Positions 1 to 64,000 of a DNA stretch of 64,000 nucleotides are shown here, one piece after another. Below the pieces are notes generated by a model. That model was not told the origin of the DNA. It searched no databases and saw only the letters and a program-made list of their open reading frames with translations. How positions within the stretch are numbered: the stretch's first letter is position 1; the number at the start of each line of letters is the position of its first letter. Source of the DNA: Bacillus sp. AFS055030. Its GTDB lineage: Bacteria > Bacillota > Bacilli > Bacillales > Bacillaceae_G. Location of the stretch: NCBI RefSeq assembly GCF_002574545.1, contig NZ_NUGT01000004.1, positions 1-64,000 on the forward strand, read 5' to 3'. The position numbers and the translations under genes were made by a program.

Positions 1-139
1 TTAATAAAGGGATAGAAGCACTTTCGGAATACTTTTGGAACATATGACTATAGGACAAGATTTTACTTCTATGAACAATGCTTCCAACAATATCTATTCT
101 CATTTTTCACATCACATTTTATATCTTCTATAAAATAAA

Positions 140-163
140 AAAGCACTGAATAATCAGTACTTT
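140..163 (-). terminator. Terminator after the bacteriocin operon
   Basis: Ten-base arms at 140-149 and 154-163 with one mismatch form a hairpin followed by a T run on the minus strand. It lies about 90 bases beyond the last gene of the bacteriocin operon, so it is a likely operon end. The remaining bases of 1-250 show no gene. Confidence 0.55.
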
Positions 164-251
164 AAGCTTTGATTCATCTTTGAACATTTATTTATTTAAT
201 CAAAATTTTTATTTCCACTTATGATTATTATCAACCATAATAATAATTCAA

Positions 252-746
252 TTAAAAGGATTTGATTACTACTAGGAAAAGTTTCTGGGAAATCAAAAGA
301 AAAATATTTGCCGAGATTATCCCGACATTGAAATAAATTATATCTTTAATTTTTAATCCCAATAGAACAGAAAATAATATTGAAAAAATAATAGGTGTAA
401 TATATTTATAATCTTGTAATGTAAAGAATAATTGATTATTAAATAGTAATAAAAGATATGTTGTTAAAAATAAGATTTGATTAACTAAGAAAATAGTAAT
501 TAAAACTTTTTCTTGATTTTTTTTATAATCTATATTAAACGATGTAAATCTATCTAAAATAAAGTTAAACAAAATATTAATAAAAAGAATACATATTAGC
601 ATGACAAATAATATAGCAAATATAGCTATTATTATATTTGATTGTGACCATTGAATTTTATAAAAGTTCTTAATTTCTATAAATACTAGAAAAATGATCC
701 CAAATAAAAGAGAAAAGTTTATAAAAAACATTGATTTTGGATTCAT
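252..746 (-). CDS. Membrane protein of circular-bacteriocin operon, possible immunity/export subunit
   Basis: 164 residues, almost entirely hydrophobic, with about four to five membrane segments and no recognised catalytic motif. Its ATG overlaps the stop of the upstream ATPase gene (ATGA), so the two are translationally coupled. In circular-bacteriocin clusters such as those for circularin A and amylocyclicin, a small multi-spanning protein next to the ATPase and DUF95 genes gives immunity or forms the permease of the exporter. That role is inferred from position only. Base composition is very AT-rich, like the rest of the operon. Confidence 0.7.
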   Translation of the reverse strand: MNPKSMFFINFSLLFGIIFLVFIEIKNFYKIQWSQSNIIIAIFAILFVMLICILFINILFNFILDRFTSFNIDYKKNQEKVLITIFLVNQILFLTTYLLLLFNNQLFFTLQDYKYITPIIFSILFSVLLGLKIKDIIYFNVGIISANIFLLISQKLFLVVIKSF

Positions 747-1330
747 AATACTAACCTCTCAATGTCAGATATTCCACTTAATAAATGTTCTTTGTGATTT
801 ATAATAAACACAAAAGATTCGACATTAAAAATTCTGTCCTTAACCAGTTTACATGTAGCCATGTCTAAATGCTCAAAAGGTTCATCCAAGAACAAATATT
901 CCCAAGGATAGTCAGTAAATAAAGCTGAAATGATAATTTTTTGCTTAGTTCCTTTAGATAAGTCTTTGCAAGGAGTATGTCGGTTACTCTCTAGTCCTAG
1001 TTGTTTTATTAATTCATCAAGATTGATAAATCGCTTTGGAATTTTCAACATTTTATTAAGGTAAAAATGTAGAAAGTCTTCTAAAAGCATATAGGGTTCG
1101 TAAAATGGGGTTGATGGAACAAAAAGGGTTTTACTTTTATTGTAATTTAAATTGCAATCCCCTTCCTTGATCTTGTTAATTCCCAATATAATATTTAATA
1201 GCGTAGTTTTTCCTGATCCATTTTTACCTTGTAACCAGTATTTTTTATTATCTAAGAGGGTTAAACTAAAATCTTTAAAGATATAGTTTTCCTCTTGATA
1301 GAAAAAATCAATATTTTTTAGTTCAATCAA
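743..1330 (-). CDS. ABC transporter ATP-binding protein of circular-bacteriocin operon
   Basis: A single nucleotide-binding domain of about 195 residues. Walker A is GKNGSGKTT near residue 40, the signature-like loop is DLSKGTKQK near residue 127, and Walker B is YLFLDEPF near residue 150. The frame stays open to a GTG at 1339, but that GTG lies inside the GAGAGGTG ribosome site, so I place the start at the TTG at 1330, eight bases after it. Circular-bacteriocin operons carry exactly such a short ATPase, which works with the DUF95 and small membrane proteins in export and self-protection. The next gene overlaps its stop. Confidence 0.88.
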   Translation of the reverse strand: MIELKNIDFFYQEENYIFKDFSLTLLDNKKYWLQGKNGSGKTTLLNIILGINKIKEGDCNLNYNKSKTLFVPSTPFYEPYMLLEDFLHFYLNKMLKIPKRFINLDELIKQLGLESNRHTPCKDLSKGTKQKIIISALFTDYPWEYLFLDEPFEHLDMATCKLVKDRIFNVESFVFIINHKEHLLSGISDIERLVL

Positions 1331-1806
1331 AAAAAACACCTCTCAGTAGCTTCAATTGTTGCAGATAATAATAAAAGAATAATAGAAAAAAAGATTAATT
1401 TAATATAATTAGTATAATTTAATTCTTTTTCTATAAAAATATCTCTGAAAAGAACCCATGACATATATACCCATATTGTCATAGCATATAATTCAAATAA
1501 AAAATGGGGAAAAAATAAAAATAATATATTTTCAAAATTATTATGTAGTATGTAGATTTTTAATGATTCCACTGTAATATATAAGTCTATTAATAATTTT
1601 CCAACTCCTAGTATTGGTATGATATAAAAGATAACAGCCAATAAATTGTTGGAAAATATTTTAAAAACATTTTCAGGTTTACATGCAATATTCTTATAGA
1701 CTGAATCAGAATTTATATTAGATGGGACATCCACTAAAATAAAAAATAGAATGAATAAGCAAATTACACATAAAAAATATATATTTAATCTTTTAATAAA
1801 AATCAC
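1327..1806 (-). CDS. SpoIIM/DUF95-like membrane protein of circular-bacteriocin operon
   Basis: 159 residues with a membrane segment near residues 8-25, three or four more after residue 50, and a conserved-looking stretch (FFPHFLFELYAM) typical of the stage II sporulation M (DUF95) family. DUF95 proteins are a hallmark of circular-bacteriocin clusters, where they take part in maturation, secretion or immunity. The GTG start overlaps the TGA stop of the upstream gene (GTGA), which implies coupled translation. Family assignment rests on pattern and context; sequence identity is probably low. Confidence 0.75.
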   Translation of the reverse strand: MIFIKRLNIYFLCVICLFILFFILVDVPSNINSDSVYKNIACKPENVFKIFSNNLLAVIFYIIPILGVGKLLIDLYITVESLKIYILHNNFENILFLFFPHFLFELYAMTIWVYMSWVLFRDIFIEKELNYTNYIKLIFFSIILLLLSATIEATERCFF

Positions 1807-2816
1807 CCAATGTAAATTATGTTAAATGCAATAAAACCAAAAAACAATTCCATGAAAAAAAAGTAAAAGAAATAATTTTTTTGCCCTTTAAATGATTCAT
1901 ACATAACTATTTTATATGTAAATAGTAATAAAAGATAAAAAGCGAAGGCATTTACTGCAATAAAAGTTAAAACGTGTATATGATCAAATCCTTTATTTAT
2001 TAACAAAAGAATAATTAATATATTCATGCCTATAAAAGAATGGAAAGTATTCTTGTATAAAATTGTTTTCCCATAAATCTTTATAAAAGGAACTCTTAAA
2101 TATTTGAATTGCATAAACAGTTGTCTGTAGTTAGCATTTGCATATATTAATTCCGAGTAAATAAATAAATTGGCACATAAATAAAACAATGGAATATTTA
2201 TTACTACGTATAAAGGTATACGTCCAAAGCCAAACAAATTAAAAGTAATAAATATGAGAAACATCCCAAATACAAATAATAAGAAGAAGAGTTTTAAAAC
2301 TTTCATAAAGTTCATTTGATTTTTATTCTTTATATATACAAGGTACAGTATGTTTAATGTGATAAATAGTAATATAGATACAAGTGAGATTAAAAAACTA
2401 GTTAGAGAAATGTAAGAGAAAACGTAGCTTAAAAAAACAAAAATAAGGACAATAATCCCCAAAATAAATACCATAATTTTCTCTTTTAAATAAAAAAATA
2501 AAAATAAATATCTATCTCCGTAAAACTTATAGAAATCATATTGTAAAGTTGAAATAATATTCTTGTTCCCGCTAATCATTGTCACCAATGTAAACAAAAA
2601 TAGTATATTAATATCCAATGATATAAAAATGACATTAAATCTATTAAAAAGATACAATAGCTCAACTGGATAACAAATAATAAGAAAAACACATAGGAAT
2701 AGTAAAACTATTCCTATGGATTTAACTAATAATTTATTTATTTCAGATTTTATTAACAAGCTATTAAAAATAGTTTTAACCTCTTCAATTTTTAACTTAA
2801 AAATAGCTTTTAACAT
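1803..2816 (-). CDS. Large multi-spanning membrane protein of circular-bacteriocin operon
   Basis: 337 residues with about eight to ten membrane segments separated by short lysine-rich loops and no known catalytic motif. It is the first gene after the precursor, 20 bases downstream, and overlaps the DUF95-like gene. Circular-bacteriocin operons carry one large membrane protein of this type (the CirB/AcnB position) that is needed for production, probably leader removal, cyclisation or secretion. Assignment is by position and topology, not by a recognised motif. The ribosome site before its ATG is weak (AGAG), so translation may depend on the precursor reading frame. Confidence 0.72.
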   Translation of the reverse strand: MLKAIFKLKIEEVKTIFNSLLIKSEINKLLVKSIGIVLLFLCVFLIICYPVELLYLFNRFNVIFISLDINILFLFTLVTMISGNKNIISTLQYDFYKFYGDRYLFLFFYLKEKIMVFILGIIVLIFVFLSYVFSYISLTSFLISLVSILLFITLNILYLVYIKNKNQMNFMKVLKLFFLLFVFGMFLIFITFNLFGFGRIPLYVVINIPLFYLCANLFIYSELIYANANYRQLFMQFKYLRVPFIKIYGKTILYKNTFHSFIGMNILIILLLINKGFDHIHVLTFIAVNAFAFYLLLLFTYKIVMYESFKGQKNYFFYFFFMELFFGFIAFNIIYIG

Positions 2817-2836
2817 ATATCTCTATTTAGCTACTT

Positions 2837-3118
2837 TTACCAAGTAGTCGCATAACCTTTTCCATATTTTGAGATAATTTTTTTAGCGGAAATAACAAGT
2901 GCAGTTGAAATAACTCCATATCCAACAATAATCGCAACAAGACTAATAATCGTTGTAATTGTACTAAATGTATCAATAATAGTTATAACTTTGCCAGCTA
3001 CTGTAGTCGAGACACCTAAGTTAGCTGCAAGATATGGCAAAGAAATAGTTAAAGTTGAAAGCAATACAGCCATTCCTAATACATATAAAATTGTTTTTTT
3101 ATTCATCACTAAAGACAT
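2837..3118 (-). CDS. Circular bacteriocin precursor (amylocyclicin/circularin-type)
   Basis: 93 residues. Residues 1-29 form a hydrophobic leader and residues 30-93 match the 64-residue core layout of amylocyclicin as I recall it: LAANLGVSTT at the start, a TIID...TIISLV helix, an IISKYGKGYA stretch, and a final Trp. Head-to-tail joining of Leu30 to Trp93 would give the mature ring, a compact bundle of helices that permeabilises membranes of related Gram-positives. The first ATG is preceded by GGGGG seven bases upstream and is preferred over the internal Met5. The membrane-protein and ATPase genes downstream supply the expected maturation, export and immunity functions. Its promoter region holds the GTAAACGTTTAC palindrome. 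Confidence 0.9.
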   Translation of the reverse strand: MSLVMNKKTILYVLGMAVLLSTLTISLPYLAANLGVSTTVAGKVITIIDTFSTITTIISLVAIIVGYGVISTALVISAKKIISKYGKGYATTW

Positions 3119-3244
3119 GATAATTCCCCCTTTTTTAATTGTTAGAGCCTAATACCCTTGCTAGTAAAGTTGATTCATGTGTAAAAGACTACGTTATCAA
3201 CTTCACAATTGACAAAATGTGTTCTAAACGAGTTTACTTCTAAC

Positions 3245-3367
3245 CTAAATAGTTAGTTTAAATTTACTTTTCTTATTAAAGAACGATATTTGACCGGTCA
3301 ATAAGACTAGTAGAAAGATTGAAACAATAATTAATAAAATAATAAATAATATTTTTCTACTATTCAT
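3245..3367 (-). CDS. Possible 40-residue single-span membrane peptide
   Basis: An ATG frame of 40 codons between the palindromic operator and the bacteriocin precursor. Residues 4-24 form one strongly hydrophobic segment and the C-terminus is lysine-rich (FFNKKSKFK). No good ribosome site is seen before the ATG, which lowers confidence. It occupies the same place relative to the palindrome as the 69-residue membrane protein gene at the second locus (38.4 kb). Function unknown. Confidence 0.35.
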   Translation of the reverse strand: MNSRKILFIILLIIVSIFLLVLLTGQISFFNKKSKFKLTI

Positions 3368-3392
3368 GTGCGTTATTTAAATATATCTTTTA

Positions 3393-3427
3393 TTTTTTAG
3401 TAAACGTTTACGAAATTATCTTAACAT
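3393..3427 (-). promoter_or_regulatory. Palindromic operator GTAAACGTTTAC before the bacteriocin genes
   Basis: A perfect 12-base palindrome at 3400-3411 lies in a 35-base block. The same block recurs with one base changed at 38253-38287. On the minus strand it reads TGTTAAGATAATTTCG, then the palindrome half-sites, then a run of A. A TTTACT hexamer in the palindrome with a TTTAAA hexamer 17 bases later could be the promoter, so a bound protein would overlap the -35 region. Confidence 0.6.
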
Positions 3428-3485
3428 CTAACTTAACATAATAAAAGGAAAATTTTACTAAATTCAATTGACTAAATTATGATAA

Positions 3486-3720
3486 TTTTCACACTCATCG
3501 ATCCTACTTCTACTATTACAATTTCTTTGATCAGAAGCTTATAAAAACTCTTCGAAACTATGATTCCATTAACGATATTATTGATACTAAAAACTATATG
3601 AATATGGTATATACTTTAGTAAAAACATGTGAAGATTTACTAAAAGTTTCAAAAAATTTCCACTAAATTCATTCACAAGATCACTATAATTAAAGAAATT
3701 AATTACATAAAGAGGTGATC
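3486..3720 (+). promoter_or_regulatory. Repeated leader/promoter element, copy A
   Basis: Copy A of a long element found again at 4245-4460 and, on the other strand, at 37981-38150. Shared parts are AACTATGATTCCATTA, a GTGAAGATTTACTAAAA box resembling the palindromic operator, a TATAAT -10 in ATCACTATAATTAAAGA, and a terminal AGAGGTGAT. The last looks like a ribosome site but only TTG-ATA-GAT-TAG follows it. It sits about 120 bases before the gene at 3841. Confidence 0.65.
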
Positions 3721-3840
3721 AACTTGATAGATTAGGTTTTCTAGTATAGGAATAACACAGAAATTTTTAAAATTTAGGATACAGTATAAGTATTATTTAA
3801 TTAATAATTATGTTTATAAATCAAACTAAAAAAGGAGTAA

Positions 3841-4113
3841 TTGAAGATTATGGATGAGAAAGATTTTCCTTTCTACAGAATACTTTCTATTTCATCAGGG
3901 ATGCAGTCTTTACTTTTTATGTTAAATACACGTTTTATGATAGAAAGTATCATAAATATAGTTGTAACATGTTTATTTTTATTAAGTTACTTACTAATAT
4001 TTATTAAAATGCCTCGAACTAAACGAAATTATCAATATATTATTTTTAGTTTTTTAATATTTATCTGTATATCAATATTTGTTAATAAATACAATAGCGG
4101 AGGTCAGCATTGA
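3841..4113 (+). CDS. Small membrane protein downstream of leader copy A
   Basis: About 90 residues with two hydrophobic segments (roughly residues 40-56 and 65-81) separated by a basic loop. The TTG at 3841 lies only three bases after AAAAAAGGAG and the ATG at 3850 lies 12 bases after it, so the true start is either. Not recognised. It is divergent from the bacteriocin operon and shares its intergenic control region, so a role in bacteriocin protection or regulation is possible but unproven. Its stop codon sits just 3' of the left arm of the terminator. Confidence 0.6.
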   Translation: MKIMDEKDFPFYRILSISSGMQSLLFMLNTRFMIESIINIVVTCLFLLSYLLIFIKMPRTKRNYQYIIFSFLIFICISIFVNKYNSGGQH

Positions 4114-4139
4114 AGAATTTGATGCTGACCTCCGCTATT
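4093..4139 (+). terminator. Strong terminator overlapping the stop codon
   Basis: A perfect 18-base inverted repeat (4093-4110 and 4122-4139) with an 11-base loop. The left arm forms the last six codons of the preceding gene. It contains GCGGAGGTC, itself like a ribosome site. Few T residues follow, so it may also act as a 3' stabiliser. Confidence 0.7.
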
Positions 4140-4244
4140 TTAATATGTTTCAGTCTAGTAAGATTTTATTAATTTTGTACGCGCTGAATCGCTATATATA
4201 TTGTGTCTAAGAACTCTTGTTTTTCCAGAGTAATAGAATTATGA

Positions 4245-4460
4245 ACGCTTTCACAATTATTGATTCTACACTACAATTACTTCGATCAAAAGCCTATAAA
4301 AACGCATAGAAACTATGATTCCATTAGAATGTTCACTATGGTACTTTCTTTTGTAAAAACATGTAATGATTTATTAAAATTTTCACAAAAATTTCACTGA
4401 ATATATTCTCCAGATAACTACAATTAAAGACATAAATAAATTATTTTCATAAGAGGTGAT
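4245..4460 (+). promoter_or_regulatory. Repeated leader/promoter element, copy B
   Basis: Second copy of the element, in the same orientation as copy A. It matches copy A along most of its length, including GATCAAAAGCCTATAAAAAC, GAAACTATGATTCCATTA, GTAATGATTTATTAAAA and AGAGGTGAT. The terminal ribosome-like site precedes a seven-codon frame (MVDNLVN). It is about 155 bases before the start of the secreted protein at 4616. Confidence 0.65.
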
Positions 4461-4615
4461 AGTTATGGTAGATAATCTAGTAAATTAGTTTTCTAATAAA
4501 TTTTAAAAAATAAATAGGAAGGAAATTTACTATTCGGTTTTTAAACTTTACTCATTACTTAATTAAAAAATAAAATTATAAATCTTGTAATTTTTTTAAA
4601 AAATCGGAGGTCAAT

Positions 4616-5509
4616 ATGGTTATCAAACGAAGTAACAAACACAGTTTTTTTTTAGTATTAAGCACACTTTTTTTTGTTGGAGGACTTTCAAATGGCTTTG
4701 CTAATGCTGAAGAAATTCAAAATACACCCACCGAAGAAATACATATTTTATCTGAAGAACTAGTAAGTCCAGTTCAATTTAATACTTTAGAGAGAATAAA
4801 ATTACAAAATTTAGGTTTTTCAACTGAGGAAATTAATAGTATGACAGTTGAAGAATATAATGATTTCAAAGATTTATACGGATCAAATTTAGCTTTAGAT
4901 GAAAATTACTATAAACTAACACAAGATATCCCTTACTCTGATCCTGCTGTTGAAGAAATCTCAAAAGCTCAAGCAATTAATGAAATTAATACAACAAAGT
5001 TAGGTCGAGGTACTAATTCTAAAACAACCGGTTATTTAAAAATGACTACATCCTCTTCAAAGTTAAGTAATGGAAATACTCTAATAAAAAACTCGTTTAC
5101 ATGGCTAAAAACCCCAAATATGAAATTAACTGATGTAGTCGCTATTACCCATTCTACAAGTTCTGTAAAAATACCAAATACCGATAAGTTTAGTTATAAA
5201 TACACAGATGGTAAAGGGATACATTCAGTTGGAGCAAAAAGTACAACAAAAAATAACAAAGGGATCGCAAAAAAATTCAATTTAAAAGATTTGGGGATTA
5301 ATATGGCCCCATATAATCACAACGGTTATCTTTCAGTTGAAGTAACTAAAGGTAATAAATATGATATAACTGCTAATGCTTTTGGTCACTACACACATAT
5401 TACTGCTGGTGTAATATATTCTCTAGACATTAAAACGGGAAGTATAGGAGTCGGGGTAGCTGGTATAAAAAATACTATGGAAAATACTATGATAAAATTT
5501 AATTATTAG
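4616..5509 (+). CDS. Secreted protein of unknown function downstream of leader copy B
   Basis: 297 residues. A basic N-terminus and a hydrophobic stretch end at a likely signal peptidase site (ANA, about residue 31). The mature part begins with an acidic region, then a motif LGFSTEEINSMTVEEY, then a beta-rich C-terminal half from about residue 135 (TTGYLKMTTSSSKL...). No catalytic motif and no Cys are apparent. The ATG is preceded by ATCGGAGG at good spacing. A 56-residue membrane protein follows 19 bases downstream, an arrangement reminiscent of a secreted effector with a dedicated membrane partner, but no activity can be read from the sequence. Confidence 0.85.
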   Translation: MVIKRSNKHSFFLVLSTLFFVGGLSNGFANAEEIQNTPTEEIHILSEELVSPVQFNTLERIKLQNLGFSTEEINSMTVEEYNDFKDLYGSNLALDENYYKLTQDIPYSDPAVEEISKAQAINEINTTKLGRGTNSKTTGYLKMTTSSSKLSNGNTLIKNSFTWLKTPNMKLTDVVAITHSTSSVKIPNTDKFSYKYTDGKGIHSVGAKSTTKNNKGIAKKFNLKDLGINMAPYNHNGYLSVEVTKGNKYDITANAFGHYTHITAGVIYSLDIKTGSIGVGVAGIKNTMENTMIKFNY

Positions 5510-5528
5510 TATTATAGAGGTTAATTAA

Positions 5529-5699
5529 ATGAAAAATATTCTTATTTTTGCAATCGCTTCACCTATTGTATTTTATTTTTTATCAGTATTATTCATTTTA
5601 CTTAATTTTGATGAATTAAACTCGTTCTATATTACTCTATCGATCTATTTAGGCGTAATAATAGGACTTTTATACAAAATTTATAAAAACGTGAAATAA
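5529..5699 (+). CDS. 56-residue two-span membrane protein
   Basis: An ATG frame of 56 codons preceded by AGAGG. Two hydrophobic segments (about residues 3-24 and 33-49) are separated by a short acidic loop (NFDELNS), and the C-terminus is basic (YKIYKNVK). It follows the secreted protein gene closely and is followed by a terminator, so the two form one transcript. Function unknown; an immunity or anchoring role for the secreted partner is a guess from arrangement. Confidence 0.65.
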   Translation: MKNILIFAIASPIVFYFLSVLFILLNFDELNSFYITLSIYLGVIIGLLYKIYKNVK

Positions 5700-5720
5700 T
5701 TTTCCTTCTATTAAAATTCT

Positions 5721-5745
5721 AAAAGGACGCAAAATGCGTCCTTTT
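5721..5745 (+). terminator. Terminator of the secreted-protein transcript
   Basis: Perfect 10-base arms AAAAGGACGC and GCGTCCTTTT around a five-base loop, directly after the 56-residue gene. Confidence 0.75.
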
Positions 5746-5769
5746 AAAGTAAATATTCTTTATAAATTA

Positions 5770-5920
5770 TTATCTTACTGTCTCTAATTTAGTATAACTC
5801 AAATTTTTCCCAAAAAATTCTTTCAACTCCCCAACCAATTCGTGGAACACAGGGTGCTCATGATACATAAAGTCATTATACTTACCGTAAATGATGTAAA
5901 GTTCTTTTGGCTCCGCTGCC
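5770..5920 (-). pseudogene. C-terminal fragment of a possible alpha/beta hydrolase
   Basis: On the minus strand a frame of about 50 codons reads EPKELYIIYGKYNDFMYHEH, then HPVF-type residues and a FF-GKNL tail, ending in a stop. This resembles the last 50 residues of an alpha/beta-hydrolase-like protein. There is an in-frame stop just upstream (next to 5920), no start and no ribosome site, so only the tail of a gene remains. Family assignment is tentative. Confidence 0.5.
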
Positions 5921-5933
5921 TAGAAAAGTAAAA

Positions 5934-5960
5934 AAGATTGTCCAATAATTAGACAATCTT
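5934..5960 (-). terminator. Terminator
   Basis: AAGATTGTC and GACAATCTT arms followed by a T run on the minus strand, downstream of the broken DUF3139-like gene. Confidence 0.65.
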
Positions 5961-6019
5961 AAGCACACTATTTAGTACTTCAATATACTAAACTATAAAA
6001 TAACTCTTTTTTTAAACAT

Positions 6020-6294
6020 TTAATAAAAATGATCCTCTACTATTTTACCATTTTCTTTCACATGGAATTGGTAGTCTTGTCCTTTTAATTTTACTCGAAC
6101 AATGCACTTGCCTCCGTCTTTTAGAAAATTATAAAATGGCTGAATTTCCTCAATGTTGTTTTTGTTAATACCTTTCGTTTCAATTATAAAAGCTTTTACT
6201 TCTTTTTTAGTAATTACAGCTTTAACTTTAAATATGTATAGGGTACTGTAAAAATTATTATGACTATTAATAACTTTATTAATAATTTTTTCAT
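6020..6294 (-). pseudogene. DUF3139-like small protein gene with a frameshift
   Basis: A well-placed start (GGAGG five bases before ATG at 6294) encodes MKKLLIKLLIVIIIFTVPYT, a membrane anchor. The frame then closes, but shifting one base near 6235-6240 continues it as KAVITKKEVKAFIIETKG, an Asn/Glu-rich stretch, and ends FHVKENGKIVEDHFY. The whole, about 91 residues, has the size and layout of DUF3139 proteins, small exported proteins of Bacillaceae. A single indel therefore separates the anchor from the domain. It could be a true pseudogene or a sequence error. Confidence 0.6.
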
Positions 6295-6569
6295 ATTTAC
6301 CTCCACATTTTTATGTTCCTTTATTAAATTAATTAATTTATGTTACTTAAGCGTAATTCTTTTTTATAGCCAAAATCCCCCTAAAAAAAGGCTTTTGGTA
6401 AAAAATTAAAACCTTATACTTTATTATCATAGCTTATCAAATGTGGTATATATTTTGGTTATAAAAATTTTGGATAATTCGTGGTATTTTTAAATTAATA
6501 GCACAGTATCGTTAAAACATCCTAGACGAAAGTATTGGTTACTTCAAAATAATAAAAGAGGTGAATTAA

Positions 6570-6818
6570 ATGTTAAAAGAAGAAACTAAAAAATCAAATG
6601 AAAGAAATAGAAAAAGTTCTAGTAGAGTTAGCGCTTATACAAATAGTTCAACGGGTACTGTAACAGTAACAATTGGTCATCAAACTATTGTTGCAAAAGA
6701 TAATTCACTAGAAAGTATTATTGGCGAAGTTCGAAAACAACGTCATAATCGATTGGCGCAAAGTAGAATTCAAACAGCAAGATTTATGGAAAAATTAAAT
6801 AGGATTGGCTGCAAATAG
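6570..6818 (+). CDS. Small basic protein of unknown function
   Basis: 82 residues, preceded by AAAGAGGTGA at good spacing and followed by a terminator. The N-terminal third is charged and Ser-rich (KKSNERNRKSSSRV), the middle is a Thr/Val-rich beta-like stretch (TGTVTVTIGHQTIVAKD), and the C-terminus is a basic helix (EVRKQRHNRLAQSRIQTARF). No family recognised. About 270 bases upstream (6295-6569) show no other gene. Confidence 0.65.
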   Translation: MLKEETKKSNERNRKSSSRVSAYTNSSTGTVTVTIGHQTIVAKDNSLESIIGEVRKQRHNRLAQSRIQTARFMEKLNRIGCK

Positions 6819-6846
6819 GAGCAATTCTAAAAATTCAATAAGCAAG

Positions 6847-6892
6847 AAAGCCTGAATCCACGATTATCAAGTAATCAAAGACACAGGCTTTT
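6847..6892 (+). terminator. Terminator
   Basis: AAAGCCTG and CAGGCTTTT arms with a long loop, followed by a T run, after the 82-residue gene. Confidence 0.6.
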
Positions 6893-6992
6893 ATTTTTTT
6901 ACTGAGAAATGATTGTATCATTTTGAGTAAAACATTAATTCCTTCAATAGTACGGTATTTTATGCAGTATTATTCTGCCTTAATAGATAAAA

Positions 6993-7012
6993 AGAGCCAA
7001 TTATTAGGCTCT
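6993..7012 (-). terminator. Terminator of the GNAT gene
   Basis: AGAGCC and GGCTCT arms around an eight-base loop with TTTTT on the minus-strand side, just past the GNAT stop codon. Confidence 0.6.
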
Positions 7013-7034
7013 ATGTTATGTATATCTCTTTTAC

Positions 7035-7511
7035 TTAACTTAATCGAAACTCCATTTTTCTATTTTTTGTTCCCATTCCAATTGACTCATAAAAATGGAT
7101 CGCATTTTGATTACTCTCTGAAACTCCTAATTCAATACTATCAACCTTCAATTCTTTCGCGAAGTCAATAACAGATTGCATGAGTTTTCTTCCAATCCCC
7201 TTTTTTCTACTTGCAACATCAACACATAAACTATTTACAAGTAAGATTTTCCTTGCATTAACAAAGGAGTTTTCATGTATTTCTTCTTCCTTTAATACTG
7301 TTACGCCTACTATTTCAGTATCTAGAGTTGCCACTAGAATATGTTGTGTCTCATCTTTTAATTGGTTATTAAAATCCTCTTTTTTAACTGGAGTTGAGTT
7401 CTCTTTGTATAGGTCTGGTCTTTCAAAAACGTGTAAATCGTGAACTTGTCTAAATAATGGTAATAATGATTTGTAGTCTTTTTGATTGGCATTTCGGATT
7501 AAAATCTTCAT
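7035..7511 (-). CDS. GNAT family N-acetyltransferase
   Basis: 158 residues, one GNAT fold. The N-terminus IRNANQKDYKSLLPLF is the usual first strand and helix. The acetyl-CoA pyrophosphate loop is SRKKGIGRKLM (about residues 101-111), and the end NQNAIHFYESIGM is the conserved late helix and strand. Such enzymes move acetyl from acetyl-CoA to amines; the substrate cannot be told. Single gene with its own terminator; the next gene upstream on the same strand is the DUF6054-like gene. Confidence 0.9.
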   Translation of the reverse strand: MKILIRNANQKDYKSLLPLFRQVHDLHVFERPDLYKENSTPVKKEDFNNQLKDETQHILVATLDTEIVGVTVLKEEEIHENSFVNARKILLVNSLCVDVASRKKGIGRKLMQSVIDFAKELKVDSIELGVSESNQNAIHFYESIGMGTKNRKMEFRLS

Positions 7512-7566
7512 GCAATTTCACCTCGTTCGTTGTTTTAACTTTGTGAGTTAGACTCTCGTACAAATA

Positions 7567-7914
7567 TTAATGATCCTCAATTATTTCCAATATATTAGCT
7601 GCCAACCTTAGTCTGATTGGTTTTATAAAACTTTTTCCTGCTCCCCAACCAATATCAAACATTCCTTCCCCATTACCTGAGGAAATGCACTTAACATAGG
7701 TAACACCATTAAAGTTATCAATTGTGACTGTCAATGTGGCTGTACTATTATTTCTAAGAAAGAATTTTTGAAATACGAGGATGACAATTTCTTTTTCTTC
7801 AGCAACTTTATAATCTTGAAAAATCAAATTAGACTTTAATTCAGTCTCTTCTATAATCATTTGAGATACTTGAACTGGCTTTATGTTAACAGTGAATTCT
7901 AAGTAATGTTTCAT
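7567..7914 (-). CDS. DUF6054-like protein
   Basis: 115 residues, soluble, preceded by AAGGAGGA at good spacing. It has alternating strands (EIVILVFQKFFLRNNSTATL) and a glycine-rich signature GNGEGMFDIGWGAG near residues 80-93, which I associate with the DUF6054 family. No function is known. It lies upstream of the GNAT gene on the same strand; co-transcription is possible. Confidence 0.65.
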   Translation of the reverse strand: MKHYLEFTVNIKPVQVSQMIIEETELKSNLIFQDYKVAEEKEIVILVFQKFFLRNNSTATLTVTIDNFNGVTYVKCISSGNGEGMFDIGWGAGKSFIKPIRLRLAANILEIIEDH

Positions 7915-8098
7915 CCTTATCCTCCTTTAAATGAGATAATTGAATTTATTTCTCTCTAATTTCATATTACTGTAAATGAAATACAATTAACTACTATATT
8001 TGCTAGATGAAATGTTAACTCCTGTATAGAACTGCCAGAATTTGCCCTAAACTAACAATACTCAATCCTAAATATAAATCAGATAATGGGGTAATACG

Positions 8099-8827
8099 TT
8101 GGAAAGATTTTTTCAATTTCATTCAAAATTAGGAGCGTTTCGCCTTTTTTCAAAAGACCATCTATTAACAATCGGAATACTATTGATTCTCTGTGTACTT
8201 CTATTTGTCTTTAGAAAGCAGATTCAGAGGTCGTGGAAAAAGCGGCTTTTTCGTTTCTCTGTAGCATTTCTCTTATTGGCTTCTGAGATTTTATATCATA
8301 TATGGCTTGTGTATGAGAATGCTTGGTCGCTTAAAAATGGTTTACCACTTGAACTTAGTGATCTTACTGTCATTTTAGGAATTATAATGCTTCTGACAAA
8401 TAGTTATAGAATGTTTCAATTCATGTATTTTGCTGGTTTAGCCAGTTCCATTCAAGCGATCATGACACCTGATCTTGGCCATTATTCGTTTTTGCATTTT
8501 CGATATTTTGAATTTTTTGTTTCGCACGGAGGAGTGGTTCTTGCCTGTTTAGTTATGGTGGTGGCCAGTAAATTTCGACCGACCATCCCATCGATGTGGG
8601 TGACCGTTCTCATTGTTAACCTTTATGCAGCTTGCGTATTTTTCATTAATAAGGCGTTGAACTCTAACTTTATGTATCTTATGAAAAAGCCAGAAAATGC
8701 TTCTATTTTAGATTATTTAGGACCTTGGCCATGGTATCTTCTATCGGCAGAAATAGTGATGATTGTAACCTTTTACATTTTGTATAGTCCGTTTTGGATA
8801 AAAAGGAAAATAGAAAGAAATCGATAA
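8099..8827 (+). CDS. YwaF-like integral membrane protein (TIGR02206 family)
   Basis: 242 residues with six to seven membrane segments beginning near residue 20. The N-terminal FRLFSKDHLLTIGI, the LPLELSDLTVILGI region, and the NKALNSNFMYLMKKPENASI loop near residue 190 match the TIGR02206/YwaF group. Function is not known. The start is a TTG after a weak GGGG ribosome site; no better start exists because the protein aligns from its first residues. It is a single gene with a terminator. Confidence 0.85.
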   Translation: MERFFQFHSKLGAFRLFSKDHLLTIGILLILCVLLFVFRKQIQRSWKKRLFRFSVAFLLLASEILYHIWLVYENAWSLKNGLPLELSDLTVILGIIMLLTNSYRMFQFMYFAGLASSIQAIMTPDLGHYSFLHFRYFEFFVSHGGVVLACLVMVVASKFRPTIPSMWVTVLIVNLYAACVFFINKALNSNFMYLMKKPENASILDYLGPWPWYLLSAEIVMIVTFYILYSPFWIKRKIERNR

Positions 8828-8859
8828 TTGGTGTCACCTGAGTTAAATGAAATAAAAAA

Positions 8860-8903
8860 TAGCCTTATATCATTAGTTACTTGGTATTCTATGATAAAGG
8901 CTT
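8860..8903. terminator. Terminator between convergent genes
   Basis: An imperfect hairpin with AGCC..ATCAT and ATGAT..GGCT arms lies between the ywaF-like gene and the convergent Fbp-like gene. Confidence 0.5.
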
Positions 8904-8923
8904 TGTTTATTTAATAATATAGG

Positions 8924-9100
8924 TTAACTTAATTTTTTACTTTTTTTCATACTTATTACACGATTAAATTCATCTTCAAGTTCAGTTAACGTTAAAACAA
9001 ATAAATGAGAGGACTCTTTTTTATATACTCCAACTTTAATAAGTTTGTTAATGAGATATTGCTTTCTAGTTTCTACCGCTTTTCTCAACATATTTTCCAC
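8924..9100 (-). CDS. Fur-regulated basic protein A-like small protein
   Basis: 58 residues, basic and helical: LRKAVETRKQYLINKLIKVG, then an SSHLFVLTLTELEDEF segment. This matches the FbpA family (small proteins controlled by Fur that help spare iron in Bacillus). The frame is open to a TTG at 9121, but the AAGGGGTGA ribosome site lies inside that extension, so the GTG at 9100 is the better start. I saw no clear Fur box upstream, so iron control is known of the family, not shown here. Confidence 0.75.
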   Translation of the reverse strand: MENMLRKAVETRKQYLINKLIKVGVYKKESSHLFVLTLTELEDEFNRVISMKKSKKLS

Positions 9101-9187
9101 TTTATTCACCCCTTTGTTCAACTCAATTTTTAAGGATTAATATACTCTCCTTATTAAAAGAAATAATAAAGAGAGCATCCTATTTTC

Positions 9188-10807
9188 TTACTTTGTTACT
9201 TTTGCAAATCGGAAGTCTGGATTGTTCAATGGATCAAAGCGAATACCTTTAATATTTTTCTTCACTAAAGAATTCTGTGATGAGAAGTAAATTGGAATAA
9301 TTGGCATATCTCCCATTAATACATCCTCTGCTTCATGCAATAACTTATATCGTTTTTCTTCATCTTGTTCAATTAACGATTTCTCCAATAATTGATCAAA
9401 TTTTAGGTTGCTCCAATTTGTAAAATTACTTGAACTGTTCTTACTATAAAGATTTAAAACAGGATATGGATCAAGGAAATCTCCGCCCCAACCCATTCGG
9501 GCAAGTTGGAAATTCTTTTGCTTAAATGTATCAATATAAGTTTTCCATTCTTGATTTTCTAATTTTACTTTTACACCAAGGTTTTCTTTAAACATTTCTT
9601 GAAGTGCTTCGGCAATTTTTTTATGGTTTCCTTCTGAATTATATTTGAGTGTTACTTCTGGTAATTTGCTCCATCCCTCTTCCTTCAAACCTTCTGAAAG
9701 TAATTTCTTTGCTTCTTCTTTATCAAACTGATAGTATTTATTTGCTTCATTTCTAAAATCCTTTCCTGAAGGAGACTTTACGCCAAAAGGTACATACCCG
9801 TAAGCTGGCTCTTCTCCACCTTTAGAAATGTTTTTTGTAATTGCTTCACGATCAATTGCCTCAGCAAATGCTCTTCTAATTTTTGAATTTGTAAAAGGCT
9901 TCTCATTTACATTAAAAGAGTATGTATAAACACTAAATTGCTTTGAATTAACATATTCTGGACTATTTTTTTCTTGCTCAATTGCTTCTGTTTGTAGGTT
10001 CTTTACGAAATCAAGTTCATTTGATTTTAACATTTGGTACTCAGTTGTTGCATCAGCAACCATTTTAAATTGAACTTTATTAATTGATATATTTTTTCGA
10101 TCCCAATAAGCATTACTTTTTTCAATTGTTAATTGGTTATTATGCTTCCAGCTTGATAATGTATAAGCACCATTTGTTACAATGGTTTTGGCTTCAGCCG
10201 CCCAATTCTTATTACCTTCTACTACATTTTGGTTAACCGGTAAAAATGCTTGTCCAAGTAATACTTTAGGAAAGAATTCGATTGGTGTTTTTAACTCGAT
10301 TACTAGTGTTTTAGAATCAGTTGCTTTAATACCAACGCTTTCAATTGATCCCTTTCCAGTGTTGTATTCCTCAGCACCTTTAATGTAATAAAAGCTTGAA
10401 GGATCATAAGCCGCAGTTTTTGGATTTAAAACTCTTTTCCATGCATATTCAAAATCATTCGCTGTTAAATCATCACCATTAGACCATTTAAGTCCGTCTC
10501 GGATTGTAAAAGTATATGTTTTTCCATCTTTGGAAACATCCACGTTACTCGCTACACCTTTTACTACATTGCCTTTCTTATCATAGCGATACAAACCTTC
10601 GTATAAGTTATCAATAACCCAGAAAGACGTTGTATCAGATGCAAAGGCAGGGTCTAACGTATAAGGTTCACCTGCTAGGTTCGTTACGATTTCTTGTTTA
10701 ATATCGTTTCCTTTTTCCTCTGTACTACTAGTAGAATTGCTACCACATCCAGCTAATCCTAGTATAAATATCAATATTGAAATAAGAATGAATGCATTTT
10801 TCTTCAA
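9188..10807 (-). CDS. oppA: Oligopeptide ABC transporter substrate-binding lipoprotein
   Basis: 539 residues with a lipoprotein signal (LAGC, lipid-carrying Cys21) and the SBP_bac_5 fold: NLAGEPYTLDPAFASDTTSF at the start of the mature protein, SNGDDLTANDFEYAWKRVL near residue 115, and GWGGDFLDPYP near residue 440. It binds peptides outside the membrane and hands them to the OppBC channel. It is the last gene of the five-gene operon oppB-C-D-F-A. SAM riboswitches before the operon suggest that methionine supply is at stake, perhaps uptake of methionine-containing peptides. Confidence 0.9.
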   Translation of the reverse strand: MKKNAFILISILIFILGLAGCGSNSTSSTEEKGNDIKQEIVTNLAGEPYTLDPAFASDTTSFWVIDNLYEGLYRYDKKGNVVKGVASNVDVSKDGKTYTFTIRDGLKWSNGDDLTANDFEYAWKRVLNPKTAAYDPSSFYYIKGAEEYNTGKGSIESVGIKATDSKTLVIELKTPIEFFPKVLLGQAFLPVNQNVVEGNKNWAAEAKTIVTNGAYTLSSWKHNNQLTIEKSNAYWDRKNISINKVQFKMVADATTEYQMLKSNELDFVKNLQTEAIEQEKNSPEYVNSKQFSVYTYSFNVNEKPFTNSKIRRAFAEAIDREAITKNISKGGEEPAYGYVPFGVKSPSGKDFRNEANKYYQFDKEEAKKLLSEGLKEEGWSKLPEVTLKYNSEGNHKKIAEALQEMFKENLGVKVKLENQEWKTYIDTFKQKNFQLARMGWGGDFLDPYPVLNLYSKNSSSNFTNWSNLKFDQLLEKSLIEQDEEKRYKLLHEAEDVLMGDMPIIPIYFSSQNSLVKKNIKGIRFDPLNNPDFRFAKVTK

Positions 10808-10827
10808 TTAGATAACCTCCAATTTGT

Positions 10828-11790
10828 TTAAAATAAATGACATGAAACCCAATGGTTTTTGCTAGCTTCTTTCCACTCAGGTACTTTATCAGCACAAATA
10901 TCCATTGCCATTGGACATCTAGTTCTAAAAGGGCATCCTGTAGGGGGATTTAATGGGCTCGGTGGGTCTCCAGAAAGGACGATGCGTTCTTTTGTCCCCC
11001 TTAATTTTGGTTCAGACACTGGAATCGCCGATAAAAGTGCTTTAGTGTACGGATGAAGCGGTTCCCTAAATAATGCCGTACTTTCTGCCAATTCCATCAT
11101 TTTTCCTAAATAGATCACACCGATTCGATCACTAATGTGCTTAACCATTGCAAGATCATGTGCAATAAATAAGTAAGTTAATTGCTCGTGTTTTTGTAAA
11201 TCCTTAAGTAAATTAATAACTTGAGCTTGAACTGATACATCTAATGCAGAAATGGCTTCATCAGCAACGATAAACGATGGTTTTAGAGCCAATGCTCTAG
11301 CGATTCCAATTCTTTGTCGTTGACCTCCACTAAATTCATGTGGATACCGATCTGCATGCTCCCTATGTAAACCAACCTGTTCAAGCAGTTCATATACTCT
11401 TTCTTTTCTCTCTTTTCCTTTTAATAATTTATAAGCATCAATCCCTTCTGCGATTATATCTACAACCTTCATCCTTGGGTTAAGAGAACTATTCGGATCT
11501 TGAAAAATCATTTGAACTTGTCTGTTAAACTCTTTTTTACCTTTAGAATCCAATTCTGATAGTTTTTTTCCTTCAAACAAGACATTGCCTGTAGTTGCTT
11601 CATATAGACCGACAACAGTCCGTCCGAGTGTGGATTTACCACTTCCACTTTCTCCAACAAGCCCAAGCGTTTCTCCCTTTTTTATTCCAAATGATATTCC
11701 ATCAACCGATTTAACGGTTTTCTTTGGCCCTACTTTAAAATGTTTTTTAATATCACATACCTCTAGTACATACTCAGACAATATTTTCAC
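10828..11790 (-). CDS. oppF: Oligopeptide ABC transporter ATPase OppF
   Basis: 320 residues. Walker A GESGSGKST near residue 50, signature FSGGQRQRIGIARAL near residue 152, Walker B FIVADEAISALD near residue 172, and the C-terminal oligopeptide-transporter extension with CPFRTRCPMAMDIC, a cysteine cluster of the kind that holds an iron-sulphur site in OppD/DppD relatives. It powers peptide import with OppD. It overlaps oppD by 17 bases and precedes oppA. Confidence 0.93.
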   Translation of the reverse strand: MKILSEYVLEVCDIKKHFKVGPKKTVKSVDGISFGIKKGETLGLVGESGSGKSTLGRTVVGLYEATTGNVLFEGKKLSELDSKGKKEFNRQVQMIFQDPNSSLNPRMKVVDIIAEGIDAYKLLKGKERKERVYELLEQVGLHREHADRYPHEFSGGQRQRIGIARALALKPSFIVADEAISALDVSVQAQVINLLKDLQKHEQLTYLFIAHDLAMVKHISDRIGVIYLGKMMELAESTALFREPLHPYTKALLSAIPVSEPKLRGTKERIVLSGDPPSPLNPPTGCPFRTRCPMAMDICADKVPEWKEASKNHWVSCHLF

Positions 11791-12796
11791 TCCTTACACC
11801 AGTGAGTTCTTTCTGTTTAAATGCTCTTGGATCGTTTAACCAACAACTGACATGATGAGACCCTGTAATTGATTCAGTTTTTGGCATATGTTCCACACAA
11901 ACTTCCATTGTATAAGGACATCTCTGGGCAAAAGGACATCCTTTTGGCGGTGAAAATAAATCCGGAGGTGCTCCCTCAATTGGTACTAGCCTTTCTGTTT
12001 CTTCTATTTCAAGTCTAGGAACAGATTGGAGTAAGCCTAATGTGTATGGATGTATTGGTTTTTCAAAAATCTCATTTACTGTTCCACTTTCAATCACTTT
12101 TCCTGCATACATCACTGCAACTCGGTCTGCTACTTCTGCAACTACACCCAAATCATGGGTTATGAGAATAATAGAAGTGTTCCTCTTTGTTTGGATGGTC
12201 TTTAACATATCTAAAATTTGTGCCTGTATCGTTACATCAAGTGCGGTCGTCGGTTCATCTGCAATGATTAATTCAGGATCACAAGCTAAAGCCATAGCGA
12301 TTACTACACGCTGCCTCATACCACCACTAAACTCATGTGGATACTCGGAATAACGGTTAAACGGATCTGGAATACCAACTTGTTGTAGCAACTCGATCGT
12401 TTTTTGTTTGGCCTCCTTTTTCGATAGATTTTTATGCTTTATTAACACTTCGTCTATTTGTCTACCAATCTTCATTGTTGGATTTAATGCAGACATAGGG
12501 TCCTGAAAAATCATCCCTATTTCAGATCCTCTTATTCTTTGATATTCCTTTTTTGAAAAATTGATTAAGTCTTTTCCTTTAAAGGAAATTTCGCCTTCTT
12601 TTATGCTTCCAGCAGTTTTTGGAATCATCCCCATAACAGATTGTGCTGTTACACTTTTTCCACATCCACTTTCACCTACAAGGGCTAAAATTTCTCCACG
12701 ATCGACATGGAATGAAACACCTCTTACAGCTTTAATCTCTCCACCATTTGTACGAAAAGAGACATGTAAATCATTAACCTTTAATAAATAATTCAC
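11774..12796 (-). CDS. oppD: Oligopeptide ABC transporter ATPase OppD
   Basis: 340 residues. Walker A GESGCGKSV near residue 40, signature FSGGMRQRVVIAMAL near residue 153, Walker B LIIADEPTTALD near residue 174, and a C-terminal CPFAQRCPYTMEVC cysteine cluster. It pairs with OppF in the cytoplasm to drive the OppBC channel. It lies 13 bases after oppC and overlaps oppF. Confidence 0.93.
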   Translation of the reverse strand: MNYLLKVNDLHVSFRTNGGEIKAVRGVSFHVDRGEILALVGESGCGKSVTAQSVMGMIPKTAGSIKEGEISFKGKDLINFSKKEYQRIRGSEIGMIFQDPMSALNPTMKIGRQIDEVLIKHKNLSKKEAKQKTIELLQQVGIPDPFNRYSEYPHEFSGGMRQRVVIAMALACDPELIIADEPTTALDVTIQAQILDMLKTIQTKRNTSIILITHDLGVVAEVADRVAVMYAGKVIESGTVNEIFEKPIHPYTLGLLQSVPRLEIEETERLVPIEGAPPDLFSPPKGCPFAQRCPYTMEVCVEHMPKTESITGSHHVSCWLNDPRAFKQKELTGVRSENIV

Positions 12797-12809
12797 TGTT
12801 TATCCCTCC

Positions 12810-13757
12810 TTACTTATTCGACTTAGGATCCAATGCATCTTGTAATCCATCACCAAAAGCATTAAAAGCAAACATCGTTAATGAAATCATTAAACCTGGG
12901 AAAAACAATCTCCACCACTGTCCACTTAAAATAACTCCCAATGAATCGTTTGCCATTGTACCCCAGCTTGCTGACGGGGCCTGTACCCCTAATCCTAGAA
13001 AACTTAAAAAAGATTCAGCAAATATAGCGTGAGGAATCGTAAAGGTTAAATTTACAATAATAATTCCCATCATATTCGGAATAAGATGTTTTAAAATTAT
13101 ATTCCAATGTGATGTACCAAGCTTTTGTGCAGCGAGTATAAATTCTTGTTGTTTTAATTGTAGGACCTGTCCTCTAACGATTCTTGCCATTCCTACCCAG
13201 CCTGTGATTGATAACGCTAAAATTATCGTACCTAGTCCTGGCTTCATAATAACCATTAAGAGGATTACAACTAGTAAATACGGTATCCCATAAAGAATTT
13301 CCACAATTCTCATTAAAACACTATCGATTCGATCTCCTATTTTACCTCTGCCAACCATATAGCCTGAAATTCCCCCTACAAATACTCCAATCAATAAATC
13401 GATTAAAGCTGCAGAGAATCCGATAATGAGTGATATTCTAGCACCAGCCCAAGTTCTTGCCCAAACATCCCTACCTAAATCATCCGTTCCAAACCAATGT
13501 TTGCTTGATAAAGATAAATTGCCTTGAGTTAAAGATTGTTTACTTGGACTATACGGAACCATATGTGGTCCTACAATTGAAAGGATAATAATGAGTGTAA
13601 GTAAAATAAATCCAACTACTGCAAGTTTATTTTTAGCTATCTTTCTAAAAATCTCATTCGCATAGGTTTCCTGGGGTCTTGAAATATTTTGTTTCTGTAT
13701 AGTCGACCGATCGATCTTGCGAAAGAGAGTGTCGAGATTCGTTTCGGGTTGATTCAT
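12810..13757 (-). CDS. oppC: Oligopeptide ABC transporter permease OppC
   Basis: 315 residues: an N-terminal cytoplasmic stretch, first membrane segment near residues 45-67 (KLAVVGFILLTLIIIL), and a BPD_transp_1 domain with five further segments and the LPNMMGIIIVNLTF ATPase-contact region. HWFGTDDLGRDVWART near residue 88 is the OppC/DppC family motif. It starts where oppB stops. Confidence 0.92.
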   Translation of the reverse strand: MNQPETNLDTLFRKIDRSTIQKQNISRPQETYANEIFRKIAKNKLAVVGFILLTLIIILSIVGPHMVPYSPSKQSLTQGNLSLSSKHWFGTDDLGRDVWARTWAGARISLIIGFSAALIDLLIGVFVGGISGYMVGRGKIGDRIDSVLMRIVEILYGIPYLLVVILLMVIMKPGLGTIILALSITGWVGMARIVRGQVLQLKQQEFILAAQKLGTSHWNIILKHLIPNMMGIIIVNLTFTIPHAIFAESFLSFLGLGVQAPSASWGTMANDSLGVILSGQWWRLFFPGLMISLTMFAFNAFGDGLQDALDPKSNK

Positions 13758-14689
13758 TATAATTCATCTCCCTTTCCAAATTTTATTCGTGGATCAATCA
13801 AACGATAGGATAAATCGATTACAAATAACGTACCGATCAATATAAAACTATAAAAAATAGTAGTACCTAATATAACTGGGTAATCTCGATTGAAAATGCT
13901 ATCTACAAAATATTTACCAAGACCTGGGATGGCAAATATCTTCTCAATTACAAAAGTTCCAGTAATGACAGCTGCAAATAAGGGACCAATAAAAGAAATA
14001 ACTGGAATTAACGCGTTTCGTATACCATGCTTTATGACAATCTCAAATGTTGAAAGACCCTTAGCTTCTGCAGTTTTAATGAAATTCTGACTTAAAATCT
14101 CGATCATACTAGTACGGACAAATCTAGTAATTATTGCGATTGGACCTACCGTTAAAGCGATTGTCGGTAAGATAGAATGACTCCAGGTCCCCCAAGATGC
14201 TACTGGTAAGAGTCCCCATTGAACACTAATATATTTTATTAATAATGGAGCTAATATAAAGCTAGGAACCGAAATTCCAATGATTGCTATAAACATTGAT
14301 AAATAATCAAGTAACCTATTATGCCTTAACGCTGCAATCGTTCCTAATCCAATACCAACCACGCAAGCTATTAACAATGCTTGAATTCCTAACAATGCTG
14401 ATGGTCCAAATCCCTCTGCAATTAATGTGTTTACCCCTCTCGATTTCGATTGAATAGATGGACCAAAATCAAAATGTAATAAATCTTTAAGATATAGTAA
14501 GTATTGAACATATAGCGGTTCATCTAAATTGTATTTAGCCCGCATATTCCTAACAATTTCCTCAGGTAATGATTTTGCATCCGATGCAAATGGATCACCA
14601 GGAATAAGATGCATAATGATAAAAGTAAGCGTGATAATAATCCAAATCGTGAGGATCATAGTTGTTAATCTTTTAAATAAAAATCTCAT
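13757..14689 (-). CDS. oppB: Oligopeptide ABC transporter permease OppB
   Basis: 310 residues with six membrane segments. The start MRFLFKRLTTMILTIWIIIT, the LDEPLYVQYLLYLKDLLHFDFGPS region, and the EAKGLSTFEIVIKHGIRNAL coupling loop are those of OppB/DppB. First gene of the operon, about 220 bases after the second riboswitch and its terminator, so its transcript is under SAM control. Confidence 0.92.
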   Translation of the reverse strand: MRFLFKRLTTMILTIWIIITLTFIIMHLIPGDPFASDAKSLPEEIVRNMRAKYNLDEPLYVQYLLYLKDLLHFDFGPSIQSKSRGVNTLIAEGFGPSALLGIQALLIACVVGIGLGTIAALRHNRLLDYLSMFIAIIGISVPSFILAPLLIKYISVQWGLLPVASWGTWSHSILPTIALTVGPIAIITRFVRTSMIEILSQNFIKTAEAKGLSTFEIVIKHGIRNALIPVISFIGPLFAAVITGTFVIEKIFAIPGLGKYFVDSIFNRDYPVILGTTIFYSFILIGTLFVIDLSYRLIDPRIKFGKGDEL

Positions 14690-14861
14690 TTTCAGTATCT
14701 TCCCCCTTTTAAAAACTGGTTTATATGTAGAACACCTAATTTGGTGGCAACAACAAATGAAAATATAAAAACCATATTAAACACATAAGAATACTTGGTT
14801 ATATAATCAAAAAATTTCCAACACTTCTTCTTTAAGCTCCACATTCATAAGATTTATTCTT

Positions 14862-14897
14862 AAAAACCTCTCAACACAGACAAGTTGAGAGGTTTTT
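14862..14897 (-). terminator. Intrinsic terminator of the promoter-distal SAM riboswitch
   Basis: Perfect 14-base arms (14862-14875 and 14884-14897), with Ts at the end on the minus strand. It lies 10 bases after the aptamer nearest oppB, the usual place for an S-box terminator that forms when SAM is bound. Confidence 0.85.
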
Positions 14898-14907
14898 ACT
14901 AACTCTA

Positions 14908-15003
14908 CTTATCTTTGGGATCTCCCTTGGAATTGGCACGGTATTACAAAGAACCCGCTGCCGAGGTTTCATAGGGCCAGTCCCTCCACCTCTCTGGATA
15001 AGA
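14908..15003 (-). promoter_or_regulatory. SAM-I (S-box) riboswitch nearest oppB
   Basis: On the minus strand: P1 CTTATC...GATAAG, then the S-box core AGAGAGGTGGAGGGACTGGC, then CCTATGAAACC, CGGCAGC, and CCGTGCCAATTCC near the end. These are the conserved core elements of the SAM-I aptamer. SAM binding should favour the terminator at 14862-14897 and turn the opp operon down when methionine/SAM is plentiful. Confidence 0.93.
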
Positions 15004-15032
15004 AATTTTATTTTGTTTTAAAGATGAAAAAA

Positions 15033-15058
15033 ATCCCCTTCTAAGATAGAAGAGGACT
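15033..15058 (-). terminator. Intrinsic terminator of the promoter-proximal SAM riboswitch
   Basis: Minus-strand hairpin TCCTCTTCT...AGAAGGGGA (one wobble pair) followed by seven T, between the two aptamers. Confidence 0.8.
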
Positions 15059-15076
15059 TGTTTTTCATCTACTCTT

Positions 15077-15181
15077 CTTATCTTTTCAGGGCTATACCCT
15101 GATGGAATTAGCACAGTGTTCATATAGAACCCGCTGCTGAGGTATCATAGGGCCAAGTCCCTCCACCTCTCTGGATAAGAA
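15077..15181 (-). promoter_or_regulatory. Second, upstream SAM-I (S-box) riboswitch in tandem
   Basis: Same core as its neighbour: P1 CTTATC/GATAAG, AGAGAGGTGGAGGGACTTGG, CCCTATGATACC, CAGCAGCGGG and CTGTGCTAATTCC. It has its own terminator, so the transcript passes two complete SAM switches in series before oppB. Upstream 15182-15680 shows no gene; it is AT-rich and must hold the promoters of opp and of the DUF2975 gene. Confidence 0.93.
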
Positions 15182-15680
15182 TTATTTGGTATGTACTTTA
15201 TAAATTGATTGAACCAAGATTAACCGATATAAAAATTCGCGTCAACCCATTTGCTAAATGTTCGATTTTTCAGTATTTTTTGGGAATTAATTCCAAATTA
15301 TTGTAGAAAACCTTGTTACTCCAAACAATATAATTTATTATCAAATCTAACAAGTAACAATACTTTAGCCATTTACCTTATATATTTATCTTGATTCTTT
15401 CTATTAAAACCTTAAATACAACAAATTAACGATTAAAACCAAATCGGTAATTATTATATTAAAAAATTAATTTTGTTTTTTAATTGTTGTAAAAAAACAA
15501 TTAAATCAATTCACCTATTCTCTTTCATATTCCATTTCAATCTACTCTTTTAATTTATTCTCAGTATTTTTGCGCTTTTATATAACATTCTAAATAAAAT
15601 AAAAAACAACATATTTTTATTGTTAATCGATAAATAATATGATAAATTCATCTTGTTATTAAAAAAGTGAGGTATATAAT

Positions 15681-16166
15681 ATGAATGGTAAAAGAGGTTC
15701 AACTACATTCTTAAAAGCAATTATTTTTCTTGTTGGAATTGCAGTGCTTGCTTTATGTATATTTTTGGTCCCAAATATTGCGAATTTCGTATCTAAATTG
15801 TATCCAAATATGACTGCAATAAAATATCTCGTTTTCCTCGTAATGTATGGAGCTGCTGTACCTTTTTATTTTGCTCTCTATCAGGCTTTCAATCTTTTAC
15901 GCTATATTGACGACAACACAGCATTCTCCGAAATTTCTGTAAAGGCGTTAAAGAACATAAAGTACTGTGCGATTGCAATTAGTAGTATCTATTTATTAGG
16001 AATGCCACTCATTCATTTTATAGGGAGAAAAGTTGACCCTCCCATCGGTTTATTGGGACTAATTATCATATTTGCTTCGTTAGTTATCGCCGTTTTTGCT
16101 GCGATCCTCCAACAGCTTCTACAAGAAGCGATTAACATAAAATCAGAAAATGATTTAACGGTCTGA
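15681..16166 (+). CDS. DUF2975 membrane protein
   Basis: 161 residues with four membrane segments (about 10-30, 48-70, 95-115, 122-148) and the cytoplasmic loop YQAFNLLRYIDDNTAFSEIS that marks DUF2975. These proteins are usually encoded just before a short Cro/CI-type regulator, as here: the next gene follows with ten bases between stop and start. The start has GAGG nine bases upstream. Role unknown; probably a membrane partner of the regulator. Confidence 0.85.
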   Translation: MNGKRGSTTFLKAIIFLVGIAVLALCIFLVPNIANFVSKLYPNMTAIKYLVFLVMYGAAVPFYFALYQAFNLLRYIDDNTAFSEISVKALKNIKYCAIAISSIYLLGMPLIHFIGRKVDPPIGLLGLIIIFASLVIAVFAAILQQLLQEAINIKSENDLTV

Positions 16167-16176
16167 GGTGGATGGT

Positions 16177-16395
16177 ATGGCAATAATTATTAATATTGAT
16201 GTGATGTTAGCAAAACGCAAAATGAGCGTAACAGAACTTTCAGAAAGAGTTGGAATTACGATGGCGAATCTTTCCATTCTGAAAAATGGTAAAGCAAAAG
16301 CGGTTCGTTTCTCAACATTAGAAGCAATCTGTAAGACATTGGATTGTCAACCAGGTGATATTTTAGAGTACAAAGTTGACGAAGATACTCCGTAA
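16177..16395 (+). CDS. YozG-like XRE-family regulator
   Basis: 72 residues, one helix-turn-helix domain: INIDVMLAKRKMSVTELSER, then a second and recognition helix GITMANLSILKNGKAKAVRF, and the CKTLDCQPGDILEY end typical of this group. I start it at the ATG at 16177 because GAGGTGG lies six bases before; the frame is open to a GTG at 16168. It is co-transcribed with the DUF2975 gene and followed by a terminator. Confidence 0.88.
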   Translation: MAIIINIDVMLAKRKMSVTELSERVGITMANLSILKNGKAKAVRFSTLEAICKTLDCQPGDILEYKVDEDTP

Positions 16396-16412
16396 AAGTA
16401 GACAATAATTTA

Positions 16413-16434
16413 GGGATAGCTTACTTGCTATCCC
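16413..16434 (+). terminator. Terminator of the DUF2975/XRE operon
   Basis: Perfect arms GGGATAGC and GCTATCCC around a six-base loop, then T-rich. Confidence 0.75.
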
Positions 16435-16461
16435 TTCTTTCTTTAGGAACATTCAAAGATG

Positions 16462-16911
16462 CTATATTTCTATTCTTACTGCTATTTCTTTACCAAATCG
16501 ATCGCCATGATCAATAAATCCAAGACTTGAATATAAATTATGTGCTCCTAAGTTTTCAGGATGATATCCTACAACAATTCTTTTGGCATTTGTTAGTTTA
16601 ATCATTTCCTCGATCATTAACTGAGTTGCAATTTTACCAAGTCCTTTTTGTTGAAAATTCTTATCTATCATTATTCTATAAATCCAATATCCATCTAGCT
16701 CTTCTTTAGTAGTATTAAACATTAAAAATCCAACCGCCCTACCTTCAAAATAAATAGCATATGGCTTTAGTGAAGTTTCAAATTTCGATTGAGCAATCGA
16801 GATTGCATTCGGCTCGATGTGACTTTTTTGATTTTCAGATACCTCTAAGAGACAGCATTCATACCAATTTTCTGCATTTAGTTCCACAAGTTCTACATTT
16901 CTTTCCTGCAT
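16462..16911 (-). CDS. GNAT acetyltransferase, BltD-like
   Basis: 149 residues. SENQKSHIEPNAISIAQSKF near the N-terminus and EGRAVGFLMFNTTKEELDGY resemble spermine/spermidine-type acetyltransferases of Bacillus (BltD group). The acetyl-CoA loop is NFQQKGLGKIATQLM and the end has NLGAHNLYSSLGF. I place the start at 16911 (AAAGGAGA eight bases upstream) rather than at the upstream in-frame Met at 16968. Polyamine substrate is a family inference. Confidence 0.85.
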   Translation of the reverse strand: MQERNVELVELNAENWYECCLLEVSENQKSHIEPNAISIAQSKFETSLKPYAIYFEGRAVGFLMFNTTKEELDGYWIYRIMIDKNFQQKGLGKIATQLMIEEMIKLTNAKRIVVGYHPENLGAHNLYSSLGFIDHGDRFGKEIAVRIEI

Positions 16912-17049
16912 AGTTTCTCCTTTGTTAAAATCATTTGAGCTTATTTGCCCTATCAATAATTTTAACAAATTTTACCAATATTAATTTAGGCCGTTTATCC
17001 TAATTCGACCATTCAATTTATAGATAATAGACAAAAAAATAACCTCTCA

Positions 17050-17946
17050 TCATTGAGTGGCTATTTCTTTCACGATTTCGATAAATTTTTTACTTATAAT
17101 TGAAAGCTTTTTGTTTTTTGGATAGATTACCCATAAATCCTTCAAAACGTGTTCATTATTTTCTATGTAAGGAATAGATTTTAAGATTCCACTTCGAATG
17201 TATGGATGTAATTTAGCGCCTGACTCAGTAGAATAGACAAATACATTATGCTCTTTAACAGTCTCTGTAAGAATATTCATACTGTTTGTTGTTAATCTAA
17301 TTTTATTTTTATTTTCTTTAATTAACTTAGAATAATAATAATCAGAATAGATTGAATAGCATGCTGTATCCATTTCGAATACATCAGCTTTGGTTACGTA
17401 GTCAAGATGATAGAGTGGGGAGTTTTTTCCTACAACAACGTGAATACAATCAGTCCGGATTAATTCATAGTTAATATTTTTTTCACCTTTTAGTATCTCT
17501 AAATCTTGAGGGAAAAAGCAAAAATCATATTCAGTATGTTTTATTGTTTCCATTATTTGCGGTGGATCTTTTTCTACGATTTCAATCGTTACATTGGCAT
17601 GTTCTTCTTTAATTCTGTTCAATGCTCTTTGAAGTACATCTGCAAAAGTAGGCGCAGCGACTATTTTCAAATGAATCTTTTTATTATTTTTGTAATCATA
17701 TATCTCTTCATTTAACTTACTAATAATTTCTAACACTTCACTAGCTCTATTTATTAAAATCTTTCCTTCTTCTGTTGGAAATGTTCCTTTTCTAGAACGG
17801 TTAAAAATACATATTCCCATTTCATGCTCTAATTGGGAAATCGATTGACTTAGTCCTGAACTTGTAATATGCAATTTTTCCGCAGCTTTAATGATTGATT
17901 TCTCGCTTGCAACTTTCACGATGTATTCCATTTGCTCGAAATTCAT
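17050..17946 (-). CDS. LysR-family transcriptional regulator
   Basis: 298 residues: N-terminal winged helix (MEYIVKVASEKSIIKAAEKL, then SSGLSQSISQLEHEMG) and a C-terminal periplasmic-binding-like ligand domain (LKIVAAPTFADVLQRALNRI and on). The ligand and targets cannot be told; no divergent gene abuts it, only a Fic remnant and a small membrane protein upstream. The stop codon lies in a hairpin (about 17036-17069) that likely ends the transcript. Confidence 0.9.
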   Translation of the reverse strand: MNFEQMEYIVKVASEKSIIKAAEKLHITSSGLSQSISQLEHEMGICIFNRSRKGTFPTEEGKILINRASEVLEIISKLNEEIYDYKNNKKIHLKIVAAPTFADVLQRALNRIKEEHANVTIEIVEKDPPQIMETIKHTEYDFCFFPQDLEILKGEKNINYELIRTDCIHVVVGKNSPLYHLDYVTKADVFEMDTACYSIYSDYYYSKLIKENKNKIRLTTNSMNILTETVKEHNVFVYSTESGAKLHPYIRSGILKSIPYIENNEHVLKDLWVIYPKNKKLSIISKKFIEIVKEIATQ

Positions 17947-18111
17947 AACTTCTCCTCAAATAAGAGTGTACACACTTATATTTTCTTGTAATTGAATATA
18001 GTATTCATTCTATCACGAAAAAGTAGTGCAATTCAAAACGTATCATTTGTGTACTTCAAGTGTAGGATTATTATGACTTACTAAAAAAAGGGATGAGCGA
18101 CTAATCCCCCT

Positions 18112-18260
18112 TCATTGGTCAACTAAAGCACTGCTGCGATGTTCACTACCTGATATTCGTACATTATTTTGCTTATACTTACCAGCGTTTTTATTATCTA
18201 TGTTTTTTAATACAAGGCTGTGAATGTTTTTCAGTGTATAATGACTTAATTCTTCTTTTC
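18112..18260 (-). pseudogene. Fragment of a Fic-family protein gene
   Basis: A minus-strand frame of about 48 codons reads EELSHYTLKNIHSLVLKNID, then NKNAGKYKQNNVRISGSEHR, ending SSALVDQ and a stop. This is the part of Fic proteins just before the catalytic loop (HxLLL...GKYR..NVRISGS.H). Stops lie upstream in frame, the catalytic HPFxxGNGR motif is missing, and there is no start, so this is a relic of a lost AMPylating or related enzyme. Confidence 0.75.
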
Positions 18261-18269
18261 TTTACTACA

Positions 18270-18482
18270 TTAAAACCATTTATCAAATTTAGATTCAAAG
18301 TATTTCCTTTCTTCATTAGTCATTATCAAAGGGGATATAACCATATAACCCAAGATTGCTGCTGTAATAGAAAAAAAGAAATTCGCCATTAATTCCATAT
18401 CTTTTTGCCAAAGAAATAAAAATCCGAATACAATCACTCCTATTAAAACACTTAAAATGCCTTTTAAAATACTTTTATTCAA
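18270..18482 (-). CDS. Small two-span membrane protein
   Basis: 70 residues with two hydrophobic segments (about 5-23 and 33-53) and a charged C-terminus (NEERKYFESKFDKWF). TTG start with GGGGAGG seven bases before it. Not recognised; no clear partner. Confidence 0.7.
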   Translation of the reverse strand: MNKSILKGILSVLIGVIVFGFLFLWQKDMELMANFFFSITAAILGYMVISPLIMTNEERKYFESKFDKWF

Positions 18483-18608
18483 TGTAACGCCTCCCCATGT
18501 AATAATTCAATTATACTATGCATGTTAAAATCTTCCATTTTTTTTATAAAAGTTTTTCTTTTAACTGATTGCGACAATATCCTCTACATATTCAATCGCA
18601 TCCACAGT

Positions 18609-19415
18609 CTAAAAACGAATCATGATCCCAGTCTTATCATCAGAATAAAACTTACTTTTCAACTCTTCCATTTCTAATCGTTTTGAATATTCTTCCAATC
18701 CTATCTCTTTCATTACTTTAAAAGTATAGATCAAATCAAATTTCGGATGAAATAATCCATCACTAATTAGTAATATTGATTTTAAATTGTTTAAATCAAT
18801 AGATCCTAATTGAATATAGTTTCCAACAGCTTCGGTTCCATTTGCAACTGTATACCCATTAACTGTATTCGCCATGCTTCGATTATAGATAAGTTGATTT
18901 TTAATAGACTGATAGTATGATTCATCTGGTAAAATCAGCCCTTTCTTCCGATCCTTTTCTCGCCTTATTTTTGCTCTACTACTAATATCCTTTACGGTAT
19001 CTTTCGTTAGAATTTTAATTTCCCCATTATGGTATTCTGCTAAAATCATACAATCTCCAAGTTGAGCAAATGATAAACTATTTTTTTCAATTTTTATAAT
19101 GGCAACACATGTTGACCACAGTTCTTCAGGGCGATTTATGTCTATGTTATTTAACTTCATTTCTTCCATCAGTCTTCTATTTGCTAGAATAATTCCTTCT
19201 GATAGAGGCATTTCAGCCCTAAAATGATTTTTAAAATACTTACTAAATAAATTCGAAGCAATATATGCACCATTCATACCATCAGCATTCTTAAATGGAG
19301 AGATTGGAGTTGCTCCATCAAAAACTCCATATACATTTATTTCACTGTTTACTACCATTGCATCCTCGGATACTTTTTTTGATAGAGATACTCTCGCACT
19401 AGTATGAATCTCCAT
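18609..19415 (-). CDS. PP2C-type protein phosphatase
   Basis: 268 residues of the PPM/PP2C fold. SEDAMVVNSEINVYGVFDGA carries the first metal-binding Asp pair (the VFDGA motif), SFAQLGDCMILAEY the central GD motif, and LISDGLF the later DG motif. The metal-dependent enzyme removes phosphate from Ser/Thr of proteins. I start it at the ATG at 19415, eight bases after GGAGG; a GTG nine bases upstream lies within the ribosome site. Stands alone; no kinase gene nearby. Confidence 0.82.
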   Translation of the reverse strand: MEIHTSARVSLSKKVSEDAMVVNSEINVYGVFDGATPISPFKNADGMNGAYIASNLFSKYFKNHFRAEMPLSEGIILANRRLMEEMKLNNIDINRPEELWSTCVAIIKIEKNSLSFAQLGDCMILAEYHNGEIKILTKDTVKDISSRAKIRREKDRKKGLILPDESYYQSIKNQLIYNRSMANTVNGYTVANGTEAVGNYIQLGSIDLNNLKSILLISDGLFHPKFDLIYTFKVMKEIGLEEYSKRLEMEELKSKFYSDDKTGIMIRF

Positions 19416-19653
19416 ATTTTTCACCTCCGAAAAGATTCACGAATGGGTTTTCAGGTCTTTAAATGAATATGGAATACAAAAAGGATTATGTACTTTTTCT
19501 ATTTTAATTGTCTAACTAATCACTTCCATGATCAGTAAACAATTACCAAATTTTAACAAATTATCATATAACAGAAATATTTCTTTAACAAAATCTTATT
19601 ATACTTAATTATTGTTGCTTATATGACAACAAATACAAAAAAGAAGGTGTCTT

Positions 19654-20766
19654 ATGAAAAAACGTATTCAATCAAAAAAGCTATTATCAGTAGTTGCTGG
19701 AAGTGCACTTGCAATCACTTCATTATTTTTAAATGATCAGAAAGCATTCGCGTGGTCTGATGAGGACGTTCACAATCAAGCTCATAGCACACATCATTTT
19801 ATCGTAAATGGCAGTGTCAAACTTATAGCCGATAATACGAACCCTGCAATAAACAAGCCTTCCACATTACTTAATCAGTTTCGCGATCGTTGGGAACAGG
19901 GCTTATACGATGCGGATCACATTAATCCTTTTTATGATACGGGTACATTTATGTCTCACTTTTATGATCCAGACACACAAACAAATTATACGGGCGTTTC
20001 TTATCCAACGGCTCGTCAATCAGGTTCGAAGTATTTTAATCTAGCATCTGACTACTATAAAAAAGGCGATTTTTACAATGCATTCTATTATTTAGGAGTA
20101 TCTTTGCATTACTTTACCGATGTAACACAGCCTCTACATGCTTCAAATATTTCCAATCTAGATCATCACGCACCCGGCTATCATTCAAAGTTTGAAACGT
20201 ATGCCGAAAGTATTCAAAGTCAAATGACGGTGCCCGATTCAGGTCTATATAATTGGATCTCTTCGACTGATCCTGAAGCATGGATTCATCAAGCTGCGAT
20301 ACAAGCAAAATCTGTTTTACCTCAAGTTTGGAATGATACGATTATTAATTTGTTCTGGCAAGCAGCATACAGTAATTATTATTCTGCTATGTGGAAGAAC
20401 GAGGTGACAAATCCAACACTTGCTCAGTTGAATCAAGCAGAAAGAGAGACTGCTGGATTCATAGATATGTTTTTTCGCGTAAACGGTGTAGAAATGCCTG
20501 TGACGGTATATAACGAAAATGATTTTGGCGGTGCATCTGAAATACTAGGTTCTGGTAATTATGATTATGATCAACTTGTAAAAGGTATTGGCAATGATAC
20601 CATCTCTTCTATTCATATTGCACCAGGATATCAAGTCACTTTATTTTTCGATGCAAATTATAAAGGAGCGTCGATTGTACTTACAAACGATGTAAATGAC
20701 TTAGGTAACTTTAATGATCAAGTATCAAGCTTAAAAATCTTGAAGACCTCAGCAATTTCTAAGTAA
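19654..20766 (+). CDS. plc: Secreted zinc-dependent phospholipase C with C-terminal beta/gamma-crystallin-like domain
   Basis: 370 residues. A signal peptide ends at QKAFA, leaving Trp34 at the mature N-terminus, as in Bacillus cereus phosphatidylcholine phospholipase C, where Trp1 is a zinc ligand. The other zinc residues can be placed: His of HSTHHFIV, Asp of YDADHINPFYD, His of SHFYDPD, His/Asp/His of LHYFTDVTQPLHASN, and His/Glu of YHSKFETYAE. About 85 further residues after position 285 (VTVYNENDFGGASEIL, LFFDANYKGASIVL) form two Greek-key motifs of the beta/gamma-crystallin type, which often bind calcium. The cereus enzyme lacks this tail. Unlike that enzyme, there is no long propeptide before the Trp. 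Confidence 0.93.
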   Translation: MKKRIQSKKLLSVVAGSALAITSLFLNDQKAFAWSDEDVHNQAHSTHHFIVNGSVKLIADNTNPAINKPSTLLNQFRDRWEQGLYDADHINPFYDTGTFMSHFYDPDTQTNYTGVSYPTARQSGSKYFNLASDYYKKGDFYNAFYYLGVSLHYFTDVTQPLHASNISNLDHHAPGYHSKFETYAESIQSQMTVPDSGLYNWISSTDPEAWIHQAAIQAKSVLPQVWNDTIINLFWQAAYSNYYSAMWKNEVTNPTLAQLNQAERETAGFIDMFFRVNGVEMPVTVYNENDFGGASEILGSGNYDYDQLVKGIGNDTISSIHIAPGYQVTLFFDANYKGASIVLTNDVNDLGNFNDQVSSLKILKTSAISK

Positions 20767-20921
20767 TCTCGGACTCTGATTTTTTAACGAAATTGGAAAG
20801 ATACATAAGATTATATAGAGGAAAAAATGAAATTATTTCAAAATAGTATAGTCCTATCGGATAAGTCATCATATAATAGTAAGGTATAATTTATACAAAT
20901 AAAGTGAGGTGGAACATTTTT

Positions 20922-21035
20922 ATGGGTAGTCCCAGTATAGGTGAGTCGGATAATTTACCGACAACATCAGAGGAAGTCATACAATTGAATATCCGAGAAG
21001 GATTACATCATAAAAATGTAATCCAACTTTTATAA
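20922..21035 (+). CDS. 37-codon leader frame upstream of the DUF1003 gene
   Basis: ATG frame with AGGTGG nine bases upstream, encoding a peptide that begins MGSPSIGESDNLPTTSEEV and ends HHKNVIQLL. It ends 42 bases before the DUF1003 start. The RNA of this frame contains a sequence complementary to the anti-ribosome-site arm downstream. It may be a regulatory leader peptide; the codons themselves are not recognised. Confidence 0.45.
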   Translation: MGSPSIGESDNLPTTSEEVIQLNIREGLHHKNVIQLL

Positions 21036-21067
21036 GCTTTTGAAGGCTTCCTCTAGAAAAGAGGAGG
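20969..21067 (+). promoter_or_regulatory. Candidate translational switch before the DUF1003 gene
   Basis: CTTCCTCT (21047-21054) can pair with the ribosome site AGAGGAGG (21060-21067) across a five-base loop, hiding it. The same CTTCCTCT is a perfect complement of AGAGGAAG (20969-20976) inside the leader frame. A 9-base-pair hairpin (21000-21008 with 21016-21024) lies between them and would bring the distant arms together. Two exclusive structures, one with the ribosome site free and one with it hidden, are therefore possible. Confidence 0.55.
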
Positions 21068-21076
21068 TTTAAAAAC

Positions 21077-21619
21077 ATGGTACACAACATTTGGAAGCAA
21101 ATTTATATTAAAAAACAAGTAGAGAAACCAAAAAAAATTCAAGGGTTTGATATTGATTTAAACCAAGAAAATTTATCACGAATTGACCGTTTAGTGGATC
21201 GATATGAGTCAGAGATTCTACATCATTTAGATAGTGATTACACTCAAAAAACAAAATGGTCTGATCGAATCGCAGATAAAATTGCGCAATTTGGTGGCAG
21301 TTGGAAATTTATTATATGGTTTAGTGGTATACTCGCAGCCTGGATGATTTGGAATAGCTTATCATTCACGAAAGCCTTTCATTTTGACTCAGCTCCTTTT
21401 ATCTTGTTGAACTTATGTCTATCTTTTATTGCCGCATTTCAAGCACCAGTCATTATGATGAGTCAAAACCGTCAAGCAGTACGTGATAAGCACGAATCCG
21501 TTATCGATTTCGCAATCAATTACAAAGCCGAACAAGAGATTGATGACATGCAAAATCGTCTAAACAATATAGAAAAACAATTAGCAGAGATTAAAGATTT
21601 ACTTAAGCAAAGAAATTAA
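21077..21619 (+). CDS. DUF1003 membrane protein
   Basis: 180 residues: a charged N-terminal part, two membrane segments (about 76-96 and 107-130: FIIWFSGILAAWMIWNSLSF and LLNLCLSFIAAFQAPVIMMS), then SQNRQAVRDKHESVIDFAIN and a C-terminal coiled coil. This is the DUF1003 layout. Molecular role is unknown. Its GAGGAGG site is nine bases before ATG but lies in a hairpin (see the leader). The gene ends in a short repeat (GAGATTAAA three times) and a terminator. Confidence 0.87.
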   Translation: MVHNIWKQIYIKKQVEKPKKIQGFDIDLNQENLSRIDRLVDRYESEILHHLDSDYTQKTKWSDRIADKIAQFGGSWKFIIWFSGILAAWMIWNSLSFTKAFHFDSAPFILLNLCLSFIAAFQAPVIMMSQNRQAVRDKHESVIDFAINYKAEQEIDDMQNRLNNIEKQLAEIKDLLKQRN

Positions 21620-21650
21620 AGAGATTAAAGAGATTAAAGAAATAGTGTGT

Positions 21651-21702
21651 ATCCCCTTTTAGGAGACAGTCAAAAAAGATTGTTCTGTCCTATGGAGGGG
21701 AT
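21651..21702 (+). terminator. Terminator of the DUF1003 gene (dispersed hairpin type)
   Basis: Outer arms ATCCCC and GGGGAT and inner GACAG/CTGTC arms, then TTTTTT. A hairpin of the same design is at 37244-37301. The stretch 21710-21935 shows no gene. Confidence 0.75.
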
Positions 21703-21939
21703 TTTTTAATGGCAAAATTGGTTTCATTAATATATAAGTGAAATTTCCAATGGATAAATGAGTCGAATAATACCATAACTGGTATGAGAACTTTTTTAAT
21801 ATATTTGCAGTTCACCTCTTATTTGCACAGATGGGCTTTCTTTTTGTAGTACAAACTCTCTATAGCGCTATCTGTACCTTTCACAGCTGGTTTTCAATAA
21901 AGTTCACTCTCACTCCAATATTTTCAACACGCAAAAAAA

Positions 21940-21960
21940 GCACCTCCAAAATGGAAGTGC
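21940..21960 (-). terminator. Terminator of the hydantoinase operon
   Basis: GCACCTCCA and TGGAAGTGC arms with seven T on the minus strand, just after the hyuA-like stop. Confidence 0.8.
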
Positions 21961-21967
21961 CTCAAAC

Positions 21968-23548
21968 TTAAACTAATTCATTAACTTCAACCTGCGCCAA
22001 ATCCCCAGCAGCCTTTACTCTTACACGAGTCGCATTACCAGGCAAATAAGCCAATGGTACATCTTCAATATCAACAATTACAAGATTAGTAGGATCAGCA
22101 CCCGCTTTAATTGCTTCTTGTTTAGCCTCATCCTTTGCCATTTCCAATGCTTGATCACGGGTTAATTCTACTAATTTATAAATTCGTTCTACTTGACCGC
22201 TTACTTGAGAAATAGCTGCACCAATTGCGTTGGCCACTCCTGAATGTTGTGGACGAATAACTTCTGATGCTCCTTTTAAATCTTCAGGAAGAAGAATGCT
22301 ACCGCCACCGACTAGAATTACTGGCACATCTTCTGCACTTGTTTTCATCTTGTCAATTGCTTCTTCAACTAACTCAACCATTTTCACATAAACTTTATTT
22401 AATAAATTTTTATCTAGATGAGCTACCTTTGATGCATCACCTAGCTCGACTTTCCCAAGGGCAACTGCTACGTCTGTCGTCGTTAATGTATCTCCACCGA
22501 AAATCAAGCTCTTTTCTGGTAGGCGATACCCTACGCTATCAGGTCCTATTGTGAATTCTCCATTATCCCTGATACGAACAATCGTTCCTCCACCAAGTCC
22601 AATTGAAATTAGGTCGGGCATACGGAAGTTTGTTCGCGCTCCACCAATTTCTACTGCAAGGGAGGATTCACGTGGGAATGATTGAATTAAAACGCCAACA
22701 TCTGAAGTTGTGCCGCCTACGTCGACTACGATCGCATCTGAACTTTTAGTTAAGTATGATGCTCCACGTAAAGAGTTTGTTGGACCGCAAGCGATTGTAA
22801 AAATAGGATATTTCACGGCATAATCTACAGACATTAATGTACCATCATTTTGTCCGAAAAAAACTTTTGCTTCAATTCCTTCGTTTTTTAAGGCATTAAT
22901 GAATCCATCAGCCGCTGTTTTTGCAACATTCACAACTGCAGCATTGATAATCGTAGCATTCTCTCTTTCTAGTAAACCTACTGAACCGATTTCTGATGAA
23001 AGTGAAATCGCTACTTCATCACCTAGAACTTCCTTCATAATTTCACTTGCTCTTTCTTCATGCTCCTTCGAAACTGGTGAAAATACAGAAGTAATCGCTA
23101 CCGAATCAACTTTCCCTTCGATTTCATTTGCAATTTGGTATAAATGTGCTTCATCTAAAGAAACAATCTCTCTTCCATCAAATTCGTGACCACCGCGCAC
23201 TAAATAGACATATTTTCCAAGCGCTTCACGAAGATCATCAGGTACACCGACTAGAGGTTTCACCGCTAATGTGGCTGGAGCTCCGATTCTAATGGCTGCT
23301 ATTTTATTTAATCTCTTTCTCTCAACAATTGCATTTGTACAATGTGTAGTTCCTAGCATTGCATATTTAATTTGTTCTCTTGGTACATTCGCATCGCCAA
23401 TAATTTTCTTCAATGCTGTATAAATTCCTGTCGCAACATCCTCTGTTGTAGGTGTTTTAGTTTCAGACACTACTTGATTATTTTCACCTAAAAGAACTGC
23501 ATCAGTATGCGTTCCACCAACGTCAATACCAATTCTATATGTACTCAT
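21968..23548 (-). CDS. Hydantoinase/oxoprolinase family protein (HyuA-like)
   Basis: 526 residues: Hydant_A_N domain at the start (YRIGIDVGGTHTDAVLLGEN) and hydantoinase_A domain in the middle (IACGPTNSLRGASYL, VVDVGGTTSDVGVL, SIGLGGGTIVRI). These enzymes open cyclic amides with ATP. This is the short form without a HyuB partner; instead it is paired with a DUF917 protein, whose stop overlaps its start region. The NCS1 permease upstream would bring in a cyclic ureide or pyrimidine-like substrate. Exact substrate unknown. Confidence 0.9.
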   Translation of the reverse strand: MSTYRIGIDVGGTHTDAVLLGENNQVVSETKTPTTEDVATGIYTALKKIIGDANVPREQIKYAMLGTTHCTNAIVERKRLNKIAAIRIGAPATLAVKPLVGVPDDLREALGKYVYLVRGGHEFDGREIVSLDEAHLYQIANEIEGKVDSVAITSVFSPVSKEHEERASEIMKEVLGDEVAISLSSEIGSVGLLERENATIINAAVVNVAKTAADGFINALKNEGIEAKVFFGQNDGTLMSVDYAVKYPIFTIACGPTNSLRGASYLTKSSDAIVVDVGGTTSDVGVLIQSFPRESSLAVEIGGARTNFRMPDLISIGLGGGTIVRIRDNGEFTIGPDSVGYRLPEKSLIFGGDTLTTTDVAVALGKVELGDASKVAHLDKNLLNKVYVKMVELVEEAIDKMKTSAEDVPVILVGGGSILLPEDLKGASEVIRPQHSGVANAIGAAISQVSGQVERIYKLVELTRDQALEMAKDEAKQEAIKAGADPTNLVIVDIEDVPLAYLPGNATRVRVKAAGDLAQVEVNELV

Positions 23549-24642
23549 TATAATGTCACTCCTTTTTTAACAAGTTCTTCTACTGGAATATAGTCAACAT
23601 CGTAGCCAAAGTATTTTGGTCCTACTGTTTCAATTCCTTTTTCTGTTCTCCATTTTGGATGACATGGGATTCCGACTACCACGCATCTTGCACCATATCG
23701 AATACCTTCTGTAGTAATTGGAAGTCCTGTTTCTGCATCAAGTACAGCAATTAAATCCGGTGTGACACAAAGTAAACGCTGATCTGTTTGTGCTAGTAAG
23801 TGTTCATTTTGGAAACGAACTTCTAATGTTTCCCCTTTATATTCATTAATGCCCTCAAATGTTGCGATCCCTTTTGCAAATCCACTTTCAGTTTTTCTGT
23901 TAATATCTGTTACTTTTCCATGGAATAGTTCAAAGCCCTTCGCACATTTTAATGCTTCTTTAACTGGATCTGCATTGTTTTCTTTTGCAAGTCTGATCGC
24001 TTTTCCTAACTCTTCTTCGAATTGAAGAATATTACAGATTCCGCTATCTTTTAAATTTTTTCCTGTCATCGGGTAAATGGCAGTCATGACAGAACCACCC
24101 ATTTCAATTGTTGCTGCACGGGCAATCCGTTCAGTCCAAAGATTGTTAATGGTTGATAGGACAGAATTATTCCCTTTCTCATCGGCAAGAACCATTGGTG
24201 TTGCTGAAATGTTGTCTAAGTAAAATGTAACCATTTGTAATTCTGGAAAAGCCCTTCCCATGCCGTCTACATCAACAACAGGTAAACCTAGCTTTGCTGC
24301 AAGAGCAAGAGGAATCATCGAATTCAGACCACCAGCCTCGATTGGCATCGTTGCATAAATTTTCTTTCCTAAATACGACTCTAGGTTTTGAAATGCACTA
24401 AACATCTCTTCACCACTTGGAACTTTTTCAAGCAATACAGTTGGAGCACCCATCATCGCTGATGGAACAATTAATGCATCATCCGGCACTTCATCTACAT
24501 CTAATAAAGTAATTTCTCCATATTCTTCAATCGCTTGTAAAGCCATTAGTTTACCTATGTAAGGGTCTCCCCCTCCTCCTGTACCTAGTAAAGCAGCACC
24601 TACAGCAATATCTTCAATTTCCTGTTTCCCTATTTTTCTCAT
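23548..24642 (-). CDS. DUF917 family protein
   Basis: 364 residues. GTGGGGDPYIGK near residue 18, MPIEAGGLNSMIPLALAAKL near residue 100 and PVVDVDGMGRAFPELQM near residue 120 are typical of DUF917 proteins, which occur with HyuA-type enzymes throughout bacteria. They probably supply part of the hydantoinase activity. The gene follows the permease after about 30 bases and runs directly into the hyuA-like gene. Confidence 0.9.
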   Translation of the reverse strand: MRKIGKQEIEDIAVGAALLGTGGGGDPYIGKLMALQAIEEYGEITLLDVDEVPDDALIVPSAMMGAPTVLLEKVPSGEEMFSAFQNLESYLGKKIYATMPIEAGGLNSMIPLALAAKLGLPVVDVDGMGRAFPELQMVTFYLDNISATPMVLADEKGNNSVLSTINNLWTERIARAATIEMGGSVMTAIYPMTGKNLKDSGICNILQFEEELGKAIRLAKENNADPVKEALKCAKGFELFHGKVTDINRKTESGFAKGIATFEGINEYKGETLEVRFQNEHLLAQTDQRLLCVTPDLIAVLDAETGLPITTEGIRYGARCVVVGIPCHPKWRTEKGIETVGPKYFGYDVDYIPVEELVKKGVTL

Positions 24643-24671
24643 TTTTAGAATACCTCCAATATTCAGAAATC

Positions 24672-25991
24672 TTATACGGTAATTTTTTCATCCACTAATT
24701 GCTTATTTTTAATTGCCTTTAAAATTAAAACACCGAAGTAATAAACAATTCCACTTAATACAAGTGAGTTAATTGATGGAATACCAAATTTAACAAAATA
24801 ACCAGCTGCAAATCCTGCTGCCCATGCAATTAATGTCACTGGATTAATCTTTTCTGGTTCAGCCGGTAAAGTTCCCTTCTCCTTACTTTCATCCAACGCT
24901 TTTCGATATGTTTTTAATACAAAGTAATCAATGACCATAATTCCCGCAATTGGTGGAATCATGACACCAAGGAAAACTAGAAAATCTACAAAACGGTCAA
25001 GAATACCTAGAATGGATAATAATGAACCGATTAATCCAATTACAAGTGTTACGATTCCACGATTCACTTTAACTTTAAAAATCGTATCGATGATATTCGT
25101 AAATCCTAGAGAAGAAGAATATAAGTTCAAGTTATTGATTTTTACAGTAGAGAAAACAACAACTGCTGCGCCAATCCAACCAGATGTTTGTAGCATAATA
25201 CTCACAACATCATTCGTTTTTGCCGCGTGTGACATCAATACGGCGATCATACTAACACCTAATTCACCCACAAGAGTACCAATTGTAGTCATCCAAAAAA
25301 CATCTTTACCATTTCTGGCAAATCGACTAAAGTCTGGTGTAATAACAGCACCAATCATAAAACCTCCGGCAACCATTGTTGCACCAACTCCAATTGAAAG
25401 TGACTGACCTGGAGGCGGAGTTCCTATTAAACTAATAATCGAATGATCACTAAGAACTTTATAAACCCCGAATCCTACTACAATCAGAAAAGCAGGAACT
25501 GCAATTTTTGCTGTTAGGCTTAATAGTTTAAATCCAAAAATAACTAAAATAGTTACGCCTATTCCAGTAATCGCAGCAGCAACAGGAAGAATCAATTTAC
25601 CATTAGTTGCCTCGACTAAACCATTTGCAAAAACAGAGTTCTGTACGCCAAACCAACCAATACAACATATGGAAACAACAAAGCCAATAATACTGGAACC
25701 ATATCTACCAAACCCAGTCCAACGGGATAATAGACTAGTAGAAAGACCTTCACGAGCCCCTGCATAACCTAATAGAAAACTTACAATTTGCAACAAAATA
25801 CTTCCAAACATCGTCGCCCAAAATGCCTGCCAAAAAGTCATGCCATAACCTAATGAAGCACCCAGCATAAACTGAGATAATGTTGCCAAAGCACCCACAC
25901 GCACAAGCATAATATCCCACATCGGTAGTCTAGCCGATTGCGGAACCCTAGATAGTGAATAATCATCTCCAATATTTGACTTAGTTCCCAT
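24672..25991 (-). CDS. NCS1-family nucleobase/ureide permease
   Basis: About 439 residues with 12 membrane segments. The start DDYSLSRVPQSARLPMWDIM, the GASLGYGMTFWQAFWATMFG region and TPDFSRFARNGKDVFWMTTI near residue 230 are those of the cytosine/purine NCS1 group. I start it at the ATG at 25991, eight bases after GGGAGG; the frame is open to 26018. It sits between the TetR regulator and the DUF917/HyuA enzymes, so it likely imports their substrate. Confidence 0.9.
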   Translation of the reverse strand: MGTKSNIGDDYSLSRVPQSARLPMWDIMLVRVGALATLSQFMLGASLGYGMTFWQAFWATMFGSILLQIVSFLLGYAGAREGLSTSLLSRWTGFGRYGSSIIGFVVSICCIGWFGVQNSVFANGLVEATNGKLILPVAAAITGIGVTILVIFGFKLLSLTAKIAVPAFLIVVGFGVYKVLSDHSIISLIGTPPPGQSLSIGVGATMVAGGFMIGAVITPDFSRFARNGKDVFWMTTIGTLVGELGVSMIAVLMSHAAKTNDVVSIMLQTSGWIGAAVVVFSTVKINNLNLYSSSLGFTNIIDTIFKVKVNRGIVTLVIGLIGSLLSILGILDRFVDFLVFLGVMIPPIAGIMVIDYFVLKTYRKALDESKEKGTLPAEPEKINPVTLIAWAAGFAAGYFVKFGIPSINSLVLSGIVYYFGVLILKAIKNKQLVDEKITV

Positions 25992-26036
25992 TAATCTGAC
26001 CTCCCAATTATTTTTCATCAGTTAATAAACCTTTAT

Positions 26037-26627
26037 TTATTTAGAAATACCATTCCAAAACTGATTAAATGTTAGATCCAATCTTGTATAAATCTCTTCT
26101 TCACTATGTCGATGCATTTGCCAAAATAACCCGTCCATTATGCATTGGAACGACAATGCTAACGCATGGCAATCACTATCCCTAATTTCCCCTTTCTCAA
26201 TCCCTAGTCTAAAAATTTCAGCAAGAATTTTATACTCATTTTGCTCCATTGTGCCAAATCGATTCATAATATCTTCTTTAATGAACTCTGGTGGAGATGT
26301 CATCAGACGTACTAAAATTTTAGCTTTAAGATCCTCTTTATATTGAAAATCAATAGCTGATTTTAAAATAGAATAGAGTTGAACTTTAGTAGACTGATTA
26401 CTTTTAAACTGCGACTCTACGATTGATAAATGACCATCTAACGTTTCCTTATATACAGCTAGAAAAATATCATCCTTACCTTCAAAAAAAGCATATACAG
26501 AAGGTGCCTTAATTCCAACTTCATTTGCAATTTCTCTAAGTGTCATTCCAGAATATCCTTTTTTTGCGAATAACTTTGTTGCTGCTTCTTTAATATTTTC
26601 TTTTGTTGATTTTGTTTTAATAATCAT
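26037..26627 (-). CDS. TetR-family regulator of the hydantoinase operon
   Basis: 196 residues. N-terminal helix-turn-helix domain: NIKEAATKLFAKKGYSGMTL, then REIANEVGIKAPSVYAFF. The C-terminal ligand domain has no recognised signature. It is the first gene of the TetR-permease-DUF917-HyuA operon, with three dyad repeats just upstream, so it probably represses its own operon and is released by the substrate or a related molecule. Confidence 0.9.
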   Translation of the reverse strand: MIIKTKSTKENIKEAATKLFAKKGYSGMTLREIANEVGIKAPSVYAFFEGKDDIFLAVYKETLDGHLSIVESQFKSNQSTKVQLYSILKSAIDFQYKEDLKAKILVRLMTSPPEFIKEDIMNRFGTMEQNEYKILAEIFRLGIEKGEIRDSDCHALALSFQCIMDGLFWQMHRHSEEEIYTRLDLTFNQFWNGISK

Positions 26628-26649
26628 CCTTTATACAAATCCCCCTAAT

Positions 26650-26771
26650 TTACCTAACTAATATTTGTTAGGTAATGAGCTAAAAAAAATTATAAAACCT
26701 ACCTTACACTCGTTAGGTAAATAGATAAAAAAATAATACTTTTTCTAACCTACCTAACACATGTAAGGTAA
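26650..26771. promoter_or_regulatory. Three direct copies of a dyad operator before the TetR operon
   Basis: Dyads TTACCTAAC-n8-GTTAGGTAA (26650-26675, perfect), ACCTTACACTCGTTAGGTAA (26701-26720) and TACCTAACACATGTAAGGTA (26751-26770). Each is followed by a similar A-rich tail (GAGCTAAAAAAAAT or close), so the unit is a roughly 50-base direct repeat. The regular spacing of about five helical turns fits cooperative binding of TetR dimers. The stretch 26780-27100 shows no gene. Confidence 0.75.
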
Positions 26772-27106
26772 CGAGCTAAAAAAAATATGACCCCCACTTT
26801 TACTATTTTTTGAATCCCTCCATTCACTAAAAAATATATTGTAGCTATATTATCACCTCAAAACACAGAATACAATGATTTTTCAGAAAATATTTTAATT
26901 AAATATAAAAAAATCACAGGTCATATTTAATGGTTTGTTTCTAATTAAGAAACTCGCTTCTTCTTTCGTACCTATGAGTTGATTCTTCAAACTATTTTAT
27001 TGCAAATTTTGTGTAATCCTACTTCTTTCACAATGAAATTTGATTTATTTTTCCATATTAGTGATATACTTAAATTATTAAATCCCTATTATAGGAGGAA
27101 TGCAAA

Positions 27107-27289
27107 ATGAACGAACAAGAATTAAAAGAATATCGTGCAAATGTCATTTCATCACTAGAGGAAGAAATCGCTCACTACCAAAACTTAATCAAACTAACAA
27201 GACATAGCAGACTGAAAGAAAGCCATACATATAATCTTAAATTCATGCAAGAATTATTGGAAGCTGAAAAAGCAGATCAAAATAGTTAA
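27107..27289 (+). CDS. Small coiled-coil-like protein
   Basis: 60 residues, highly charged and helical (LKEYRANVISSLEEEIAHYQ, then LKFMQELLEAEKADQNS). GGAGG is well placed before the ATG, and a terminator follows. No family recognised; it may be a cytosolic helical-hairpin protein. Confidence 0.7.
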   Translation: MNEQELKEYRANVISSLEEEIAHYQNLIKLTRHSRLKESHTYNLKFMQELLEAEKADQNS

Positions 27290-27294
27290 TCATT

Positions 27295-27325
27295 AAAAGG
27301 TGCCTTCAAATGGAAGGTGCCTTTT
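27295..27325 (+). terminator. Terminator
   Basis: AAAAGGTGCCTTC and GAAGGTGCCTTTT arms (13 pairs, two wobble) end the 60-residue gene. Confidence 0.7.
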
Positions 27326-27361
27326 CTGTTTTTAAGTCAAATTGTTATTTATAAATTAAGA

Positions 27362-27385
27362 GGCACCTCCCAAAAGGAAGGTGCC
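27362..27385 (-). terminator. Hairpin after the large subtilase gene
   Basis: GGCACCTCC and GGAAGGTGCC arms lie just downstream of the stop at 27397. The T run is poor. Confidence 0.5.
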
Positions 27386-27396
27386 CCATCATTCTT

Positions 27397-30300
27397 TTAC
27401 TTCAATCCAAAAGCTTTAATAATATCTTGATTAATACTATTACCTGCATCATCCCAAGCACTTGCTCTTAATGAAACAGAAGTTGCCTTTTTACGGTTTT
27501 CAATTCTAGCTTTCCAGCCGTCTTTTTCACGAGTTAAATCGACTAGTTCCCAAGACTTGCCTTCATCATATGAAACTTCTAATGTTGCACCTTTCATTTT
27601 ACCGTTTCCTGGTGCACCAGCTACTTGGATTGCTTTCATTTCTAGATCGATCCAATGACCTGATTTTGCATTACCATTCATGTCAGTTTCTACATTGTAA
27701 TCAAGTGAGATTAATGGAAGTTCTGTTTTATCTTCTTCTTGCTCTTTAGACCAGAATGTAAACTCTGTATGTGTTTTTACAGAATTATCGAAGCGTTGTG
27801 GATCGCGCCATGCATCAGTCACTACTTTATACTGCGTATTTGCAGTTGGGTATTCGTTAAATGAGTAGATTGCTTGTCCTTGCGCTTCTTTTACTAGTTT
27901 TGATCCTTGGTAAAGTTTTATTGTTTGCGAACCTGGATAATTAGTTTCCGAACCTGTGCTTCCTACTCCAGAATCAGCCCATGCAGGAATGTTGATGACT
28001 AAGTTGTTACCTGTACGATAAGGTTTCCAGAAACCATCACCTAAACGAGGACGAGCAATTGGTGAGAACCACTCTTCATCTAATGTTTGTCCTGGTTTGT
28101 ATGTTGCTTTTGGTTGGCGTACTTCCCAAGCAGCATCTAGCATACTAGCTTGATGATACCAAGAAGTGCCTTTTTGTGCAGAAACCCATTCAGTTCGAAC
28201 TGATGGTAGATTTAATTTAAATTGGAAACCTACGCCATTTGGTCGGTATGATGGAATATCCCAACGGAATTCACCACCTGCTTGAGGCTGGTCTGATTTA
28301 TATTCAGCATTAATTTTTACAAGCTCGCTTGCTTTAGGTGAATACGTTAAGTCTTTTGGAATTCCATTTTCATGGTTGTCAACAAGATCATAAACGTATT
28401 TCGTATTAGGAGTACCTTTTACGTCAAGTTTTGCCTTATTGGACTTCGCAGCTTCAATCAGTTTTTCACCTTCTGTTTGACTGATCGCTACAACTGCGAT
28501 TGGAGAATCTGAAAGTGACCAATCTTCATTTTCAATTCCAACATATTCACTAATCTCTTCTGGTCCATCATTTACAGTAATAACTAGTTTTGCACCTGCT
28601 GCATATGCTGCTGCTGAGCGTTCCATACCAGTTACTTCATCACTTCGATCAACGATAACCGCCTTACCTTTAACATTTAATCCTTTATAATCTGCTTGCG
28701 CACCTTTACCTACATAAACTGCGTCTAGTTTGTATTTTCCATCTAGTAATGTGCTTCCAGCTTGTGGGATATCATCTAATTCGGTGCCTTTGAAATTAAT
28801 TGTCATGAATGGTTCCATCAATCTCCAACGAGTATTAAATGCAAATTTTCCATTTTTCACGTTCTTAATTGGCTCAGCATACATCTTATCAACTGTAACC
28901 GGCATCACATAGATGTCACTAACATTGTTGCCATCAATTTCACGGTAATATTCCATTTTTCTAAAACTTGCTTCTGTTTTATTTGGTACGTTTGCTGTAA
29001 TCTCATTGGCTTTACGTGCATCCAATGTAACAGTTTGTGGACCATTTAAATTAATTTCAGGATTTCCTACAAGTGCAACACCAACGTGGTCAGTATCTGT
29101 ATCGACATCCATCATTGACACTGCAGAATAAGTTCCTGGCTTTAGACGCAATTCTGTTGTACCGTTAACAGCAATAAATTCAGGAATGCCATCTGGACCG
29201 AGTAGATTGATATACGCTAAAGTAGGATTACCATCTCGTCCAATTGCTTTTAGCGTTAATGGATATCTTTCCTCTTCTTTAATCATCGCTAATGCAGTAT
29301 GCACAACTGTTTTCCCATCAATATTTGCAGAAATCTGACCTTGATAGCGTTGGCCATTAGCACCAACGTTTGGATCAAGTGTAACAGTAACTTTTGCACT
29401 ACCTTTTGCTGGTACAGTTACCTTGTTCGATGAAAGTTTAAATAAACCTGCAGGTACATCTGCATCATTATTATCAGTAATTTTCGCTGATAGATCTAAC
29501 GTCACAGGCTGATCACTGTCGTTAGTGTACGTAATTGTTTTCTCTTTCAATCCATCATTTTCATGTGGCCAAGCATAGAAACCAAAATCAAGTGAACCAG
29601 TCGCACGCAAATCTCCAAGAGTTGCTGCTACAACATCAAGTCGTCCAGTTCCACCTTCTAACGGCTTAATATCATCTAATTTTTTAGTTGTACTCATTAA
29701 TGCATCTTTCAGCTGTGCGCCTGTCCAATCAGGATGGCGTTGTGAAAGGATTGCAGCCGCTCCGGCTACATGCGGCGTAGCCATCGACGTACCACTCATC
29801 GAAAGATAAGAACCGCTACCTTGCGTTGAATATTGAGAACGTGCGGCTGTAATATTTACACCTGGTGCTGTCAGATCAGGCTTTAATCCTTCACTACCAA
29901 AACGTGGTCCTTTTGATGAGAAGTAAGCAAGATAATCTGATTTGTCAACTGCACCAACTGTAAGTGCCGCATCCGCTGACCCAGGAGAACCGATTCCTTC
30001 ACCCCCTGTATTACCAGCCGCAATAACGAACAGCGAGCCAGTCTCTTCACTTAAATTATTAACTGCTTGTGCCATCGGATCTGTGCCATCACTTGACTCA
30101 TCGCTTCCTAAACTCATGCTTACAATTTTGGCATTATGTGCAGCCCATTCCATCCCATCAATAATCCACGAATCAAGTCCAAAACCATCATTACTTAACA
30201 CTTTTCCTACTAATAGACTTGCTCCTGGAGCTACACCTTTATATTTTCCATCTGATGCTGCCCCCGTTCCGAGTACAGTAGATGCAACATGGGTACCGTG

Positions 30301-31158
30301 TGCATGGTAGTCACGTACATCTTCACCAGGAACAAAGCTTTTTGTTTCTTTTATTTGACCAGCTACATCTGGATGTTCAGCATCGATTCCAGTGTCAAGA
30401 ACTGCTACTTTTACGCCACTTCCGTTGTAACCAGCATTCCAAGCAGTAGGTGCCCCAATTTGTGGAACACTTTGCTCAAGCGTTGCTTTAACACGTCCAT
30501 CTAACCAAATTTTTTCTATTCCAGGTGTAACGAATGACTTTGTAGATTTTGTAGAATCTGCAGATTTTATATTTTTCTTAACATCTTGCCAAAACTCTTT
30601 TGTATCCTTCTTATCTGCAGAAAGCGCAGCACCATTAATACTTTCAAGTTCATGTGTTTTCGTTGAAGCTTTTAATGCCGGTTTCACGCTTGAGCGAGTT
30701 TTTGACTCTGAATATTGTACGATTACAGGTAATGTCTTTTGAGAAGCATCATCATATCCATCTGCAATTAGTGCAGTGATATTGAATAAATCTCGATCTA
30801 ATGTACCAGAAGCTAAATAAGGCATCGCTTGTTTTGGAATAACATATGTATCCTTATTCACAGTCATGATATGCGAACCACCATCAGCTTTATCCGCTGG
30901 CTCGACACTGATCACACTTTGTCCATCCGCAAACTCTGTAACAGTAACTACATCACCTGTAATAAGAGTAATCACATGCTTCCCTGTGCTTGCTTTTGCG
31001 TTAATCCCTTGAAGATTCGTTTCTACAGCATTACTATTTGTTAAATTTGAAACATTATTGCCTGTCCCAGCAGCTAACGCTTGAAAAGTTGGAACAGCAA
31101 TAAGAGCTGTCGTCATCATCGCAGTAACATACTTATTTAACCTAGGCTTTCCTGTCAT
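27397..31158 (-). CDS. Large secreted subtilisin-like (S8) serine protease with PA insert
   Basis: 1253 residues. Signal peptide to about residue 30 (TFQALAA), propeptide to about 230, then the S8 domain. Catalytic residues are Asp255 (VAVLDTGID), His287 (HAHGTHV), Asn383 (IAAGN) and Ser458 (MSGTSMATPHVAG). Unlike Vpr, no PA domain interrupts the catalytic domain before Ser458; a PA-like stretch (LNVKGKAVIVDRSDEV...AAGAKLVITVND) comes far downstream, near residues 825-870. The long beta-rich C-terminal region ends in an immunoglobulin-like segment (ASAWDDAGNSINQD). The layout resembles large actinobacterial-type S8 proteases more than Bacillus Vpr. ATG with AGGGGAG upstream. Probably cleaves proteins outside the cell; no cell-wall anchor is visible. 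Confidence 0.9.
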   Translation of the reverse strand: MTGKPRLNKYVTAMMTTALIAVPTFQALAAGTGNNVSNLTNSNAVETNLQGINAKASTGKHVITLITGDVVTVTEFADGQSVISVEPADKADGGSHIMTVNKDTYVIPKQAMPYLASGTLDRDLFNITALIADGYDDASQKTLPVIVQYSESKTRSSVKPALKASTKTHELESINGAALSADKKDTKEFWQDVKKNIKSADSTKSTKSFVTPGIEKIWLDGRVKATLEQSVPQIGAPTAWNAGYNGSGVKVAVLDTGIDAEHPDVAGQIKETKSFVPGEDVRDYHAHGTHVASTVLGTGAASDGKYKGVAPGASLLVGKVLSNDGFGLDSWIIDGMEWAAHNAKIVSMSLGSDESSDGTDPMAQAVNNLSEETGSLFVIAAGNTGGEGIGSPGSADAALTVGAVDKSDYLAYFSSKGPRFGSEGLKPDLTAPGVNITAARSQYSTQGSGSYLSMSGTSMATPHVAGAAAILSQRHPDWTGAQLKDALMSTTKKLDDIKPLEGGTGRLDVVAATLGDLRATGSLDFGFYAWPHENDGLKEKTITYTNDSDQPVTLDLSAKITDNNDADVPAGLFKLSSNKVTVPAKGSAKVTVTLDPNVGANGQRYQGQISANIDGKTVVHTALAMIKEEERYPLTLKAIGRDGNPTLAYINLLGPDGIPEFIAVNGTTELRLKPGTYSAVSMMDVDTDTDHVGVALVGNPEINLNGPQTVTLDARKANEITANVPNKTEASFRKMEYYREIDGNNVSDIYVMPVTVDKMYAEPIKNVKNGKFAFNTRWRLMEPFMTINFKGTELDDIPQAGSTLLDGKYKLDAVYVGKGAQADYKGLNVKGKAVIVDRSDEVTGMERSAAAYAAGAKLVITVNDGPEEISEYVGIENEDWSLSDSPIAVVAISQTEGEKLIEAAKSNKAKLDVKGTPNTKYVYDLVDNHENGIPKDLTYSPKASELVKINAEYKSDQPQAGGEFRWDIPSYRPNGVGFQFKLNLPSVRTEWVSAQKGTSWYHQASMLDAAWEVRQPKATYKPGQTLDEEWFSPIARPRLGDGFWKPYRTGNNLVINIPAWADSGVGSTGSETNYPGSQTIKLYQGSKLVKEAQGQAIYSFNEYPTANTQYKVVTDAWRDPQRFDNSVKTHTEFTFWSKEQEEDKTELPLISLDYNVETDMNGNAKSGHWIDLEMKAIQVAGAPGNGKMKGATLEVSYDEGKSWELVDLTREKDGWKARIENRKKATSVSLRASAWDDAGNSINQDIIKAFGLK

Positions 31159-31202
31159 CTTACACTCCCCTATTCTGATAAAATAAAAAAAAGCGACTTC
31201 TC

Positions 31203-31239
31203 ATATGAATCTATTAAAATCGATTTTAATCGTTCATAT
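31203..31239. promoter_or_regulatory. Dyad in the 5' region of the large subtilase
   Basis: An 18-base perfect palindrome ATTAAAATCGATTTTAAT (31213-31230) is flanked by matching ATATGAA and TTCATAT arms. It starts 45 bases before the subtilase ATG. It may be an operator or a 5' hairpin protecting the mRNA. The rest of 31240-31517 holds no gene. Confidence 0.5.
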
Positions 31240-31517
31240 TCAAACCACTTTAAAAACGCACTCTACATTATCAAAATATAAAGAATATTCAATCATCGGT
31301 CAATTGGGTTATTCAAGCCCTGATTTATCAACTTTTTATTAAAACCGACAAATTTTTCAATTATTTTCGAATGATATTAACCCACCTTATTTCACAAAAC
31401 AAATGGATAGTTGTTTTCTTTTCAAAATCCTTTCTAGTTAGATAAACCTATCAATAAATACTAGAAAAATAGAAAAAATAGAATAAAATACCTATAAGTG
31501 CTTTGCTTTCTAGCGAA

Positions 31518-32054
31518 CTACTTTCTTTTATAGCCAAATCCTGTAGTTATTAAACAAGAAAGAAATGCAACGATAGAGACTATTAATCCTAGCATTAATC
31601 CCAAATCCCGCATAAACAAATCTTCACCTGGATAAGATGCTTCTAGAGTTAATCTCCAATATAGAAACAAAATTGATAAAAAAACATAAAAACTACTTCC
31701 TATGATACTCATTTTAATCCGGTTTACATTCGTACCTTGCCATGCTTTACTGACGATTATCCATAAAAAGAAACTTGCAAAGACAGCCAAAACCATTACC
31801 AGCAAATGGAGATATGGGATTTGTAGATCTGTTAATAGATAAAAATAAAGGACTAGACAAGTAGTAAAAAACAGCATTGCATTCATAATAAACAAGAAAA
31901 TTCCTGACATCAAATGATTTTGAAACCAACTAGCACTTTGCAATTTAAAAACAAGTTTATTATGATCATCAAGCATGAATGATACTTTATCTCTTTTAAA
32001 TAGAATGGTACAAACTACAATAAAAACGAGCAATAAAAATAAAGTCAATGGCAT
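31518..32054 (-). CDS. Four-span membrane protein of unknown function
   Basis: 178 residues: one segment at the very N-terminus (LTLFLLLVFIVVCTILF), a soluble stretch, then four segments from residue 53 on. No motif recognised. No partner gene is close; the subtilase lies 360 bases downstream on the same strand. Confidence 0.65.
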   Translation of the reverse strand: MPLTLFLLLVFIVVCTILFKRDKVSFMLDDHNKLVFKLQSASWFQNHLMSGIFLFIMNAMLFFTTCLVLYFYLLTDLQIPYLHLLVMVLAVFASFFLWIIVSKAWQGTNVNRIKMSIIGSSFYVFLSILFLYWRLTLEASYPGEDLFMRDLGLMLGLIVSIVAFLSCLITTGFGYKRK

Positions 32055-32251
32055 AATACCTCCACATTCTAAGTCTACTAATTATTATAAAAGAAATATC
32101 TTCCAGGAGAGTAACAAATTATGTAATTTATATGAAAAAAGCAATAGAGAAGCCTTGCTAATTAAAATAAAAAAGAATGAAAGATAAACTGATATTCCAG
32201 ATTTTATCCTCATTCCTATAATTTCTGAATTTTATTCCCGCTTCAAACCAA

Positions 32252-32995
32252 TCACTCAATATTACTGACCTCCAAAACAATTTCAATCTTCCGCTTTTTC
32301 TTCTCAATCATTCTAGCAATAAATTCACTAAAATCATCTTTTTGGCTTTTTTGATTTTTATTTGTATCACCGCTAATTGCAGCTATTCGATACAGGATCT
32401 TCAATTGTTCCATATGCTCATTTAGACTCATATTTGATAAGTCCTCATACTGTTCAATGAGTCTTTTTCTAAAAATTATTTCTAAGTCATCGTTTGTGGC
32501 TGTTTCGTTTGAAGTATTTTTTCGAATATAAATTTTATCTGTAAATAATTTATCGGAGCCTCTTTTAGCAATAAATGGGATATATCGATTTTGCTCGGGG
32601 ATATAGATGATGAAGAAGGTTTTACCACTAAAATATCCATACATTTCATTCTCGTCGTAATCAATTTGTTGGAGATGATAAGTTAGAATAGAAGGTAAAT
32701 AGCCATTTAATTTTCTTTGAAAATCGGTTGGATCCTTTAACTCTTCTTTCAGAATTCCGACTGGGTGATTATCATCATTTACGCCAAAAATAATTGACCC
32801 TCCACCAGAATTCGCCATTGCAATTATTAATTTTGCAATTTGGTCTTCTCTAACGAAAGTTTCTTTAAAATCCAATGCATTATTTTCGCCAAAAGATTGT
32901 TCAATCAGATTTTTAAGAGAAGCAATATCAAAATTCTTGTCTGCATAATTAAATGTATTTAGAAATTCCTGCTTATAAATCGGCCTTTTAACCAT
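32252..32995 (-). CDS. AlbA_2 (Schlafen-type) putative nucleic-acid-binding protein
   Basis: 247 residues. An AlbA_2 domain covers about residues 25-165: SFGENNALDFKETFVREDQI, then the glycine-rich core IAMANSGGGSIIFGVNDDNH and PVGI. The C-terminal part is helical and lysine-rich (FIARMIEKKKRKIEIVLEV). AlbA_2/Schlafen domains bind or cut nucleic acids or act with helicase-like partners in some defence and regulatory proteins. I start it at the ATG at 32995 (AGGTGG upstream); 33013 is an alternative. It follows a RelA/SpoT-domain gene on the same strand. Confidence 0.8.
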   Translation of the reverse strand: MVKRPIYKQEFLNTFNYADKNFDIASLKNLIEQSFGENNALDFKETFVREDQIAKLIIAMANSGGGSIIFGVNDDNHPVGILKEELKDPTDFQRKLNGYLPSILTYHLQQIDYDENEMYGYFSGKTFFIIYIPEQNRYIPFIAKRGSDKLFTDKIYIRKNTSNETATNDDLEIIFRKRLIEQYEDLSNMSLNEHMEQLKILYRIAAISGDTNKNQKSQKDDFSEFIARMIEKKKRKIEIVLEVSNIE

Positions 32996-33143
32996 AATTC
33001 CACCTAGTTTCATATTTTTTATAATCTAAACTAGATCTTGTTATTACATATAATGTTAGGAAAAAAGAAATGGCACCTAAAAAATCGCAGAAATTTTTCT
33101 GGTAAAAAACTACAAATTTATCCTTTCTTAATTTGCAAAAAAA

Positions 33144-33164
33144 GCCAAAGCATAATGCCTTGGC
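33144..33164 (-). terminator. Terminator of the RelA/SpoT-domain gene
   Basis: Minus-strand hairpin GCCAAGGCAT...ATGCTTTGGC followed by seven T. Confidence 0.7.
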
Positions 33165-33180
33165 CTCTTTTAACAATTAT

Positions 33181-34137
33181 CTAAAAGTCGCTAGGAAATA
33201 TTCTTCGTTTAAAGTGATATTCAACTGAGCGATTATTAAAAAGATTACTATAATTTACTTTAATCTTTTTAACTTCTAATTGCTTAATTTTCTCTTCTAA
33301 CGACTTCTTATCCCCATCAGTTAATTTTCCATCCCCTGACAAACTAGAAATTTCATCTAATAATTCCTGAATCCTTTCATCACGAAATTCTTTTTCTTCG
33401 TTTTGTTGATAGATTGTCATCTTTGTATGAAGAATTGAATTGACCAATTCGTCAGCCCCACCAGAAAGCCTATTTAAGATTAAAAGCTGTTCATTTAAAA
33501 TCTCATTATCTAAATCATAAGGATACCTTAGTTGATGATCAATTTCGCTCCAGCCTTCTTCAAATATTGTTCTCACTTGAATTTCAGCTAAATAATTTAC
33601 TTTTGTCATTTGCGATTTAATGACATAATGCCATGATCGATATCCGGCATCATGAACTAAAAACTGAAACTTTTCCTCTTCAATATGCTGTTCGCTTGTC
33701 ATATCACCGAGGCGATGATAAATAGTCGCTTTTTCATGTAGATTCCAATTTTGTCTAATTGTTTTGTCTATATCTGCAGCTTGGTATTTATACAAATGTA
33801 ATGCTCTTATTCCAATTAGATCCGTGATTTCTGTTTTATAATTCGAAACATTTATTTCATATGATGAGTCTGATTTTTTACCTTTAATCGTCTTTCGAAT
33901 AATCTTTTCTATTAAATGGTCAGGATATTTTATTCGCGATTTCACAGTATGAATTTCAGGATTTTTACGGAGTATTTCCGAAATAAAGGTAGCTACCGTT
34001 TCAAGATTCGGTATTTCTGAAATGTATTCATTATAAATTTCTATATATTTTGACCAGTCTAAACAGTACTTTTCAAAATCCTGTTCATCAATTTTATATT
34101 TTTCAAAGAAGTACTTCTGATTCTTTATAAGGCCCAT
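33181..34137 (-). CDS. RelA/SpoT-domain nucleotide synthetase
   Basis: 318 residues. The pyrophosphokinase (RelA_SpoT) domain spans about residues 45-215: ITDLIGIRALHLY (RxxD/GIR block), the GYRSWHYVIKS block and AEIQVRTIFEEGWSEIDHQL. There is no HD hydrolase, TGS or ACT domain; the C-terminal 100 residues are charged and probably coiled-coil (LSGDGKLTDGDKKSLEEKIK). It should make (p)ppGpp or a related product from ATP. It differs from the short RelP/RelQ enzymes by its C-terminal extension. Start set at the ATG at 34137 (AGAAGGAGA upstream). An SOS-controlled promoter lies in the same upstream gap. Confidence 0.85.
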   Translation of the reverse strand: MGLIKNQKYFFEKYKIDEQDFEKYCLDWSKYIEIYNEYISEIPNLETVATFISEILRKNPEIHTVKSRIKYPDHLIEKIIRKTIKGKKSDSSYEINVSNYKTEITDLIGIRALHLYKYQAADIDKTIRQNWNLHEKATIYHRLGDMTSEQHIEEEKFQFLVHDAGYRSWHYVIKSQMTKVNYLAEIQVRTIFEEGWSEIDHQLRYPYDLDNEILNEQLLILNRLSGGADELVNSILHTKMTIYQQNEEKEFRDERIQELLDEISSLSGDGKLTDGDKKSLEEKIKQLEVKKIKVNYSNLFNNRSVEYHFKRRIFPSDF

Positions 34138-34318
34138 GCGTTTTCTCCTTCTAACTTTTCCATAACCATATCCTACCATATTTTAGGAAGAAACATACTT
34201 TTTCAGCACTTTAATCTATTCAAAATATATATTTGTGAGGCACCCCTCAAAACACGAACAAACGACCTGATTATACGTTCGTAAAAAATCCATTTTTTTC
34301 AAAAAAACTACTTCCATA

Positions 34319-34340
34319 AGAACGGGTGTTCGTGTATAAT
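34319..34340 (+). promoter_or_regulatory. LexA/DinR SOS box and -10 before a 26-codon gene
   Basis: AGAACGGGTGTTCG (34319-34332) fits the Bacillus LexA box CGAACnnnnGTTCG except for its first base. It sits directly before TATAAT (34335-34340). LexA binding here would block RNA polymerase until DNA damage. Two further half-sites, CGAAC at 34254 and GTTCG at 34277, lie upstream towards the RelA/SpoT-domain gene. Confidence 0.8.
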
Positions 34341-34436
34341 AAAATCATTCAAACAGAACAGAACATACAATCTTAAAAAAAGAACAATTATCGCCTAAAA
34401 AAAGTTAAAAAATAGAACAAAGAGGAGATGTAAAAA

Positions 34437-34517
34437 ATGGAAATTATTATTTTATGTAGCGTCTTATTATCATGGTGTATTTTAGAAGGTTTCAACAAAT
34501 TTGTTGTAAATCGTTAA
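34437..34517 (+). CDS. 26-residue SOS-controlled membrane peptide
   Basis: ATG frame MEIIILCSVLLSWCILEGFN followed by KFVVNR, with AAAGAGGAGATG placed just upstream and a terminator after. Residues 3-16 form one membrane-spanning stretch with a basic end. It lies about 100 bases after the SOS box and promoter. Single-span peptides under LexA control are known as TisB-type toxins in Escherichia coli, which depolarise the membrane, and as division inhibitors in other bacteria. A toxin-like or division role is an inference. Confidence 0.65.
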   Translation: MEIIILCSVLLSWCILEGFNKFVVNR

Positions 34518-34571
34518 TAACTTTAATGAAATTTTTTATTTTATGATACAAATGACAAACTTTTATAAATA

Positions 34572-34613
34572 AAAAAGTGCTCTTCTACTTTGAAAAAATA
34601 GTGAGCACTTTTT
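34572..34613 (+). terminator. Terminator between convergent genes
   Basis: AAAAGTGCTC and GAGCACTTTT arms, usable from both sides (SOS peptide gene and tandem AbrB gene). Confidence 0.75.
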
Positions 34614-34621
34614 AGAGATTA

Positions 34622-35053
34622 TTATTTAGCTATGTATTCTTGCAATTCCTTAATCAGTATTTCTGCTCCGCTTTTACTTACTACAATCTTTCCACTATCA
34701 AATGAGAAATTATTTTCATCAATAACTCCTGTTACCATACAAGCATTATTAGAAACATATTGTTTAAGGATAATCCTTTGTTCCTCAATAAATACTTCAA
34801 ATGGTTCATATTTATTTAGATTTAACATTTTTCTTAATTCCTTTGGTAAAACAATTCTTCCTAAGTCATCTAGTTTTCTAACAATTCCACTTAGACCGGA
34901 ATTTTCATCATATTTTGTAAGAATAATCATACCTTCTTCAAAATGAATTTCAAATGGAGCATTGTTCTCTAAATTCATTGTATTTCTTAGTTCTTTCGGT
35001 AGAACAATTCTTCCAAGATCGTCTAGTTTTCTAATAATTCCAGTTGATTTCAT
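34622..35053 (-). CDS. AbrB-type regulator with duplicated DNA-binding domain
   Basis: 143 residues. Two swapped-hairpin AbrB N-domains in a row: residues 1-48 (STGIIRKLDDLGRIVLPKEL) and 53-98 (SGIVRKLDDLGRIVLPKELR). Then comes a single AbrB C-domain (CMVTGVIDENNFSFDSGKIV, ending ILIKELQEYIAK). Bacillus AbrB has one N-domain and about 94 residues, so this is an internal duplication of the DNA-binding half. It likely represses growth-transition or secretion genes, perhaps as a dimer equal to the normal tetramer; targets are unknown. Confidence 0.88.
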   Translation of the reverse strand: MKSTGIIRKLDDLGRIVLPKELRNTMNLENNAPFEIHFEEGMIILTKYDENSGLSGIVRKLDDLGRIVLPKELRKMLNLNKYEPFEVFIEEQRIILKQYVSNNACMVTGVIDENNFSFDSGKIVVSKSGAEILIKELQEYIAK

Positions 35054-35280
35054 ACTTGCAACTCCCCATGTATTTCAATATCTTTATATACTCAATATAA
35101 TTCTCTCTATATCTACATTGAGTTTAATTTAATAATACCAAATTATTTTAATTTTCTCTCTACTTATATCGACTCATTTTTAAATATATTAATACAAATT
35201 ATAAAAATTTTTTTCATACTTCTAAATTAACATTATATTTACTCAATTTGTTTTAGTAAATTATGGAAATAAATCAAAAA

Positions 35281-35330
35281 AGAGATGAGTTAATCAAATG
35301 GTAACGAATTACCTAGAAAAACTCATCTCT
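35281..35330 (-). terminator. Terminator of the SASP gene
   Basis: AGAGATGAGTT and AACTCATCTCT arms just past the SASP stop, with a T run on the minus strand. Confidence 0.75.
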
Positions 35331-35343
35331 TAAAATTAATCTT

Positions 35344-35544
35344 TTATCTTGAATAACCACCGAGACTTTGTTCAGCCATTTGAACTAAACGTTTAGTAAT
35401 CTCTCCACCTACTGAACCATTTGCACGAGACGTTGAATCTGGACCTAAGTGTACTCCAAATTCTGTTGCAATTTCATACTTCATCTGTTCGATTGCAGAT
35501 TCAGCATTTGGTGAAACATATTGATTTGAAGATCTGTTTGCCAT
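35344..35544 (-). CDS. Alpha/beta-type small acid-soluble spore protein
   Basis: 66 residues. The family signatures are visible: [15 protein letters not shown], where germination protease GPR cleaves between the E-I/F-type residues, and the conserved [22 protein letters not shown]. These proteins coat DNA in the spore core and protect it from UV and heat. Single gene with its own terminator; expected to be under sigma-G, though I did not assign a promoter. The presence shows that the host makes endospores. Confidence 0.95.
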
Positions 35545-35829
35545 GATATGTAGCCCCTTTTAATAAAATTTTCTGATATGAACTATCAGATTGCTGTTAG
35601 TATTTCATATTGAATTTAAAATATTCATCATATAAATATTTCTATAACTTTTTTCATAATTCATCCGCAATTTTATAGCAAATAAAGTTTTTCTAGACAA
35701 CGTTAAATTATACTGCAATAATTGTCATATTATTTCCCAAAAAATTAATTAATTGATAAATATGAATTAACCAATGCTATTCACACTTAAGGAGAACCTC
35801 CATATATTATATTGATATAATTCATTTTT

Positions 35830-36789
35830 TTGAAAGGTAGGTGTATCAAAATAAGAGTAGATGGTATCTTTGAAGGAGGAGGAGTTCGAGGAATCGGACA
35901 TGTTGGAGCTATTTGTGCTTTAGAAGAAGAAGGTTATGAATGGGCACGTTTGGCAGGTACTTCTGCTGGAGCTATTGTTGCTACTCTTCTAGCATGTGGT
36001 TATACAGGTAAAGAATTAAAGGAAATTATGGATCGTCTAGATTATAAAAATTTTATTACAAAAACATGGTTGCACTATATTCCTTTAATCGGATTGGGAT
36101 TAAATATCTTATTTAAAAATGGGTTATATAAAAATGACTTTGAAGAAGAATGGTTAGAGTCTTTATTATCAAAAAAAGGCATTCGCTATTTCGATGATTT
36201 AGAAGAAGGAAAATTGAAAATCATTATTTCTGATATTAGTAATGGAAAAATGGTCGTTTTACCTGATGATTTACCTGATTACGGCTTGTCAGCAAAAGAT
36301 ATAACCATTGCACAAGCAGTAAGAATGAGTGGTACAATACCCTTTTTCTTTCAACCAATTAAACTTAAAACTCCTAATTATAATTATCCAATATTAATTG
36401 TTGATGGTGGAATTTTAAGTAATTTTCCAATTTGGATTTTCGATGACCATAAAGAATGGCCGACTTTTGGTTTTCGCTTAATTGATGAAGAAATTAATGC
36501 AAAGCCGCTGGATGCTCATAACCCAATCTCATTTTACAAATCAATATTTATAACGATGAGACAAGCACACGACATTCGACATCTTACTACAGAAGTGAAT
36601 GAACGAACAATAAAAATCCCAACTGGTGAAATATCAAGCACTGATTTCTATTTAACTAAAAAAGAAAAAGAAGCACTTTTCACAAATGGATACCAAGCCG
36701 CAAAAAAGTTTCTAGGAACTTGGGATTTTGAAAAGTATAAACATAACTATCCACCTGTACCGAACTGTCATAAAGTGCATAGTCTGTAG
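35830..36789 (+). CDS. Patatin-like phospholipase
   Basis: 319 residues at most. Patatin fold with the oxyanion loop EGGGVRGIGHVG, the nucleophile elbow GTSAG (catalytic Ser near residue 47) and the DGG motif (IVDGGILSNFP, catalytic Asp near 197). Such enzymes release fatty acids from phospholipids; this one has no signal peptide. The furthest start is the TTG at 35830, which lacks a ribosome site. AAAGGTAGGTG lies inside the frame, which points to ATC (35845) or ATA (35851) as the real start, giving KIRVDGIFEGGG directly at the N-terminus as in relatives. Confidence 0.88.
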   Translation: MKGRCIKIRVDGIFEGGGVRGIGHVGAICALEEEGYEWARLAGTSAGAIVATLLACGYTGKELKEIMDRLDYKNFITKTWLHYIPLIGLGLNILFKNGLYKNDFEEEWLESLLSKKGIRYFDDLEEGKLKIIISDISNGKMVVLPDDLPDYGLSAKDITIAQAVRMSGTIPFFFQPIKLKTPNYNYPILIVDGGILSNFPIWIFDDHKEWPTFGFRLIDEEINAKPLDAHNPISFYKSIFITMRQAHDIRHLTTEVNERTIKIPTGEISSTDFYLTKKEKEALFTNGYQAAKKFLGTWDFEKYKHNYPPVPNCHKVHSL

Positions 36790-36800
36790 TAGCTAAAAAA

Positions 36801-36836
36801 CGCAATCTTTTCTAGCTATTCATAGAAAAGATTGCG
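36801..36836 (+). terminator. Terminator of the patatin gene
   Basis: Perfect 14-base arms CGCAATCTTTTCTA and its complement with an eight-base loop, then T-rich. Confidence 0.85.
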
Positions 36837-36874
36837 CTTTTTTGTTTTGTCTACTTCAGGTTCGTAAGGTTAAT

Positions 36875-37164
36875 TCATTTAACCCTTATTTTAGCATCTC
36901 CTTGAATATAAGAAGGATAAAATGACAACTTAAGCTTTAATGGATTAACGTAATCTTTAGTAGAAATTGTTATTCCTACTATTTGCTTACCACCATCATG
37001 ATATTCAGTTGATTCTGCACTAGTTTCAACTTCTTTGCCATTAGCATCAAAAATTGATTCAACTAATGAGTTAATGACAATTTATGCTCATGCATAATTG
37101 ACAGAAATGCTTGCTCATCTCCTTTGATAGCCTTTTTCACTATACTATGATCCTGAATGTCAAT
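36875..37164 (-). pseudogene. Fused relic of an ECF sigma factor and its anti-sigma factor
   Basis: Read on the minus strand, the first part is the N-terminus of an ECF sigma factor (DHSIVKKAIKGDEQAFLSIM, then HEHK) behind a GGAGGG site. After about 28 codons the frame is lost. In another frame there is then the tail of a DUF4179/RsiX-like anti-sigma factor (VINSLVESIFDANGKEVETS ... YVNPLKLKLSFYPSYIQGDA), with its stop at 36875. In many Bacillaceae the sigma gene directly precedes its anti-sigma gene, so one internal deletion explains both remnants. Confidence 0.65.
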
Positions 37165-37243
37165 CCCTCCATCTCGATGTTCTATATATTAGACTTCTGA
37201 GAGCCAAAAAAGTTTTAATAATTTCTAATTTTCCTCATAAAAA

Positions 37244-37301
37244 ATCCCCTATTTAATAGACAGTACAGCACCCTTCATTTAACTGTCTACTTTATGGGGA
37301 T
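37244..37301 (-). terminator. Terminator of the secreted-protein gene (dispersed hairpin type)
   Basis: ATCCCC/GGGGAT outer arms and TAGACAGT/ACTGTCTA inner arms, with T run on the minus strand. Same design as 21651-21702. Confidence 0.7.
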
Positions 37302-37344
37302 TATTAAAACTTATTGGACATCCTCTATTAACTTTATTTTTTAT

Positions 37345-37815
37345 TTATATCGTTTCTTGCCAATAGGATTTTATCAATTTTATCCTACTAGAATCTGAAT
37401 AAACATAAACATTATGGCGAATTACTCTGGTTTTTCCAGTATATCTTACTTGCATAATATCTTTTGTATAAAGAATAGGTCTGGATTTTGAAAGAAATGA
37501 TATAGGAGTAGCAGCAACACCTGCGAATCCTGCTGGAGCAAAATATACTCCTAGTGATATGGATGCGACTGAAGCAATTTGTATAGAAAAATCCACTCCT
37601 GATTGGTTTTGTATTTTTCCATAGGCAGTTCCAACATAACTATATTGTGTTCCACCTGTTTCAATAGCAACACTTCGACTAGATTTAGGAGATATTTCTT
37701 GTTCAATAGGTGTAATTTGAATGGTGTCACTTGTAGCAGTGGACTCTGCAAATGATGCACTTGCTGAGCTAAGTGTAATAGCAGTTGCTAAAGTTGAAAT
37801 TAAAAGTTTTTTCAT
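37345..37815 (-). CDS. Small secreted protein downstream of leader copy C
   Basis: 156 residues. Signal peptide ends at ASFAES (about residue 24). The mature part has an acidic lead, a hydrophobic, glycine-rich core (SIQIASVASISLGVYFAPAG and on to about residue 110) and a basic C-terminus (TRVIRHNVYVYSDSSRIKLI). A hydrophobic core in a small secreted protein is reminiscent of pore-forming or bacteriocin-like peptides, but no family is recognised. The ATG at 37815 has AGGAG eight bases upstream; the GTG at 37824 is less likely. Expression is from the long leader shared with the loci at 3.8 and 4.6 kb. Confidence 0.75.
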   Translation of the reverse strand: MKKLLISTLATAITLSSASASFAESTATSDTIQITPIEQEISPKSSRSVAIETGGTQYSYVGTAYGKIQNQSGVDFSIQIASVASISLGVYFAPAGFAGVAATPISFLSKSRPILYTKDIMQVRYTGKTRVIRHNVYVYSDSSRIKLIKSYWQETI

Positions 37816-37980
37816 AAGTAACACTCCTTATCTTTTACGGCTTGTTTTTCTTGTTTTAGAAAAAAATTGTTAATTAAATTGCAACTATCCATCTCTTGAC
37901 CATAAAGAAGATTAACAATCACTTGAATCCCCTTCTAAATTTTTTTGATTGATTCAAAAATAACTTTTTATCTACAAAAA

Positions 37981-38150
37981 CTATCACCTCTTTACATCTA
38001 TATTAATATCTTAATTATAGTAATCTGAAGAATGAATTCAGTGGAATTTTTGTGAATGTTTTAGTAAAACTTTACAAATTTTTACGTATAAAAGAACTTA
38101 GTTGTTTTCAAAAAATATTAGAAGAAGACTTGTTAATAGAATCATAGTTT
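37981..38150 (-). promoter_or_regulatory. Repeated leader/promoter element, copy C
   Basis: Third copy, on the minus strand: AACTATGATTCTATTAACAA, GTAAAGTTTTACTAAAA, TTCACAAAAATTCCACTGAA, then ATTACTATAATTAAGA (-10) and AGAGGTGAT about 168 bases before the ATG. Only TTG-TAG follows the ribosome-like site, so no peptide is conserved there. Confidence 0.65.
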
Positions 38151-38252
38151 GTTACTTTTTCATAATTCCATATAGCGTTAAATCCTAATGTCCAAAAAAT
38201 GAAAAAAAGTTCACAATAAAGACAATGAATTTTAGTGTATCTAACTTTTTAA

Positions 38253-38287
38253 ATGTTAAGATAGTTTCGTAAACGTTTACTAAAAAA
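38253..38287 (+). promoter_or_regulatory. Palindromic operator GTAAACGTTTAC, second site
   Basis: Palindrome at 38269-38280 in a 35-base block nearly the same as that at 3393-3427 (inverted). It lies 165 bases before the small membrane protein gene at 38445, with TTATAA about 18 bases after a TTTACT in the palindrome. Confidence 0.6.
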
Positions 38288-38444
38288 GTTAAGAGATAGT
38301 TATAAAATTTTAATTTAAATTTAACTTCTACGTGAAATGGTGAGGGAGTGTCACCTATCCTATAAAATTTGACAAATATTTAAATAACTAGTGCTATTAA
38401 TTTTAGTGTCGTAATAACAACCAATTTGAAACAGGAGGTATATT

Positions 38445-38654
38445 ATGAAATTAGCAAGAAATATCTTAATTATATTTTCCTACATAATGTTTACGTTATT
38501 GATCATATTTGGACCCGAATTTCGTGAGTATAAATTGTATGTTTTTTTGTTACAGTTATTATTTTTTTGTACTGGTCCATTTTTATTAATATTTTTAGAC
38601 TGGAAGAAAAAAAGAAATAAAAAAGGTTCAAAAATCTTTGATAATTCGGAGTGA
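38445..38654 (+). CDS. Small membrane protein next to the leader-copy-C locus
   Basis: 69 residues with two membrane segments (about 5-22 and 30-51) and a basic tail (DWKKKRNKKGSKIF). AACAGGAGG is well placed before the ATG. It is divergent from the secreted protein at 37.3 kb, and they share a control region, the same layout as the bacteriocin locus. Role unknown; immunity or sensing are candidates. Confidence 0.75.
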   Translation: MKLARNILIIFSYIMFTLLIIFGPEFREYKLYVFLLQLLFFCTGPFLLIFLDWKKKRNKKGSKIFDNSE

Positions 38655-38741
38655 AAATGGAATGGTTAACGATCATAAATCCATTTCATTCTTATAACCA
38701 TTCATCGTGTGCTAAGATTTTTTAATTCATTTAAATAAAAA

Positions 38742-38771
38742 AACATAGGGAGATTTTAGACTTCCTATGTT
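38742..38771. terminator. Terminator between convergent small genes
   Basis: AACATAGG and CCTATGTT arms around a 14-base loop, with A/T runs on both sides. Confidence 0.6.
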
Positions 38772-38781
38772 TTCATTCATA

Positions 38782-38931
38782 TTATTTATCTGTTTGTTTT
38801 TGTTTCTTTTTCAAATACTCCGCACGCAATTTTTCAAGTTGCTGCTTTTTATCAAATTTGGCAGGCGTCTGTTTTTCATGAAACTTTGCCACAGCTTGCT
38901 GACCTTTAGTATCCAGTTGATATTTTCCCAC
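38782..38931 (-). CDS. Small lysine-rich helical protein
   Basis: 49 residues starting at a GTG six bases after GTAGGTG: VGKYQLDTKGQQAVAKFHEK, then a charged helix (KKQQLEKLRAEYLKKKQKQ). The well-placed ribosome site and normal codon use support a real gene; a frame of 63 codons on the opposite strand here is a shadow. Small cytosolic proteins of this pattern occur in Bacillus; function unknown. Confidence 0.65.
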   Translation of the reverse strand: MGKYQLDTKGQQAVAKFHEKQTPAKFDKKQQLEKLRAEYLKKKQKQTDK

Positions 38932-39022
38932 TTTGTTCACCTACTTTTCTTGTCTTAAAAAAGAACCTATTCAACAAATATAATATACCTTATTTACGAA
39001 AGTAAACCTTATAATCAAAAAA

Positions 39023-39046
39023 GACATGAGCATTAATACTCATGTC
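39023..39046 (-). terminator. Terminator of the ftsZ gene
   Basis: GACATGAG and CTCATGTC arms with a T run on the minus strand, just after the stop. Confidence 0.75.
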
Positions 39047-39058
39047 CCTTTTACATAT

Positions 39059-40474
39059 CTATCTATTTCTATTTTTTCGATTACGTAAGAATGCCGGTAT
39101 ATATGAAGTTGAATCTTCCTTCTCATTGAAGCGGCCATATTCTTGTTGCTCATTGTAACGTCCGTAATCTTGTTGTTCTGTGAAACGATTATGCTCTTTT
39201 TGTTCTGTGAAACGATTATGATCTTGTCGTTCTTGGTAACGGTTATAATCCTGCTGTTCATTATATCGTCCATAATCATTTTGTTCATTGTATCGAGTGA
39301 AATCTTGTTGCTCATTATAGCGATTATGCTCTTTTTGTTCATTGTAACGGCCATAATTTGGCTGTTCCGTGTAACGACCGGTTTCTTGATGATCATTATA
39401 GCGAGCGTAGTCTTGCTGTTGGTCTACGCGATATCTCTGTTCTTGTTGGAAACGTTGCTCTCTATTATATAAGCTAGGTGCTTCTTCTATTGGTCTAGAA
39501 GGAGTTCTTACCATTTTCTCCTCTTTATCCGCAAAACCTGTAGCAATTACCGTTACAATAATTTCATCTTTTAAGTTTTCGTCGATTACTGAACCGAAAA
39601 TCATATTTAATTCTTCATGCGATGCAGAAGCAACGATATCTGCAGCTTCTTGTACTTCAAACAGACTTAAGTTACGTCCGCCTGTAATATTCATAATGAC
39701 ACCATGCGCTCCATTAATAGAAGTTTCAAGTAACGGAGAATTTAATGCCTTCTGAGCAGCGATCGTAGCGCGGTCTTTACCTTTTGCAATACCGATTCCC
39801 ATAAGGGCTGTCCCTTTATGAGACATGACTGTTTTAACATCAGCAAAGTCTAGATTGATTAATCCTGGAACTGCGATCAAGTCGGAAATCCCTTGAACCC
39901 CTTGTCGAAGTACATTATCCGCTTCACGGAACGCTTCAAGCATCGGTGTTTTTTTGTCAACTAGCTCTAATAAACGATCGTTTGGAATGATAATTAATGT
40001 GTCAACTGCTTCTCTAAGTTCCTTAATTCCACCTTCAGCATTTGTTGCACGCTTTTTCCCTTCAAATTTAAAGGGGCGAGTTACAACTCCAATCGTTAAA
40101 GCACCAAGCTTACGAGCAATTTTCGCAACTTCAGGTGCTGCCCCAGTTCCTGTTCCGCCGCCCATTCCAGCTGTAACGAATACCATGTCCGCTCCTTGTA
40201 GTACTTCCTCAATTTGCGATTTACTTTCTTCTACAGCTCTTTTTCCAATTTCAGGATTTGCACCTGCTCCTAAACCACGCGTCAACGTTGCACCAATTTG
40301 CATTGTTATTTCAGCTTTTGATTGTTTTAGCGCTTGCGCATCGGTATTAAAAGCAATGAATTCAACGCCCTCTACTCCATCTTCAATCATTCGATTAACG
40401 GCGTTATTTCCTCCACCACCAACTCCAATAACTTTTATTCTTGCAAACTGTTCTATATTTTCAAATTCAAACAT
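39059..40474 (-). CDS. ftsZ: Solitary FtsZ with a long repeat linker
   Basis: 471 residues. The GTPase body (1-320) is complete: [16 protein letters not shown], tubulin signature GMGGGTGTG near residue 105, and T7 loop NLDFADV near 206. Residues 353-451 are eleven tandem 9-residue units, consensus QQDYxRYNE (for example [18 protein letters not shown]). The tail [17 protein letters not shown] keeps the conserved peptide that binds FtsA and other partners. Bacillus FtsZ is about 380-390 residues with a short unordered linker. No ftsA or other division genes are nearby, so this is probably a second copy outside the dcw cluster, or a relocated gene. GAGGAGG is placed before the ATG. Confidence 0.92.
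39122..39418 (-). repeat. Eleven tandem 27-base repeats in ftsZ
   Basis: The DNA for the FtsZ linker is a coding repeat of 27 bases times eleven. Units differ in a few positions; the most conserved residues are the Arg followed by Tyr or Phe, and the Glu. Copy number could change by slippage without breaking the frame. Confidence 0.9.
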
Positions 40475-40956
40475 GATTATTCCTCCTCGTCATACCGATT
40501 ACATAATTTCACGTTTTTCAAAGAACCATTATTTTCATTCTAAGATTTATCTTTTTATGTACGTATTAGTAGATTAGAATTATCCAATTCACTTAAAGAC
40601 ATAGAATCGTCCTAATTCCCCTAACACTACTATACAAGAAAACTACTTATTATCTTTTTGATAATTTTCCCTTAATATACCTTTAACTAAAACATTTATT
40701 TTAACATCTTAATGTAATATCTCTATCAACTTCGTAACAAACGTTAGAAAAGTATGTACAAATATATAATTCTTTCCTTTTTGGTTGAATCCTTTAAGAA
40801 TCTATATCGTTTCAAAGAAATCATTACCCAAAATACGATAAAATGTGATACCGTTCACAATTTTTCCACTATATTATCATCCCTACGTATTTTCTACTGG
40901 TAATATATTAATATATTAGGATTTTCTTAATAAATAAATTCTGAATTGGAGAGATC

Positions 40957-41316
40957 ATGAAAATATTACTTAAAGGTTTAATTTTTAAAATTTGTTTCTT
41001 CATTAGCTTTTCTCTTTTCATCTTTTATTCGCAAAATTTATGTATTCATAATAAAGATACGTCCTTTAAAGTAATAAAAGATATGAAAAGAATTGAAAGT
41101 GATACTGATCTAAAAAACTCTACATTTTTCACTAATCAGTTAAAATATCAATCCAATGAAAAAGAAGAATTTGCCAAAGTAAGTATTTTCCTTTTTGGAA
41201 ACTTTGATCGTCTTGAGGAATTAATGAAAGATTATTCCAATTTAGTCGTAATGGGTACTGTAAAATCCACCGAACCGTATATCATAATGAAAAATGGCGG
41301 AATTGAAAAACAATAA
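40957..41316 (+). CDS. Small membrane-anchored or secreted protein
   Basis: 119 residues: an N-terminal hydrophobic stretch (LIFKICFFISFSLFIFYSQ) that may be an anchor or signal peptide, then a charged soluble part. GGAGAG lies before the ATG. Not recognised. Upstream 40475-40956 holds no other gene; it must contain the divergent promoters of ftsZ and of this gene. Confidence 0.6.
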   Translation: MKILLKGLIFKICFFISFSLFIFYSQNLCIHNKDTSFKVIKDMKRIESDTDLKNSTFFTNQLKYQSNEKEEFAKVSIFLFGNFDRLEELMKDYSNLVVMGTVKSTEPYIIMKNGGIEKQ

Positions 41317-41349
41317 TGATTTTGTTACAAATTATCAAAATGAAAAAAA

Positions 41350-41374
41350 AACGACAAACATAGTAGTTGTCGTT
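41350..41374. terminator. Terminator between convergent genes
   Basis: AACGACAA and TTGTCGTT arms around a nine-base loop; A-rich on the left, so it serves the minus-strand CDF gene best. Confidence 0.7.
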
Positions 41375-41381
41375 TCACGCG

Positions 41382-42365
41382 TTACTTTTTTTCAATTAAT
41401 TCTGTTTTGTTATCTTCAATCCAATTTTGAATTCCATCATCTTCGTCCAACTCGATGATGACGTCTGTAACACCTTTTTCTTTCATGATTTTTTCTTCTA
41501 ATCGGTCTTTTATGTCGTCAGCTTGAGCTACTGTTAAATTTGGATCTAGTTCAATTTCTAATTCAACATGTAAATCTTCACCCTCTTTGACAACTGTAAG
41601 AACTTGAATATCTTTGACATCTGGATCTTCCATTACGATTTCGCCGATCTTGTCTTCCATTTCTTCATCGGATTCACCAATTACACCTGCAGCATTATCA
41701 AGAAATACTTTTCCAACAACAAAAAACATCAAAATTCCAATGATGACAGAAGCAACACCTTCAGCTTGGTGAAAAGGTGTAAAGTAAGCAATGATTACAG
41801 CAATCATCGCTAATAATCCACCTAGAGTTGCTACTGTATCTTCTAAGAAAACTAATTTCGTAGCTGGTTTCGCTTTTCCTAAATTCGAAATTGCCTCGGT
41901 AACCACTCCGAAACCACTTGTAGCTATTCCTAATTCATGACTAATTTCTTTCATTGCTTTGAAAAGTACAAATGCTTCAAGGACTACCGAAGCACCTAAA
42001 ATAGTAAGAGTAATAGTCAGTCCTGAAGATTGGGTTGGATGTGCAATATGATGGATTCCTTCTACAATCGTTTCATACGCCATAATTCCTACAATTAATA
42101 CTGCTCCAAGTAAAACTAAATTTACAAGTCGACCAAATCCATTTGGAAAGCGATCTGTTGGGGCTTTTTTACTTAAAGCTGAACCGCTAAAAACAAAAAG
42201 TTGGTTTGCAGTATCGGCCGCACTATGCATCATTTCTGCAAAAAGTGCAACACTTCCTGTCATACCAAAACCTATTCCTTTTATGATTGCTATTACAGCG
42301 TTAACAATCGCTGCTAATAATGCAGATTTATTACCTTTTTTTAAAAGCAAAAAAAACTCTTTCAT
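41382..42365 (-). CDS. Cation diffusion facilitator transporter
   Basis: 327 residues with six membrane segments and a C-terminal cytosolic domain. The metal-site motifs HSAADTANQ in segment II and the segment V pair near ETIVEGIHH mark the CDF family. The C-terminal metallochaperone-like domain (DVKDIQVLTVVKEGEDLHVE) is acidic. It exports divalent metals such as zinc, manganese or iron; which is not clear. Single gene. Confidence 0.9.
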   Translation of the reverse strand: MKEFFLLLKKGNKSALLAAIVNAVIAIIKGIGFGMTGSVALFAEMMHSAADTANQLFVFSGSALSKKAPTDRFPNGFGRLVNLVLLGAVLIVGIMAYETIVEGIHHIAHPTQSSGLTITLTILGASVVLEAFVLFKAMKEISHELGIATSGFGVVTEAISNLGKAKPATKLVFLEDTVATLGGLLAMIAVIIAYFTPFHQAEGVASVIIGILMFFVVGKVFLDNAAGVIGESDEEMEDKIGEIVMEDPDVKDIQVLTVVKEGEDLHVELEIELDPNLTVAQADDIKDRLEEKIMKEKGVTDVIIELDEDDGIQNWIEDNKTELIEKK

Positions 42366-42546
42366 CCTATACTCCTCTTCACTAGTATTTTTATATTATG
42401 TATTTTTTTAATTATTATTAGCTGTTACTCATTTGGAAATATATGTAATTTAATTTTACCATAAGTTTTCTTGATTCTTTTGTCTGTTCAAAAAAATATT
42501 TTTGATCAGCAAAATATAAACTCTTCCTAAGTAAAAGAAGGTGCTT

Positions 42547-42723
42547 CTAAAGATGAAAAAACAAATAGAAATCTAAAAGATAAATCGTGATAATCAAGAT
42601 GGTTATTCCCAATAAGAAGTAAAGTATCTTCTTTAATAGAAAAATTTTTTTATTGAAAATTGAAACCCATAAACAAAAGAATGATAATAATAAAATTGGT
42701 ATCGTTAGTAACACAATCAACAT
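42547..42723 (-). CDS. 58-residue two-span membrane protein
   Basis: ATG frame of 58 codons: hydrophobic residues 2-23, a basic loop (FNKKIFLLKK), then hydrophobic residues 34-57. AAAGGATG lies about eight bases before an in-frame TTG and 11 before the ATG. Unknown function. The rest of 42366-42900 shows no gene. Confidence 0.5.
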   Translation of the reverse strand: MLIVLLTIPILLLSFFCLWVSIFNKKIFLLKKILYFLLGITILIITIYLLDFYLFFHL

Positions 42724-42900
42724 CAACTTTCACATCCTTTAAATGATAGATGCAATTTTTTTTAACTTAAAAAAGCTATCTAAAAAAGACAGCTCTTACT
42801 AATTTATATTCGGTTGTTGAAATGGACTAGTTCTAATTTTATTTTTTTAAAACATATTTTACTTTTTTTGTTTATTCTGAGCTTTTCATTAATGATAAAA

Positions 42901-42939
42901 AAAGAGAAAAATCATCCTATCTAGAAGATTTTTCTCTTT
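42901..42939 (-). terminator. Terminator of the PBP4B-like gene
   Basis: Perfect 13-base arms AAAGAGAAAAATC and GATTTTTCTCTTT, just after the stop. Confidence 0.8.
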
Positions 42940-42949
42940 CCTTATACTA

Positions 42950-44344
42950 TTACTTTATCAATGCTTCATAAACAGCAGTTGCCACGGCTTTATATTGTCC
43001 AGTCGCAAAGTCATCTCCAATAAATTTGTTCGGATTAATTAGTGGATTAATGACAGGTGAATGTTTTTTATTGGTTAATAAGACAATCCCTAAATTATGA
43101 TCTGGATCAATGATGGTTAGAGTGCCTACCCAACCAGTATGTCCAATCGCATTTGGACTTGCATATAATCCAAATGTAGACGACATACTTAAAGAGCCAT
43201 TTCTTCTCCAGCCTAAGCCATATGTTGGGTTTAGATCGGAAGGTGCTGAAAACTGATCAATCGTTTTTTGATCAAATAGTTTTACTTTGCCATACCCACC
43301 GCCGTTTAACATTACTTGTAATAGAACCGCTAAATCGCTTGTCGTTGAAAAAAGGCCCGCATGGCCAGATACGCCACCCATCGAGTAATATGCCTTTTCA
43401 TCGTGCACTTCTCCTTGAATTGTGTATGTACGGATATTCGGAAAGGATACCATACCGTCTCGGGAATTCCCCATTAACTCGGTTGCTGCGAAATCTTTTG
43501 GTTTGAATCCTTTTTGCAAAGGATTAAACATCGTATGTTTAAGACCTAATGGCTTATAAATTGTATTTTCTACATAGTCGTCTAACCGTTTTCCAGTTAC
43601 TTTCTCGATAATAAAACCAAGGATCATATAGTCTACGTCACTATAAATGTTTTTTGTACCTGGTACGTATTCTAATGGTGTTTCAGCGATTTTCTCAAAT
43701 GTTTCATTACGGTTTTGTGTATACAAGGAACCTGCTATTGTAGGATTGTGATATTGTGGATCTGCAGGAAAACCAGCAGTGTGGTGTAAAATATCAATTA
43801 AACGCAGGGTATCCTTCCCTTTAATCATATCAGTTGATTTATCTTTAAAATTTGGAAAGTATGATTGTACAGTGGAATTCAAGTCTATTTTCCCTATACT
43901 AACAAGATGTTGCAAAGCGAAGTTAACTGCATACATTTTAGTGTTTGATGCCAAATCAAACATTGTATTAGTCTTCATTTTCTGAGGATGTTTAAGTGCT
44001 GTCAGCCCATCGTATTTTTTTGAGTACCCATAAGCAGTGTTTTTTACAATTTTCCCATCTTTGATAATCATTAGAACTGCACCTGGAAAACCATTATTTA
44101 CGTCTTGCTGGATTAATTCATCTACAGCTTTTAGTTTTTCAGATGAAAAGCCAACCTCTTCAGGATGTTTTACTTTACCTAAAAGAGGGTAGTTTTCACT
44201 ATGTTTGTTTTGTTTCATTGTATTCACCTCAGATTGGAGTGAGGTTTTCTCCGATGTTGATTGTGCATAGCTGACTGAACCTGTTGTAGTAACTAAAGCA
44301 ATTGATAAGGATGATGATACGATACTACGAATCATTCTAGTCAA
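42950..44344 (-). CDS. Secreted class-C beta-lactamase/PBP4B-like serine hydrolase
   Basis: 464 residues with a signal peptide (to about residue 27, VSYAQ). The three active-site motifs are S-x-x-K (ASNTKMYA, nucleophile Ser near 133), Y-S-D (IYSDVDYM near 240), and H-T-G (IGHTGWVG near 404). It resembles YbbE/YfeW-type proteins that trim peptidoglycan or act as peptidase-like relatives of beta-lactamases. TTG start nine bases after GGGAGG. Confidence 0.88.
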   Translation of the reverse strand: MTRMIRSIVSSSLSIALVTTTGSVSYAQSTSEKTSLQSEVNTMKQNKHSENYPLLGKVKHPEEVGFSSEKLKAVDELIQQDVNNGFPGAVLMIIKDGKIVKNTAYGYSKKYDGLTALKHPQKMKTNTMFDLASNTKMYAVNFALQHLVSIGKIDLNSTVQSYFPNFKDKSTDMIKGKDTLRLIDILHHTAGFPADPQYHNPTIAGSLYTQNRNETFEKIAETPLEYVPGTKNIYSDVDYMILGFIIEKVTGKRLDDYVENTIYKPLGLKHTMFNPLQKGFKPKDFAATELMGNSRDGMVSFPNIRTYTIQGEVHDEKAYYSMGGVSGHAGLFSTTSDLAVLLQVMLNGGGYGKVKLFDQKTIDQFSAPSDLNPTYGLGWRRNGSLSMSSTFGLYASPNAIGHTGWVGTLTIIDPDHNLGIVLLTNKKHSPVINPLINPNKFIGDDFATGQYKAVATAVYEALIK

Positions 44345-44632
44345 TTATGTTCGCCTCCCATTAAAATAAGCTATCCAAATAATCAATGAACTATTTGTAA
44401 AAAGTTTGATTCACTTGATTGAAAATTAATTTCAAAAACTACTTATTTTAAATTGAAATAATATTCCAACTATTATAAGTATAAAATTGTTTTGTACAGT
44501 TTGTAAAGATTGAAAATTCAATAAATTAATTGAAGTACCGAAAAAGTTAAACAATTTACTATTTAATTAAGTTAATAATCTCCTATTCAAAACCTTTCAT
44601 TCTTCTTAGTAAATCATTAAAAGCATAAAAAA

Positions 44633-44652
44633 AGAAAGCCCTGTAGCTTTCT
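44633..44652 (-). terminator. Terminator of the marR gene
   Basis: AGAAAGC and GCTTTCT arms with a T run on the minus strand. The gap 44345-44632 shows nothing else. Confidence 0.65.
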
Positions 44653-44665
44653 ATTCAGATCTTAT

Positions 44666-45133
44666 TTACCAAACAGGTCTAATTCTTGCAGTCGGTTTCT
44701 GTTCATCAGCTATTTCAACAACTTTTCTCAAATCTTCTTTAAGATTATCCATTCGTTTGGAACCAATTTTTTGAATGAAGCTTTTTTCTAGTTCAGCTAC
44801 AATTTCCTCCTTCTCCTTTATAGCAAGCTGACCTCTTTCACTTATAACAATCGTTTTTCCACGCTTGTCGGTTGGATGAGAGTGTCGCTTTACGTAACCT
44901 CTTTCTTCAAGATAGTCAACCATTTTACTGACAGCTTGTTTAGTAATCCCTAATTTATCAGCTAATTCATTACCAGTTGCCCCATTTGGCAAAATACACT
45001 TAAACAAAAATCCATGAGTAGGTTTTAGATCATCAAATCCTCTTTCACTTAATTTTTGATGTAGTTCAGTTAACATTGTATTTAGGGCAATTGATAAAAG
45101 TGAAGTAAGATCAGTCTCTTGTTGTATTTTCAA
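44666..45133 (-). CDS. MarR-family regulator
   Basis: 155 residues: winged helix-turn-helix (ATGNELADKLGITKQAVSKM, then VDYLEERGYVKRHSHPTDKR with the wing GKTIVIS). MarR proteins repress genes for drug, oxidant or phenolic response until a ligand binds. It is divergent from the DUF3238 and azoreductase genes, with two dyads in the shared gap, so it very likely represses them and itself. Confidence 0.9.
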   Translation of the reverse strand: MKIQQETDLTSLLSIALNTMLTELHQKLSERGFDDLKPTHGFLFKCILPNGATGNELADKLGITKQAVSKMVDYLEERGYVKRHSHPTDKRGKTIVISERGQLAIKEKEEIVAELEKSFIQKIGSKRMDNLKEDLRKVVEIADEQKPTARIRPVW

Positions 45134-45151
45134 TATTTAACCTCCTTTTAA

Positions 45152-45217
45152 AGTCAATTAAGTTGACTATATATATTTTACATTGTACATTATGATATAT
45201 GGTCAATCAAATTGACT
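45152..45217. promoter_or_regulatory. Two MarR-type operators in the divergent gap
   Basis: AGTCAATTAAGTTGACT (45152-45168) and GGTCAATCAAATTGACT (45201-45217) share AGTCAA...TTGACT arms and are 49 bases apart, one near each start. Confidence 0.75.
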
Positions 45218-45264
45218 AAATACCCATTGCTTAGATTCAATAATTCGATTTAAGGGGGATCGAA

Positions 45265-45876
45265 ATGGTTAAACTCGTTAAGATTAGAGCAAGTGTATTT
45301 ATTCCAATGCCTTGGACTGAACCTAGGTTAGATAATGAATCAGGAAATATCATTGAATTTGAAGGTGACTCACGTGAGTTTACACCTTTTGCCGTAAACA
45401 CTATGCGCTCTAGAATTGAACAAGAAGTAATTGTGGATTTTTATAAAAAGAAAATTTTCACATATGCAAATACTGGTATCACAACAATGAGAGTTACAGC
45501 ATCAAACGGTTCTATTTCTAAAGCAACTGGCAAAGCAAGTTCAGAGCAGATTTTATGTAAAAATATTAAATGGAGTAACGATGAAGTTAGTTTCCAAATG
45601 AGTGCAAGTGCTAGTAACCCTTTGAATGTAAATGCACCGACTGCAGACTTTCTTTTAAATGTACAAGCAAAAAGCGATGGTAGTCTTACAATTCAAGGAG
45701 AGCATGATGGATTTCCATGTTACGAGTTTTATAAACAAGTAGATTTTGGACCATTTGAGGATATTTACCTGCATGACTTTAGACGATCAGGTGATACGGC
45801 TGAAGCTCTCGGAGGAGAAATGGAGTATTCATTTACTAAAACTTATAAAAAAATGAAACAGTTGGAGGAAAAATAA
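45265..45876 (+). CDS. DUF3238-like protein
   Basis: 203 residues, soluble, no signal peptide. FIPMPWTEPRLDNESGNIIE and EFEGDSREFTPFAVNTMRSR are the features I associate with DUF3238. Function unknown. It ends where the azoreductase gene begins (shared base at 45876), so the two are co-transcribed and coupled, under the MarR regulator. Confidence 0.7.
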   Translation: MVKLVKIRASVFIPMPWTEPRLDNESGNIIEFEGDSREFTPFAVNTMRSRIEQEVIVDFYKKKIFTYANTGITTMRVTASNGSISKATGKASSEQILCKNIKWSNDEVSFQMSASASNPLNVNAPTADFLLNVQAKSDGSLTIQGEHDGFPCYEFYKQVDFGPFEDIYLHDFRRSGDTAEALGGEMEYSFTKTYKKMKQLEEK

Positions 45877-46502
45877 TGTCAACAGTACTATTTATAAAAG
45901 CGAATAACCGCCCAGCGGAACAATCAGTAAGTGTGAAACTATATGAAACGTTTTTAACAAGTTATAAAGCATCTCACCCACATGATCATGTAATCGAACT
46001 AGATTTATACGAAGAAAATTTACCTTATGTTGGCGTTGACATGATTAATGGTACTTTTAAGTCAAGTAAAGGGATGAAGTTAACTGAAGAAGAAGCAAAA
46101 GCTGTAGAAATTGCAGACAAATACTTAAATCAATTTCTTGAAGCTGATAAAGTAGTCTTTGCATTCCCATTATGGAACTTAACGGTACCCGCTGTACTTC
46201 ACACATATATTGATTACTTAAATCGAGCAGGTAAAACATTTAAATACACACCTGAGGGACCAGTTGGATTAATTGGTGATAAAAAAATCGTCTTGTTAAA
46301 CGCACGTGGTGGTGTCTATTCTGAAGGACCTGCTGCTAATGTAGAGATGGCTGTTAAATTTGTTTCAAGTATGATGCACTTCTTTGGTGCAAAAGATATT
46401 GAGACAGTTGTGATTGAAGGACATAACCAATTCCCAGAACAAGCAGAAGAAATCATTACAAAGGGTCTTGAAAAAGCTGATCAATTAGCCCTTTCATTTT
46501 AA
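45876..46502 (+). CDS. azoR: FMN-dependent NADH azoreductase
   Basis: 208 residues, flavodoxin-like fold. FMN-binding N-terminus VLFIKANNRPAEQSVSVKLY, the FAFPLWNLTVPAVLHTYIDY block near residue 90, and VLLNARGGVYSEGPAANVEM near residue 145 are those of AzoR/AzoJ enzymes. They reduce azo and quinone compounds with NADH by a ping-pong mechanism and protect from thiol-reactive quinones. Upstream MarR control fits induction by such compounds. Confidence 0.92.
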   Translation: MSTVLFIKANNRPAEQSVSVKLYETFLTSYKASHPHDHVIELDLYEENLPYVGVDMINGTFKSSKGMKLTEEEAKAVEIADKYLNQFLEADKVVFAFPLWNLTVPAVLHTYIDYLNRAGKTFKYTPEGPVGLIGDKKIVLLNARGGVYSEGPAANVEMAVKFVSSMMHFFGAKDIETVVIEGHNQFPEQAEEIITKGLEKADQLALSF

Positions 46503-46527
46503 CTTACTAACTGCAATAGATTAAAAA

Positions 46528-46558
46528 ACAAGTCCTAACGTTAATGATTAGGACTTGT
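46528..46558 (+). terminator. Terminator of the azoreductase operon
   Basis: Perfect 11-base arms ACAAGTCCTAA and TTAGGACTTGT, then TTTTTT. Confidence 0.85.
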
Positions 46559-46678
46559 TTTTTATCTCCTTTTCTATTAGACTAGCCACTATAGTTTTCC
46601 CATTCTCAGTTGATTTTGGGTTAGTTTGATGAGCAACAGTTTGTAGATAATGTTTCATTAGTTTGATAAAAAAAGAGT
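46537..46678 (-). pseudogene. Possible C-terminal remnant of a lost gene
   Basis: A minus-strand frame of about 46 codons reads FFIKLMKHYLQTVAHQTNPK, then STENGKTIVASLIEKEI, and stops. It has protein-like composition but no start signal, and its ends lie in the two flanking terminators. It could be the tail of a TetR-type regulator; this is weak. Confidence 0.25.
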
Positions 46679-46710
46679 CCCTAGTAAATAATTTTATTAG
46701 GGACTCTTTT
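46671..46710 (-). terminator. Terminator of tcyP
   Basis: Perfect 13-base arms AAAAGAGTCCCTA and TAGGGACTCTTTT. Confidence 0.85.
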
Positions 46711-46725
46711 TATTAGACTTTTAAA

Positions 46726-48108
46726 TTATGCCTCTACAACATCCGCTTGCTGATAAACTTCTTTTTCGAATTCTCCAGTTGCTTTACTTGTTAGGATACC
46801 TGATGTCATTGCTCCACTAACGTTTAGAGCTGTACGGCCCATGTCGATTAGAGGTTCAACTGAAATTAGTAATCCAACGATCGCGATTGGAAGATTCATA
46901 ACTGAAAGGACGATAAGAGCTGCAAAAGTTGCTCCTCCACCGACACCAGCTACACCGAATGAACTGATTGCTACGATTAGAATTAGAGAGATAATAAATG
47001 ATACACTTGTTGGATCTATACCAGCTGATGGAGCTACCATTACAGCTAACATTGCTGGGTAAATACCAGCACATCCATTTTGACCGATTGAAAGTCCAAA
47101 CGAACCAGCGAAGTTTGCAATACCTTCTGAAACACCAAAATCTTTTGTTTGTGTTTTGATTGTCATTGGTAATGTTCCCGCACTTGTACGTGATGTAAAT
47201 GCAAATGTTAAAGTTGGTAAGGCTTTTTTCACATAACTTACTGGGCTTAGTTTTGCAAATGATAATAATAATAAATGCACAATAAACATTAAGATTAAAG
47301 CCACATAGGATGCAATTACAAACTTACCTAATTTTACGATTGCATCATAATCACTTGTTGCTGCTACTTTTGTAATGATTGCTAAGATTCCATATGGTGT
47401 TAAACGAAGAATTAATGATACGACTCTCATCGTAATTGAATATAGTGTATCAATTATTTTAGCAAAAAACTCTGCAGTTTCAGGCTCTTTTCGTTTTACT
47501 CCTAAGTATGCAATTCCCACAATAGCTGCAAAAATAACAACTGCAATTGTTGAAGTTGCACGTGCACCAGTTAAATCTAAAAATGGATTACTTGGAAATA
47601 ATTCAAGGATTTGTTTAGGGATTGTCAACGATTCTACAGTTGGCACTCGACCTTGTAATTCTGTAATTCTAGCAGTCTCTTGAGCACCTTCTGATAGTTT
47701 GATTCCATCAAGTCCAAATCCTAAAGCGGAACCAATTCCGATAGCTGCTGAAATAGCTGTTGTACCAAGAAGGATCCCAATAACAAGGACACTAATTTTA
47801 CCGATATTCTTTGTTAATTTTAATTTTGTAAACGCACCGACAATTGAAACGAATACTAGTGGCATGACAATCATTTGTAATAGTTTTACATAACCACTAC
47901 CAACAATGCTAAACCAGTCGATTGTTCCAACTGTAACATCATGTTCAGTTCCATAGATTAAATGAATAATATAACCAAAAATAAGACCTAAACCTAAACC
48001 TGCGAATACACGCTTTGAAAAAGATACATGCTTTTTTTGCAAAAGATACAATCCATACATAAGTACTAATAAGATCGCAACATTTACGCAGATAAGAAAT
48101 GTATTCAT
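46726..48108 (-). CDS. tcyP: L-cystine symporter TcyP
   Basis: 460 residues, dicarboxylate/amino-acid:cation symporter fold with eight helices and two re-entrant loops. LQKKHVSFSKRVFAGLGLGL and GSGYVKLLQMIVMPLVFVSI at the N-terminal side match TcyP of Bacillus subtilis; the re-entrant SFGLSIGQNGCAGIYPAML is present. It imports cystine with protons or sodium. ATTCCTA/TAGGAAT repeats upstream (48159-48181 and on) may belong to cysteine-responsive control; the regulator is not identified. Confidence 0.9.
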   Translation of the reverse strand: MNTFLICVNVAILLVLMYGLYLLQKKHVSFSKRVFAGLGLGLIFGYIIHLIYGTEHDVTVGTIDWFSIVGSGYVKLLQMIVMPLVFVSIVGAFTKLKLTKNIGKISVLVIGILLGTTAISAAIGIGSALGFGLDGIKLSEGAQETARITELQGRVPTVESLTIPKQILELFPSNPFLDLTGARATSTIAVVIFAAIVGIAYLGVKRKEPETAEFFAKIIDTLYSITMRVVSLILRLTPYGILAIITKVAATSDYDAIVKLGKFVIASYVALILMFIVHLLLLSFAKLSPVSYVKKALPTLTFAFTSRTSAGTLPMTIKTQTKDFGVSEGIANFAGSFGLSIGQNGCAGIYPAMLAVMVAPSAGIDPTSVSFIISLILIVAISSFGVAGVGGGATFAALIVLSVMNLPIAIVGLLISVEPLIDMGRTALNVSGAMTSGILTSKATGEFEKEVYQQADVVEA

Positions 48109-48158
48109 TTTTCTCCCCCTTTTCTTTTAATAATTTAATTTACGAAAATATTAATACA

Positions 48159-48181
48159 AGTATTCCTATAAATCAAGTAGG
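48159..48181. promoter_or_regulatory. Dyad upstream of tcyP
   Basis: Seven-base arms ATTCCTA and TAGGAAT nine bases apart, with another ATTCCTACTTATTCCT beyond it. Cystine-uptake genes in Bacillus are controlled by CymR, which binds GGAAT-containing sites; this match is suggestive only. Confidence 0.4.
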
Positions 48182-48249
48182 AATTGTTTGTTTTTCGAAA
48201 AATTCCTACTTATTCCTCATTATGATGCAATCTATCTAGAAACCTATTA

Positions 48250-48717
48250 CTACTTAATGAATAGCAATTCACCATATTGATCAAATGCATGCTTAAAATC
48301 AAAAGCAGTAGGAGTCGGTCCATTTTGAATATAATAGTCATATCTTTTAAAGGCCTCTTCCCACGAAACATCACTTTGTTTCTCGGTCCACCATATAACA
48401 TATGAAAGATGCTTCTCCTTATAAGATTCCATCCATTTACCTCGATCTTTCAATGCTTGTTTATGGTGTCCGGAGTACGTAAAACGATATAGGGATTCTA
48501 AGTTCTTCCAAACGGTTAGTGTAAGTATAGGAGCGCCTTCCCCCTTATTAGCTTCTTTAGGGAGAGAAATTCCATCAGATGAAAACGCATCAATCATATG
48601 TCCTGATTTTATAGCCTGACGAAAGACATCATTTCCTACAGAAAAAAATTGACGAGAGGCAGAGTGGTCATATGGGTGTTTTAGCCTACCAACTGTATAA
48701 ATTGCAACAAAAGCCAT
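48250..48717 (-). CDS. DUF3291 protein
   Basis: 155 residues starting at the ATG at 48717, eight bases after GGAGG (the frame is open to 48795). FVAIYTVGRLKHPYDHSASR, then LTLTVWKNLESLYRFTYSGH and WMESYKEKHLSYVIWWTEK, matches the DUF3291 family, which has a ferredoxin-like fold similar to antibiotic-synthesis monooxygenases. Function not known. Confidence 0.85.
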   Translation of the reverse strand: MAFVAIYTVGRLKHPYDHSASRQFFSVGNDVFRQAIKSGHMIDAFSSDGISLPKEANKGEGAPILTLTVWKNLESLYRFTYSGHHKQALKDRGKWMESYKEKHLSYVIWWTEKQSDVSWEEAFKRYDYYIQNGPTPTAFDFKHAFDQYGELLFIK

Positions 48718-48869
48718 AAATAGTCCTCCGTAGACAGGTTTTATTAAATTTATATTCAAGTACGCTTTTATTTCATAACTAATTCTTTTTTTCAATATTT
48801 TTATATTTTGTAGATAATTGGGTTAAGTTGGACATTTTGTGGACGGTATAGAAATTAAATGTAGATAAA

Positions 48870-48920
48870 AAAAGAGACCTCCCTTTGTCAGTTATCCTGA
48901 CTTACGGAATAGCCTCTTTT
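48870..48920 (-). terminator. Terminator
   Basis: Composite hairpin with AAAGAG/CTCTTT outer arms and GTCAG/CTGAC inner arms, after the SRPBCC gene. Confidence 0.6.
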
Positions 48921-48923
48921 AAA

Positions 48924-49382
48924 TTATGAAATAGAAATAGGTGGCAATGTCTTACCTGTTTCTAGCAAACTCTTTAAGTTACTTAATATCGCTGGCCAGC
49001 CATTGTTTAATCCTTCAAACGTATCATCACGATCCACAAAATCAGTCGTTTCAAGATTTTCATGTTTCAGCGTTAATCTAACAGTCGATTCTAATTCTTT
49101 TAACACAAATGTGACGATTGATGGTTCTTTACGATTCGTCGGATCATTTGTATGATTCCATGTAAACGAAAGTAAACGATATGGCTCACATTTTAAAATC
49201 GTTCCATAATCTGTCACTTCACCATTTCGTAAATAAGAAACCGTTGAGCCTACTTGCCAATCAGATTCAATGGCAGTACCGAAAAAGTATTTTTCAGTAA
49301 ATTGAGTACTCGTTAATGCTTCCCATAGTTTTTCGGGTGTTGTTGCGATATATGTAACATAAACAAATTGTGGTTTATTCAT
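48924..49382 (-). CDS. SRPBCC (AHSA1-type) protein
   Basis: 152 residues, START-like fold: FVYVTYIATTPEKLWEALTS and the F..W..GS pattern (FGTAIESDWQVGSTVSYLRN) of the Aha1/SRPBCC family. Such proteins hold hydrophobic ligands. Start set at the ATG at 49382, eight bases after GAGGAGG; the longer frame reads through the ribosome site. It overlaps the end of the ArsR gene by eight bases, so they are coupled, a frequent pair in Bacillaceae. Confidence 0.9.
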   Translation of the reverse strand: MNKPQFVYVTYIATTPEKLWEALTSTQFTEKYFFGTAIESDWQVGSTVSYLRNGEVTDYGTILKCEPYRLLSFTWNHTNDPTNRKEPSIVTFVLKELESTVRLTLKHENLETTDFVDRDDTFEGLNNGWPAILSNLKSLLETGKTLPPISIS

Positions 49383-49692
49383 TGTTGAAATCCTCCTCAA
49401 GTTTATTTAATTCACTTAATGCATCTAAACGATTATGTTCGTACTTGTTGATCCATCGCTTTGAAATTTCGCTAATCGGTACAGGATTAAGATAGTGAAG
49501 TTTATTTCGACCATGCCATTCTATGACAACTAGGTTTGCTTCTTCTAAAATCATTAGGTGTTTAGTTACTGCTTGTCTACTCATATCAAGATGTTGACAT
49601 AATTCAGATAATGTTTGACCGTTATATACAAATAATTCATCAAGCAATTTTCTACGATTTGAATCGGCAAGTGCTTTAAAAACTTTATCGAT
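49375..49692 (-). CDS. ArsR-type HTH regulator with apparent AUC start
   Basis: 105 residues when begun at ATC (49692), eight bases after GAGGAGG: IDKVFKALADSNRRKLLDEL, then the winged helix NGQTLSELCQHLDMSRQAVT and KHLMILEEANLVVIEWHGRN. This is the full length of the family. The first ordinary start (TTG at 49647) has no ribosome site and removes the conserved FKALADSNRR helix. It pairs with the SRPBCC gene and likely represses the pair. Confidence 0.85.
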   Translation of the reverse strand: MDKVFKALADSNRRKLLDELFVYNGQTLSELCQHLDMSRQAVTKHLMILEEANLVVIEWHGRNKLHYLNPVPISEISKRWINKYEHNRLDALSELNKLEEDFNNE

Positions 49693-49781
49693 TGCTTTCG
49701 CCTCCTCATTGCTTACATATTAAGCAACCAATTAGTTGCATGTCAAGTTAAATTATGCTCTATTTGAAGATAGGAAAAAAA

Positions 49782-49806
49782 AAAGAAATTGCCGAAACAA
49801 TTTCTC
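49782..49806 (-). terminator. Terminator of the MFS gene
   Basis: AGAAATTG and CAATTTCT arms with a T run on the minus strand. Confidence 0.65.
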
Positions 49807-49818
49807 TTTTTCATATGA

Positions 49819-51126
49819 TTAACCCGCAAGATTATTTGAAGGTCTAGCCGTTTTTTCACGTTTTCCTGGTTTCACAAAGATCATAGCAACCATCCCTAAC
49901 GTTACAGCAATTGATGCTGCAATAAACATTGCACTGTAACCGTGTTTTGCTACTAAGCTACCAGTTAAGGTTGGCGCAATGATTGTAGCTAGGTTTGCGA
50001 TGAAATGTGTTACTCCCCCAAATGTTCCAGCTTTTTTAGGTTCCGTATCCAATACTACTGTCCAATAAATCGAGTTTGGTAAATAGTTAAATGCATTACC
50101 TATACACATTAAAATCAAGACTGCAGTTGCACTTTGAACGGTTGGAATTAGCATGAAACAAATTGCTGTAAAGAATAATGAAATGACTGTGAACCAAGAT
50201 CTAGCAATACGTAAATTGCCTGTTTTTCTAAGAAGTGAATCTGATATTTTACCTCCTAGTAAACCAGTAAAAATAGCTCCAATCCATGGAATCATTCCAA
50301 CAAATCCTAGTGATGCTAATGAAAATCCAAATTCATCTTGTAAATATTTTGGCGTCCAAGTAAGCAATAATATATTTACATATAAAAAGGCAAAATAACC
50401 AATTGCATTCATTACTAGAGTAGGATTTTTGAAAAAATAGTACCATGGTGTAGATTCTTGCTCACTTTTTCCGCTAATCGGATTATTTAATCGGATTAAC
50501 TCAAGTTCTTGTTTTGTGACTTTTGGATTATCTTCTGGCAAGTTTGTAAATACTTTAGACCAAATAAATGCCCAAATTAAACCTACTACCCCTAGAATAA
50601 TAAATGTTACTTTCCAACTTGCAACTGATAATAAAGCAACTACGATTGGTGCAGTGATCAATGCTCCTACTGGTGTACCTACTAAACCAAGCGCAACTGC
50701 AAACCCTCTTTCTTTTGGAGAAACCCAGTTAGCCATTGTTTTATTCATTGTTGAGAATGTAGGTCCTTCTGCAAGTCCAAATAATACGCGGAAAACTGCA
50801 AATCCAGCTAAAGCTGAGCCACCAAATAAGGTCGCACCTAAATTACCTGCAAATATAGTGCCTAATTCAAAAATTGACCAGGCAGTTGCGGCAAGTAACC
50901 ACATAAATTTTGGACCTTTTTTGTCAGCGAAAGCCCCTCCAAATAATGCTCCAAATATATAGCCGTATCCAAAGTAACCTAAAATTTCACCCCAACTTAC
51001 TGGACTTAATCCAAACTCTTTAATAATCTCTGCCTGTGCATATGCAATTGCACCTCGATCGATATAATTAACAATCGTGATGATGATGATCATAAAAATG
51101 ATAAAGAATCGATAATTATTTTTCAT
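49819..51126 (-). CDS. MFS transporter (anion:cation symporter type) linked to hut
   Basis: 435 residues with 12 membrane segments. The start IIIITIVNYIDRGAIAYAQA and FGALFGGAFADKKGPKFMWL (the GxxxDxxGxK/R loop) are of the anion:cation symporter branch, which mostly carries organic acids. It lies 70 bases after hutI on the same strand, so a substrate such as urocanate or histidine-derived acid is plausible, but by context only; the usual Bacillus histidine permease HutM is of another family. Confidence 0.85.
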   Translation of the reverse strand: MKNNYRFFIIFMIIIITIVNYIDRGAIAYAQAEIIKEFGLSPVSWGEILGYFGYGYIFGALFGGAFADKKGPKFMWLLAATAWSIFELGTIFAGNLGATLFGGSALAGFAVFRVLFGLAEGPTFSTMNKTMANWVSPKERGFAVALGLVGTPVGALITAPIVVALLSVASWKVTFIILGVVGLIWAFIWSKVFTNLPEDNPKVTKQELELIRLNNPISGKSEQESTPWYYFFKNPTLVMNAIGYFAFLYVNILLLTWTPKYLQDEFGFSLASLGFVGMIPWIGAIFTGLLGGKISDSLLRKTGNLRIARSWFTVISLFFTAICFMLIPTVQSATAVLILMCIGNAFNYLPNSIYWTVVLDTEPKKAGTFGGVTHFIANLATIIAPTLTGSLVAKHGYSAMFIAASIAVTLGMVAMIFVKPGKREKTARPSNNLAG

Positions 51127-51196
51127 TAAAGATTGTTCCTCCTATATAATTTTTATCAGAAGGGACCCCCATATATTTATCATTATCTGTTGCTAA

Positions 51197-52453
51197 TTAC
51201 ACAATCTTTATACCCTTTTTCCAAACGGATTTCACATGGTTAACGCCAAATAAATATTGTAATTCTTGATAGTTTTTAACATTCCACAATACGATATCTG
51301 CTTGTTTTCCAACTTCAAGTGATCCAATTTGATCTTGGCGATTAATTGCACACGCAGCGTTGTATGTTGCTGCCGTTAAGCTTTCAGCTGGAGTAAGTCG
51401 CATTGATATACAAGCTAAATTCATTACAAGCGGCATCGACGTAGTCGGTGAAGAACCCGGATTACAGTCAGTTGAAATTGCCACAGCTACTCCTTCATCA
51501 ATCATTTTTCTTCCTTTTGCAGCATCTTCACGTAAATAAAGTGCAGTTGCAGGTAGAAGACAAGCAATTGTTCCTGATTTTGCCATTGCAGAAATACCTT
51601 CATCAGAAGCTTTTAATAAATGCTCAGCTGAAATAGCACCAATTTTTGCTGCTAATTCCGCTCCACCATAAGGTTCAATTTCATCAGCATGAATTTTTGG
51701 GATTAAATCATATTTTTTACCTGCTTCTAAAATTCTCTCTGATTGTTCTGGTGTAAATACACCTTTTTCACAGAATACGTCATTAAATTCAGCTAATTTT
51801 TCTTCTGCGATAATTGGTAGCATGTCGTTAATTAAGTGATCAACAAATTCATCTTCTCGTCCTTTAAACTCTTTCGGCACTGCATGAGCACCCATAAAAG
51901 TAGGAACTAATTCAACTGCATGCATGTATTTTAATTTTTTCATAACTCTTAACTGCTTTAGCTCGGTTTCTAAATCCATACCATAACCGCTTTTACTTTC
52001 TACAGTCGTCACGCCATGTGCAATAAAAGAATCTAGACGTCGCATCGTTTGTGCCATCAATTCTTCTTCAGTTGCTTCACGAGTCATGCCGGCAGTCGCA
52101 TGAATTCCGCCACCCGCATTCATAATATCCATATATGTTGCAACTTCAAGACGCATTTCAAATTCACGCTCACGGCTTCCACCATACACAACATGTGTAT
52201 GTGGATCCACTAGACCAGGAGTAACAAGTTGATTTGATGCATCAACTACTTGTGCTTCATGAATTTTTTTTGCATAGCGATCTTGAATTTCTTTTGTTGT
52301 TCCAACAGCTTGGATCACTCCATCTTCAATCCATAAGCTACCGTCTTCAATTAAACCAAGCTCTGACATTGCTTCCTTTGAGCGAGGTCCTTTCACGTTT
52401 GAAGCAAGCGTTGCTAATTGAGCAGCATTTTTAATCCAAATTGGTTTAGTCAT
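51197..52453 (-). CDS. hutI: Imidazolonepropionase
   Basis: 418 residues, amidohydrolase fold. Metal site HTHVVYGG near residue 80, the central block VESKSGYGMDLETELKQLRV, and HADEIEPYGGAELA near residue 255. It hydrolyses 4-imidazolone-5-propionate to N-formimino-L-glutamate, the third step of histidine breakdown. Its start shares the last base of hutU, so the two are coupled. Confidence 0.95.
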   Translation of the reverse strand: MTKPIWIKNAAQLATLASNVKGPRSKEAMSELGLIEDGSLWIEDGVIQAVGTTKEIQDRYAKKIHEAQVVDASNQLVTPGLVDPHTHVVYGGSREREFEMRLEVATYMDIMNAGGGIHATAGMTREATEEELMAQTMRRLDSFIAHGVTTVESKSGYGMDLETELKQLRVMKKLKYMHAVELVPTFMGAHAVPKEFKGREDEFVDHLINDMLPIIAEEKLAEFNDVFCEKGVFTPEQSERILEAGKKYDLIPKIHADEIEPYGGAELAAKIGAISAEHLLKASDEGISAMAKSGTIACLLPATALYLREDAAKGRKMIDEGVAVAISTDCNPGSSPTTSMPLVMNLACISMRLTPAESLTAATYNAACAINRQDQIGSLEVGKQADIVLWNVKNYQELQYLFGVNHVKSVWKKGIKIV

Positions 52454-54129
52454 TACTTATCAGTCCCTTTATCAAGCATTGGAATATTTACTCCTCTTTC
52501 ACGAGCAGTTTGTTTAGCTAGCTCATAACCTGCATCAGCGTGACGAACTACACCCATTCCAGGGTCTGTTGTTAATACGCGCTCAATACGTGCTTCTGCT
52601 TCTTTTGTACCATCTGCAACAATTACGACACCAGCGTGTAAAGAGTAACCCATTCCTACTCCACCACCGTGATGGACTGATACCCAAGTTGCTCCACCAA
52701 CTGCGTTAATCATTGCATTTAAGATTGGCCAGTCTGCTACTGCATCTGATCCATCCATCATGCTTTCAGTTTCACGATTTGGAGATGCTACAGAACCTGA
52801 ATCTAAGTGGTCTCTTCCAATTACGATTGGAGCTTTTAATTCACCACTTGCAACCATGTCATTTAAAATTTTACCGAAACGAGCGCGCTCGCCGTATCCT
52901 AACCAGCAAATACGAGAAGGTAGACCTTGGAATTCTACTTTTTCACCGGCCATACGAATCCAGTTACATAAATGCTCATTATCAGCAAATTCACGTAAAA
53001 TAGCTTGGTCAGTTTTGTAAATATCCTCAGGATCACCTGATAATGCTACCCAACGGAAAGGTCCTTTCCCTTCACAGAATTGTGGGCGGATATATGCTGG
53101 AACGAATCCTGGGAAATCAAATGCATTCTCTACGCCTTCATCCTTCGCAACTTGACGAATGTTATTACCGTAATCAAATGTGACAGAACCTTTTTCCATC
53201 ATTTCAAGCATTGCTTTAACATGAGTTGCCATTGAAGCTTTTGAACGAGCAACATAAAGTTCTGGGTTTGAAGCTCTTAATTCTGCAGCTTCTTCTAATG
53301 ACATTCCAGATGGAGTATAACCGTTTAATGGATCGTGCGCAGATGTTTGGTCAGTTAATACTTCTGGAATAAAGTTTCTAGCAATCATTTCTGGTAAAAT
53401 TTCAGATGCATTTCCGATTAGGCCGATTGATAATGCTTTACCTTCTTTTTTCGCTTCCTCAGCAAGACGAATTGCCTCATCTAAAGAATCTGTTTTTACA
53501 TCCGTATATCTAGTTTCGATACGACGATCGATTCTAGTTTCATCTACATCGATCCCAATGCATACTCCACCATTCATTGTAACAGCTAGTGGTTGAGCTC
53601 CACCCATTCCACCAAGACCAGCTGTAACAGTAATTGTACCTTGAAGTGTGCCATTGAAATGTTGTTTTGCTAATTCAGCAAATGTTTCGTATGTTCCTTG
53701 AACAATACCTTGAGAACCAATATAGATCCAGCTACCAGCTGTCATTTGTCCGTACATCATTAAACCTTTTTTATCTAATTCGTGGAAAGTATCCCAATTA
53801 GCAAAAGCAGGTACTAGATTTGAGTTAGCAATTAAAACACGTGGTGCATCCGTATGAGATTTAAAAATCGCAACTGGTTTACCAGATTGAACTAATAATG
53901 TTTCATCATTTTCTAAATTCTTTAATGATTCAACAATCGCATCGAAGCACTCCCAGTTACGAGCTGCTTTACCAATTCCACCATATACAACAAGATCCTC
54001 TGGACGCTCTGCTACATCTGGATCTAAATTATTCATTAACATACGAAGAACTGCTTCTTGTTGCCAACCTTTTGTATTTAATTCCGTACCTCTATATCTA
54101 ACTACTTTATCAACTGTAACCGTATTCAT
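52453..54129 (-). CDS. hutU: Urocanate hydratase
   Basis: 558 residues, full length. [20 protein letters not shown] at the start, [20 protein letters not shown] (NAD-binding) near residue 178, and the catalytic region [20 protein letters not shown] with the conserved Cys near residue 410. With tightly bound NAD it hydrates urocanate. hutH before it and hutG after it, as in the Bacillus subtilis hut operon, are missing from this window. Confidence 0.95.
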
Positions 54130-54343
54130 AATTTAATACCCCCTAGATTTGATGTTTTCAGTCTAACACGAATTTTTAGAAATTTTATTATAAAATGATG
54201 ATTATTTTATAATACATTTCACTATACTTATCTTTTAATTATATTTTTATAATCTATCTCAAAATCTATTAATTAATTAGACTATTTTAAAAAATACGAT
54301 GAAAATAATAGAGGTTTATCATCATTCACGTTGAAATCATATA

Positions 54344-54757
54344 TTGATTAAATCGAAGGGTGGAATCATTATCAAATCAATCATTTCTCCAATTACAAAC
54401 AAAGTTAACTACGTTTTTATTCACGTTAAGGAACTAAAAAAGTCAGTTGAATGGTATTGTAAACTCCTTGGCATTACAACCGATCTTAGTCAAATAGAAT
54501 CCCCTGTATTTAATATCCCTGTAACAGGTACAACTGGATTAACTTTAGACGACCACACTTTTGATCCGGATTACAAATTTCAACCTTCAAAAAATGTGTT
54601 ATTTAATTTCTACTCAGATGACATAGACCAAGCTTACCTATTTATGAAAGAAAATCATATTACGATCGTAAAAGAGATTGAACGCATTGGAGAATTTGCT
54701 TATTTTAACTTTGAGGATTTGGATGGAAATGTACTAATGATTTGTAATAGTAAATAA
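54344..54757 (+). CDS. VOC-family protein (glyoxalase/bleomycin-resistance fold)
   Basis: Up to 137 residues. One glyoxalase-like module pair: NYVFIHVKELKKSVEWYCKL and the FEDLDGNVLMICNSK end with the metal-type Glu/Asp positions. Substrate unknown. The TTG at 54344 has no ribosome site, and AAGGGTGG lies inside the frame; ATC at 54371 (seven bases after it) or ATT at 54368 would give a normal N-terminus (KSIISPITNKVNYVF). Single gene with a terminator. Confidence 0.82.
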   Translation: MIKSKGGIIIKSIISPITNKVNYVFIHVKELKKSVEWYCKLLGITTDLSQIESPVFNIPVTGTTGLTLDDHTFDPDYKFQPSKNVLFNFYSDDIDQAYLFMKENHITIVKEIERIGEFAYFNFEDLDGNVLMICNSK

Positions 54758-54772
54758 AAAAACAAAATTTAA

Positions 54773-54810
54773 GCCTGTATCATCGATTACCATTAATCTT
54801 AGATACAGGC
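54773..54810. terminator. Terminator between convergent genes
   Basis: GCCTGTAT and ATACAGGC arms with a 22-base loop. Confidence 0.65.
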
Positions 54811-54815
54811 CATTT

Positions 54816-55343
54816 TTAACTATTTTTATACAATTTACGAATCATTCTTATTTGACCACGATGATTGATTTCATCCTCAAACACATGAAACCATTTAAAG
54901 TAGTTTGTAGCTTTTGTATTTCCAAATTCAGTCTGCTCATGTAACCACTCATCTGAAAGTGTATTAAATTTTGTATATGTATCTTCTCGAATCGAATTTA
55001 AGAGATTAATATAATAGTTTGCATCATTACCTTTAATACGTTCCCTAGCTGCTTCATCTAAATCTAAACCTGGTAACCATTTCTTTTCTTCTTCTGAATT
55101 TAAATCTCGATTTTCAAATGTATTAAGTTGATACCAATACTCAACCCCTGCCATGTGAGTAAGTAGCATCCCAATCGAATTGCTTGCTTTAGAATGCAAA
55201 TAATCTAGTTCCTCTACTGTAATATCTTTAATTGCTTCTAGAGTTGTATATCTTACATAATTCATCATTGAAATTAATGTATTAAAATCTCCTTTTACAC
55301 CATCTTGTTCTCCGACTAAAAATAATTTATTCCATTCGTTCAT
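54816..55343 (-). CDS. DinB-family protein
   Basis: 175 residues, four-helix-bundle type. The three metal-type His positions are visible: LLTHMAGVEYW near residue 62, and WFHVFEDEINHRGQI near residue 155. DinB-like enzymes include thiol-dependent S-transferases (bacillithiol group), which would fit a Bacillus, but the substrate is unknown. Confidence 0.85.
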   Translation of the reverse strand: MNEWNKLFLVGEQDGVKGDFNTLISMMNYVRYTTLEAIKDITVEELDYLHSKASNSIGMLLTHMAGVEYWYQLNTFENRDLNSEEEKKWLPGLDLDEAARERIKGNDANYYINLLNSIREDTYTKFNTLSDEWLHEQTEFGNTKATNYFKWFHVFEDEINHRGQIRMIRKLYKNS

Positions 55344-55402
55344 AGTTGTAACTCCTTTTATTAACTCACAATCATTTTCACAGACAATATCTATTCTTTC
55401 TC

Positions 55403-55819
55403 CTAAATTATCGCAAGTATGAGTTTTAAATATTTTGGATCTTCCTCTTTAAAAATCTCCCCAGCCTTCAACAAATATGCTCTCAATAAATATTCCTTTG
55501 CTTTTTCTTCATCATGTGTTTCAAATAAAACCTGCCCCAATCTCAATAATATATATGGGTTGTTCAATCCCCCAGGACAATTAAATGCATCGTAAAAATA
55601 ATTCTTTGCTTTAGAATAATCGTTTAAATAAAAATAAACGTCTCCGATTGATGTTAGAATCCAAGCACTAGCTTCCCACGTAAATTTAGGCTTAGGTATT
55701 AATTCTAAAGCCTCTTTATACTTTTTAATGGCGCCATCAAAATTTTGTGCTTCAAATAAAGCATTAGCTTCCTCAGAAAGTTCTACGATATGTTCATAAG
55801 TTACTTCTTTAAGTTCCAT
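55403..55819 (-). CDS. TPR protein
   Basis: 138 residues of tetratricopeptide repeats: ANALFEAQNFDGAIKKYKEA, then WILTSIGDVYFYLNDYSKAK and YILLRLGQVLFETHDEEKAK. A protein-binding scaffold with no catalytic motif. It lies upstream of the DinB gene on the same strand. Confidence 0.85.
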   Translation of the reverse strand: MELKEVTYEHIVELSEEANALFEAQNFDGAIKKYKEALELIPKPKFTWEASAWILTSIGDVYFYLNDYSKAKNYFYDAFNCPGGLNNPYILLRLGQVLFETHDEEKAKEYLLRAYLLKAGEIFKEEDPKYLKLILAII

Positions 55820-55938
55820 AAGCTCTCCTTTATTTTTGTATTATAGTTTGATGGTCGTTGATTACAGTTTTCCTAAAAGAAATACTATAACAATCTAGCG
55901 TTTTCCCCTTACTGCTTCTAATAAAAGACTTTCTAGTC

Positions 55939-57408
55939 CTACAAACCAGATCGATAAACTAAAGGTGTACATCCTTCTAGCATTTTGAACTTTGCATTAA
56001 AATATGATTGGTGAGAATAGCCACTTAATCTTGAAATCTCATCTAATGGCAGGTCCGTTTCATCTAATAATCGTTTAGCTTCTCTTATTCGTACTTCATG
56101 GAGAGTGGCTCTAAACGATTGATTTGATTCAGCTGCAAATCGACGACTTAGTGTACTTTTATTGATTCGAAGTGTATCCGCGCAATCTGTTAAACTCCAT
56201 CCCGCATCCCAGTAATTCGATTCAATTAACTCCCTTGTTTTTTCGACTAGTGTACGGTGGCCTTCTTGTAAAGCATCATGCCCCTGTAATAATAGACTTG
56301 TTGTAAAATCTAACAATTCTTGAACAATTTGATAAATGATTGGGCCATGAACAATTTTTTGGAAAATATCATAATAAATTCCTTCCCATGATGCATTTTG
56401 GAGATTATTCGATTTCATATATCTTCTTATTTGTGCAAGTACGCTTGTTAATCTGATTCGAACAATTTCCGGATCTGGATAAGGCTGTTGAATTGTTAAA
56501 AATTCTCGTTCCATCCAATCTCGAATTGCTTTTGCGTCTCTTTTTTCTAACATTTCAATCCAATGACGTTGCTCTAATGGTGTAAGGAATGGGTCCTTTT
56601 CTTGAAAGGGCATCGGATCATTTTCCGCCAAAATAATATCATAACCTTCAAAGAAGATTCTTCGTGTTAGCTGAAGTGTTTGTTCGTATATATTTTTTAA
56701 TGTTTCCTCCGGAGCACCAACTTTCATAACGATTGCGAGTGGCTCATCCATCATTTCCTTCCACCGAGTAAGAAATGCATTATATTCGTCCTGTAATAAC
56801 ACTTCTTCATCAGCTTCATGCACACTTAATATAAATCCTGATAATACGAATATACGATTTTTCCCCGTAAATGGATTTCGTTCCAATGCTTTATACACAA
56901 GTGGAAGTGTTCCTGAGTTTGGTGTCAAAAAAGCAACCATAGTAATTGGGCCATCGTACTTTCGATCATTCAGAAAAAGGTCCGGATAATCTATGTTAAA
57001 TGAGTTAATTTCTTCGTTAATATTTCTAGTAAAGGATCTTTCTTTATTACGAATTTGATAACGTAATTGTTGTATATGCTTAATTAAATCAGTAGGCGAA
57101 AAAGGACGAAATAATACATCCTCTGCTCGATACTGTAATGCAAGATAGGCAGTTTGAAAGATTCGTTCAGATGAGATGCCTAACCAGCGAATAGAAAATT
57201 TTTGAATTAAATCCCCAAATCTTTCACTTTCATTTTTCCAATTGTCCATATCAAATATGACCAGTTCGGGCTGCTGTTTTTGAATAGCCTTTTCAAATTC
57301 TCCCATTGTTTTCCATGAAACAAGGGTAATACCAGTAAAGTGCGATTCCACGACCCATCGAATCCCTGAAGCCTCTAGCTCATCTTTTGCAACTAAATGA
57401 ATTTCCAT
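55939..57408 (-). CDS. AraC-family regulator with receiver-like N-domain
   Basis: 489 residues. The N-terminal 120 residues have a response-regulator-like layout (IHLVAKDELEASGIRWVVES, LVIFDMDNWKNESERF, EDVLFRPFSPTDLIKHIQQL). The DMDNW Asp is a possible phosphorylation site. A middle domain of about 270 residues is followed by a C-terminal AraC double helix-turn-helix (SLTDCADTLRINKSTLSRRF and LPLDEISRLSGYSHQSYFNA). Start set at the ATG at 57408, nine bases after AAGGTG. No sensor kinase gene is close. Targets unknown. Confidence 0.85.
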   Translation of the reverse strand: MEIHLVAKDELEASGIRWVVESHFTGITLVSWKTMGEFEKAIQKQQPELVIFDMDNWKNESERFGDLIQKFSIRWLGISSERIFQTAYLALQYRAEDVLFRPFSPTDLIKHIQQLRYQIRNKERSFTRNINEEINSFNIDYPDLFLNDRKYDGPITMVAFLTPNSGTLPLVYKALERNPFTGKNRIFVLSGFILSVHEADEEVLLQDEYNAFLTRWKEMMDEPLAIVMKVGAPEETLKNIYEQTLQLTRRIFFEGYDIILAENDPMPFQEKDPFLTPLEQRHWIEMLEKRDAKAIRDWMEREFLTIQQPYPDPEIVRIRLTSVLAQIRRYMKSNNLQNASWEGIYYDIFQKIVHGPIIYQIVQELLDFTTSLLLQGHDALQEGHRTLVEKTRELIESNYWDAGWSLTDCADTLRINKSTLSRRFAAESNQSFRATLHEVRIREAKRLLDETDLPLDEISRLSGYSHQSYFNAKFKMLEGCTPLVYRSGL

Positions 57409-57544
57409 CGTGTTTTTCACCTTCACTTTTAGCTTTTTTCTAACATAATAGCAAATTTATTTTGTTTTTGCAGAACAAAAACTATTAAAAATTCAAAATT
57501 TTTTTAAATATATTCTAGGTAGTTTTTTTGAGTTTATAAAAAAA

Positions 57545-57570
57545 TAGACTATACACATGGTAATAGTCTA
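57545..57570 (-). terminator. Terminator
   Basis: TAGACTAT and ATAGTCTA arms with a T run on the minus strand. The region 57410-57730 otherwise shows no gene. Confidence 0.6.
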
Positions 57571-57730
57571 CAAGCATTAAACAAACTGATTTACGATTAG
57601 CTTCCATGTAAAACCAAAACATTCCCATACAACCAAAACCAATCTCAGAAACGAATGAACCATTTTGTCCAACTTTCCTTTTTTAATAACTCTCCTCCAA
57701 AACTCTCTTTTTCTATACTTATCATTAAAT

Positions 57731-58237
57731 TTATTTTTGATTATTTGGTGTAACTGGAGGCATAATATGCACTTTTTTATTCGGATAAATTCTTGCAATT
57801 ACAGTCGATTTGGATAATCTTTTAATATCTTTTCCCGGTAATTCCATAGACACTCCATTCAGTGCTGACTTATAAACATGCCTAATCATATATGGTACAT
57901 GTTGGTCCTCCAGGAGAGTTTTTAATTCCTCTTGAAATTTCGCATGGCTTTCCTCTACTTGCTTAGTCGCTTCTTCTAAAGTAAGTTCTTTTCCAGCTGC
58001 CTCTGCTTCCTTAACAGCTACTACAGCAGGCTTTGTTTTGAACTCAATAATAATTGAAGTCATTGCATTCGTTGTAAAATCAATTGATGGATCCACATAA
58101 AAAGAAGGGTTCATTGTTTCCTCTGCCACCTTTGTCTCATCTTTATTTTTAGTCGTATTAATTGCATTCCCATTACATCCAGCCATGATAAAAAGCATGA
58201 CAAGAAAGAAAATACTTCCTCTATAAAAATTCTTCAT
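57731..58237 (-). CDS. Lipoprotein with subtilase-propeptide (I9-like) domain
   Basis: 168 residues. Lipobox MAGC (Cys21) anchors it to the membrane. Residues 55-155 (TSIIIEFKTKPAVVAVKEAE, ELTLEEATKQVEESHAKFQE, YKSALNGVSMELPGKDIKRL, TVIARIYPNKKVHI) have the pattern of the propeptide of Vpr-like subtilases, which folds the protease and inhibits it. The protein stops ten residues later, so no protease domain follows. It could be a membrane-bound protease inhibitor or chaperone, or the surviving N-terminal part of a lost protease; no protease-like sequence is seen downstream. Confidence 0.72.
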   Translation of the reverse strand: MKNFYRGSIFFLVMLFIMAGCNGNAINTTKNKDETKVAEETMNPSFYVDPSIDFTTNAMTSIIIEFKTKPAVVAVKEAEAAGKELTLEEATKQVEESHAKFQEELKTLLEDQHVPYMIRHVYKSALNGVSMELPGKDIKRLSKSTVIARIYPNKKVHIMPPVTPNNQK

Positions 58238-58365
58238 GTTTACTACATCCCCTTCAAATACTGAATAATAAAAAAAGACAATCTATCAGGATTCTATCCT
58301 TTAGAGTGCCCTTTCAAACATTACTTTGTGCAGCTAAACTAAACTTAGAAGAATTCAACATTTCT

Positions 58366-58596
58366 TTACATCCTATAATGATCGTTCAAAAATTCAATAT
58401 GATAATTAATCGTCCTTAAATATTGTTTTGTTGTATCTTTTGAAAGACTTTTAATCCTCTTTAACATATGAACGCTTAATACTTTTTCATTGTTATATAT
58501 TCTATATTTTTTTAAAGTTGATAGTCTATGATTATATTGACTCGCTTTTACTTCATTAAGATTTTTTACATTTATTAGATAATCTGTAAAGTTCAT
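58366..58596 (-). CDS. Small protein, integrase N-domain-like
   Basis: 76 residues, basic and helical. LINVKNLNEVKASQYNHRLS and TTKQYLRTINYHIEFLNDHY recall the SAM-like N-domain of tyrosine recombinases, but there is no catalytic part. AGGAGGGG stands before the ATG. Could be a stand-alone DNA-binding protein or a relic. Confidence 0.5.
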   Translation of the reverse strand: MNFTDYLINVKNLNEVKASQYNHRLSTLKKYRIYNNEKVLSVHMLKRIKSLSKDTTKQYLRTINYHIEFLNDHYRM

Positions 58597-58636
58597 AATT
58601 GCCCCTCCTACTTATATAGAACAACGATTTTTCGTA

Positions 58637-58683
58637 AAAAGAACTAGTCCTATTTATTAAACCTACTAAAGGACTAGTTCTTT
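58637..58683. terminator. Terminator-like hairpin
   Basis: Perfect arms AAAGAACTAGTCC and GGACTAGTTCTTT with T run on the plus strand. It lies upstream of the small gene at 58.4 kb. Confidence 0.6.
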
Positions 58684-58792
58684 TTATCATTCTATTTAGC
58701 ATGTCTATTAATTATACCTTTAAGGTTTTATTTGTTTGATCCAATAAATAAATTTCAGTTTTTTATATGGTTCCATCTATTTTTAGGACAAA

Positions 58793-58827
58793 ACAAAAGA
58801 CCTTTCCAAAATGGACAGGTCTTTTGT
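58793..58827 (-). terminator. Terminator of the 63-residue gene
   Basis: ACAAAAGACCT and AGGTCTTTTGT arms with a 13-base loop, just past the stop. Confidence 0.7.
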
Positions 58828-58834
58828 TAATACA

Positions 58835-59026
58835 CTAATTTAATTCATTCATCGTCACAGAAAAGACATAACTCTGATACTTATCACAGCCTTCATAACT
58901 AAATCTTTTTCCGTCTTTTTTAAATGCTCTACCATCTTCCTTAAAACCTAAATCGTGTAAAACGTCTTTAATTGAACCATTTTCGTAATCCTTTCCGACC
59001 TCGAATTCGATACTCAAATTAATCAT
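58835..59026 (-). CDS. Small protein of unknown function
   Basis: 63 residues, soluble: SIEFEVGKDYENGSIKDVLH, then DLGFKEDGRAFKKDGKRFSY. AAAAGG touches the first ATG, so an in-frame TTG nine bases further may be the true start. No family recognised; it has its own terminator. Confidence 0.55.
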   Translation of the reverse strand: MINLSIEFEVGKDYENGSIKDVLHDLGFKEDGRAFKKDGKRFSYEGCDKYQSYVFSVTMNELN

Positions 59027-59474
59027 CCTTTTGTTAGTGTTATTATTATTTTGGTAATTTTAGGGTGTTTTTATACTGGGTTACGACTGTATACGGGAAT
59101 ATGAAGTAATAAGTGAAAAACGCTTCCAGAGACTATTAAGAACAGGAAAGTAGGATTATATTTTCTGCTTTTTTTGGATTTCTTATTTTATCTTCTAATT
59201 TAAATAAGAAATAATTATTCACAAATAATTATTTTCATACTTTTTCTCTCTTTATACATCGTTTTCTCGAGTTAATTTTAACCAAAAATATACATATTCT
59301 TAATAAAATTCGATTTTTTATTTACCAGTTTTTAACTTAAAATGATTCTTTTTAACTATTTTAAAGATTCTGAATTATTTTTACCTCGATATTTCCGCTT
59401 ATTTTTACATCATAAAACGCAAGAATTGTCGATTTTTGTAGTTTGATAAACCAGTTTTTCAGGTGATACGATGA

Positions 59475-61154
<1,680 letters not shown>

Positions 61155-61183
61155 TTTTATTTACAGTTTAAGTTAGATAAAAA

Positions 61184-61211
61184 GCCGATTTCCTTAATAG
61201 AAGGAAATCGG
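61184..61211. terminator. Terminator between convergent protease genes
   Basis: CCGATTTCCTT and AAGGAAATCGG arms, then TTTTT on the plus strand. Confidence 0.8.
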
Positions 61212-61237
61212 TTTTTATAATTTTCAAGACTAGTAGA

Positions 61238-64000
61238 TTATAATCCTAACTCACTCTTTACAATCTCTAAAGTCTTCATTTTATATTTACTTTTTGGTTT
61301 TGGCGCATTTTCAACAGAAGGATTTTGCATTAAATAGTTCTTTTCTACGAATGCAAGGTCTTTTACATCAACGTTTCCATCTATATTAATATCTGCACTT
61401 CGTTTGTTTGTTCCCCAATATGTTTGAATAAATAATGCATCCAATACGTCAATTACATCGTCACCGTTTACATCTCCACCAAGTAGTAAAGGTAGATCGA
61501 TTTTTTTAAATTGACCGATCAATTCACCTTTTTCATTTAGCATACCAATTTTGAAATTATAATGACTTCTAAAATGTCCTGGAAGTTTTATAGTCATTTG
61601 GAGTGGTTGATCAGTAAGTGCTAAATGTGAAGCTTCAATTTTTCCAAACTGATTAAAGATTTGATTATATCGATTTCCTTTGGCATCTTGTATTAATACA
61701 TCTGCACCAACTTTACTGTAATCCCTTCTACTATCAAACGCCCCACCACTAGTTAATAAACCTTCAGCATATAAAAGAGATTTGATTTTCGAATAAGTAG
61801 GAACTAAATCAACATATGGTGAATTTGTAATCAGAGAATTCGTTTTACCTGATCTGTTAACATATGAACCAAATGTAAATATACCAGAACAATCTGGTCT
61901 TATTTCAAAATTATAATCTTTTACTTTAAAAGTAGCTTCCACTAAAGGAATATCCCCATTAAGAGTTTGCGTATTACTATCAGCAGTTTCTACAGTTACA
62001 ATATTTGCTGAAGTGTTGGTAAATTTAATTTCTCCTAGTTTACTAGAATCTGGGTGTAATCCAACGTTTTCGATATTTAAGAAATCTGAAGATGCACCTA
62101 TGTCTACAGTACCTTTTTTAAAATCGACAGCGTTCTTTAATACGACTTTCACATTTACTACATCACCCGGTTTTGCAGTCTCTTTATCCACAATTGCAGT
62201 CAAGTATGGTGTACCTTTTTTTACGATTTTAATTGTCTTAGGTGCAACACTACCATTTCCTGCAGGATCAACTACAACTAATTTAACAACCTTTACTCCA
62301 CTTCCAATAGGTACGTCATATTTGAATGTGCCATTTTTATCAACAGGTATTTCTACTGGCTGTTCTCCTTTTGCTAAATCATAGACTTTGTTTGCAGACT
62401 GATCAATCTTCATACCTGCTGCTTTATGCCCTTCAATATCTTGATCAAATACTGAACCGGTAATGGTAACTGATTTTTGACCTTCCTCGTATTCAATGAT
62501 ATCTCCTACTGGTCCATCGATCGTATATTTAGGCTTTCTATTATCAATTACTAAATCACGATATGCTGTGAACTGTTTACCAGTATCAGTTGTCGCAAGG
62601 AGTTTGATCTTGTAAAAACCATCATCTGCCACAACACGGGATGTACTAATACCGTTAGGGGATGCGTTATCAAACGGGTAATACGTACCATTAAAGAGAT
62701 TCAAATTAACTAAATCACCTTCATTTAAACTAAATCCATTCACTGCACCAAGATACCCTATTTCCTGACTCGTCTTTCCATCTTCCAATATGAAATCAAT
62801 ATTTCTAACATTTGATTTCATTTGAACTTGAGCAGTTATTGTCTTAATCGTGTTAGGACTTGTATATCCATCTCTATAGCGGTCTTCTGATAAGCCAAGT
62901 GATGATGTTTCAAAAACGCCTATTCCTTCTTCAACAACGTGTACACCAAAAGGAATTTTATATGTTTCTCTCGGATCATTTTGATTTGTGTAAACGATAT
63001 ACCCTTCATAATTACCTTTTTCAGCTGTTTTTGGTATAAAGATTGAAGCATTCATATTTTTTTGAGAATTAGCAGCTAGTTTAATAGTCGGTAAAATTGA
63101 AATTTTTACTCCGTTTTTATCAACATCTTTAGATCCACGTAAACCTGTTTGATATTTAACTGCTACATCAAATGTTTTTGTTTCATTTCCAGAATTTTTA
63201 AGAACAACTTTACGCTCTTCATTTACATCAGCACTTAGATCGACTGAACCAAAGCTTAATGCACCTGTTTCATCTTTTATTTTCTTTTCTTTCCCATTTT
63301 TTAAAATAGGTGTTTCATTTTGAACTTTCATTTCAATCGATGAATGCACTGCTTTATATATATCTACTCTACCTGCTCCTGATTCAAAAACACTATAATC
63401 CCTACTTAAAGGAGTAGCAGTATTCATTAGGATTGACTTGACATCACTCGGTTTTAAACTTGATTTTGCTTGGAGTAAAAGTGCAGCCATACCTGCAACA
63501 TTTGGCGTTGCCATAGATGTACCCGAAAGTCGTTCATAAGCGTATTCATAATCGTTTGGCTTATTTTTATTAATCATATAAGCTGGCACAGTAGAGAAAA
63601 CACCAACACCTGGAGCAGTAATTTCTGGCTTAATATCGTATGTCACACGAGCTGGTCCACGTGAACTAAAATCCGCTAACTCGTCTGCTTTTGTTTGAAT
63701 TTCTCCAAGTTCATTAAAAGTAAACGTACTTGCTGTATTAACTTTTGATTTCAAAGCTAGGCCTTGCGCATTTGTTAACGTGAATGTAGGAATATATTCT
63801 AATCCTTCACCTAAATAAGACGGTATAAGACCTTCATCTGGATTATTATTGAAAAGTAGCGCTGCTTGTGCACCATTTAATTTTGCATATTTTACTTTAT
63901 CTGCCAAAGTAATATTGTTCCCACGACTTATTAATACAACTTTCCCTTTTACATCTTTATTTTTATAGTCAGTTGATCCGCCATACCCAACATCAATTAT
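61238..64000 (-). CDS. Vpr-like subtilase with cohesin-like and dockerin domains (cut at window edge)
   Basis: 920 codons in the window; the frame is open through the right edge, so the signal peptide, propeptide and the catalytic Asp and His are outside. Seen are: the PA domain (DVKGKVVLISRGNNITLADK, KLNGAQAALLFNNNPDEGLI), then DFSSRGPA and the catalytic Ser in LSGTSMATPNVAG (about 63515). An Fn3-like stretch and a cohesin-like domain follow (AKPGDVVNVKVVLKNAVDFK ... NGDIPLVEATFKVKDYNFEI). A dockerin comes at the end, with two Ca-loop repeats (DVNGDDVIDVLDALFIQTYW and DINIDGNVDVKDLAFVEKNY). It is a large secreted protease. Confidence 0.92.
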   Translation of the reverse strand: MIDVGYGGSTDYKNKDVKGKVVLISRGNNITLADKVKYAKLNGAQAALLFNNNPDEGLIPSYLGEGLEYIPTFTLTNAQGLALKSKVNTASTFTFNELGEIQTKADELADFSSRGPARVTYDIKPEITAPGVGVFSTVPAYMINKNKPNDYEYAYERLSGTSMATPNVAGMAALLLQAKSSLKPSDVKSILMNTATPLSRDYSVFESGAGRVDIYKAVHSSIEMKVQNETPILKNGKEKKIKDETGALSFGSVDLSADVNEERKVVLKNSGNETKTFDVAVKYQTGLRGSKDVDKNGVKISILPTIKLAANSQKNMNASIFIPKTAEKGNYEGYIVYTNQNDPRETYKIPFGVHVVEEGIGVFETSSLGLSEDRYRDGYTSPNTIKTITAQVQMKSNVRNIDFILEDGKTSQEIGYLGAVNGFSLNEGDLVNLNLFNGTYYPFDNASPNGISTSRVVADDGFYKIKLLATTDTGKQFTAYRDLVIDNRKPKYTIDGPVGDIIEYEEGQKSVTITGSVFDQDIEGHKAAGMKIDQSANKVYDLAKGEQPVEIPVDKNGTFKYDVPIGSGVKVVKLVVVDPAGNGSVAPKTIKIVKKGTPYLTAIVDKETAKPGDVVNVKVVLKNAVDFKKGTVDIGASSDFLNIENVGLHPDSSKLGEIKFTNTSANIVTVETADSNTQTLNGDIPLVEATFKVKDYNFEIRPDCSGIFTFGSYVNRSGKTNSLITNSPYVDLVPTYSKIKSLLYAEGLLTSGGAFDSRRDYSKVGADVLIQDAKGNRYNQIFNQFGKIEASHLALTDQPLQMTIKLPGHFRSHYNFKIGMLNEKGELIGQFKKIDLPLLLGGDVNGDDVIDVLDALFIQTYWGTNKRSADINIDGNVDVKDLAFVEKNYLMQNPSVENAPKPKSKYKMKTLEIVKSELGL

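What the first reader, a model, noticed from the sequence alone, without database searches (positions are those of the whole stretch)
3393..5699. Three copies of a long leader element in front of secreted or membrane protein genes
Elements at 3486-3720, 4245-4460 and (inverted) 37981-38150 share blocks over about 170-230 bases, including a TATAAT box, an operator-like GTAAAGnTTTACTAAAA, and AGAGGTGAT. The genes they serve are unrelated in sequence: a 90-residue membrane protein, a 297-residue secreted protein, and a 156-residue secreted protein. The control region was therefore copied, not the genes. This looks like a small regulon for secreted, possibly antagonistic, products beside a bacteriocin operon.
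Basis: seen in the sequence. Interest (0 to 1): 0.8.

Follow-up and report, generated by a model that had tools for sequence, protein, structure and literature searches.

The report
Reused two-way promoter with swapped genes
A soil bacterium carries three copies of one two-way genetic switch, probably tripped by low oxygen, and among its relatives the switch is kept while the small secreted and membrane protein genes attached to it keep changing.

Summary
The window has three copies of one element, the only full copies in its genome (e2 against e1 E 1.3e-26, against e3 3.9e-21). The genus is Gottfriedia (inferred). A model of the core matches 9 of 13 genus genomes; a 176-base query matched 0 of 6 genomes of sister genera.

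It is a two-promoter control region, not an RNA leader; 12 of 15 full copies lie between divergent genes. That box occurs at 21 genome sites against 2 in a reversed control; 7 of 10 regions examined precede redox genes. In the window PL points at a gene stub, then a circular-bacteriocin operon.

Payloads turn over: 15 full PR copies front four payload types. 'Small regulon' is plausible; 'control region copied, not the genes' is half right; 'antagonistic' rests on the bacteriocin alone.

The parts
3396..3735 (.). element e1: two-promoter control region between the bacteriocin side (left) and the 90-residue gene (right)
   Evidence: homology to e2/e3 and copies in relatives
3396..3414 (-). cre-like palindrome (box A) of PL in e1
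   Evidence: column identity 0.97 over 21 copies
3452..3457 (-). TAAAAT, proposed -10 of PL in e1
3478..3493 (-). redox (Fnr-type) box of e1, 9 of 10 arm bases
3685..3690 (+). TATAAT, proposed -10 of PR in e1
3709..3719 (+). ribosome site AAAGAGGTGAT of PR in e1
3245..3367 (-). 40-residue stub of the ~280-residue payload gene between PL and the bacteriocin gene
2837..3118 (-). circular bacteriocin precursor, 93 aa; operon continues to about 252
   Evidence: PF09221 61 bits (cut-off 23.6), TIGR03651 52.1 (30.7)
3841..4113 (+). 90-residue membrane protein behind PR of e1
   Evidence: no family above cut-off
4094..4138 (+). terminator-like hairpin between the e1 and e2 units
4146..4238 (-). C-terminal remnant of a 175/159-family secreted protein, replacing the left half of e2
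   Evidence: 88% over 33 residues to L061 protein
4240..4488 (.). element e2: redox-like box 4240-4255(-) without a PL -10, box B 4363-4379, -10 TACAAT 4419-4424, ribosome site 4451-4460
4616..5509 (+). 297-residue secreted protein behind PR of e2
   Evidence: no family above cut-off
5529..5699 (+). 56-residue membrane protein; relatives precede the LCP gene elsewhere
37966..38284 (.). element e3 (PR leftward, PL rightward): -10 of PR 38014-38019(-), ribosome site 37983-37993(-), box B 38059-38075(-), redox-like box 38200-38215(+; 8 of 10), box A 38266-38284(+)
37345..37824 (-). 159-residue secreted protein behind PR of e3
38445..38654 (+). 69-residue membrane protein behind PL of e3

Best explanation
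Each full element is a control region with two promoters pointing apart. PL is probably an oxygen-responsive promoter: an Fnr-type dimer on TGTGA-N6-TCACA, centred near -41.5, recruits RNA polymerase to a TAAAAT-like -10 box without a -35 box, and a cre-like palindrome about 26 bases past the start lets CcpA (or another LacI-type repressor) block it when preferred sugars are present. PR fires the other way from TATAAT/TACAAT, also without a convincing -35 box, so it too probably needs an activator, which is unknown. Ribosome sites then lead into whichever gene is attached. Whole divergent modules were duplicated; deletions and recombination between copies have since changed the attached genes, which include a circular bacteriocin operon, LCP-family enzymes and small secreted or membrane proteins. 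Shown: homology, conservation, motif positions, payload turnover, and a genome-wide set of the redox box before redox genes. Inferred: promoter activity, binding by Fnr and CcpA, induction at low oxygen, exchange by recombination, and a competitive role.
For: Copies in 9 of 13 genus genomes with conserved PR invariants over 15 copies and PL over 21 copies. Redox box perfect in 11 of 23 rows with varying spacer; TAAAAT at bases 21-26 after it in 10 of 23, TAAATT in 3, CAAAAT in 1. Arms better conserved (0.95, 0.89) than spacer (0.76) and flank (0.66); box A 0.97. The box at 21 genome sites against 2 control; 12 of the 21 sites, in 10 regions, were read, and 7 regions precede redox genes by my reading. 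A Crp/Fnr protein with a C-terminal cysteine cluster lies beside narK. cre-like 14-mers 56 against 25 control; 5 of 15 loci read precede PTS parts or Fba. Turnover and remnants.
Against: The window's own redox boxes are imperfect: e1 and e2 9 of 10, e3 8 of 10; e2 has lost the PL -10 and box A, and e3 has TGTATC at the -10 place. A -10 of 5 or 6 matches at this spacing occurs at few of the genome's other redox sites (hcp, doxX) and not at adhE or cydA. The genome has 14 Crp-type HTH matches, so the binder is uncertain. Box A misses 2 of 14 cre positions; with up to 3 mismatches its genome count (23) is below the reversed control (50). The 14 columns beside box C are also well conserved (0.85), and the 90-residue coding sequence is as conserved as PR (92.1 against 93.5%). 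The window's copies are only 72-75% identical, poor substrates for recombination today. The bacteriocin gene may have its own promoter; not tested. No expression data.
Confidence: 0.55

Rival explanations
1. The redox box is a Rex operator: PL is repressed at high NAD+/NADH rather than activated by Fnr. The outcome (on at low oxygen) is similar.
For: Most arms read TGTGAA/TTCACA, as in the Staphylococcus Rex consensus TTGTGAAW4TTCACAA (PMC2883068, abstract and passages). The genome's adhE sites fit Rex well.
Against: The central four bases of PL copies often hold C or G, not W4; the box is followed by a -10 at activator spacing and PL has no clear -35 box.
Confidence: 0.2
2. Decaying duplications without a live regulon: the blocks look alike by common descent and occasional gene conversion.
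For: Truncated genes and collapsed operons around the copies; the 90-residue coding sequence is about as conserved as PR; window boxes are imperfect.
Against: Arms are better conserved than spacers; middle (83.8%) and leader (86.0%) are less conserved than the PR core (93.5%); copies with different payloads keep the same invariant positions.
Confidence: 0.15
3. A dedicated bacteriocin regulon with a peptide-sensing regulator acting on GTAAA-N2-TTTAC boxes, as in blp-type loci.
For: A bacteriocin operon lies beside e1; the palindrome recurs in PR copies.
Against: No regulator, kinase or pheromone gene was noticed beside the copies when reading the fetched loci (not searched by profile). PL motifs match general redox and carbon regulators.
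Confidence: 0.1

Closest known systems
Subtilosin A (sbo-alb) operon of Bacillus subtilis, induced by oxygen limitation through ResD
   Same: A bacteriocin operon tied to low oxygen (PMC6323116, passages)
   Different: Different bacteriocin and activator; not a duplicated two-way element with changing payloads
blp bacteriocin immunity region of Streptococcus pneumoniae
   Same: One shared conserved promoter element in front of several bacteriocin and immunity genes (PMC5295010, passages)
   Different: Driven by a pheromone two-component system with direct repeats; here redox- and cre-type boxes and divergent promoters
Fnr regulon of Bacillus species
   Same: TGTGA-N6-TCACA boxes before anaerobic genes; an Fnr-like protein beside narK
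   Different: Here the box precedes secreted/membrane payloads; binding untested
Circularin A/uberolysin family circular bacteriocins
   Same: Window gene 2837-3118 belongs there
   Different: It is a neighbour behind PL, not the element itself

Membership tests
Fnr-activated (class II) promoter | TGTGA-N6-TCACA box | tested here: met
   Perfect in 11 of 23 PL rows; window copies 9, 9 and 8 of 10
Fnr-activated (class II) promoter | Box centred near -41.5 with a -10 box at matching distance (geometry recalled) | tested here: inconclusive
   TAAAAT, TAAATT or CAAAAT at the expected place in 14 of 23 rows, including e1 but not e2 or e3; start site not mapped
Fnr-activated (class II) promoter | Fnr binding and loss of activity in an fnr deletion | not testable with these tools
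   Needs bench work
CcpA/cre control | Match to the cre consensus (consensus recalled) | tested here: inconclusive
   12 of 14 positions; genome cre-like sites 56 against 25 control
Rex operator | TTGTGAA-W4-TTCACAA | tested here: inconclusive
   Inner arms fit in most rows, W4 spacer often does not
RNA leader or riboswitch | Match to a described RNA family at the element | tested here: not met
   Two Rfam matches in the window, both SAM riboswitches at 14906-15181
blp-like bacteriocin regulon | Cognate pheromone two-component regulator | not tested
   None noticed by eye in fetched loci; no profile search made
Circularin A/uberolysin circular bacteriocin (neighbour gene) | Profile match above cut-off | tested here: met
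   61 bits against 23.6 and 52.1 against 30.7

The most novel reading that the evidence does not exclude
A promoter-anchored cassette system: a conserved two-way, low-oxygen and sugar-gated switch that also serves as the homology for swapping its attached genes, so a genus keeps the control and keeps changing the secreted, possibly competitive, payloads on both sides.
Probability: 0.28. Interest if true: 0.7.

Novelty: new variant of a known kind. Interest (0 to 1): 0.5.

Why it matters
If right, the promoter rather than the gene is the stable unit, which gives a simple way to find unknown secreted effectors: list what follows each copy. It would tie a bacteriocin and its neighbours in a soil bacillus to oxygen and sugar supply, which one growth experiment can test.

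Tried and rejected
RNA leader or riboswitch: no Rfam match at the element. Low-complexity or dispersed repeat: no other full copy in the genome. ECF sigma control of PR (a sigma/anti-sigma pair follows the 159-residue gene in L057): no two-part ECF promoter seen by eye; not pursued. ResD control of PR: ATTCACAAA in many PR copies is the reverse complement of a ResD motif that I recall; no paper in the library held that motif with ResD, so it stays a lead. Conserved leader peptide after the ribosome site: start or frame broken in several copies, so judged vestigial. Genome-wide use of box A: with up to 2 mismatches 44 hits (both strands) against 36 reversed controls in 13 genomes; the 12 exact hits are all at the cassette or ftsZ loci. 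Box B as a cre site: too many mismatches by eye. Product function: no family above cut-off for the 90-, 297-, 159-, 69- or 56-residue proteins or for seven secreted, lipoprotein or membrane payloads of relatives; LCP, sigma factor and anti-sigma domains were recognised. Print: Gottfriedia with bacteriocin (2 papers), Gottfriedia with genome (12 of 14 listed), and two searches on shared or divergent promoters and bacteriocins showed no title on this element; I saw those as listings only, apart from passages of PMC5295010.

Full report
Observation. A whole-genome search with e2 finds e2, e1 (69%, E 1.3e-26) and e3 (78% over about 129 bases, E 3.9e-21); the next of 43 matches is 30 bases at E 2.6e-4. 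The block AAACTATGATTCYATTA is exact at these three places only in 4.39 Mb.

Where it occurs. A core pattern hit six stretches of named genomes: Gottfriedia luciferensis CH01, G. acidiceleris 1-17 and DSM 18954, and Bacillus sp. AFS001701, AFS088145 and FJAT-25509. A 176-base query matched 8 of 13 genus genomes at E 1e-4; at E 0.001 three more had hits of 32-43 bases, and none of 6 genomes of three sister genera matched. A model built from 15 copies gave 18 matches in 9 of 13 genus genomes: the 15 it was built from and three weaker ones (G012 E 1.8e-8, G001:C44 7e-5, G001:C12 0.003).

What it is. In 12 of the 15 full copies the element now lies between divergent genes; in the other three (e2, the second copy of G001, the second copy of G009) the left-hand gene is gone or a remnant. 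Aligning the other side revealed a second conserved promoter region, PL, in 21 copies. Reading in its own direction it has TGTGA-N6-TCACA, a TAAAAT-like hexamer, the palindrome GTAAACGTTTAC and a ribosome site. Of 23 rows scored, 11 have a perfect box, 5 have 9 of 10 arm bases and 7 have 8 or fewer (some of these low ones may be chance best matches). At bases 21-26 after the box, 10 rows have TAAAAT, 3 TAAATT, 1 CAAAAT and 9 something else. Column identity is 0.95 and 0.89 in the arms, 0.76 in the spacer, 0.66 in the flank, 0.97 in box A, 0.88 in the PL -10 region and 0.85 beside it. The rows are related, so these are not independent trials. By arithmetic, a box centred at -41.5 puts box A near +26.

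Redox link. TGTGA-N6-TCACA occurs at 21 places in the genome against 2 for the reversed pattern. Loci came for 13 sites; one (L187) did not line up in my script. The other 12 sites lie in 10 regions. By my reading of the protein sequences (no profile search), seven precede cytochrome bd oxidase, hybrid-cluster protein, NarK (two), a RIC-type repair protein, lactate permease and AdhE; the others precede DoxX, an Mrp-type ATPase and an unrecognised 89-residue protein. Beside one narK lies a Crp/Fnr-family protein ending in a cysteine cluster; it meets no NCBIfam equivalog cut-off. The genome has 14 Crp-type HTH matches. A good -10 at the Fnr spacing was seen at hcp (6 of 6) and doxX (5 of 6), a weak one at the narK of L181 (4 of 6), none at adhE or cydA. 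Rex is the main rival: its Staphylococcus consensus is TTGTGAAW4TTCACAA (PMC2883068, abstract and passages), but the central four bases of PL copies often hold C or G.

Carbon link. Box A fits a recalled cre consensus at 12 of 14 positions. cre-like 14-mers (up to 1 mismatch) number 56 against 25 control, only one of them perfect. Of 15 loci read, 5 precede PTS parts or fructose-bisphosphate aldolase by eye. This is weaker than the redox link; box A with up to 3 mismatches is not enriched over its reversed control (23 against 50).

PR. It has TATAAT (TACAAT in e2 and its FJAT-25509 relative), no convincing -35, a GTAAA-N2-TTTAC palindrome near -62, TTCAC-like repeats about 10 bases apart, and a ribosome site beginning 18-26 bases after the -10 box in the window copies. 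Its regulator is unknown. A terminator-like hairpin after the 90-residue gene separates the e1 and e2 units.

Payload turnover. The 15 full PR copies precede a 90-residue membrane protein (6), an LCP-family protein with or without a 56/64-residue membrane protein (5), the 297- plus 56-residue proteins (2), or the 159-residue protein (2). PL copies precede a ~280-residue protein (whole or truncated), secreted proteins of 273, 176, 175 and 168 residues, the 69-residue membrane protein, or the bacteriocin operon. The bacteriocin gene lies behind PL in this genome, G010 and G012. In a draw of 397 genomes of the order, the 297-residue family was found in 14 and the 159-residue family in 4; in each case 3 of the 12 genus genomes shown in the answer had a match, one of the 297-type with a stop inside. 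G009, not shown there, has a 159-family remnant.

How the genes change. Left of e2 lies a C-terminal remnant of the 175/159 family. Before the bacteriocin gene lies a 40-residue stub of the ~280-residue gene. The sigma/anti-sigma operon that follows the 159-residue gene in L057 is reduced to pieces at 36878-37167. The FJAT-25509 element matches e1 at 98% over 40 columns in its middle, where e2 lacks most of the segment; further right it matches e2 at 82-97% and e1 at 48-77% where both could be scored. This is what recombination between tandem copies would leave, but a deletion in e2 could explain part of it. PR cores in one genome are 98% identical in G010, 95% in G003, 91% in G009, 86% in G001, but 72-75% in the window.

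Comparison. Low-oxygen control of a bacteriocin is known for subtilosin A through ResD (PMC6323116, passages). A shared conserved promoter before bacteriocin genes is known from the blp locus (PMC5295010, passages). The combination of a two-way, redox- and cre-type switch with changing payloads on both sides is what appears new; my paper searches (listings) showed no title on it.

Noticed in passing
window 36878-37167 (minus): An ECF sigma factor and DUF4179 anti-sigma operon, whole in relatives (L057, L129, L131, L136, L064), is reduced here to a 32-residue and a 64-residue piece.
   Followed up: partly
window 40844-40859: A perfect TGTGA-N6-TCACA box about 100 bases before a 119-residue ORF (40957-41316) that resembles part of a longer protein in L064 (44% over 93 residues); no NCBIfam match.
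   Followed up: partly
window 14906-15181 (minus): Two SAM riboswitches in tandem.
   Followed up: no
window 39059-40474 (minus): An FtsZ-like ORF with a long tail of RYNEQQ-type repeats.
   Followed up: no
window 6570-6818 (plus): An 82-residue ORF with relatives near the element loci of L056, L061 and L062 (67-78%).
   Followed up: no
window 61238-64000 (minus): Product 38% identical over about 950 residues to a 1366-residue protein next to the L063 element; a similar ORF lies near the L058 elements.
   Followed up: no
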